Positions 1 through 32,828 of a DNA stretch of 32,828 nucleotides are shown piece after piece. Source of the stretch: Alphaproteobacteria bacterium (GTDB lineage Bacteria > Pseudomonadota > Alphaproteobacteria > Micropepsales > Micropepsaceae); contig JAEUML010000359.1 of the NCBI GenBank assembly GCA_016792785.1, positions 1 through 32,828 on the forward strand. The letters are read 5' to 3'. How positions within the stretch are numbered: the stretch's first letter is position 1; each line of letters begins with the position of its first letter. Both the position numbers and the translations under genes were made by a program. The notes beneath the pieces were generated by a model. The model did not search any database, was not told the DNA's origin, and saw only the letters and a list, made by a program, of their open reading frames with translations.

Positions 1-510
1 GCCTTCGGCGGCGTCATGATCATCGGCTTCGACCCCAAGGTCGTTTCCTATCTCGACGGGTTCTTGATGGTGGTCGCTTCCGCGTTCGTGGGGTCGGTGT
101 CGAGCATCCTGATGCGGCAGGTGAAGGAGATCCCCGTGTTCGAAATGCAGGCTCTGATCGCGACGATCTCGTGGCCGGTGCTGCTCCTCATGTCGCTTCT
201 GTTCGAGACGGGCCAAGTCGAGGCGATGGCGACGGCGAGCCTGCTCGATTGGGGCGGCATCATCTATGTGGCGCTGATGTCGAGCCTCGTCGCGCATGCG
301 GGATTCTATTGGCTGATACAGCGCCACGAGGTGTCGAAGGTCACGCCGCTGACGCTGCTGTCGCCGTTGTTCACGGTCGTGTTCGGTGTCATCCTGCTCG
401 GCGAGACGCTGACGTGGCGGATCGTGCTGGGCGGGGCCGTTGCGCTGATCGGCGTCGCTATCATTGCGATGCGCGAGCCGACGCGCCCAAAGGAGCCGGT
501 CACCGGATGA
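1..510 (+). CDS. EamA/DMT-family transporter, C-terminal half (5' partial)
   Basis: The reading frame is open from the first base (A-F-G-G-V precede the first Met at 16), so the gene begins upstream of the window. The visible ~169 residues hold five hydrophobic segments. The last two, around LLSPLFTVVFGVILLGE and IVLGGAVALIGVAIIAM, are typical of the second EamA repeat of drug/metabolite transporters, in which two five-helix repeats form an inner-membrane permease. The visible part therefore corresponds to the second repeat plus a short polar C-terminal tail. The substrate cannot be read from the sequence. The stop overlaps the next start (ATGA at 507-510), so the amidase gene is probably co-transcribed and translationally coupled. 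Confidence 0.85.
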   Translation, partial: AFGGVMIIGFDPKVVSYLDGFLMVVASAFVGSVSSILMRQVKEIPVFEMQALIATISWPVLLLMSLLFETGQVEAMATASLLDWGGIIYVALMSSLVAHAGFYWLIQRHEVSKVTPLTLLSPLFTVVFGVILLGETLTWRIVLGGAVALIGVAIIAMREPTRPKEPVTG

Positions 511-1241
511 AGATCATCGAGCGGCCGTCACCGAATTTCGACCAGCGCGCCGGCGCTGGCGTGCCCGACATTCTGCTCATGCACTACACCGGCATGCAGA
601 GTTGCGGCGCCGCGGTCGAGCGGTTGACGAGCGCGGAGGCGCGGGTCAGCGCGCACTACACTGTCGATGAAGACGGCACGGTCTATGTCCATGTGCCCGA
701 GCATCTGCGCGCGTGGCATGCGGGCGTGTCGTCGTGGCGCGGGCATACCGACATCAACTCGCGCGCGGTCGGGATCGAGATCGTCAATCCCGGGCACGAG
801 TTCGGGTATCGCCCGTTTCCGGATGCGCAGATCGAAGCGGTGATCGCGCTGGGACAGGGGATCGTGAAGCGTCACCGCATCCCCGCGCGCAACGTGATCG
901 GTCATTCGGATGTCGCGCCCTCGCGCAAGGAAGACCCCGGCGAACTATTCCCGTGGAAGCGGCTTGCGAGCGAAGGGCTTGGGCTCTGGGTCGAGGCGAA
1001 GGATGCCGGCGATCCGGTGCTTGCGCTTGGAGCCATCGGCGAGGGCGTGACGCGGCTGCAGGAGATGCTGGCGCACTATGGCTATGGGCTTGAGGCCGAC
1101 GGTATCTTCGACGAGCGCATGCGTCTCGTCGTCGTCGCGTTCCAACGCCACTTTCGCCCGGCGCGCTTCGATGGCGTCGCTGATGGGGAGACGCGGGCGA
1201 TCCTCCGTGCGCTGATCGAGCGGCTTGACGCCGTGGCTTAG
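507..1241 (+). CDS. N-acetylmuramoyl-L-alanine amidase, AmiD-like (Amidase_2 + peptidoglycan-binding domain)
   Basis: A 244-residue zinc amidase that should cleave the MurNAc-L-Ala bond of peptidoglycan or muropeptides. Residues ~20-150 form an Amidase_2 (AmpD/AmiD) domain. The likely zinc ligands are His26 (in LLMHYTGM), His133 (in IGHSDVAP) and Asp143, with E91 in the GIEIVNPG motif. Residues ~175-240 form a PG_binding_1-type three-helix domain (VTRLQEMLAHYGY, EADGIFDERM). This two-domain layout matches E. coli AmiD rather than the single-domain cytosolic AmpD, but no lipobox or signal peptide is visible, so the location is uncertain. The ATG at 507 overlaps the transporter stop; the in-frame extension upstream to 171 lies inside the transporter gene and looks like a frame shadow. 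The gene sits directly before rnpB. Confidence 0.88.
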   Translation: MKIIERPSPNFDQRAGAGVPDILLMHYTGMQSCGAAVERLTSAEARVSAHYTVDEDGTVYVHVPEHLRAWHAGVSSWRGHTDINSRAVGIEIVNPGHEFGYRPFPDAQIEAVIALGQGIVKRHRIPARNVIGHSDVAPSRKEDPGELFPWKRLASEGLGLWVEAKDAGDPVLALGAIGEGVTRLQEMLAHYGYGLEADGIFDERMRLVVVAFQRHFRPARFDGVADGETRAILRALIERLDAVA

Positions 1242-1258
1242 CGCGCTCACTTATGCGC

Positions 1259-1643
1259 TTGAGCCAGAGGGCTGGATGACCGCTGGGGTGTTGAGCCCTG
1301 GAGGAAAGTCCGGGCTCCACTGAAAGCATGGCGCCGGGTAACGCCCGGCGGGGGCGACCCCAGGGACAGCGCCACAGAAATCAAACCGCCCGCCTACGCG
1401 CTCGCGCGCTTCGGAGGGTAAGGGTGAAATGGTGCGGTAAGAGCGCACCGCGCTTGCGGTAACGCAGGCGGCACGGCAAGCCCCGCCAGGAGCAAGGCCA
1501 AATAGGGACGGCAGATGGGCTGCTTCAGGCTCGTCGTCCGGGTCGGCTGCGCGAGGCGCCCGGTGACGGGCGTCCCAGAGGAATGGTCATCCATTCCCGG
1601 CAACGGGAGGGACAGAACCCGGCTTACAGGCCCTCTGGCTCAC
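1259..1643 (+). ncRNA. rnpB: RNase P RNA, bacterial class A
   Basis: This is the catalytic RNA of RNase P, which removes 5' leaders from pre-tRNAs. The ends pair perfectly: GAGCCAGAGGG at 1261-1271 with CCCTCTGGCTC at 1631-1641 (helix P1). Conserved core blocks appear in order: GAGGAAAGTCCGGGCTCC at 1301-1318, ACAGAA at 1374-1379, AGGGTGAAATGGTGCGGTAA from about 1419, the GCAAGGCCAAATAGG block near 1493-1507, and GGGACAGAACCCGGCTTACA just before the closing strand. The length of about 380 nt fits class A RNase P RNA. The exact ends are uncertain by a few bases. No clear Rho-independent terminator follows. Confidence 0.96.
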
Positions 1644-1991
1644 CTTGCACTCCCAGATAATGTGGGTGACTTGTGTTCCGGCCACTATGGGTTCGAATTG
1701 TTCTTTATTTGTTCTATCTATTGAACATCGACACTTGAGCGTACTCCCGACCAGTAATCCGTCGGATGAACGAAGTCTAAATCATTGAATTTACAAGTAA
1801 TGCGTTGACGCCCATGGTTGCCCATGTTATCCCATTTCAACCCTGAACGCGGCGTTGGCCGTGGGCAGGTCGGGTAGGCCGAGAGCGGTCCGGTTCCGGC
1901 GATGCCGGGCGCCAAAGGTGCTTTGCGGTTTTGGGGACTAGATTGTGGCTGAAGCGGTGTCTCCTTCGTTAAGGCACGGAGCGCGCGGGCG
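1642..1991 (+). other. rnpB-mraZ intergenic control region
   Basis: About 350 bp without a convincing gene. It opens with a weak hairpin just after rnpB (around CACTCCC...GGGTG, no T-run). An AT-rich tract at about 1693-1727 follows, with the direct repeat TTGTTCT/TTTGTTCT and a GTTC...GAAC inverted repeat. Then comes the repeat array at 1805-1844 (annotated separately) and a GC-rich leader of ~145 nt with a small perfect hairpin, CCGGC-GAT-GCCGG, at 1896-1908. A GGAG Shine-Dalgarno sequence at 1978-1981 serves mraZ. The short ORFs crossing this stretch on either strand lack supporting features. Confidence 0.7.
1805..1845 (+). promoter_or_regulatory. Putative mraZ promoter with MraZ operator (TGGG boxes, 10-bp period)
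   Basis: CCCA occurs at 1811-1814, 1821-1824 and 1831-1834, and CCCT at 1841-1844, each exactly 10 bp after the last. Read on the minus strand this gives TGGGA-N5-TGGGC-N5-TGGGC, which matches the known MraZ recognition pattern of TGGGN repeats with 5-nt spacers. A TTGACG element at 1805-1810 immediately precedes the array and could be the -35 hexamer, which would place the -10 (about 1828-1833) inside the boxes. Binding would then block transcription, consistent with the autorepression by MraZ described in E. coli. The boxes lie about 150 bp before the mraZ start and in inverted orientation. The operator call is strong on spacing; the promoter hexamers are weaker. Confidence 0.72.
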
Positions 1992-2465
1992 ATGAGGCTC
2001 ACGCGGCCCTTCCTGTCGACCTATCAGAACCGCATCGACGCCAAAGGGCGCGTGTCGGTGCCGGCGAAGTTTCGCGAGATTTTGGAGGCCCAAGGCGCGC
2101 GTTCGATCTTCGCGCGCGCCTCGACGAACGAACCAATGATCGAGGCGGGCGGACCGGACTGGATGGCGCGCTACTACGACATGGTCGAACAACACGATCC
2201 GACGAGCGAGCTCTACGACGACTACGCAATGTCTTTTCTCGGGGACACGATCGAACTCACGCTCGACTCGGAAGGGCGCGTCGTGCTGCCCGAAATGCTG
2301 TCGCGCCATGCGGGGCTTGATGACGCAGCGACGTTTGTCGGCGTCGGCAGCCATTTCCGTATTTGGGAACCGAAAGCCTTCGACATCCGCATGATGAAGG
2401 CGCGCCGCTCGGCCGCCGAACACCGCGGCCAGCTCCGCCCTAAGAACGGTAGTGGGGCGCCGTGA
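1992..2465 (+). CDS. mraZ: Transcriptional regulator MraZ
   Basis: A 157-residue DNA-binding protein of the MraZ/AbrB fold and first gene of the dcw cluster. It has the expected two tandem MraZ half-domains, each with a D-x-x-G-R signature: IDAKGRVSVPAKFR at residues 15-28 and LDSEGRVVLPEML at 91-103. The family forms ring-shaped oligomers that bind TGGG repeats upstream of their own gene, and such repeats are visible at 1811-1844. The ATG at 1992 has GGAG ten bases upstream. The C-terminal tail is basic (KARRSAAEHRGQLRPKNG). Its stop overlaps the GTG start of rsmH (GTGA at 2462-2465), so the two are translationally coupled. Confidence 0.97.
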   Translation: MRLTRPFLSTYQNRIDAKGRVSVPAKFREILEAQGARSIFARASTNEPMIEAGGPDWMARYYDMVEQHDPTSELYDDYAMSFLGDTIELTLDSEGRVVLPEMLSRHAGLDDAATFVGVGSHFRIWEPKAFDIRMMKARRSAAEHRGQLRPKNGSGAP

Positions 2466-3454
2466 ACAACACAACGACACATGTTTCCGTGATGCTGCAG
2501 GAAGTCGTGGAGGCGCTCGCGCCCCGCGACGGTGACGTGATGGTCGACGGCACGTTCGGCGGCGGCGGCTATACGCGCGCGCTCTTGAAGGCCGCGCGCT
2601 GTTCGGTGATTGGCATCGACCGCGATCCGGCCGCCATCGAGCGTGCGGCGGCGATCGTGCGCGAGTTTCCGGGACGCCTAACGCTGGTCAACGGCACGTT
2701 CGGGTCGATGCTGGAACTTCTGGCGGCGCGCGGCGTCGAGGCGGTCGACGGCATCGCGCTCGATCTCGGCTTGTCGTCGGACCAATTGGAAGAGGGCGAG
2801 CGCGGCTTTTCGTTCCAACTCGACGGGCCGCTCGATATGCGTATGGGACCGACCGGCATTTCGGCTGCGGGCATCGTCAATACCTATGGCGAGCAGGCGT
2901 TGGCCGGATTGCTTTATGCGTATGGAGAGGAAGAGCGCAGCCATGCGATCGCGCGCGCGATTGTCGCGGCGCGGGCCAAGGCGCCGCTTACGCGCACGCT
3001 GGAACTCGCCAATATCTGCGCCAAGGCGATTGGGCGCGCGGCGAACGGCATTCATCCGGCGACGCGGACGTTTCAGGCGCTGCGCATCTATGTGAACGAC
3101 GAACTCGGCGAACTTGCGCGCGGGCTGTCGGCGGCTGAGCAATTGCTCAAGCCCGGCGGGCGGCTTGCGGTCGTGTCGTTCCATTCGCTGGAAGACCGGA
3201 TGGTCAAGCGCTTCCTGCAGGAACGCTCAGGGCGCGTCGTGCATGCGTCGCGGCATCTGCCGCCGAAGATGTCGAACGGACCGCAAGCGTCGTTCGACTC
3301 GCCGTCGCGGCGTGCGATCGTGCCCGGTAAGATCGAGGTTGCGCGCAATCCGCGGGCGCGTTCGGCGAAGCTGCGTGTCGGCGTGCGTACGGCAGCGCCC
3401 GCGATCCCGTTCGATGCGATCGGCGCGGGCGTTCTGCCGGAGATTCGCGCATGA
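2462..3454 (+). CDS. rsmH: 16S rRNA (cytosine1402-N4)-methyltransferase RsmH (MraW)
   Basis: A 330-residue SAM-dependent methyltransferase that modifies C1402 in the decoding region of 16S rRNA. The SAM-binding glycine loop VDGTFGGGGYTRALL lies at residues 28-42. The family motif DLGLSSDQLEEGERGFSF begins at residue 101, followed by GPLDMRM, and the C-terminal part has the typical HSLEDRMVKRF element. The start is GTG at 2462, overlapping mraZ; the next ATG would remove conserved N-terminal residues (HVSVMLQEVVEAL). The gene ends in ATGA, shared with ftsL. Length and order (mraZ-rsmH-ftsL) are as usual for the cluster. Confidence 0.97.
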   Translation: MNNTTTHVSVMLQEVVEALAPRDGDVMVDGTFGGGGYTRALLKAARCSVIGIDRDPAAIERAAAIVREFPGRLTLVNGTFGSMLELLAARGVEAVDGIALDLGLSSDQLEEGERGFSFQLDGPLDMRMGPTGISAAGIVNTYGEQALAGLLYAYGEEERSHAIARAIVAARAKAPLTRTLELANICAKAIGRAANGIHPATRTFQALRIYVNDELGELARGLSAAEQLLKPGGRLAVVSFHSLEDRMVKRFLQERSGRVVHASRHLPPKMSNGPQASFDSPSRRAIVPGKIEVARNPRARSAKLRVGVRTAAPAIPFDAIGAGVLPEIRA

Positions 3455-3840
3455 TCCGGTCGTTGAGCGCCATCAGCGTCGCGTTGCTCGTGCTCGTCAG
3501 CTTCGAGCTCTACAACGGCGTGCACCGCGTCAAAGCGCAGGAGCAGACGCTCGCCTCGCTCAAAGCGCAGATCGCGCGCGAGGCCGAGGCAATCCGCGTT
3601 CTGAAGGCGGAATGGACCTATCTCAATCAGCCGGAACGCCTGCAAGCCTTGGCGCGGCGACATTTGGCACTGGCGCCGACGGGCGCGTCGCAGATCGTCG
3701 TGCTGACCTCGCTGCCGTTGCGAAGCGAAACGATGTCGGCGCCGTCGCCCGTCGTCGAGGCGCAGGACCTGCCGCAACGTATCGTCGGCGACGTGCCGAT
3801 GCCGCGCGCGAAGCCCGACCTGACGCAGGCTGCGCCATGA
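3451..3840 (+). CDS. ftsL: Cell division protein FtsL
   Basis: A 129-residue bitopic inner-membrane protein of the divisome, the partner of FtsB and FtsQ and an activator of FtsWI in other bacteria. It has a short cytoplasmic start, one membrane segment at about residues 6-22 (SAISVALLVLVSFELYN), a coiled-coil-like stretch (~28-58), and the alphaproteobacterial FtsL signature with EWTYLNQPERLQALARRHL at residues 54-72. The C-terminal tail is Pro-rich and probably periplasmic. It overlaps rsmH by four bases and ftsI by four bases (ATGA at 3837-3840). The sequence family diverges strongly, so the call rests on topology, the signature and position. Confidence 0.93.
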   Translation: MIRSLSAISVALLVLVSFELYNGVHRVKAQEQTLASLKAQIAREAEAIRVLKAEWTYLNQPERLQALARRHLALAPTGASQIVVLTSLPLRSETMSAPSPVVEAQDLPQRIVGDVPMPRAKPDLTQAAP

Positions 3841-5513
3841 CGCGGGCTGAGCGCATCACGCTGGACGGCGCGGCGAAGGCCGCGATGGAGCGCACGCGCA
3901 GCCGGCTCAACATCGCCATCATCGGCTTCGGTGTCGTGTTCGCCGTTCTGTTCGGACGTCTCGTCGAAGTGACGATGCTGCGCGAGGGACCAGGGCCGAA
4001 GACGGCGCGCGTCGAAAGCGACGCGTCCTACTACCGCGCCGATCTCGTCGACCGGAGCGGCGAAATTCTTGCGACCGATTTGCAAGCGGCGTCGCTCTAT
4101 GCGGACGCGCGCGTCGTCTGGGATCCGGCCGAGGCTGCGCAGTCGCTCGCGGGCGTGCTGCCGGGTGTCGACGCGGCGGTGCTGACGAAACGGCTCGCGA
4201 CACGGCAGGCGTTCGTCTGGATAAAGCGCAACGTGCCGCCGCGCCAGCAGGAAGCGGTGCGCCAACTCGGCATCCCGGGACTGCACTTCCGCAACGAGCC
4301 GCGCCGCGTTTATCCGAACGGACGTACGGCGGCGCACGTGATGGGCTACGTGAACGTCGACAATCACGGGCTTGCCGGCGTCGAGCGCGGCGTCGAGGAC
4401 TTGATCCTCGAACGGCGCAATCGCGGCGGGGTCGTCGAACTCTCGCTCGACCTTCGCGTTCAGCACGCGCTGCAGGACGAACTCGCCGACGCTGTCGCGC
4501 GGTTCAAGGCGCATTCGGCGTCGGGCATCGTGCTCGACGTCAACAACGGCGAGGTGTTGGCGCTGGCGTCGTTGCCCGACTTCGATCCGAACGAGCCGGG
4601 CGAGGCGGCGAAGGCCGCGCTCTTCAACAATGCGACGCTCGGCGTCTACGAGATGGGCTCGACGTTCAAGACGTTCACGACCGCCATGGCGCTCGACACG
4701 CAGAAGGTGACGTTCGCGACGCAGTTCGACGCCACGAACCCGATCACGGTCGGCCGCTTCACGATTTCCGACTTCCATCCGGAGAACCGGCTTTTGACGG
4801 TGCCGGAGATATTCGTCCACTCGTCCAACATCGGCACAGCGAAGATTGCGCTGGAGGTCGGGACGACGACGCAGAAGGCTTATCTCGCCAAGCTCGGCCT
4901 GCTGGCGCCGGTGCCCAGCGAAATCAAGGAAGCGGGCGCGCCGATCGTGCCGAAGCGCTGGGGCGATCTTGAGACGATGACGGTGTCCTATGGGCACGGC
5001 ATCGCGATCACGCCGTTGCACGTTGCTGCCGCGAGTGCCGCGCTCGTCAACGGCGGGAAACTTTTCAAGCCGACGCTGCTGAAACGCGAGGCGGGGGTGG
5101 TCGTGCCGTTCACCCGCGTGGTCAGCGAGCAGACGAGCGGGCAAATGCGCGAACTCTTGCGCATGGCTGTGACGCAGGGCACTGGATCGAAGGCGGACGT
5201 CGAGGGCTATCCTGTCGCCGGTAAGACGGGAACGGCCGAAAAGGCGACCGGCGGCAACTACGCGCCGAAGCGGCTGTTGTCGTCGTTCGTGGGCGTGTTT
5301 CCGGCGCGAAACCCGCTCTACTTGGTGCTGGTTGTGCTCGATGAACCGCAGGGAAGCGACGCCACCGACGGCTATGCCACGGCAGGCTGGACCGCGGCGC
5401 CGACGGCGGGCAAAGTGATCGCGCGCATCGCCCCGATGCTGAACGTTCCCGTGACGCCCACCGAACCGCAGGGTCCCCCCACCACTATGGCCTCGTACGA
5501 GGATCTGCGTTGA
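3837..5513 (+). CDS. ftsI: Septal peptidoglycan transpeptidase FtsI (PBP3)
   Basis: A 558-residue class B penicillin-binding protein that crosslinks septal peptidoglycan, partnered with FtsW. One membrane segment (about residues 24-42) is followed by a dimerisation/pedestal domain with RVYPNGRTAAHVMGYV, then the transpeptidase domain. All three catalytic motifs are present: S275-T-F-K278, S329-S-N331 and K463-T-G-T466. The start at 3837 overlaps the ftsL stop; the long upstream extension of the open frame lies within rsmH and ftsL and is a shadow. The stop is followed by murE after four bases. Confidence 0.97.
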   Translation: MTRAERITLDGAAKAAMERTRSRLNIAIIGFGVVFAVLFGRLVEVTMLREGPGPKTARVESDASYYRADLVDRSGEILATDLQAASLYADARVVWDPAEAAQSLAGVLPGVDAAVLTKRLATRQAFVWIKRNVPPRQQEAVRQLGIPGLHFRNEPRRVYPNGRTAAHVMGYVNVDNHGLAGVERGVEDLILERRNRGGVVELSLDLRVQHALQDELADAVARFKAHSASGIVLDVNNGEVLALASLPDFDPNEPGEAAKAALFNNATLGVYEMGSTFKTFTTAMALDTQKVTFATQFDATNPITVGRFTISDFHPENRLLTVPEIFVHSSNIGTAKIALEVGTTTQKAYLAKLGLLAPVPSEIKEAGAPIVPKRWGDLETMTVSYGHGIAITPLHVAAASAALVNGGKLFKPTLLKREAGVVVPFTRVVSEQTSGQMRELLRMAVTQGTGSKADVEGYPVAGKTGTAEKATGGNYAPKRLLSSFVGVFPARNPLYLVLVVLDEPQGSDATDGYATAGWTAAPTAGKVIARIAPMLNVPVTPTEPQGPPTTMASYEDLR

Positions 5514-5517
5514 GCCC

Positions 5518-6972
5518 ATGCGACTCAGCGTGCTTGCCCAATCCCCCGCGACCGGATCCGATCCGGAGATCGCGGGCCTGACCGCCGACAGCCGCGCGGT
5601 GAAGCGCGGCTATTTGTTCGCGGCCTTACCCGGCGCGAAGGCCGACGGTGCGGCGTTCGTGGGCGACGCGGCGGCGAAGGGTGCGGTCGCGGTGCTGGGC
5701 GGCGAGGCGCTCAGGGCGGGCCCTGAGAACATTCTCAAGATCATCGACACGAATCCGCGGCAGCGGCTGGCGCAGATGGCGGCGCGCTTCTATCAGCGCC
5801 AGCCAAAGACGATCGTCGCGGTCACCGGCACGAACGGAAAGACCTCGGTCGCCTCGTTCGTCAGGCAGATTTGGACCACACTCGGCTTGAAGGCCGCGAG
5901 CTTCGGGACGGTCGGTGTGATCGCGCCGTCGGGGACGAAGGCGCTCAACCTCACGACGCCTGATCCGATCGAGATCCATCGCTTGTTGGCCGAACTCGCG
6001 GGCGAAGGTGTCGACCACGTCGCGTTCGAGGCGTCGAGCATCGGCTTGCAGCAGCACCGCACGGATGGTGTTGTCATGCAGGCGGCGGGGTTCACAAACC
6101 TGACGCGCGACCATCTCGACTATCACGGCACATTCGAGGCGTATGAGCAGGCGAAGCTGCGTCTCTTTGCTGAGGTTCTTCCACCGGGTGCCGCCGCTGT
6201 CATCAATGCAGATTCGCCTTCGCGCGAGGCGTTCGCGCGCATTGCTGCGGCGCGGCGGCAGCGTTTGATCCTGGTCGGCGAGGTTTCCGACGCGCATTTG
6301 CGCATCGCCGCGCGTGCCCCTAGCGCGGACGGGCAGCAGCTTTCGATCGTTTGGGAGGGGCGGCACTTCGACGTGGCGCTGCCGCTTGCGGGCGCGTTTC
6401 AAGCGTCGAACGCGGCGGTCGCCGCGGGGCTTGTTTTGAGTTTGGGCGCGGATGCGGCGTCCGTGTTTGCGGCACTTGCGCGGCTTCAAGGCGCGCCCGG
6501 GCGGCTTGAGAAGATCGGCACGGCGGCGTCGGGCGTGCCTGTCTATGTCGACTATGCGCATACGCCGGACGCGCTCGAAACGGTGCTTCAGGCGTTGCGT
6601 CCGCATACGGCGGGCAGGCTTTGGGTCGTGTTCGGCTGCGGTGGCGACCGCGATGCGGGCAAGCGGCCGTTGATGGGCGCTGCTGCGATTGCGCATGCCG
6701 ATCGCGTCATCGTCACGGACGACAATCCGCGCACGGAGAATGCGGCGGCGATCCGCGCCGCAGTGCTGAAAGGCGCGCTTGGCGCGCACGAGATCGACGA
6801 CCGTGCGCTTGCGATCGAGACCGCCGTGCTGTCGGCGGAAGAGGGTGACGTTGTCGTCATCGCCGGCAAGGGCCACGAGACGGGACAAATCGTCGGGCGC
6901 GAGGTCAGGCACTTTAACGACGCGGAAGAAGCGCGCGCGGCGATCGCGGCGTCGAAAGGAGGCGCGCGGTGA
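5518..6972 (+). CDS. murE: UDP-MurNAc-tripeptide synthetase MurE (meso-DAP adding)
   Basis: A 484-residue cytoplasmic Mur ligase that adds the third stem-peptide residue to UDP-MurNAc-L-Ala-D-Glu using ATP. The ATP-binding P-loop is G104-TNGKTS-110, and LTTPDP is the family substrate loop. The amino-acid-selecting motif reads D402-N-P-R405, the form associated with meso-diaminopimelate rather than lysine, as expected for a Gram-negative. The ATG at 5518 lies four bases after ftsI, with a GAGG about 15 bases upstream, so reinitiation after ftsI may matter more than the Shine-Dalgarno sequence. The stop overlaps the murF GTG start. Confidence 0.97.
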   Translation: MRLSVLAQSPATGSDPEIAGLTADSRAVKRGYLFAALPGAKADGAAFVGDAAAKGAVAVLGGEALRAGPENILKIIDTNPRQRLAQMAARFYQRQPKTIVAVTGTNGKTSVASFVRQIWTTLGLKAASFGTVGVIAPSGTKALNLTTPDPIEIHRLLAELAGEGVDHVAFEASSIGLQQHRTDGVVMQAAGFTNLTRDHLDYHGTFEAYEQAKLRLFAEVLPPGAAAVINADSPSREAFARIAAARRQRLILVGEVSDAHLRIAARAPSADGQQLSIVWEGRHFDVALPLAGAFQASNAAVAAGLVLSLGADAASVFAALARLQGAPGRLEKIGTAASGVPVYVDYAHTPDALETVLQALRPHTAGRLWVVFGCGGDRDAGKRPLMGAAAIAHADRVIVTDDNPRTENAAAIRAAVLKGALGAHEIDDRALAIETAVLSAEEGDVVVIAGKGHETGQIVGREVRHFNDAEEARAAIAASKGGAR

Positions 6973-8366
6973 GTTTGTGGAGCTTGAAGGACGTCGCTGT
7001 GGCGGTCGGCGCGAAGGCGCCCACGGCGGACGGCGAAGTCTCCGGCGTTTCGATCGACACGCGCACGCTTCAGACGGGCGATCTCTTCGTGGCGCTGAAG
7101 GACGTGCGCGACGGGCACGAGTTCGTCGCCGACGCGGTCGCGCGCGGCGCTGCGGCGGCGTTGGTGTCGCGTGCGGTTCCGGGCGTGTCCGCCGAAAAAC
7201 TGATCAAGGTCGAGAGTACGCAGGCGGCACTCGAGGCGCTGGGGCGGGCGCGGCGGGCGGCCGTGTCGGCGCGCGTTGCTGCGGTGACGGGCAGTGTCGG
7301 CAAGACGAGCACCAAAGAGGCGTTGCGCCATCTGCTCGGGTTCCAAGGGCGCACGCATGCGTCGGCGGCGTCCTACAACAATCTTTGGGGTGTTCCGCTG
7401 TCGCTCGCACGGATGCCGCGAGACACGCAATTCGGCGTCTTCGAAATCGGCATGAACCACGCAGGCGAGATCACGCCATTGACGGCGCAGGTGCGCCCGC
7501 ATGTTGCGATCGTGACGATGGTCGCGGCGGTGCATCTTGAGAACTTTGCTTCGGTGGGCGAGATCGCGGATGCGAAGGGTGAGATCTTCTCCGGCCTCGA
7601 ACAAGGCGGCGTGGCGGTCATCAACGCTGACCTCGAATGGACAGGGCGGCTGAAGGCGCATGCATCGGAGGCGCGGCCCTCGCGCATCGTGACGTACGGG
7701 CGCGCGGCGGGCAGCGACATCAGACTGATGTCGCTTGATCTGTCGGAGCAGTCGTCGAACGCTTACATCGAACTCTTCGGCAAGCCGTTGCGCTATCGCA
7801 TTGGGGCGCCGGGCGAGCACTGGGCGATCAATAGTCTCGGCGTGCTCGCGGTGATCTCCGCCCTCGGCGCGGATGCGGAGCGGGCGGCCGGCGACATGGC
7901 GAGCTTGAGTGCGCTTGCCGGGCGCGGGGCGCGCGAGACGATCGAAGGGTCCAAAGGCGCGTTCGAATTAATCGACGAGAGTTACAACGCCAATCCGCTG
8001 TCGATGGGGGCGGCGATTGCAACGCTTGGCCGGGCGCAACCGGCGCTCGGTGGGCGGCGAATCGCCGTGCTTGGCGACATGCTGGAGCTCGGGCCTACGG
8101 CGGGCGAGTTGCATGCTGGGCTCGCCAAGCCGTTGGCCGATGAGCGCATCGATGTCGTTTTCGCCAGCGGTCCCCTGATGCACCATTTGTGGGACGCGAT
8201 TGCGGAAGGCCAGCGCGGGGGCTATGCAGCCACGTCGGCCGAAATCGCAGAGAGCGTCGCGCAAACGGTCAAGGCCGGCGACATCGTAATGATCAAAGGT
8301 TCCTACGGTTCGAAAATGCGCGTAGTGGTCGAGGCGTTGCGTAAGCTCGGCCGCGCGGAAAACTAA
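6969..8366 (+). CDS. murF: UDP-MurNAc-tripeptide:D-Ala-D-Ala ligase MurF
   Basis: A 465-residue Mur ligase that attaches the D-Ala-D-Ala dipeptide made by Ddl to UDP-MurNAc-tripeptide. Motifs are the P-loop GSVGKTST at residues 108-115, NNLWGVPLSLA at 137-147, EIGMNHAGEI at 159-168 and the C-terminal DESYNANP at 336-343, all characteristic of MurF. It starts with GTG at 6969, overlapping the murE stop (GTGA). AAGG at its stop codon provides the Shine-Dalgarno sequence for mraY. Confidence 0.97.
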   Translation: MSLWSLKDVAVAVGAKAPTADGEVSGVSIDTRTLQTGDLFVALKDVRDGHEFVADAVARGAAAALVSRAVPGVSAEKLIKVESTQAALEALGRARRAAVSARVAAVTGSVGKTSTKEALRHLLGFQGRTHASAASYNNLWGVPLSLARMPRDTQFGVFEIGMNHAGEITPLTAQVRPHVAIVTMVAAVHLENFASVGEIADAKGEIFSGLEQGGVAVINADLEWTGRLKAHASEARPSRIVTYGRAAGSDIRLMSLDLSEQSSNAYIELFGKPLRYRIGAPGEHWAINSLGVLAVISALGADAERAAGDMASLSALAGRGARETIEGSKGAFELIDESYNANPLSMGAAIATLGRAQPALGGRRIAVLGDMLELGPTAGELHAGLAKPLADERIDVVFASGPLMHHLWDAIAEGQRGGYAATSAEIAESVAQTVKAGDIVMIKGSYGSKMRVVVEALRKLGRAEN

Positions 8367-8375
8367 GGCTCTTTC

Positions 8376-9476
8376 ATGCTCAACCTGCTCGTTCCGTTCG
8401 CAGATGACTTCCAACTGTTCAACGTGTTCCGCTACATCACGTTCCGGACGGGCGGGGCGATCATGACGGCGCTGATCATCGCGTTCGTCATCGGGCCGCC
8501 GCTGATTCGCTGGCTCAAGGTGAAGCAGGGCAAGGGCCAGCCGATACGCGAGGACGGACCCCAGCGCCACATTCTGGAGAAGAAGGGCACGCCGACGATG
8601 GGCGGGCTCATGATCCTGATTGCGGTGACTGTGTCGACGATCCTGTGGGCCGATCTGCGCAACATGTATGTGTGGATCGTGCTGGGCGTGACGCTCGGCT
8701 TCGGGCTACTCGGGTTCTGGGACGACTTCCTGAAAGTGACGAAGCGCTCGTCGGCCGGTGTTTCCGGGCGCTTCAAGCTTCTTGCGCAAGGCGTGATCTC
8801 GATTGTCGCGGTGATCGCGATCATGGAGTTGCACCGCACGCTGCCCGGCGGCGTGGGCCTTTCCGGGTCGGTCGCCGTGCCGTTCTTGAAAGACACGTTG
8901 GTTCCGCTGGGCGCGGGGTTCATCGTCTTCGGCACGTTCATCATCGTGGGCGCATCGAACGCGGTGAACCTGACCGATGGACTTGACGGGCTTGCGATCG
9001 TGCCCGTGATGATCGCGGCGCTGAGCTTTGGGCTCATCGCCTACATCGTCGGGCGCGCGGACTACACGACCTATTTGCAGATTCACTTCGTGCCGGGGAC
9101 CGGCGAGCTCGCAATCATCTGCGGGGCGATGCTGGGGGCGGGGCTTGGCTTTCTTTGGTACAACGCGCCGCCGGCGATGGTGTTCATGGGCGACACGGGT
9201 TCGCTCGCGCTCGGCGGCATGCTCGGAACGATGGCGGTCGCAATCAAGCACGAGATCGTGCTCGGCATCATCGGCGGGCTATTCGTGGTCGAAGCGCTAT
9301 CCGTGATGATCCAGGTTGCCTCGTTCAAGCTAACCGGCAAGCGCGTTTTCAAGATGGCGCCTATCCACCATCACTTCGAACAGTTGGGCTGGCGCGAGCC
9401 CACGATCGTCATCCGCTTTTGGATCGTGGCGGTGATCTTGGCGCTTATCGGCCTTTCGACGTTGAAAATCCGGTGA
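8376..9476 (+). CDS. mraY: Phospho-MurNAc-pentapeptide transferase MraY
   Basis: A 366-residue polytopic inner-membrane enzyme that moves phospho-MurNAc-pentapeptide from UDP to undecaprenyl phosphate, giving lipid I. Visible catalytic features are the Asp pair D116-D117 (GFWDDFLKV), [10 protein letters not shown] at residues 198-207, D273 in [11 protein letters not shown], and the triple histidine H331-H333 ([12 protein letters not shown]). About ten membrane segments can be counted, as in the family. The ATG at 8376 has AAGG seven bases upstream, overlapping the murF stop. murD follows after seven bases. Confidence 0.98.
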
Positions 9477-9483
9477 AGTACGC

Positions 9484-10896
9484 GTGATCCCGATTCCTCA
9501 CTTCAAGGGCAAGACGGTCGCGGTGTTCGGGCTCGCGCGCTCCGGCATCTCGGCCGCGCGCGCGTTGATGGCGGGCGGGGCGAAGGTCATCGGCTGGGAC
9601 GACAAGGCGGGGGCTTGCGAAGCAGCAGCCAAAGCTGGCGTCGAGATCGGCGATCTCGCCCGCGTGGATTGGCACGGGATCGCCGCGCTCGTGCTGTCGC
9701 CGGGCGTGCCACTGACACATCCGAAGCCGCATCCCTTTGTCGTCGCCGCGCAAGCTGCGCGCAGCGAGGTCATCGGCGACGTGGAGCTGTTCTTCCGCGC
9801 TGTCAGGGGCGAGGACGACCAGATCCATCCGAAGATCGTCTGCGTCACCGGTACGAACGGCAAGTCGACAACGACGGCGTTGATTGGGCATCTGCTCGCG
9901 AGGCTCGGCTTCGACGTGGAGGTCGGCGGCAATATCGGCAAGCCGGTGCTCGAACTCGCGCCGCCGACGCCGCGGCGCGCCTATGTGCTCGAACTTTCGT
10001 CGTTCCAAATCGACTTGACGCCATCGGTTAAGCCGGATGTAGCGGTGCTGCTCAACGTCACGCCCGATCATCTCGACCGGCACGGGACGATCGAGAACTA
10101 TGCGGCGGTGAAGGCCAACATCTTCCGCCATCAGGGGCGCGGCGACGTCGCGGTGGTCGGCGTCGACGACACCTATTCATCGGAGATTTGCACGCGCGTT
10201 TCGGCGCGCGGTGTTTCGGTGACGCCGGTGTCGGTCGGCAAGGTGCTCGGACGCGGCATCTTCGTGCTCGACGGCAAGCTCTATGACGCGACGGGGGCGA
10301 CGTCGCGCGAGGTGAAGGATTTGCGCGGGCTCTCGCGTCTGCCCGGCGCGCACAATTGGCAGAACGCGGCGATGGCCTATGCGGCGGTGCGGCCGCTGGT
10401 CAAAGACCCCGGCGAGATCGCGAACGTCATGGGTTCGTTTCCGGGGCTTGAGCACCGAATCGAAACCGTGGGTCACATCGGGCGCGTGCGTTTCGTCAAC
10501 GATTCCAAGGCGACGAATGCGGATGCGGCGGCGCGCGCGCTCGCTTGTTTCAACGACATCTATTGGATCGCAGGCGGCAAGGCGAAGGCGGGTGGCATCG
10601 AAAGCCTGGGCGAGTACTTCCCGCGGATCACCCGCGCCTACCTGATCGGCGATGCGAGCGAGGCGTTCGCGGCGACGCTTGGGGGGCAGGTCGCGACCGT
10701 CAAGGCGGGTACGCTCGAAGTCGCGATGCGCGCGGCCGCGAAGGAGGCGCTGGAGGCTTCGGGCGATCCGGTCGTGCTGCTGTCGCCGGCCTGCGCGTCG
10801 TTCGATCAGTTCCGCGACTTCGAACATCGCGGCGCGGAGTTCAAGCGCATCTTCAAACTGATCGCCGATGAGGCGCATCTGAAAGGGGCGGCCTAG
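9484..10896 (+). CDS. murD: UDP-MurNAc-L-alanine:D-glutamate ligase MurD
   Basis: A 470-residue Mur ligase that adds D-glutamate to UDP-MurNAc-L-Ala. The N-terminal Rossmann-like UDP-binding region (VAVFGLARSGISAARAL) is followed by the P-loop VTGTNGKSTTTAL (GTNGKST at residues 123-129) and the C-terminal Mur ligase domain with NDSKATNADAAARAL and the LLSPACASFDQF motif typical of MurD. The start is GTG at 9484, seven bases after mraY; no strong Shine-Dalgarno sequence is seen, which suggests coupling to mraY. ftsW begins at the very next base after the stop. Confidence 0.97.
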   Translation: MIPIPHFKGKTVAVFGLARSGISAARALMAGGAKVIGWDDKAGACEAAAKAGVEIGDLARVDWHGIAALVLSPGVPLTHPKPHPFVVAAQAARSEVIGDVELFFRAVRGEDDQIHPKIVCVTGTNGKSTTTALIGHLLARLGFDVEVGGNIGKPVLELAPPTPRRAYVLELSSFQIDLTPSVKPDVAVLLNVTPDHLDRHGTIENYAAVKANIFRHQGRGDVAVVGVDDTYSSEICTRVSARGVSVTPVSVGKVLGRGIFVLDGKLYDATGATSREVKDLRGLSRLPGAHNWQNAAMAYAAVRPLVKDPGEIANVMGSFPGLEHRIETVGHIGRVRFVNDSKATNADAAARALACFNDIYWIAGGKAKAGGIESLGEYFPRITRAYLIGDASEAFAATLGGQVATVKAGTLEVAMRAAAKEALEASGDPVVLLSPACASFDQFRDFEHRGAEFKRIFKLIADEAHLKGAA

Positions 10897-12021
10897 ATGG
10901 CGTTGCTGTCACGCACGGATCGCAGCCTGCTTGCGAATTGGTGGTGGACCGTCGACCGCTGGTCCCTGGCCGCCATCACGGCGCTGATTTTGTGCGGTAT
11001 TCTTCTGACGCTGGCGGCAAGCCCCGCGGTCGCAGGGCGCATTGGGCTCGAGCCGTTCTATTTCGTCTATCGTCAGCTTTCGTTCGTGGCGCCGGCGCTG
11101 ATCGTCATCTTCATTATCTCGTTGCTAGGTCCGCGCGATGTTCGTCGACTTGCGCTTGGCGTCTATGGCGTGGCGCTCGCGCTCATGGTGCTGACCTTGT
11201 TCGTTGGACCTGAGATCAAGGGCGCGCAACGGTGGCTGACGTTTGGGCCGTTTTCATTGCAGCCGTCGGAGTTCGTGAAGCCGGCGCTCGTCGTGCTCGC
11301 TGCAGCGGCGCTCGCCGAGAGCAACCGCTCACCCGGATTTCCCGGCATGGCGGTCGCCGGCGCGCTCTATGCGGCGGTTGCAGGCATTCTCATTCTGCAG
11401 CCCGATTTCGGGCAGACGCTGCTCGTCACGATCGTGTGCGCGGGGCTTCTGTTTCTTGCCGGCGTGAAGTGGCAGTGGCTGGCGGCCGTGGGCGGCGCAT
11501 CGGTTGCAGGTGGTGTCGGCGCCTATCTCTTCGTGCCGCATGTGGCGAGCCGTATCGACCGTTTCATGAGTCCCGATCGTGGCGACACGTATCAGGTGGA
11601 CACTGCGCTGACCGCGTTCACGAGCGGCGGCGTGTCGGGGGTTGGGCCGGGCGAGGGTTCGGTGAAGTTCGTGCTGCCGGACGCGCATACCGATTTCATC
11701 TTCGCGGTCGCGGGCGAGGAGTTCGGACTCTTCGCCTGTACGATCGTCCTGGCTCTGTTCGGCATAATCGTCTGGCGGGCGCTTAAGGCCGCCCTTGAGG
11801 AGCGCGATCATTTCATTCAGCTCGCAGCTTCAGGCCTTGCCGTGATGTTCGGGCTGCAGGCGGTGATCAATATCGCGGTCAGTTTGAGCCTACTTCCAGC
11901 GAAGGGCATGACGTTGCCGTTCGTGTCCTATGGGGGGTCGTCGATGCTGGCGGTCGCGTTCACGGTCGGGATGCTGCTCGCGTTGACGCGGCAGCGGCCG
12001 GTTTCGTACCGGAGCTATTGA
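10897..12021 (+). CDS. ftsW: Septal peptidoglycan polymerase FtsW (SEDS family)
   Basis: A 374-residue multi-spanning SEDS protein, the lipid II glycosyltransferase of the septum that works with FtsI. The conserved GAQRWLTFGPFSLQPSEFVK begins at residue 109, and the C-terminal part carries MTLPFVSYGGSSML, both hallmarks of FtsW/RodA. About ten hydrophobic segments are visible. Its cluster position between murD and murG identifies it as FtsW rather than RodA. The ATG directly abuts the murD stop, with AAAGGGG near 10882-10888 as ribosome-binding site. It ends in TGATG, shared with murG. Confidence 0.97.
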   Translation: MALLSRTDRSLLANWWWTVDRWSLAAITALILCGILLTLAASPAVAGRIGLEPFYFVYRQLSFVAPALIVIFIISLLGPRDVRRLALGVYGVALALMVLTLFVGPEIKGAQRWLTFGPFSLQPSEFVKPALVVLAAAALAESNRSPGFPGMAVAGALYAAVAGILILQPDFGQTLLVTIVCAGLLFLAGVKWQWLAAVGGASVAGGVGAYLFVPHVASRIDRFMSPDRGDTYQVDTALTAFTSGGVSGVGPGEGSVKFVLPDAHTDFIFAVAGEEFGLFACTIVLALFGIIVWRALKAALEERDHFIQLAASGLAVMFGLQAVINIAVSLSLLPAKGMTLPFVSYGGSSMLAVAFTVGMLLALTRQRPVSYRSY

Positions 12022-13118
12022 TGGTAGGCCCCGTCGTCATCGCCGCGGGCGGCACGGGCGGGCACATTTTTCCCGCGCAGTCGCTGGCGCAGGAGTTGGC
12101 GAAGCGGGGGCGTCAGGTCGTGCTGATGACGGATGATCGCGGCCACAATTACGCGCAGGCCTTTCCGCAGGCGCAGATCGTGACCGTGCCGTCGGCGACG
12201 TTCGCGGGGCGCGGCGTGGTGGGCAAAGGACTCGCGATGCTTAGGCTTGGACGCGGAGCGCTGTCTGCGTATTTCGCGCTCGGCCGGGTGAAGCCTTCCG
12301 TCGTCGTCGGCTTCGGCGGCTATCCCGCGCTGCCGACAATGTTCGCGGCGGCGCGGCGCGGTGTGCCGAGCGTGATCCACGAGCAGAACGCGATCTTGGG
12401 CCGCGTCAACCGCTGGCTTGCGCCCGCTGTCACGCGCATCGCTTCGTCGTTTCCCAAGATATCGCATCTCGACCCGGTGCTGGCGCCACGGGTTACGATG
12501 ACGGGCAATCCCGTGCGTCCAATGGTGATCGCGAGCGCACGCGCCTATCAGCGGCCGGAGGCGGGTGGGCGGTTCAGCCTGCTCGTGTTCGGCGGCAGCC
12601 AGGGGGCGCGGGTGTTTGCGACGCTGGTGCCGGAGGCGATTACGAAAGTGCCGGACGCGCTTCGTGTGCGGCTCGACCTCGTGCAGCAGTGCCGGCCAGA
12701 GGATATCGAGGCGACCAAGGCGCGCTATGCGGCTATTGGGCTGTCGCCGACGCTTTCGTCGTTCTTCTCCGACATGGGTGAGCGGCTGGCGGCGGCGCAT
12801 CTCGTGATCTCGCGCGCAGGCGCCTCGACGGTGACGGAGCTTGCGGCGGTCGGGCGGCCTTCGCTGCTGATTCCCTATCCCTTCGCGATGGACGACCATC
12901 AGAGCGCGAACGCGCGCGAAATGGCGGACGCCGGGGCCGCGTGGGCGTTCAAGGAAGCCGGGCTTTCCGCCGAAACTTTGGCGGCGAAGATCATAGAATT
13001 GGCGCAAAGCCCGGTTCTGCTTGAGACGGCGGCGGCGAAAGCGCTAAGCCTAGGCCGACGCGACGCAGCCGCGCGGCTGGCCGACCTCGTGGAAGAGGTG
13101 GGCGGCTTACGCGCTTGA
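12021..13118 (+). CDS. murG: UDP-GlcNAc:lipid I N-acetylglucosaminyltransferase MurG
   Basis: A 365-residue GT28 glycosyltransferase acting on the inner face of the membrane; it converts lipid I to lipid II. The N-terminal glycine loop is G10-GTGGH-15, followed by GFGGYPALPTMFAA and HEQNAILGRVNRWLA. The C-terminal donor-binding site has SRAGASTVTELAAVGRP from residue 264 and PFAMDDHQSANA. I place the start at ATG 12021 (TGATG overlap with ftsW, GGAG at 12011-12014); a TTG three bases earlier is possible but less likely. Confidence 0.97.
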   Translation: MVGPVVIAAGGTGGHIFPAQSLAQELAKRGRQVVLMTDDRGHNYAQAFPQAQIVTVPSATFAGRGVVGKGLAMLRLGRGALSAYFALGRVKPSVVVGFGGYPALPTMFAAARRGVPSVIHEQNAILGRVNRWLAPAVTRIASSFPKISHLDPVLAPRVTMTGNPVRPMVIASARAYQRPEAGGRFSLLVFGGSQGARVFATLVPEAITKVPDALRVRLDLVQQCRPEDIEATKARYAAIGLSPTLSSFFSDMGERLAAAHLVISRAGASTVTELAAVGRPSLLIPYPFAMDDHQSANAREMADAGAAWAFKEAGLSAETLAAKIIELAQSPVLLETAAAKALSLGRRDAAARLADLVEEVGGLRA

Positions 13119-13146
13119 GTTCACTCTATAGGAGACGACGGCCCTT

Positions 13147-14559
13147 ATGAGCCGGCTTTCATTGCAGATCGGGCCGTTGCACTTCATCGGCATCGGCGGC
13201 ATCGGGATGAGCGGCATCGCAGAAGTGATGCACAATCTCGGCTACAAGATTCAGGGGTCGGACGCCTCCGAAAGCGCGAACGTGAAGCGGCTGCGCACGC
13301 TCGGCATAGACGTCGCGATCGGGCATGGGCCGGACAACCTGAAGAACGCCGCGGTGGTCGTCTATTCTTCCGCGGTCAAGGGCGATAATCCGGAACTCGC
13401 CGCGGCGCGTGCGCGCCACACGCCGACGGTCAAGCGCGCCGAGATGCTCGCCGAACTGATGCGGCTCAAAAGCGCGGTCGCGATCGCAGGCACGCACGGC
13501 AAAACCACGACGACGACGATGGTGGCGGCGCTGCTCGAGGCTGGCGGGTTCGACCCGACCGTCATCAACGGCGGCATCATCAACAAATACGGCACGAACG
13601 CGCGGCTCGGCCAAGGCGACTGGATGGTCGTTGAGGCTGACGAAAGCGACGGCACATTCGTGAAGCTGCCGGCGACGATCGCGGTCGTCACGAACATCGA
13701 TCCCGAGCACCTCGACCACTACAAGGGTTTCGAGGGGTTGAAGCGGGCGTTCGACACGTTCGTCGAGAACATCCCGTTCTACGGGTTCGCGGTGCTGTGC
13801 ATCGATCATCCGGAAGTGCAGTCGATGATCGGGCGGGTCAGCGACCGGCGGCTCATCACCTATGGCTATGGACCGCAAGCGGACGTGCGCGCGGTGAACG
13901 TGCGCTTCGAAGGCGGCATGTCGCACTATGACGTTCTGCTCTCCGATCGCGTGAAGGGCGGCTCGCGCACGTTTGCGGGGCTGACGCTGCCGATGCCGGG
14001 CGAGCACAACGTGCAGAATTCGCTTTCGGCGATCGCGGTCGCGCGCGAACTCGGCGTGCCGGACGTGACCGTGCGCGAGGCGCTGGCACAGTTCGAAGGC
14101 GTCAAGCGGCGCTTCACGAAGACGGGCGTGTGGAACGGCGTCACGGTGATCGACGACTACGCGCATCATCCGGTCGAAATTCTTGCGGCGATGAAGGCCG
14201 CGCGCCAAGTGGCGATGGGGCGGGTGATCGCGGTGCTGCAGCCGCATCGCTACACGCGGCTTTGGGAATTGTTCAAAGAGTTCTCGACCTGTCTGCACGG
14301 CGCGGACGCTGTGATCGTCTCCGACGTCTATCCGGCGGGCGAGCAGCCGATCCCCGGCGTGTCGCGCGACGCGCTCGTCGAATCGATGCGGGCGCACGGG
14401 CACCGCAACGTGGTCGCGCTGAGTTCGCCGGACGAATTGCCGAAGCTGATCGCGGAGACGGCCAAGCCCGGCGACTATGTCGTGTGCCTTGGCGCTGGTT
14501 CGATCACGAATTGGGCGAACGCGCTTCCCGGCCAATTGCAGAGCTTCGGCGAGAGGTAG
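13147..14559 (+). CDS. murC: UDP-MurNAc:L-alanine ligase MurC
   Basis: A 470-residue Mur ligase that adds the first amino acid, L-alanine, to UDP-MurNAc. The N-terminal motif [15 protein letters not shown] (from residue 14) and the P-loop [10 protein letters not shown] (from residue 115) are the MurC-specific forms. Downstream lie [19 protein letters not shown] and [10 protein letters not shown]. The ATG at 13147 is preceded by AGGAGA at 13130-13135. A 28-bp gap separates it from murG, one of the larger spacings in this part of the cluster. murB starts one base after its stop. Confidence 0.97.
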
Positions 14560-14560
14560 C

Positions 14561-15475
14561 ATGGCCCACGGCGCGAGCCTCGTCGCGCGGCTGCCGCGCG
14601 TCCGCGGGCCCTATCAGCCGGGCGCGGCGATCAAGGATCTGACGTGGTTTCGCGCGGGCGGACCTGCGGAAGTGCTCTACATCCCGCCTGACGCGGAAGA
14701 TCTTGCGCTGTTCCTGAAGGAACTTTCCCCCGACGTACCGGTGACGTTGATCGGCGTGGGCTCGAACTTGCTCGTGCGCGACGGCGGGGTCGACGGCGTC
14801 GTCATCCGCTTGGGGCGCGGCTTCATGAACGTGACGGCCGATCCGATGAACCGCTTGCGGGCGGGTGCTGCGGCGCTCGACGTGGCGGTCGCGAAGGCGG
14901 CGCTCGAAGCGGGGCTCACGGGGCTTGAGTTCATGCGCGGGATTCCAGGAACCGTCGGCGGCGGTTTGCGCATGAATGCTGGCGCCTATGGGCGCGAGTT
15001 CAAGGACGTGCTGGTCGAGGCGCTGGCGCTCGACCGGCGCGGTGCGCGCGTGCGGCTGACGAACACACAGATGGGATTCGAGTACCGCCGGGCGAATGCT
15101 CCGGCCGATCTCATTTTCGTCGAAGCGGTGTTTCAAGCGGCGCCAGGCGAGAAACCGGCGATCGAAGCGCGGATGAACGAGATCACCGACGCACGATCTT
15201 CGACGCAGCCGATCAAAAGCCGCACCGGCGGGTCGACATTCAAGAATCCGCCGGGCGAGAAGGCGTGGCAGCTGATCGATCGCGCAGGCTGCCGCGGCTT
15301 GCGGCGCGGCGATGCGGAAGTGTCGACGATGCACTGTAATTTCTTGATCAACCACGGAAAGGCTTCGGGCGACGAGATCGAAGCGCTCGGCGAAGAGGTA
15401 CGGGCAAAGGTGAAGGCGGCGACCGGCATCGAACTCGAGTGGGAGATCAAACGCATCGGGAAGAAGGGGACCTAA
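14561..15475 (+). CDS. murB: UDP-N-acetylenolpyruvoylglucosamine reductase MurB
   Basis: A 304-residue FAD-dependent, NADPH-using reductase that makes UDP-MurNAc from the enolpyruvyl intermediate. The FAD-binding region shows GSNLLVRDGGV at residues 67-77 and GIPGTVGGGLRMNAGAYG; the proton-donating serine is probably S225 in GGSTFKNP, followed by a C-terminal helix-rich part. The ATG at 14561 follows GAGAGG just upstream; the longer open frame (from 14477) lies inside murC. The stop is followed by a 122-bp gap containing an intergenic repeat. Confidence 0.97.
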   Translation: MAHGASLVARLPRVRGPYQPGAAIKDLTWFRAGGPAEVLYIPPDAEDLALFLKELSPDVPVTLIGVGSNLLVRDGGVDGVVIRLGRGFMNVTADPMNRLRAGAAALDVAVAKAALEAGLTGLEFMRGIPGTVGGGLRMNAGAYGREFKDVLVEALALDRRGARVRLTNTQMGFEYRRANAPADLIFVEAVFQAAPGEKPAIEARMNEITDARSSTQPIKSRTGGSTFKNPPGEKAWQLIDRAGCRGLRRGDAEVSTMHCNFLINHGKASGDEIEALGEEVRAKVKAATGIELEWEIKRIGKKGT

Positions 15476-15514
15476 CGCGCAAGGCGTGACTGATGAGGGA
15501 ACGCTTGGTGCAGC

Positions 15515-15574
15515 TTCCCCTCATCCGTCTCGCCGCTTTGCGGCGATCCACCTTCTTCCGGAGGGAGAAGGACA
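15515..15574 (+). repeat. RIME-like palindromic intergenic repeat between murB and ddl
   Basis: The 122-bp gap holds a mosaic of inverted repeats. One hairpin is CGCCG-CTTTG-CGGCG at 15531-15545. A second pairs CCTTCTTCC (15551-15559) with GGGAGAAGG (15563-15571), with one G-T mismatch. The wording CCCCTCATCCG...CACCTTCT...GGAGAAGGA resembles a family of short palindromic repeats scattered through Hyphomicrobiales genomes (RIME-type elements). Only one copy is in this window, so dispersal in the genome is inferred from memory of the family. It is not coding: the frame running through it into ddl lacks conserved residues. Confidence 0.6.
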
Positions 15575-15597
15575 ATTCAGAGCGGTTGGAGATACGC

Positions 15598-16524
15598 ATG
15601 AGCGAGCAACGGCACGTCGCGATTTTGATGGGTGGATGGTCGGCGGAGCGGCCGGTCAGTCTCGTCACGGGTGAGGGCGTTGCGAAAGCTCTGCGCGAGG
15701 AAGGCTTCAAGGTCAGCGAGATCGATGTCGGCCGCGACATCGCCGACGTTCTCGCAAAACTCAAGCCCGACGTGTGTTTCAACGCGCTTCACGGGCAGTG
15801 GGGTGAAGACGGCTGCGTGCAAGGCCTGCTCGAAATTTTGAGCATTCCCTACACGCATTCGGGCGTGTTGGCGTCGGCGGTGGCGATGCACAAAGAGCGC
15901 GCGAAGGCCGTGTTCCGGGCTGCCGGGATTCCGGTCGTGAACGACATCGTGATTTCGCGGCACGATGTTGCGAAACAAACAACGATCAAACCGCCCTTCG
16001 TGATCAAGCCCGTTAATCAGGGATCAAGTGTCGGGGTCTTTATAATCAGGCCTGGAGACAATCGTCCGCCGGAAGAGCTGACGAGTACGAATTGGAATTT
16101 GGGTGATGAGGTGATGGTGGAAGAGTTCGTCCCAGGGCGCGAGCTCACCGTGGCGGTGATGGACGGCAAGCCGCTTGCCGTCACCGAGATCGTCGCGCGC
16201 ACCAAATTCTACGATTTTGAGGCGAAGTATTCGGAAGGCGGATCGGAGCACGTCGTGCCGGCGCGCATTCACGCGAAGGTCTACGACCAGGCGCTGGAGA
16301 TCGCGGCGCGCGCGCATGCGGCCCTCGGCTGCCGCGGCGTCAGCCGTACCGACTTTCGTTATGACGACACAAAGGGCGAGCCGGGGCGGCTGATTATTCT
16401 GGAGACGAATACGCAGCCCGGCATGACGCCCACGTCGCTCGCGCCGGAGCAGGCGGCGCACAAAGGTATTTCCTACCGCGCGCTGTGCCGGTGGATGGTC
16501 GAGGACGCGTCATGCGATCGCTAG
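15598..16524 (+). CDS. ddl: D-alanine--D-alanine ligase
   Basis: A 308-residue ATP-grasp enzyme making the D-Ala-D-Ala dipeptide that MurF uses. The N-terminal motif GGWSAERPVSL places the substrate-binding Glu at residue 17. LHGQWGEDGCVQGLLE, the ATP-grasp stretch FVIKPVNQGSSVGVFII, EEFVPGRELTVAV and the metal/substrate loop ETNTQPGMTPTS are all in order. The length fits DdlB-type enzymes. The start is ATG 15598 with GGAG six bases upstream; the in-frame extension to 15493 crosses the repeat and is rejected. Its end overlaps ftsQ by 13 bp. Confidence 0.97.
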   Translation: MSEQRHVAILMGGWSAERPVSLVTGEGVAKALREEGFKVSEIDVGRDIADVLAKLKPDVCFNALHGQWGEDGCVQGLLEILSIPYTHSGVLASAVAMHKERAKAVFRAAGIPVVNDIVISRHDVAKQTTIKPPFVIKPVNQGSSVGVFIIRPGDNRPPEELTSTNWNLGDEVMVEEFVPGRELTVAVMDGKPLAVTEIVARTKFYDFEAKYSEGGSEHVVPARIHAKVYDQALEIAARAHAALGCRGVSRTDFRYDDTKGEPGRLIILETNTQPGMTPTSLAPEQAAHKGISYRALCRWMVEDASCDR

Positions 16525-17471
16525 TGGGCGCCGCGCGCGAGGAGGATTTCGAGGACGACGACGCTCCGCCGCCGCCGAAGAAGCGGACCCGGGCGAAAGC
16601 CAAGCCGCGTGTCAATCGCGGGGGCGCACGGCGCCGGGCGTCGGAGGGGTTCTTTGCGCGCTGGGCTTCGTCGTTCCGCTCTGCGGCGGGACGCTTGGTG
16701 CTGTGGTCGGGGTTGCTCGGCCTTTTTTTCTTGGCTGTTGTGGTCGCCGGGTTGTTCTCGGGCGGACACGTGTCGGCGGCATTTCGCGGTGCGCAGGAGC
16801 AGGCGGACCAGATGATGGTCTCGGCCGGCTTTACGGTGCGCAGCGTTACGCTCGCGGGTCGGGGCGAGACCGCGCAGAAGGAAATCGTACGGATGCTCGG
16901 CATCAAGCGCGGCGACCTGATGCTTTATGTCGACGTGGATGAGGCGCGGGCGCGGCTCGAGGCGCTGCCATGGGTGCAGTCGGCGGAGGTTCGCCGCGTA
17001 TGGCCGGACCGCATCGAGGTGCACATCACGGAGCGCAAGCCCGTTGCGCTGTGGCAGATGGAAGGAAGCCTCGCGGTTATCGACGCGTCGGGAAAACCGA
17101 TCGCAGGCGAAGATCCGGCGCGGTTCGCTTCGCTGCCGCTCGTCGTGGGCAAGGGCGCAGAGACGTCCATCGACGCACTGCTTGCGCTTATCGCAACGCA
17201 ACCGAACTTAAAGTCCCGTGTGAAGGCCGCCGTGCGAGTGGGCGAAAGACGTTGGAATTTACGGCTCGCTAACGGTGTTGAAGTACGACTGCCTGAAGAG
17301 GGCGCGGAAGCGGCCTTGGCAGAGCTGGTTCGGCTCGAGCGTGAGGAAAACGTCCTCGCGCGGGATATCAGGGCGATCGATCTTCGCTTCCCGGACCGGT
17401 TCATCGTCAAGCTGCCCCCGAGCTCGCCTTTGATTGCGCCGGCGCCGAGCGCCGGCGGCAGGGAAACTTGA
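16512..17471 (+). CDS. ftsQ: Cell division protein FtsQ
   Basis: A 319-residue bitopic divisome protein linking early and late assembly factors. Its long cytoplasmic N terminus is acidic then strongly basic and Pro-rich (PPPPKKRTRAKAKPR); one membrane segment lies at about residues 62-83. A POTRA domain spans about 106-175 (FTVRSVTLAGRGET, PWVQSAEVRRVWPDRIEVHI), followed by the FtsQ beta domain. ATG 16512 has GAGGA six bases upstream within ddl and overlaps the ddl stop. The C-terminal tail is Pro/Ala-rich. It ends in TGATG, shared with ftsA. Confidence 0.95.
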   Translation: MRSLVGAAREEDFEDDDAPPPPKKRTRAKAKPRVNRGGARRRASEGFFARWASSFRSAAGRLVLWSGLLGLFFLAVVVAGLFSGGHVSAAFRGAQEQADQMMVSAGFTVRSVTLAGRGETAQKEIVRMLGIKRGDLMLYVDVDEARARLEALPWVQSAEVRRVWPDRIEVHITERKPVALWQMEGSLAVIDASGKPIAGEDPARFASLPLVVGKGAETSIDALLALIATQPNLKSRVKAAVRVGERRWNLRLANGVEVRLPEEGAEAALAELVRLEREENVLARDIRAIDLRFPDRFIVKLPPSSPLIAPAPSAGGRET

Positions 17472-18793
17472 TGGTCCTCAGGCTTGGCAACGGACGGCAG
17501 CAATCGGGGCGGCCGGGCAAAGGCGGCGTCGTCGCCGCGCTCGACGTCGGTACCACGAAGGTCGCCTGTCTGATCGCCAAGCCGATGAGCGGGGGTGAAG
17601 GACGCCTGCCGCAGCTGAAAGTCTTGGGCGTCGGCCACCACGCGAGCCGCGGTGTGCGTTCCGGCACCGTCATCGACATCAACGCCGCGGAAGATTCCAT
17701 CCGTGCCGCCGTCGATGCGGCGGAGCGTCAGGCCGGCGTGACCTTGAAAGAGGTCGTCGTGGGCATCGCATGCGGTCAGCCGCAGAGTCGTACAATCAAC
17801 GTCGAGGTCTCGATCGCCGGTCACGAAGTGGGCGATGAGGACCTGAGGCGCGCTTTCGCGACGGGCCGTTCCCAAGTTCCGAACGCCGAGCGCGAGATCA
17901 TTCATTGCGTGCCGGGGTCCTATGCGATCGACGGCAGCCGGGGTATCCGCAATCCGCGCGGCATGGTGGGCGATACGCTGGGCGTGTCGATGCATGCGAT
18001 CACCGCGGCCTCTGGCCCGATCCGCAACCTCGTGACCTGCATCGGGCGCTGCCATCTAAACGTGGCGGGGCGGGCGGCCACGGCTTACGCGACGGGCCTT
18101 TCAACGCTCGTTTCGGACGAAATGGACTTAGGTGCGACCGTCATCGACATGGGCGGTGGCACGACCTCGATCTCTGTGTTCTTCGATGGCGTTCTGGTGT
18201 TCGCAGACGTGCTGCCGGTCGGCGGCAACCATGTGACGAGCGATATTGCGCGCGGGCTCTCGACGTCGCTTGCGAATGCGGAACGGCTCAAAACCTTGCA
18301 TGGCAGCGCGTTAACGGGTCCGAACGACGGGCGCGACATGGTTCAGGTCGCCCATCTCGGCGAAGACGATCCCGACAGCGACAGCGAGATTCCGCGCTCC
18401 GTCCTGACGGGCATCATCGGGCCCCGGCTCGAAGAGACGTTCGAATTGGTGCGCGACCGGCTGATCGATTGCGGGCTCACTTCGATTTCGGGACGCCGCG
18501 TTGTGCTGACGGGCGGCGCCTCGCAGATGAACGGCGCGCGTGAAGTGGCTTCGCGGGTTCTTTCCAAACAAGTCCGGCTTGGCCGGCCGACGCGGCTCTC
18601 GGGTCACGGGGACACGGCGGCGACGGCATCGTTCTCGGCGTGTGCGGGGCTTGCGCTGTGGGCGGCGCAGCGTCCGGCGGATGCGCAAAATCTTCGCGAT
18701 GAGGCGGACATCCCACAACTTGCGTATGGTACGACTGATAACGTGCCGAACGGATTCAAGGGACTGACGCGCTGGATCAAAGAGAATTTTTAA
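17471..18793 (+). CDS. ftsA: Cell division protein FtsA
   Basis: A 440-residue actin-like ATPase that tethers FtsZ to the membrane. Phosphate-1 motif DVGTTKVACLIA begins at residue 25, phosphate-2 motif DMGGGTTSISVF at 226, and an adenosine-type motif TGGASQMNGAREVA follows. The C terminus, GFKGLTRWIKENF, is the conserved amphipathic membrane-targeting helix. I choose ATG 17471 (one-base overlap with the ftsQ stop, AGGGAA at 17460-17465); a TTG three bases earlier is possible. A 102-bp gap then precedes ftsZ. Confidence 0.97.
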   Translation: MVLRLGNGRQQSGRPGKGGVVAALDVGTTKVACLIAKPMSGGEGRLPQLKVLGVGHHASRGVRSGTVIDINAAEDSIRAAVDAAERQAGVTLKEVVVGIACGQPQSRTINVEVSIAGHEVGDEDLRRAFATGRSQVPNAEREIIHCVPGSYAIDGSRGIRNPRGMVGDTLGVSMHAITAASGPIRNLVTCIGRCHLNVAGRAATAYATGLSTLVSDEMDLGATVIDMGGGTTSISVFFDGVLVFADVLPVGGNHVTSDIARGLSTSLANAERLKTLHGSALTGPNDGRDMVQVAHLGEDDPDSDSEIPRSVLTGIIGPRLEETFELVRDRLIDCGLTSISGRRVVLTGGASQMNGAREVASRVLSKQVRLGRPTRLSGHGDTAATASFSACAGLALWAAQRPADAQNLRDEADIPQLAYGTTDNVPNGFKGLTRWIKENF

Positions 18794-18895
18794 CCGTTTC
18801 CGGCGCATGAGTAGACAAGAACGGCAGCGTGGAGAAACCGCGCGCCAGGTGGACGTGTCGACATAAGGGAAGGTGGCTCGATTGGAGAATTAGAG
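18794..18895 (+). promoter_or_regulatory. ftsA-ftsZ intergenic leader
   Basis: This 102-bp gap contrasts with the overlapping junctions upstream and would allow separate control of ftsZ. It contains one TTAACC half-site right at the ftsA stop (18791 onward), reminiscent of a CtrA half-site but without the second half at the proper spacing. A GGAG near the ftsZ start serves as ribosome-binding site. No convincing -35/-10 pair or terminator is seen. Confidence 0.35.
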
Positions 18896-20461
18896 ATGGC
18901 CATCAACCTGACGGCGCCGGACTTTACGGAACTCAAGCCCCGCATCCTCGTGTTCGGCGTGGGCGGCGCGGGCGGCAACGCCGTCAACAATATGGTCGCC
19001 TCGAAACTCGAAGGCGTCGAATTCCTGGTGGCGAACACCGACGCCCAGGCGCTCGTCCATTCGAAAGCCGAACACCGGCTGCAACTCGGTTCCGAACTCA
19101 CGCAAGGCTTGGGCGCAGGCTCGCGTCCCGACGTCGGCGAAGCGGCGGCCGAAGAAAGCGCCGACGACATCAAGCGCGCGCTCGAATCCAGCCACATGGT
19201 CTTCATCACCGCCGGCATGGGCGGCGGCACCGGCACGGGTGCGGCACCCGTCATCGCCAAGCTCGCGCGCGAGATGGGCGTGCTGACCGTGGGCGTCGTG
19301 ACGAAGCCGTTTTCGTTCGAAGGCCAGCGCCGCATGCGCATCGCGGAAGAGGGGATCGACAAGCTCAAAGGTTTCGTCGACACGCTGATCGTCATCCCGA
19401 ACCAGAATTTGTTCCGTATCGCCAACGAAAAGACGACCTTCGCCAAGGCCTTCGAGCAGGCGGACGAAGTGCTCTACGCGGGCGTGCGTGGGGTCACCGA
19501 TCTGATGGTGATGCCGGGTCTTATCAATCTCGACTTCGCCGACGTGCGCACCGTCATGTCCGAAATGGGCACGGCGATGATGGGCATGGGCGAAGCGGAA
19601 GGCGAGCGGCGCGCGATCGAGGCGGCAGAGGCCGCGATCTCGAACCCGCTGCTCGACGTGTCGTCGATGAAGGGGGCGAAGGGCGTGCTCATCAACATCA
19701 CCGGCGGCATGGACCTCACGCTGTACGAAGTGGACGAGGCGGCGAACAAGATCCGCCAAGAGGTCGATCCGGACGCGAACATCATCGTGGGCTCGACGTT
19801 CGACGAACGGCTGAACGGGCGCATGCGCGTGTCGGTCGTCGCGACCGGTATCGCGACCGAGGTGAAGAGCCAATCGTCGCCTGTGCGCACGTCGGCGTCG
19901 GTCGACGTGAACCGGCGTTCGTCGTCTTCCGCGGTTTCATCGTCCGTTTCACAACCGGTTGCGGTGAGCGCGATCGCGTCGCCCGCGATTTCGCATCCGG
20001 TGCATTCGATGCAGAGCGAGATCGTGCAATCGGGGCTTGCAAGCGAGGACGAGGACGAAATCCTGACGCACGACATCGACCAGAGCCGCGCGCTGCCTTC
20101 GGTCGAGAGCCATGTGTTCGACCGTACGATCATCCAATCCGCCGGGCCGGAGCCGCGCTCGCGCGAGCCGCAACGGTCGCGGGCCTTGCCGCCGCAGTTG
20201 CAACCGCAGCAGATGGAGAAGAGGACAGGCTTCTCGATGTTCGGCATCACGATCGGTGTCGCGCAGCCGAAGAAATCACCGCTGCACCGCCCGAGCGCGT
20301 CGCCTTCATCGATGCGGCTTACGCCAGAACCTTCATCGCCTTTCGCCGCCGAAACGCCGCGCCAGATCAGTCCGCAAAAGCCGGCCAAAACGAGCGAGGG
20401 CCTGAATGCCGTGGACGACGAACTCGAGATTCCGGCGTTCCTGCGTCGCCAGGTGAACTAA
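18896..20461 (+). CDS. ftsZ: Cell division GTPase FtsZ
   Basis: A 521-residue tubulin homologue that forms the Z ring. The N-terminal nucleotide-binding region reads [13 protein letters not shown] (from residue 21); the tubulin signature GGGTGTG lies at 109-115, and the T7 catalytic loop NLDFADV at 211-217 supplies D213 and D216. The GTPase fold ends near residue 320 and is followed by a ~180-residue low-complexity linker rich in Ser, Val, Gln and Pro. The C-terminal peptide [11 protein letters not shown] is the FtsA/partner-binding tail in its alphaproteobacterial form. The length is close to other alphaproteobacterial FtsZ proteins with long linkers. The gene that follows is not lpxC, as it commonly is in this class. 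Confidence 0.98.
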
Positions 20462-20477
20462 CGAGCCTGTCGGCACC

Positions 20478-20509
20478 CATTACGCGTCACGAACGAAGGC
20501 GCGTGATGC
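20478..20509 (+). terminator. Weak hairpin after ftsZ, possible terminator
   Basis: CATTACGCG (20478-20486) can pair with CGCGTGATG (20500-20508) with one G-T pair. An alternative register pairs GCGTCACG (20484-20491) with CGTGATGC (20502-20509). Only a short ATTTG follows, not a T-run, so intrinsic termination is doubtful. Its position 17 bp past the ftsZ stop fits a 3' end hairpin. Confidence 0.3.
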
Positions 20510-20544
20510 AGATTTGTCCCTACAATTGATAGTCGGACGCGCGC

Positions 20545-20560
20545 GGATTAACGCTAATCC
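20545..20560. promoter_or_regulatory. Inverted repeat GGATTA-ACGC-TAATCC upstream of tpsB, possible operator
   Basis: A perfect 6-bp inverted repeat with a 4-bp spacer, about 200 bp before the tpsB start and inside the likely promoter region. A TTGATA at 20526-20531 could act as a -35 element, in which case the repeat would cover the -10 area. A dimeric regulator site is an inference from symmetry and position only. Confidence 0.3.
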
Positions 20561-20666
20561 ACGTGTTCAGCTTAATTGTTATGTGTCGTTTTTGCAGCGT
20601 TCGATGCCCTCTCTGCGTGCTCAACCAGGGATAGATTGAAGGTCCAGGCGAACTCTGTGCGATATT

Positions 20667-20744
20667 TTCCCCTGGGGAAGGCAAGAGAGCTTTGGGGGCT
20701 CTCAAGCCTGGCGGCAGTTGGGAGCCGCCTACAACTGGGGGATG
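20667..20744 (+). promoter_or_regulatory. Structured 5' leader of tpsB (three stem-loops next to the ribosome-binding site)
   Basis: Three perfect stems follow each other. The first is TTCCCC-T-GGGGAA (20667-20679). The second is GGC-AA-GAGAGC, loop TTTGGGG, GCTCTC-AA-GCC (20680-20708), a nine-pair stem with a symmetric AA/AA internal loop. The third is GGCGGC, loop AGTTGGGA, GCCGCC (20710-20729). The loop bases AGTTG (20716-20720) are complementary to CAACT at 20732-20736, directly before the GGGGGAT ribosome-binding site. The pairings allow either a tight pseudoknot or two exclusive folds. I do not recognise a known riboswitch family; canonical c-di-GMP, TPP, cobalamin and SAM core motifs are absent. 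Confidence 0.5.
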
Positions 20745-20746
20745 AG

Positions 20747-22513
20747 ATGGGGGGCTCGCGTGCCGGCCGTGGCGTAACGGCTTGGTCTCGTTGCGAACTT
20801 GTACCTCGCAAGACAGTTCGGACTCGCGCGGCGATTTGGGGGATCGTCGTTGCGGGTCTGACTGTTTTTGCAGCGCCGGCGCTGGCACAAACTGCGCCCG
20901 GCCAGATTGAGCGCGAATTTGAAGGCAAGAACAAAACGTCGAAGACGCCTTCGACGATCACGGTGCCTGCGCTCGACCGACAGGGACCGCCGGCGAATGC
21001 GGAACAGATTCGTTTCGTGCTCAAGGGCGTCGACATCGACGGCAATAGTGTCCTCTCGGACGCACAACTCGGACAGCCTTTCGCCTCGTTGATCGGCAGC
21101 GAAGTATCGCTCGCCCAGATGTTCGCGGCGTCGAACGACATCACGCGCATGTATGTGAAGGCCGGCTATGCGCTGTCGCTCGCGTTCGTGCCGGCGCAAG
21201 AAGTGAAAGACGGACTCGTTCGCGTCCGCGTCATCGAAGGCTATATCGGCGACGTCGAGTTCCAGGATTCGCGTTCCTTCCACAGCAAGTTGTGGAACGG
21301 CTTCGCGCGGCGCCTGATGGCGTCGCGGCCACTGAAGACGAAGGATTTGGAGCGCTATCTTCTGCTTGCCAACGATCTCGCCGGTGTCGAGGTCAAGAGC
21401 GTGTTTGAGCGCATGGACGGCGATCCGGGCGCAACCAAACTCGTGATGATGATCGAGCGTAAGCTGGTCGATGCCGGGATCGAGGTAAACAATCGCGGTT
21501 CGAAGGCAGTTGGGCCGTACCGTGTGCAGGTGCAGGCTGCGCTGAACAATCTGCTCGGCGCAGAGGAGCGCCTTGCACTTTTTGGCGTGCGGGTGCCGGA
21601 CGGCGAAGAGCTCGCGTATCTCGCAGGACGCTTCGAGTTACCGCTGACGAGCGATGGGCTTGGCATGAGCTTCGACGTGTCGCGGTCGCACTCGAAAGTC
21701 GGCACGCCCGTCATGGTGCTGATCGACTATCAGACCGACGGCTGGGTCGGCGATCTTTCGTTCACCTATCCCTGGATACGCTCGCGCGCACAGAACCTCT
21801 ATTTCTCGCTCGGCCTGACGTACAAAGATTTGACCGCCGACATTCTGGCGACGGACTATACGCACGACACGATTACGAAGATCGTGGCCGGCGCCGATTA
21901 CGACACGCATGACCGGTGGGGCGGGTTGCTGCAAGCCGCCGCCTCGCTGCATGTCGGTCTCGACGTGTTCGACGCGACGCAATCGAACGATCCCAAGGCG
22001 AGCCGTCTCGGCGCGTCGGGCGAGTTCATCCGGCTGGAAGCGTATGCCTCGCGTCTTCAGTCTCTTCAACGTTGGCCGTTCCTGCAGCTCTACGGCGAGT
22101 TGTCGGCGCAGGTGGCCGACGGCTCGCTGCTTGTTTCGGAACAATGCGGCTATGGCGGCGGTCATATCGGGCGGGCGTTCGATCCGTTCGAGATTTCCGG
22201 CGACCACTGCATCAAGGGCTTGGCCGAAGTCCGTTACGACCTGCCGATGAACGGTTGGGCGAACGATTGGGCAATCAACATGCTGCAATTCTATGGGCTC
22301 GCCGACTTCGGCTACGTGCTGAAGAGCGGTGACCTGCTGCCGCCGGACAAGCGCAGCGATGCGGGGGCGTCGCTCGGGCTTGGCATGCGCTGGCGCGCGC
22401 TCGACCATGTGTCGGGACTTGTTGAGGTCGTGCAACCGGTCGGTCTCGGCGTCGCATTCGAGGATGGTGAGAAGAACGCGCGCGTCTTCTTCGGATTGTC
22501 GGTGGATTATTGA
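20747..22513 (+). CDS. Two-partner secretion outer-membrane transporter (TpsB, ShlB/FhaC family)
   Basis: A 588-residue protein that should export the adjacent exoprotein across the outer membrane. The N terminus is long and basic, then hydrophobic (AAIWGIVVAGLTVFAAPALAQ), with predicted signal cleavage near residue 48. Residues ~84-165 (IRFVLKGVDIDGNSVLSDAQ ... VRVIEGYIGDVEF) form the first POTRA, and a second ShlB-type POTRA follows (YLLLANDLAGVEVKSVF). The remainder is a beta-barrel rich in alternating aromatic strands. GRAFDPFEISGDHC near residue 475 aligns with the conserved loop-6 region, though the usual R-G-[FY] reads R-A-F. The protein ends in an aromatic residue (SVDY), as barrels do. 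Start: ATG 20747 behind GGGGGAT; the open frame extends upstream to 20576 but through the structured leader. Confidence 0.9.
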   Translation: MGGSRAGRGVTAWSRCELVPRKTVRTRAAIWGIVVAGLTVFAAPALAQTAPGQIEREFEGKNKTSKTPSTITVPALDRQGPPANAEQIRFVLKGVDIDGNSVLSDAQLGQPFASLIGSEVSLAQMFAASNDITRMYVKAGYALSLAFVPAQEVKDGLVRVRVIEGYIGDVEFQDSRSFHSKLWNGFARRLMASRPLKTKDLERYLLLANDLAGVEVKSVFERMDGDPGATKLVMMIERKLVDAGIEVNNRGSKAVGPYRVQVQAALNNLLGAEERLALFGVRVPDGEELAYLAGRFELPLTSDGLGMSFDVSRSHSKVGTPVMVLIDYQTDGWVGDLSFTYPWIRSRAQNLYFSLGLTYKDLTADILATDYTHDTITKIVAGADYDTHDRWGGLLQAAASLHVGLDVFDATQSNDPKASRLGASGEFIRLEAYASRLQSLQRWPFLQLYGELSAQVADGSLLVSEQCGYGGGHIGRAFDPFEISGDHCIKGLAEVRYDLPMNGWANDWAINMLQFYGLADFGYVLKSGDLLPPDKRSDAGASLGLGMRWRALDHVSGLVEVVQPVGLGVAFEDGEKNARVFFGLSVDY

Positions 22514-22523
22514 AGTGATGGGG

Positions 22524-22535
22524 CGCCCGCGGGCG
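22524..22535 (+). promoter_or_regulatory. GC-rich palindrome in the tpsB-tpsA gap
   Basis: CGCCCGCGGGCG is a perfect 12-bp palindrome beginning 11 bp after the tpsB stop. As RNA it could form a four-pair GC stem with a CGCG loop, possibly tuning transcription or mRNA decay between transporter and exoprotein. Function is a guess. Confidence 0.25.
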
Positions 22536-22578
22536 GGGAATTCGCGGTGCGTAACGTGAGACTGTTGGGGGGAATGCC

Positions 22579-25500
22579 ATGAAGCGCTTGGCGCTCGGCG
22601 GGCAACATGCGTCGCTTGCTCGCAAATTGACGGGACGGAGCCTCAAGCTTGCGCTGTTTGCAGGCGCGAGCGCGATCACGCTGGCCTCATTCGCGCTGGC
22701 CGGACCCGAAGGCGGCACGGTCGTCGACGGCGCGGCCGTGATTTCCAAGCCCACGACGACAACGACCCAAATCGACCAGTCCACGAACAAAGCCATCATC
22801 GACTGGAAGAGCTTCAACGTCGGCAAGGACGAACAAGCGATCTTCAATCAGCCGAATTCGGCGTCGGTCACGCTGAACCGCATCTTCGACGCCGATCCCT
22901 CAATCATCGCGGGATTGGTCAGCGCCAACGGGCACCTCATCCTCATCAATGCCAACGGCATGGTGTTCGAGAACGGCGCGACCGTGAACACCGCCGGGCT
23001 GATCGCGACAACTGCCGACATCTCGAATAGCGACTTCATGGCGGGCAACTACCGCTTTGAAACTCCTGGGTCGGCGAACGCTTCGATCGTCAACAACGGC
23101 CTGATCACTGCGGAAGAGGGTGGCGTCGTCGCCTTTGTGGCGCCTTCGGTGAGGAATTCGGGCGTCATCCAGGCCAAGCTCGGCAAGGTGGCGCTCGGCG
23201 CCGGCCACACATTCGTGCTCGACCTCTACGGCGACAATTTGATCTCGTTCCCCGTGTCGGCGGAGATCGCAACGCAACTCGTCGGCCAGGAGGGCAAGGC
23301 GCTGATCGAGGCGGGCGGTACGATCGAAGCGGGCTCGGTGCAACTGACGGCACGTGCGGCGCGCGGTCTCATCGACAACGTCATCAACGTCGACGGCGAG
23401 ATCATCGCTTCCGGCGTCAAGCAGACCGGCGGCTCCACGTTCCTGACCGGCGGCACGTTCGATCCGTTGCGCCACGACACGCACGCTGTCGCGCGCATCG
23501 ACGATGCAGCCGGCGGTGGCGGCAGCGGCGCACTCGCCGGCTATGGCGGGCGCATCGTCATCGATGGCGGGGCGAATAACGTCAACATCGCAGGCTCGCT
23601 CAGCGCTTCAGGCGCGACGGGCGGCTCGATCTCCGTCAGCGGCAACAACGTGACGGCGGGCGGCTCGATCGCGGCCAACGGGGCTACGGGCGCGGGTGGC
23701 AGCGTGTCGATCGACGCACGGAATTTTGCCGCCTTGACCGGCACCATATCGGCAAACGGTGCGGTGGGCGGCAGCGTCAACGTCAACGCGAGCAATTTGC
23801 TCACCGCCGGCGCGATCTCAGCCGACGGTTCGTCCGGCATGGGCGGTGCGATTACGCTTGCCGCGCGCGAGCGGCAGATCGCGACCAGCGCGACGCAGGT
23901 CTCAGCCTCGGGCGCGGCGGGCGGCGGCACGATCAGCGCGAGCGGTGGGACGGGGCTCTTCACCTCCGGCAACTACAAGGCGACTTCGTCTTCGGGTGCG
24001 GGCGGCAGCGTTGCGATCGGCGGCGCGGACATCAAGATGATCGACGCAAAAGTCGACGCATCGGGCGCGACGGCGGGAGGATCGATCGCGGTCGGCTTCA
24101 CGGGTGCGGGCGACTCCCGCTTGATCAACGCAGAGAAGATTTTGGTGTCGCCGACCTCGACGTTCAGCGCCGATGCGACGGCGAACGGCGACGGCGGGAG
24201 CGTCGTCTTCTGGTCGAATCTCTCGACCGACTTCATGGGTTCGATGACGGCGAAGGGCGGGGCGCTCGGCGGCGACGGCGGGTTCCTCGAAGTGTCGTCA
24301 AAGGGCGAGATCGGGTTCTGGGGCTTGGGCGACGCGTCGGCGGCGAATGGTGCCTCGGGTCAGCTGTTGCTCGACCCGAAGAACATCGTCGTGTCGTCCA
24401 CGGGCGGCGTGATGCCGAGCTATGAGCTTATCGATCCGGGTTCGGGCTCGACCACGTTCGGCGGCAATGTCGCAGCTCTTGCCAACGGCAACACGGTTGT
24501 CACCTCGACAGGCGACGATACGGTCGCAAGCAATTCGGGCGCCGTTTTCCTCTATAATACGACGACGGGCGCATTGGTCAGCATGATCACCGGCTCGCGC
24601 GCGGACGACGCGATCGGCTCGGGTGGGATCACGGTTCTGTCCAGCGGCAATTTCGTGTTCGCGAGTTCGAACTGGGACAACGCGGCAGCCGCCACAAATG
24701 CGGGCGCGGTTACGTTCGGCAACGGGACGACAGGCGTCTCTGGTGTCGTGTCGGCTGCGAATTCGCTGGTCGGCGCAGCGTCGAACATGAACGTGGGTTC
24801 GGGCGGCGTGACGGCGCTCTCGAACGGAAGTTATGTTGTAAGTTCGCCGAACTGGGACAGTGCCAACAACAATGTCGGCGCAGTGACCTGGGGCAACGGT
24901 ACGACAGGCATCTTCGGTACGGTGTCGGCGGCGAATTCGCTTGTCGGGTCGGCGACGGACGATCAGGTCGGCTCGGGCGGCATCACGGCGCTTTCGAACG
25001 GCAATTACGTCGTGCGCAGCCTGTTGTGGAACAACGGTGCGACGACAGATGCAGGCGCGGTGACTTGGGGCAACGGACTCGGCGGCACTGTGGGGGCGGT
25101 GTCGGCGGCGAACTCGCTGGTAGGCTCGGCCAACAACGATCAGATCGGTTCCAACGGCGTCACGGCGCTGACCAACGGCAACTACGTCGTGGCGTCGTCG
25201 TCGTGGAACAACGGTGCGACGACTGACGCTGGCGCAGTAACGTGGGGCAACGGCCTTGGCGGCACGGTCGGCACGCTCTCGGCGGCAAATTCACTTGTCG
25301 GCACCACAACGAACAACAATGTGGGTTCGGGCGGGGTCGTGGCGCTGTCGAACGGCAACTTTGTCGCGCTCAGCCCGAACTGGGACGGCGCGAACCAAAA
25401 CGTCGGCGCGGTCACGTGGGGCAACGGCCTCGGCGGTACCGTGGGCGGCATTTCGGCGGCGAACTCGCTCGTCGGCTCAAACACGAACGATAATATCGGC

Positions 25501-28500
25501 AGCGCCGGGGTGCGCGCGCTCACAAACGGCAACTACGTGGTCGCCTCGCCGAACTGGAACAATGGTGCGGTCAGCGACGCCGGTGCGGCAACGTGGGGCA
25601 ACGGGCTCGGCGGCACGGTCGGTACGCTTTCGAGTGCGAACTCACTTGTCGGCACGGCGACGAACAATAACGTTGGCTCCGGCGGTATTGTCGCGCTCTC
25701 GAACGGCAACTACGCTGTCGTCAGCCCTGGCTGGGACAACGGTGGCACGAACAACGTTGGCGCGGTCACTTGGGGCAATGGTACAACCGGTACCTCCGGC
25801 AATGTGGGCGCAGGCAATTCGACCACCGGCTCGACAAACGACGACCAAGTCGGCTCGGGCGGCGTCTTCGCGCTGACGAACGGCAACTATGTCATTGCCT
25901 CGCCGCTGTGGAACAACGGCGGCACCGGTGACGCCGGCGCTGCCACGTGGCGCAGCGGAACTGCGGCCTCTTCAGGCACCGTGTCGGCCGCGAATTCGCT
26001 CGTCGGAACGCGGAGCAACGACAATATCGGCTCGGGCGGCATCACGGCGCTGACCAACGGCAACTATGTGGTCGTCAGCCCGAACTGGGATTCCGGCGCG
26101 ATCTTCACCTCGAACCAAGGCGCGGTCACGTGGGGCAACGGCGCCACCGGCACCAGCGGCAATGTGACGAACGCGAATTCGCTCGTCGGCGCCAGCTCCG
26201 GCGATCAGGCGGGCTCAGGCGGTGTCATTGCGCTCTCGAACGGCGACTACGTTGTTTCGACACCTGGTTGGAACAACGGCTTCACGTCCGACGTCGGCGC
26301 GATCACGCTGGGCACCGGCGCAGGTGGCACGGTCGGATCTATTGCCACGGGCAACTCTATGATCGGCCCGTCGAGCGGCGCGCAGCTGAGCGCCGCGGGC
26401 GTGACCTCAACGAATGAAATCCTGGCGCGTTCGACGAGCCAGGGCACCGTGCTTGTCGGATTGACGGATCCCAACCAGCTGACGTTCGCGCGCGCGCAAG
26501 GACAAACGCTGACCGTCAATCCGGCATTTTTGACCCGTACGCTGAACACCGGAACGGCGGTGACGCTGCAAGCGTCGAACGACCTTACGGTGTCGTCCGA
26601 CATCATCGCCAACAACCCGACCGGCAACGGCGGTGCGTTGACGCTGCAGGCGGGCCGCAGCGTGCTCATCAACGCCGACATCACGACCGACAACGGCAAC
26701 CTAACGATCTTTGCCAACGATCTGCTCGCCTCGGGCGTGATCAACGCGCAGCGTGATCCCGGTTCGGCGGTGATCACAATGGGCGCTGGCGCCGACATCA
26801 ACGCTGGTACCGGCGCTGTTCGCCTTGCGATCCTTTCGGGGGCGGGCAAGACGAACACGGCTTCGGGAGATCTCACGCTGCGCAACGTGACGGCCGGCTC
26901 GATCCTGGCCGAAAATCTCGGGCCTTCGAACGGCAACACCGTGCTCGCCTCGGGTCAGCTCAACGCGAGCGGCGCGGGAACGCCGCTGGTGCTTGCGGCG
27001 CAGGGCGGCAACTTCATCAACAACGCCGGCGCGGCGGCGTTGCAGGCGCCGAACGGGCGCTGGATCGTCTATTCGCAGTCGCCTACGGCGAACACGCTTG
27101 GCGGCATCACGGGTAGCTCGCCCTACTACAACACACCGTACAATCCGGCGAACCCGACGGGCTTGGCCGCGACGGGCAACCGTTTCGCCTACACGATCGC
27201 ACCCACTCTGACGGTGACGCCGAATAACGCATCGCGCGAATACGGCAACGCGAATCCGGCGTTCACGTTTGGGGTCACGGGGCTGCTTGCCGGCGACACG
27301 CTTGCCGGGGCGGTTCAGGGCGCGCCGAACCTCAGTTCGCTCGCGGACGCGAACAGCGCCGCCGGAGGCTCCTATGCGATCAATGCGTCGCTTGGTACGC
27401 TCGCTTCGGACTACAACTACGGCTTTGCCTTTGGCGCGGGGCAGTTGACGATCACGCCAGCGCAGTTGTTCTACCTCGCCAACAGCGCGAGCCGCATCTA
27501 CGGCGACGCGAATCCCGCGCTGACCGGCACCGTCACGGGATTGAAGAACGGCGAATTGATCGAGACTGTCGCAACGGGCACTGCGACATTCACCAGCACC
27601 GCCGACGCCACGTCGAATGTCGGCAACTATGCGATCACGGGCAGCGGGCTTAGCATCATCAACTCGAACTACGTGCTGGCGCAGGCGGCGGCGAACGCGA
27701 CGGCGCTCTCGGTGACGCCCGCAACGTTGTCCTATGTCGCGAACGGGGCGTCGCGCGAGTACGGCGACGCGAATCCGACGCTCACCGGTACGGTCACCGG
27801 GTTCAAGAACAGTGACACGTTGGCGACGGCGACGACGGGTGCGCTGACGTTCACCTCGTCAGCAGACGTGTTCTCGAACGTCGGCAGCTACGCGGTCGTC
27901 GGCTCGGGTTTGAGCGCAAACAATGGCAACTATGTGTTCGTGCAGGATCCGACGAACGCGACGGCCCTTACGATCAACCCGGCCTTGCTGACCTATGTCG
28001 CGGATACGGCCTCTCGCATTTACGGCGATGCGAATCCCGCATTTTCGGGAACGGTGGCAGGCTTCAAGAACGGCGACACGCAGGGCAGCGCGACAACCGG
28101 CGCGATCACGTTCACTTCGACGGCCGATGAGACGACGAATGTCGGCACGTATGCGATCAACGGTTCGGGTCTGACCGCCAACAGCGGCAACTACACGTTC
28201 GGTCAGGCGGCATCGAACGCGACGGCGCTCAGCATCACTCCGGCGCAGCTGACCTTCTTGGCGAATGCGGCGAGCCGCGAGTACGGCGACCCGAATGGCG
28301 TGCTCACGGGTTCGGTGCTTGGCCTCAAGAACGGCGACACGATCGATCAGGTTGCTAGCGGTATTCTGACATTCGGCGGGCTGGCCGATGAGGAGTCGCC
28401 GGTCGGAACTTACGGCATCGTTGGCGGCGGCATCACGGTCACGAGCGGCAACTACCTGCCGACGTTCCTGCAGGACCCGTCGAACGCGACGGCGCTGACT

Positions 28501-30093
28501 GTTGTTCCGGCGCAGCTCTATTACCTCGCCGAGGTCGTCACGACGGTCTATGGCGAGATCGACCTCAACGACATCGGCGGCGAGCTCTTCGGGCTCAAGA
28601 ACAGCGATAATCCGGAAGACGTGGGTCTCGGAACGCCGACGTTCTTCAGCAGCATCACGACGACGTCGGGCGCGGGCGTCTACGCGGTCAACGGCACCGG
28701 CTTCGTGGTCACGAACCCTAACTACGCCGTCACCGTACTGCAGGCCGCGTCGAACGCGACCGCGTTCACGGTTAACCCGGCGCAGCTGTTCTACTCGGCC
28801 GATTCTGACGAGCGCGAGTACGGCGAAGCGAATCCGTTGTTCACGGGCGCCATCGACGGGCTGGTGAATGGCGACACGCTCGAGTCGGTCGTGTCCGGTA
28901 CGCTCGCGTTCACTTCAGCGGCGACGGCAACGTCGAATGTCGGGCTTTATGCCATCGATGGCTCGGGCTTGACGGTCATTAGCCCGAACTACCAGCTGAC
29001 GATCCTACAGGACGCGGGCAACGCGACGGCGTTCGAGATCACGCCAGCTACGCTCACCTACCTGGCGGATGCTGCATCGCGCGTGTACGGCGACGCGAAT
29101 CCAACCTTCACGGGGCAGCTCCTCGGCTTGAAGAACGGCGAGACGATCGAGCAGGTGAGCGACGGCGACATGACGTTCACGAGTCCGGCGACGGCAACCT
29201 CGAACGTCGGGACCTATGGGATCTTCGGTGGCGGGCTTACGATCACGAGCGGCAACTACGTCACCGTGATCGAACAAGATTCGCAGAACGACGACGCCCT
29301 GACGATCACGCCGGCTCAGCTGATCTACTCGGCCACACCGATTACGCGGGTCTATGGGCAGCCGAACGGACTGGTCACGGGCACCATTCTTGGTCTCAAG
29401 AACGGCGAAACGCTGGCGTCGGTGACCGAAGGCACGCTGTTGTGGACGCCGGACGCCGATGAAACCAGCGACGTTGGTGTCTATGCGATCGAAGGTAGTG
29501 GCCTTGCGGTCGTGAGCGAGAACTACGAGCAAACCATTGAACAGGCGATCGAAAACAACGCGGCGCTGACCATTACGCCAGCGCAGCTGACCTATTTGGC
29601 CGATCCGAAATTCCGACTCTATGGCTTCCCGAATCCGCCGCTGACCGGCCAAGTGTTGGGCGTCACGAACGGAGACGATATCTCCGAGATTACAACCGGA
29701 ACGCTCGGCTTCTCGACCACCGCCGGTCCCTTCACGCTCGGCGGTCTCTACCCGATCACGGGCGGCGGCTTGACGGTTGTGAGCAACAACTATATCGCCA
29801 CGATCTTGCAGGACCCGAGCAACGCGACGGCGCTCGTCATTCAGGACATCCCCGCGAACGCCGGACAGGCGCTTGGCGAAGGTGGTAAGGGCGACGAGGG
29901 CGCGGTCGATGAGGAGCAGAACACCATGACCTCGCGCGAAAACGAACTTGGCATCGTGGGGGTAGGCCCGGTCAGCGACGACATGGCAGACGGCAAGAAC
30001 GACCAGCAGGGCGATCAGCTCTGCGTGTTGGGTGCGCGCGAAGCGGCCAACGCGCCGGGTTGCGTCGCGCGACAGCAAGCCCAAGGCCGCTGA
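22579..30093 (+). CDS. Giant two-partner secretion exoprotein (TpsA) with DUF5650-like and MBG repeats
   Basis: A 2504-residue predicted secreted or surface adhesin. Order: signal peptide (~1-41, ending SFALA); TPS/haemagglutination-activity domain (~42-300) with the secretion motif NANGMVFENGATVNTAGLIA from residue 124; Gly/Ser/Ala-rich beta-helix-like segment (~310-600) ending LLLDPKNIVVS; ten ~59-residue repeats (680-1270); a second helix-like segment (~1290-1540); ten MBG-type Ig-like repeats (1543-~2425); and an acidic, hydrophilic tail. Cys2482 and Cys2495 are the only cysteines I find. ATG 22579 follows GGGGGGA. The signal-peptide region and TPS domain match the upstream TpsB partner. 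The ligand is unknown; adhesion or biofilm function is inferred from the family. Confidence 0.92.
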   Translation: MKRLALGGQHASLARKLTGRSLKLALFAGASAITLASFALAGPEGGTVVDGAAVISKPTTTTTQIDQSTNKAIIDWKSFNVGKDEQAIFNQPNSASVTLNRIFDADPSIIAGLVSANGHLILINANGMVFENGATVNTAGLIATTADISNSDFMAGNYRFETPGSANASIVNNGLITAEEGGVVAFVAPSVRNSGVIQAKLGKVALGAGHTFVLDLYGDNLISFPVSAEIATQLVGQEGKALIEAGGTIEAGSVQLTARAARGLIDNVINVDGEIIASGVKQTGGSTFLTGGTFDPLRHDTHAVARIDDAAGGGGSGALAGYGGRIVIDGGANNVNIAGSLSASGATGGSISVSGNNVTAGGSIAANGATGAGGSVSIDARNFAALTGTISANGAVGGSVNVNASNLLTAGAISADGSSGMGGAITLAARERQIATSATQVSASGAAGGGTISASGGTGLFTSGNYKATSSSGAGGSVAIGGADIKMIDAKVDASGATAGGSIAVGFTGAGDSRLINAEKILVSPTSTFSADATANGDGGSVVFWSNLSTDFMGSMTAKGGALGGDGGFLEVSSKGEIGFWGLGDASAANGASGQLLLDPKNIVVSSTGGVMPSYELIDPGSGSTTFGGNVAALANGNTVVTSTGDDTVASNSGAVFLYNTTTGALVSMITGSRADDAIGSGGITVLSSGNFVFASSNWDNAAAATNAGAVTFGNGTTGVSGVVSAANSLVGAASNMNVGSGGVTALSNGSYVVSSPNWDSANNNVGAVTWGNGTTGIFGTVSAANSLVGSATDDQVGSGGITALSNGNYVVRSLLWNNGATTDAGAVTWGNGLGGTVGAVSAANSLVGSANNDQIGSNGVTALTNGNYVVASSSWNNGATTDAGAVTWGNGLGGTVGTLSAANSLVGTTTNNNVGSGGVVALSNGNFVALSPNWDGANQNVGAVTWGNGLGGTVGGISAANSLVGSNTNDNIGSAGVRALTNGNYVVASPNWNNGAVSDAGAATWGNGLGGTVGTLSSANSLVGTATNNNVGSGGIVALSNGNYAVVSPGWDNGGTNNVGAVTWGNGTTGTSGNVGAGNSTTGSTNDDQVGSGGVFALTNGNYVIASPLWNNGGTGDAGAATWRSGTAASSGTVSAANSLVGTRSNDNIGSGGITALTNGNYVVVSPNWDSGAIFTSNQGAVTWGNGATGTSGNVTNANSLVGASSGDQAGSGGVIALSNGDYVVSTPGWNNGFTSDVGAITLGTGAGGTVGSIATGNSMIGPSSGAQLSAAGVTSTNEILARSTSQGTVLVGLTDPNQLTFARAQGQTLTVNPAFLTRTLNTGTAVTLQASNDLTVSSDIIANNPTGNGGALTLQAGRSVLINADITTDNGNLTIFANDLLASGVINAQRDPGSAVITMGAGADINAGTGAVRLAILSGAGKTNTASGDLTLRNVTAGSILAENLGPSNGNTVLASGQLNASGAGTPLVLAAQGGNFINNAGAAALQAPNGRWIVYSQSPTANTLGGITGSSPYYNTPYNPANPTGLAATGNRFAYTIAPTLTVTPNNASREYGNANPAFTFGVTGLLAGDTLAGAVQGAPNLSSLADANSAAGGSYAINASLGTLASDYNYGFAFGAGQLTITPAQLFYLANSASRIYGDANPALTGTVTGLKNGELIETVATGTATFTSTADATSNVGNYAITGSGLSIINSNYVLAQAAANATALSVTPATLSYVANGASREYGDANPTLTGTVTGFKNSDTLATATTGALTFTSSADVFSNVGSYAVVGSGLSANNGNYVFVQDPTNATALTINPALLTYVADTASRIYGDANPAFSGTVAGFKNGDTQGSATTGAITFTSTADETTNVGTYAINGSGLTANSGNYTFGQAASNATALSITPAQLTFLANAASREYGDPNGVLTGSVLGLKNGDTIDQVASGILTFGGLADEESPVGTYGIVGGGITVTSGNYLPTFLQDPSNATALTVVPAQLYYLAEVVTTVYGEIDLNDIGGELFGLKNSDNPEDVGLGTPTFFSSITTTSGAGVYAVNGTGFVVTNPNYAVTVLQAASNATAFTVNPAQLFYSADSDEREYGEANPLFTGAIDGLVNGDTLESVVSGTLAFTSAATATSNVGLYAIDGSGLTVISPNYQLTILQDAGNATAFEITPATLTYLADAASRVYGDANPTFTGQLLGLKNGETIEQVSDGDMTFTSPATATSNVGTYGIFGGGLTITSGNYVTVIEQDSQNDDALTITPAQLIYSATPITRVYGQPNGLVTGTILGLKNGETLASVTEGTLLWTPDADETSDVGVYAIEGSGLAVVSENYEQTIEQAIENNAALTITPAQLTYLADPKFRLYGFPNPPLTGQVLGVTNGDDISEITTGTLGFSTTAGPFTLGGLYPITGGGLTVVSNNYIATILQDPSNATALVIQDIPANAGQALGEGGKGDEGAVDEEQNTMTSRENELGIVGVGPVSDDMADGKNDQQGDQLCVLGAREAANAPGCVARQQAQGR
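24616..26388 (+). repeat. Ten tandem ~177-bp coding repeats in tpsA (59-residue units)
   Basis: Each unit begins GSGG[IV]-x-ALSNGNYVV, continues with a W-[ND] element, then GAVTWGNG-x-x-G and closes with SAANSLVG. Ten full units span residues 680-1270, with degenerate copies before (VAALANGNTVV) and after (SAAGVTSTNEIL). The pattern resembles the repeats I recall as DUF5650 in bacterial surface proteins. At DNA level even protein-identical stretches differ at many third codon positions, so the array is old and selected rather than freshly expanded. Confidence 0.85.
27202..29853 (+). repeat. Ten tandem MBG-type Ig-like repeats in tpsA
   Basis: Ten units of roughly 85-95 residues, each with the signature [YF]-x-A-x-x-x-x-R-x-YGDANP-x-[LF]-x-G, then a K-N-G-[DE] turn, a T-F-T-S strand, SNVGxYAI and SGNY. 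This is the pattern of MBG/YDG 'mostly bacterial Ig-like' domains common in long adhesins. Unit 6 (YYLAEVVTTVYGEIDLND) is the most divergent, lacking the R-x-YGDANP core. The array would form an extended stalk. Confidence 0.85.
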
Positions 30094-30098
30094 CGCCG

Positions 30099-30692
30099 AT
30101 GGCGCGGCGGGGAAGTCTTGCGGTTGTCGGCGGACTCGCAGTTTTGGCCGGCGTTGGATTTCTCGTGTGGAATCTGATGGGTTCGTCTCCGTCTGGGACG
30201 GGCCCCTCGATGGCGTCGTTCGGGTTCGACGCGTGGCTCGTGCGCTGCCAGGCGGTGGGCGGCAAGACAGGCTGCGGCATGTCGCAGCGCATTCTCGACA
30301 AACAGTCCGGCCAGCCGGTGCTGCAGCTGCATCTCGGACGTGCGGCGAAGGGCGATGGGCATCAGCTCGTCGCGGTGCTGCCGCTCGGCGTGACGGTGCC
30401 GCCCGGCATCGTGATCCAGATCGGCGAGAGCAAACGCAACGTCGCGTTCACGCAGTGCCTGCCGGGCGGGTGTGTGGCGCCGCTGGCGGTCGACGCAGCC
30501 TATGTCGACGTCTTGACGTCGGGCGGGGAAGGCCGGGTCGGCGTCGTCGACCGGCGCGGACAGACTGTCGCGGTGCCGTTCTCGCTCAAAGGATTCGCCG
30601 GCGCGTTCGCGAAGATGAATGAGCACGGTGGCATCGGCGGAAACGATGCAACTTCCTGGATGAGTTTTTGGAACTCTTCGGAAACGAAGTGA
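30099..30692 (+). CDS. IalB-family protein, membrane-anchored copy
   Basis: A 197-residue protein of the invasion-associated locus B family. Residues ~6-28 form an uncleaved-looking membrane helix (LAVVGGLAVLAGVGFLVWNL), followed by the IalB domain starting FGFDAWLVRC. Four cysteines lie at 50, 59, 120 and 125 (C-x8-C and C-x4-C), probably forming disulfides in the periplasm. VLPLGVTVPPGIVIQI and SLKGFAGAF are family motifs. The start is ATG 30099, six bases after the exoprotein stop, so it is very likely co-transcribed with tpsB-tpsA; a TTG start at 30060 would overlap the tpsA end. The family is named from Bartonella but is widespread in free-living Alphaproteobacteria, so virulence should not be assumed. 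Confidence 0.85.
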   Translation: MARRGSLAVVGGLAVLAGVGFLVWNLMGSSPSGTGPSMASFGFDAWLVRCQAVGGKTGCGMSQRILDKQSGQPVLQLHLGRAAKGDGHQLVAVLPLGVTVPPGIVIQIGESKRNVAFTQCLPGGCVAPLAVDAAYVDVLTSGGEGRVGVVDRRGQTVAVPFSLKGFAGAFAKMNEHGGIGGNDATSWMSFWNSSETK

Positions 30693-30727
30693 CAACCTAC
30701 AACTGACCAAAAAAGTTTGCGATTTTC

Positions 30728-31333
30728 ATGAAACGATTTCTGCCGCTTCTGATTGTAACGGGGACACTTTGGGTGCCCTCCGTCCAGGCTCAACCGGCCG
30801 CGCCGGCAAAGCCCGCAGGTCCGCCGCCGGTCACGACGAAGACGTTCGACGATTGGCTTGTGCGCTGTCCGACGGCGCCGCAGCCGATGCCGTGCGACGC
30901 GGTGCAGCTTCTGCTTGAGCCCAAGTCGAAGCAGCGCGTGCTCAGCCTTTCGGTCGCCTATGACCAGACGAAGGCGGCGCACGTCGTGCGAATCATCCTG
31001 CCGCTCGGCGTGTGGCTGCCGAATGGGGTGGCGGTCCAGGTCGGCGCAACGAAGATCGAGAAGGTCGCCATCAGACGGTGCGAACCGTTCGGTTGCGTGA
31101 TCGAGGGTCTTCTCGATCCGAAGCTGCGCGAGGCGATGCGCAAGGGTGGGGACGCCAAGATCGTCGTCTTCGACCAGGCCAAGAAACCGCTCGACCTCAA
31201 GTTTTCGCTCAAGGGCTACGACGCGGCCGAAGACCACATGACGGCGGAAACGAAGAAAGTGAAGCTGCCCGCGGCGCCAGCCCCCGCCACTCCAACAGCT
31301 CCCGCCCCGGCGAAACCCGCAACGCCGAATTGA
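30728..31333 (+). CDS. IalB-family protein, secreted copy
   Basis: A 201-residue paralogue of the preceding gene with a cleavable signal peptide (MKRFLPLLIVTGTLWVPSVQA, cleavage near residue 21) and a short Pro/Ala linker. The IalB domain starts FDDWLVRC and has cysteines at 47, 56, 118 and 123, the same C-x8-C and C-x4-C spacing as its neighbour. ILPLGVWLPNGVAVQVG and FSLKGYDAAE match family motifs. The C-terminal tail is Ala/Pro-rich. A 35-bp gap separates it from the first copy; no clear Shine-Dalgarno sequence is present before ATG 30728. Function beyond the family name is unknown. Confidence 0.88.
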   Translation: MKRFLPLLIVTGTLWVPSVQAQPAAPAKPAGPPPVTTKTFDDWLVRCPTAPQPMPCDAVQLLLEPKSKQRVLSLSVAYDQTKAAHVVRIILPLGVWLPNGVAVQVGATKIEKVAIRRCEPFGCVIEGLLDPKLREAMRKGGDAKIVVFDQAKKPLDLKFSLKGYDAAEDHMTAETKKVKLPAAPAPATPTAPAPAKPATPN

Positions 31334-31490
31334 TCGCAGGTTGGGTGAGGGCGAGGGCGCTCTCCTCGAACCTTACAATTCGGTCAGATTCTCCCGGTTT
31401 CCACCACTTGCGCGGTCTGGCGGGTTGGCGCGGGTTACGGTAAAGAGACGGGGCCTTTTTGTCCGCTCCCTCTCTCACGCTCCGGTACCC

Positions 31491-32480
31491 ATGTCGTTAT
31501 CCACTGTCGCCTCGCGTTTTGTCCGTTTTGGCGCCGCCGTTCTGATCGCCGCGCCGCTTGCCGCCTGTGCCGGCGACGACGACCGGCCGCGCGCGGAAAT
31601 GCCCGAGACGCCGCCTGAGCAGATCTATTCGGTGGCGCTGACCCAACTCGACAAAGGCAACTGGGTGCCATGCGCCCAGGCCTTCGACGAGGTCGAGCGG
31701 CAACATCCCTATTCGGTGTGGGCGCGGCGCGCGATCCTGATGTCGGCGTTCTGCTACTATCAGGCGAACAAGTACAACGACGCGATCCTGGCTGCCGACC
31801 GTTTCATCACGCTTCATCCGGGCAACAAGGACGCGCCATACGCCTATTACCTGAAGGCGGTGTCGCTCTACGAACAGATCGTCGACGTCGGTCGCGACCA
31901 GCGCCGTACGGAGCAGGCGATGGCCGCACTCGGCGAACTTGTGCGCCGTTTCCCGCAGACCGACTATGCGCGCGATGCGCGCTTGAAGCTCGACCTGACG
32001 AAGGACCATCTTGCGGGCAAGGAGATGGCGATCGGGCGCTATTACCTGCGCCGCGGCGAGCAGCTGGCCGCGATCAGCCGCTTCCGCACGGTGGTGGAGA
32101 AATATCAGACGACGAGCCATGCGCCGGAAGCGCTGCACCGCTTGGTCGAGTCATATCTCGCGCTGGGCGTTGTGGGTGAGGCGCGCGCTGCCGCCGCCGT
32201 GCTGGGCCACAATTACCCGGGCTCGGAGTGGTACGAAGACAGCTTCGCGTTGATGCAGGAGTATGGGCAGCAGCCGCGCGGAAAGTCGGTCAGCCAGATT
32301 CAAACCGCGCCGGCGAAGCCTGTCGAAGCCGCCATGCCCGCCGAGGCGCTGCCGGTCGCGCAACCTGCGCCGGCCGCCGTCGCGCCGCCGCCGGCCGAAG
32401 AGGCCGCTCCCGCACCGGCCGCGCCCGTGGCCGAGGACGAAAAGAAGGATGAAGGCGGCGGCTGGTTCGATTGGTTCTGA
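31491..32480 (+). CDS. bamD: Outer-membrane assembly lipoprotein BamD (ComL/YfiO)
   Basis: A 329-residue lipoprotein of the BAM complex that inserts beta-barrel proteins, including the TpsB barrel upstream, into the outer membrane. The signal peptide ends in the lipobox LAAC with lipidated Cys26. TPR-type helices cover roughly residues 40-240 (EQIYSVALTQLDKGNWVPCA, AFDEVERQHPYSVWARRA, KYNDAILAADRFITLHP), matching BamD. The C-terminal ~50 residues are Ala/Pro-rich and end GGGWFDWF. I choose ATG 31491, since the upstream extension to 31341 lacks a signal sequence. In this class bamD normally follows lpxC and precedes recN; here only recN is in place. Confidence 0.94.
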   Translation: MSLSTVASRFVRFGAAVLIAAPLAACAGDDDRPRAEMPETPPEQIYSVALTQLDKGNWVPCAQAFDEVERQHPYSVWARRAILMSAFCYYQANKYNDAILAADRFITLHPGNKDAPYAYYLKAVSLYEQIVDVGRDQRRTEQAMAALGELVRRFPQTDYARDARLKLDLTKDHLAGKEMAIGRYYLRRGEQLAAISRFRTVVEKYQTTSHAPEALHRLVESYLALGVVGEARAAAAVLGHNYPGSEWYEDSFALMQEYGQQPRGKSVSQIQTAPAKPVEAAMPAEALPVAQPAPAAVAPPPAEEAAPAPAAPVAEDEKKDEGGGWFDWF

Positions 32481-32491
32481 GCCGCCTTACT

Positions 32492-32522
32492 CGTCATGGC
32501 CGGGTCAAGCCCAGCCATGACG
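32492..32522. repeat. Palindromic intergenic repeat between bamD and recN
   Basis: CGTCATGGCCGGG (32492-32504) and CCCAGCCATGACG (32510-32522) form a 13-bp inverted repeat with one mismatch and a TCAAG loop. The wording resembles the dispersed CGTCATGGCCGGG palindromes I recall from many Hyphomicrobiales genomes. It may act as a bidirectional 3' hairpin for bamD, but no T-run follows. Confidence 0.6.
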
Positions 32523-32547
32523 TTCCTGTAGACGCCGGTAGCACCTC

Positions 32548-32828
32548 ATGCTGACCTCGCTTTCGATCCGCGACTTCGTGTTGATCGAGCGGTTGGATTT
32601 GGAGTTCGCGCACGGGCTCGTCGTTTTGACCGGCGAGACGGGGGCGGGGAAGTCGATCCTGCTTGACGCCCTGGGCCTTGCGACCGGCGGGCGGGCGGAA
32701 CGCGGCTTCATCCGAGCGGGCGCAGCGCAGGCCAGCGTGAGCGCGGTGTTCGATCCCAAAGGCGATCATCCGGCGCGCGCGGCGCTGGCCGGCAACGGGC
32801 TTGAGAGCGACGGCGCGCTGATCTTCCG
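32548..32828 (+). CDS. recN: DNA repair protein RecN (3' partial)
   Basis: The first 93 codons of an SMC-like ATPase that acts in double-strand break repair; the window ends inside the gene. The start MLTSLSIRDFVLIERLDLEF and the Walker A motif GETGAGKSILLDALGL (from about residue 29) are the classic RecN N terminus. The frame is open to the last base. The ATG at 32548 lies just after the palindromic repeat; no strong Shine-Dalgarno sequence is visible. The bamD-recN order is typical for Alphaproteobacteria. Confidence 0.93.
   Translation, partial: MLTSLSIRDFVLIERLDLEFAHGLVVLTGETGAGKSILLDALGLATGGRAERGFIRAGAAQASVSAVFDPKGDHPARAALAGNGLESDGALIF

Follow-up and report, generated by a model that had tools for sequence, protein, structure and literature searches.

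A clade-restricted structured leader upstream of the tpsBA two-partner secretion genes in an uncultured alphaproteobacterial lineage

In an alphaproteobacterial genome, the gap between ftsZ and a two-partner secretion operon contains several hairpins that end just before the tpsB start codon, which raises the question of whether this leader controls tpsB and, if so, by what route. The stretch of DNA analysed (32,828 nt; hereafter, the window) is one contig (C286) of G000, an alphaproteobacterial assembly in 383 contigs. It carries rnpB (1264-1642, Rfam) as well as mraZ, rsmH, murB, ftsQ and ftsZ, with the intervening ORFs in the usual dcw order. Following ftsZ are tpsB, tpsA, an IalB-like gene and bamD; ftsZ and tpsB are 285 nt apart, and the structured leader is found in this interval. 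The two secretion genes are:

20747-22513, forward strand: tpsB, outer-membrane TPS transporter (Pfam POTRA_2 1e-17, ShlB 9e-15; start codon ATG at 20747)
22579-30093, forward strand: tpsA, the secreted partner, with RBS CTGTTGGGGGGAATGCC (Pfam TPS 8e-36, MBG_2 and DUF5650 repeats)

The POTRA_2 and ShlB matches confirm the gene that the earlier note had placed behind a structured leader, and relatives retain the structure, with covariation (see below). TpsA (2504 aa) is an adhesin-like repeat protein in which the TPS domain is followed by ten DUF5650 and nine MBG_2 matches. The lpxC gene lies near ftsZ in many Alphaproteobacteria; here the ftsZ-bamD interval (20461-31341) is without it, and LpxC was not found in the 93% complete G000 assembly, being present in 9 of the 11 genus genomes.

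Orthologues of tpsB occur in G009 (80% aa), G010 (70%) and G004, whose contig begins inside the gene, all on contigs from Alphaproteobacteria MAGs, and paralogues at 49-51% are found in G000 and G009. Five leaders were compared, i.e., those of the window, the G009 and G010 orthologues (G009a and G010a) and the G000 and G009 paralogues, of which the three orthologous ones can be aligned. The tpsB frame is open in the window up to a GTG at 20657, but an N-terminal coding extension from this codon was rejected: G009a carries TAG in this frame, so the leader is not coding. Its elements are:

20667-20679, forward strand: stem 1, inverted repeat TTCCC-CTG-GGGAA, in the same place in 5/5 leaders with variable spacing; probably straddles the transcription start
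20679-20709, forward strand: stem 2 (P2), AGGC / AA.AA internal loop / GAGAGCU, loop TTGGG (20692-20696); pair probability ~0.99, four pairs changed on both sides among the three orthologues
20710-20729, forward strand: stem 3 (P3), GGCGGC-(AGTTGGGA)-GCCGCC; paired in every cell but one, with changes on one side only
20732-20736, forward strand: CAACT, complement of the stem 3 loop AGTTG (20716-20720) and its proposed pseudoknot partner; pairing uncompensated in relatives, where two positions break
20737-20741, forward strand: GGGGG, the G-run RBS; the run is G5-G7 in 5/5 tpsB leaders and likewise before those downstream tpsA genes that can be read

All three stems described in the earlier note as perfect and back to back are thus present, but stem 2 is imperfect, with two A.A mismatches. 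The C-tract of stem 1 (20669-20672) has two alternative partners, GGGG 20674-20677 and the RBS. In the MFE fold of 20640-20760, UCCCCUGG (20668-20675) pairs with CUGGGGGA (20735-20742) around P2 and P3, forming a three-way junction. The strongest competitor for the RBS is therefore the 5' C-tract, paired with the G-run 20737-20741, and not loop 3, a pairing that the earlier note had missed. When the window sequence is folded over a longer stretch, pairing with the first codons can take the place of P3.

These stems are more than chance. The 52-nt block of P2 and P3 (20679-20730) ranks within the top 15 of 5044 window 52-mers for stability (top 0.3%), the insert that separates GGGGAA from the RBS has a folding z of ~ -3.4, and the folding energy of 20667-20744 is -41.8 vs -30.9 for shuffles; the longer stretch 20640-20760 is mildly unusual (z -1.56). 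As a background, 0.7% of 60-mers have z below -3, and 20 further leaders from the genus that share the RBS motif have a mean z of -0.47, with 1/20 below -3. Among the TPS leaders, improbably stable inserts are found in four of the five despite differing sequences, two of them of quite different shape (window -3.4, G009a -3.0, G000 paralogue -3.7, G009 paralogue -3.4), the fifth being G010a (-0.2).

In line with these results, when P1/P2/P3 are placed on a sequence-only MAFFT alignment of the three orthologues, 92% of cells are paired and five pairs are changed on both sides (four of them in stem 2), against 0-1 in controls slid by 1-3 columns, a comparison that rests on three sequences and in which one control is biased towards a structure taken from one of the three. 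RNAalifold run on the same orthologues independently returns the same three-way junction. The covariation in homologous leaders that the earlier note had proposed to look for is thus seen, and, judged by it, P2/P3 are a genuine structure maintained by evolution in the clade. The compensatory changes in P2, together with the improbable folds in 4/5 leaders, argue for selection on structure.

The same comparison speaks to the switch that the earlier note had proposed, in which loop 3 and CAACT would form a pseudoknot or one of two exclusive folds. The complementarity that prompted this idea, AGTTG (20716-20720) to CAACT (20732-20736) beside GGGGG (20737-20741), is indeed in the sequence and is perfect (5/5) in the window; it falls to 3/5 in G009 and 4/5 (one G-U) in G010, without double changes, and has no counterpart in the paralogues. 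When P1 is swapped for this pairing, the resulting helix shows 0 double changes and broken positions in both orthologues. The ends of the leader are conserved, from the promoter side through GGGGAA and from CTGGGGG(A) through the start codon, whereas the middle varies in sequence and length and is the fastest-changing part, the opposite of what is expected of an aptamer. Rfam gives no match to the leader at gathering threshold, and at a relaxed threshold only a chance match to mir-306 (E 3.3); this agrees with the earlier note's impression that no known riboswitch core is present and that the RNA family may be undescribed, and it speaks against the c-di-GMP or other ligand-binding core that the note had wished to see checked. 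The leader resembles c-di-GMP-I (GEMM) riboswitches in being a multi-hairpin leader of an adhesin-type operon and in a superficial GGCAA..AAGCC, but differs in lacking a match to the family at either threshold. A ligand riboswitch or an H-type pseudoknot on AGTTG and CAACT is thus very improbable, for all its five perfect pairs in the window and four possible pairs in G010, and the leader is best read as a clade-restricted structured 5' UTR. Control by CsrA/RsmA was also considered and rejected, as csrA (PF02599) was not found in the 11 genus genomes, several of them incomplete, in a search that detected its positive controls.

The leader is confined to one genus. A scan of genome contigs brought up the G009 and G010 records and otherwise only distant TpsBs, whose leaders show no C-tract/G-tract arrangement and mostly unremarkable folds, and a covariance model of the leader matched only its three training members across the 11 genus genomes.

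How much of this structure reaches the mRNA depends on the transcription start, for which the upstream region offers the following elements:

20571-20592, forward strand: CTTAATTGTTATGTGTCGTTT, a conserved element and possible activator site, present in G009a and G010a and in similar form in the G000 paralogue
20620-20641, forward strand: CTCAACC-N7-GATTGAA(G), a dyad that overlaps a poor -35 (TTGAAG, 20636-20641); exact genus matches only upstream of tpsB genes (G000, G009 twice, G010)
20658-20666, forward strand: putative extended -10 element TGCGATATT, identical in the three orthologues

Since neither a sigma-70 consensus pair nor a terminator was found upstream of tpsB, the -10 assignment is a putative one. 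Transcription prefers to start at a purine 7-9 nt past the -10 element, and further downstream if the discriminator is pyrimidine-rich (PMC5730371, PMC2613000). From these rules and the conserved promoter anatomy, we infer that tpsB transcription starts near G20674 (range 20672-20675). A start downstream of 20730, which the earlier note regarded as fatal to its proposal, is therefore not predicted, yet most of stem 1 would be lost: with a start at G20674, the C-tract and the 5' arm of stem 1 would go untranscribed and the RBS is predicted to be open. The upstream module resembles that of G010 from ~20564 onward. In that genome tpsB has a DUF559 gene and not ftsZ as its neighbour, yet 20564-20800 is conserved, which argues that the promoter belongs to tpsBA and not to ftsZ. 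The dyad (20620-20640), ~43 nt upstream of the probable start, resembles a dedicated activator site; a wider regulon defined by it was rejected, the only further matches being two weaker, mutually identical ones (G001, G003) upstream of an unrelated ORF.

Each of the five tpsB leaders has a run of five to seven Gs shortly before the ATG, as does every tpsA gene that could be read, namely those of the window, G009a, G004 and the two paralogous operons. The pattern TTGGGGG-N4-7-ATG occurs at 27 sites in G000 and 30 in G009, against 0 and 5 for the reversed pattern, an enrichment that marks it as a genuine RBS variant of the genus. RBSs of this type (e.g., window 22565-22581) lie upstream of TonB-receptor-like and other exported proteins; the enrichment for envelope or exported genes reaches only p = 0.07. 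Folding the leader alone from the G-tract gives an RBS that is mostly unpaired in all five cases (0.64-0.95); when coding sequence is added, the paralogues keep theirs open in part only (0.34-0.76). Once the C-tract is included, leader-only folds mostly hide the RBS in all five (unpaired 0.00-0.33), and for the window its unpaired probability in the leader-only fold is 0.01, 0.20, 0.40, 0.65 and 0.94 for starts at 20669 to 20673, respectively. Because the RBS is predicted to be open without the C-tract and hidden with it, the start position decides between an open leader and one closed in cis.

The leader most likely sets the translation or stability of the tpsBA mRNA, as judged from modelled folds and their conservation, and control of adhesin secretion through it is plausible. 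Our tentative preference, with less than even confidence, is for an open leader that is acted on in trans. The tpsBA operon would be transcribed from a promoter of its own, with a short structured 5' UTR in which P2 and P3 lie between the putative mRNA 5' end (GGGGAA, ~20674) and the G-run RBS. The predicted hairpins would form constitutively, shielding the mRNA 5' end and leaving the RBS exposed, and a C-rich or anti-Shine-Dalgarno sRNA may lower tpsB translation by pairing with the RBS, perhaps also with the G-rich loop 3; the candidate is mmgR/alphaR8 (RF00519), the one located. This reading draws together the stable folds of 4/5 TPS leaders vs 1/20 other leaders, the covariation of P2, a leader module that travels with the operon, an RBS that is open in leader-only folds from the G-tract and belongs to a real G-run type, and the presence of RF00519 in the genome. 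It fits less well with the G010 insert (z -0.2) and the partly open RBS of the paralogues, and it depends on three alignable leaders, on a putative start and on an sRNA pairing that tracks G-richness.

Control in cis comes next, as a possible but unlikely mechanism. If the mRNA began at the C-tract or before it, UCCCC (20668-20672) would pair with GGGGGA of the RBS (20737-20742). Together with P2 and P3 this would close the three-way junction and hide the RBS, which opening to the local stem 1 would free. The RNAalifold consensus is exactly this junction, with an outer pair that changes from U-A to C-G, and both the hidden RBS of all five leader-only folds with the C-tract and the energy of 20667-20744 relative to shuffles agree with it. 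However, the preferred start at G20674 leaves the C-tract in promoter DNA, the pairing falls to about half in the window with more coding sequence and is weak in G010 and in the G000 paralogue, and any G-run RBS pairs with a C-tract. A further elaboration, in which the choice of start site reads nucleotide pools, starts in the C-tract closing the RBS and starts in the G-tract leaving it open, so that adhesin secretion would be coupled to CTP/GTP, is improbable. Its model is the start-site-dependent RBS hairpin in the pyrC and pyrD leaders of enteric bacteria. Like these, tpsB has C and then G at the start, and a few more 5' nucleotides hide its RBS in silico; unlike them, it is not a pyrimidine gene, and the start needed (20671 or earlier) lies <=5 nt from the putative -10. 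Also unlikely, and ranked behind closure in cis, is a passive origin: the hairpins would be by-products, either promoter-proximal structures or relics, that regulate nothing beyond mRNA stability, the C-tract and G-tract being a GC-rich discriminator and initial transcribed sequence. The free divergence of the hairpin sequences, the loss of most stability in G010 and the restriction of the leader to one genus would suit such an origin, which has to contend with the compensatory changes of P2 and with improbable folds in 4/5 leaders, including two of quite different shape.

In both G000 and G009, the sRNA invoked by the favoured trans-acting model scores above its gathering threshold and is located near FGase:

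L117 2876-2955, reverse strand (G000): mmgR/alphaR8 (RF00519), 53.5 bits, intact UUUCCUCCCU core
L118 740-818, forward strand (G009): mmgR/alphaR8 (RF00519), 53.2 bits, intact UUUCCUCCCU core

In Caulobacter, the alphaR8 sRNA SisA represses its targets via an anti-SD 10-mer (PMC12559287). The case of tpsB resembles that of the mmgR/alphaR8 sRNAs (SisA-D in Caulobacter) in that G000 carries such an sRNA with the anti-SD core UUUCCUCCCU and the G-rich RBS and loop are target-like; it differs in that the link is a predicted one, with pairing partly of G-U type and partly a composition effect. The RF00519 core pairs with the TPS leaders better than with 93-99.8% of windows (top 0.15-6.6%), a ranking confounded by G content, and it pairs as well with mraZ (-19.4); the strength of this pairing is largely due to the G-richness of the leaders. 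Post-transcriptional control of two-partner secretion is seemingly little described in Alphaproteobacteria. If the model holds, a fold kept despite sequence change and a G-run RBS common to tens of genes, including those of exported proteins, would point to an sRNA-controlled set of surface proteins in an uncultured lineage.

A second parallel is provided by the G-rich leaders controlled by GsrN in Caulobacter, such as that of katG, where predicted GsrN target sites include GUUGGGGGG and UCAGUUGGGG (PMC5869019). The G-tract at the putative 5' end of the tpsB mRNA and its UUGGGG motifs are like GsrN sites, but no GsrN-like sRNA was found near the GSR loci searched in the genus by a scan for C-rich tracts, the only look-alike being in another genus of the family. 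In that genome (G014), near nepR (L082, ~10699-10890), an EcfG-type promoter-like sequence is followed by the C-rich segment CCCCAGCCCC, which lies between GAGCGGAC/GTCCGCTC arms and T-runs and is a candidate GsrN-like sRNA.
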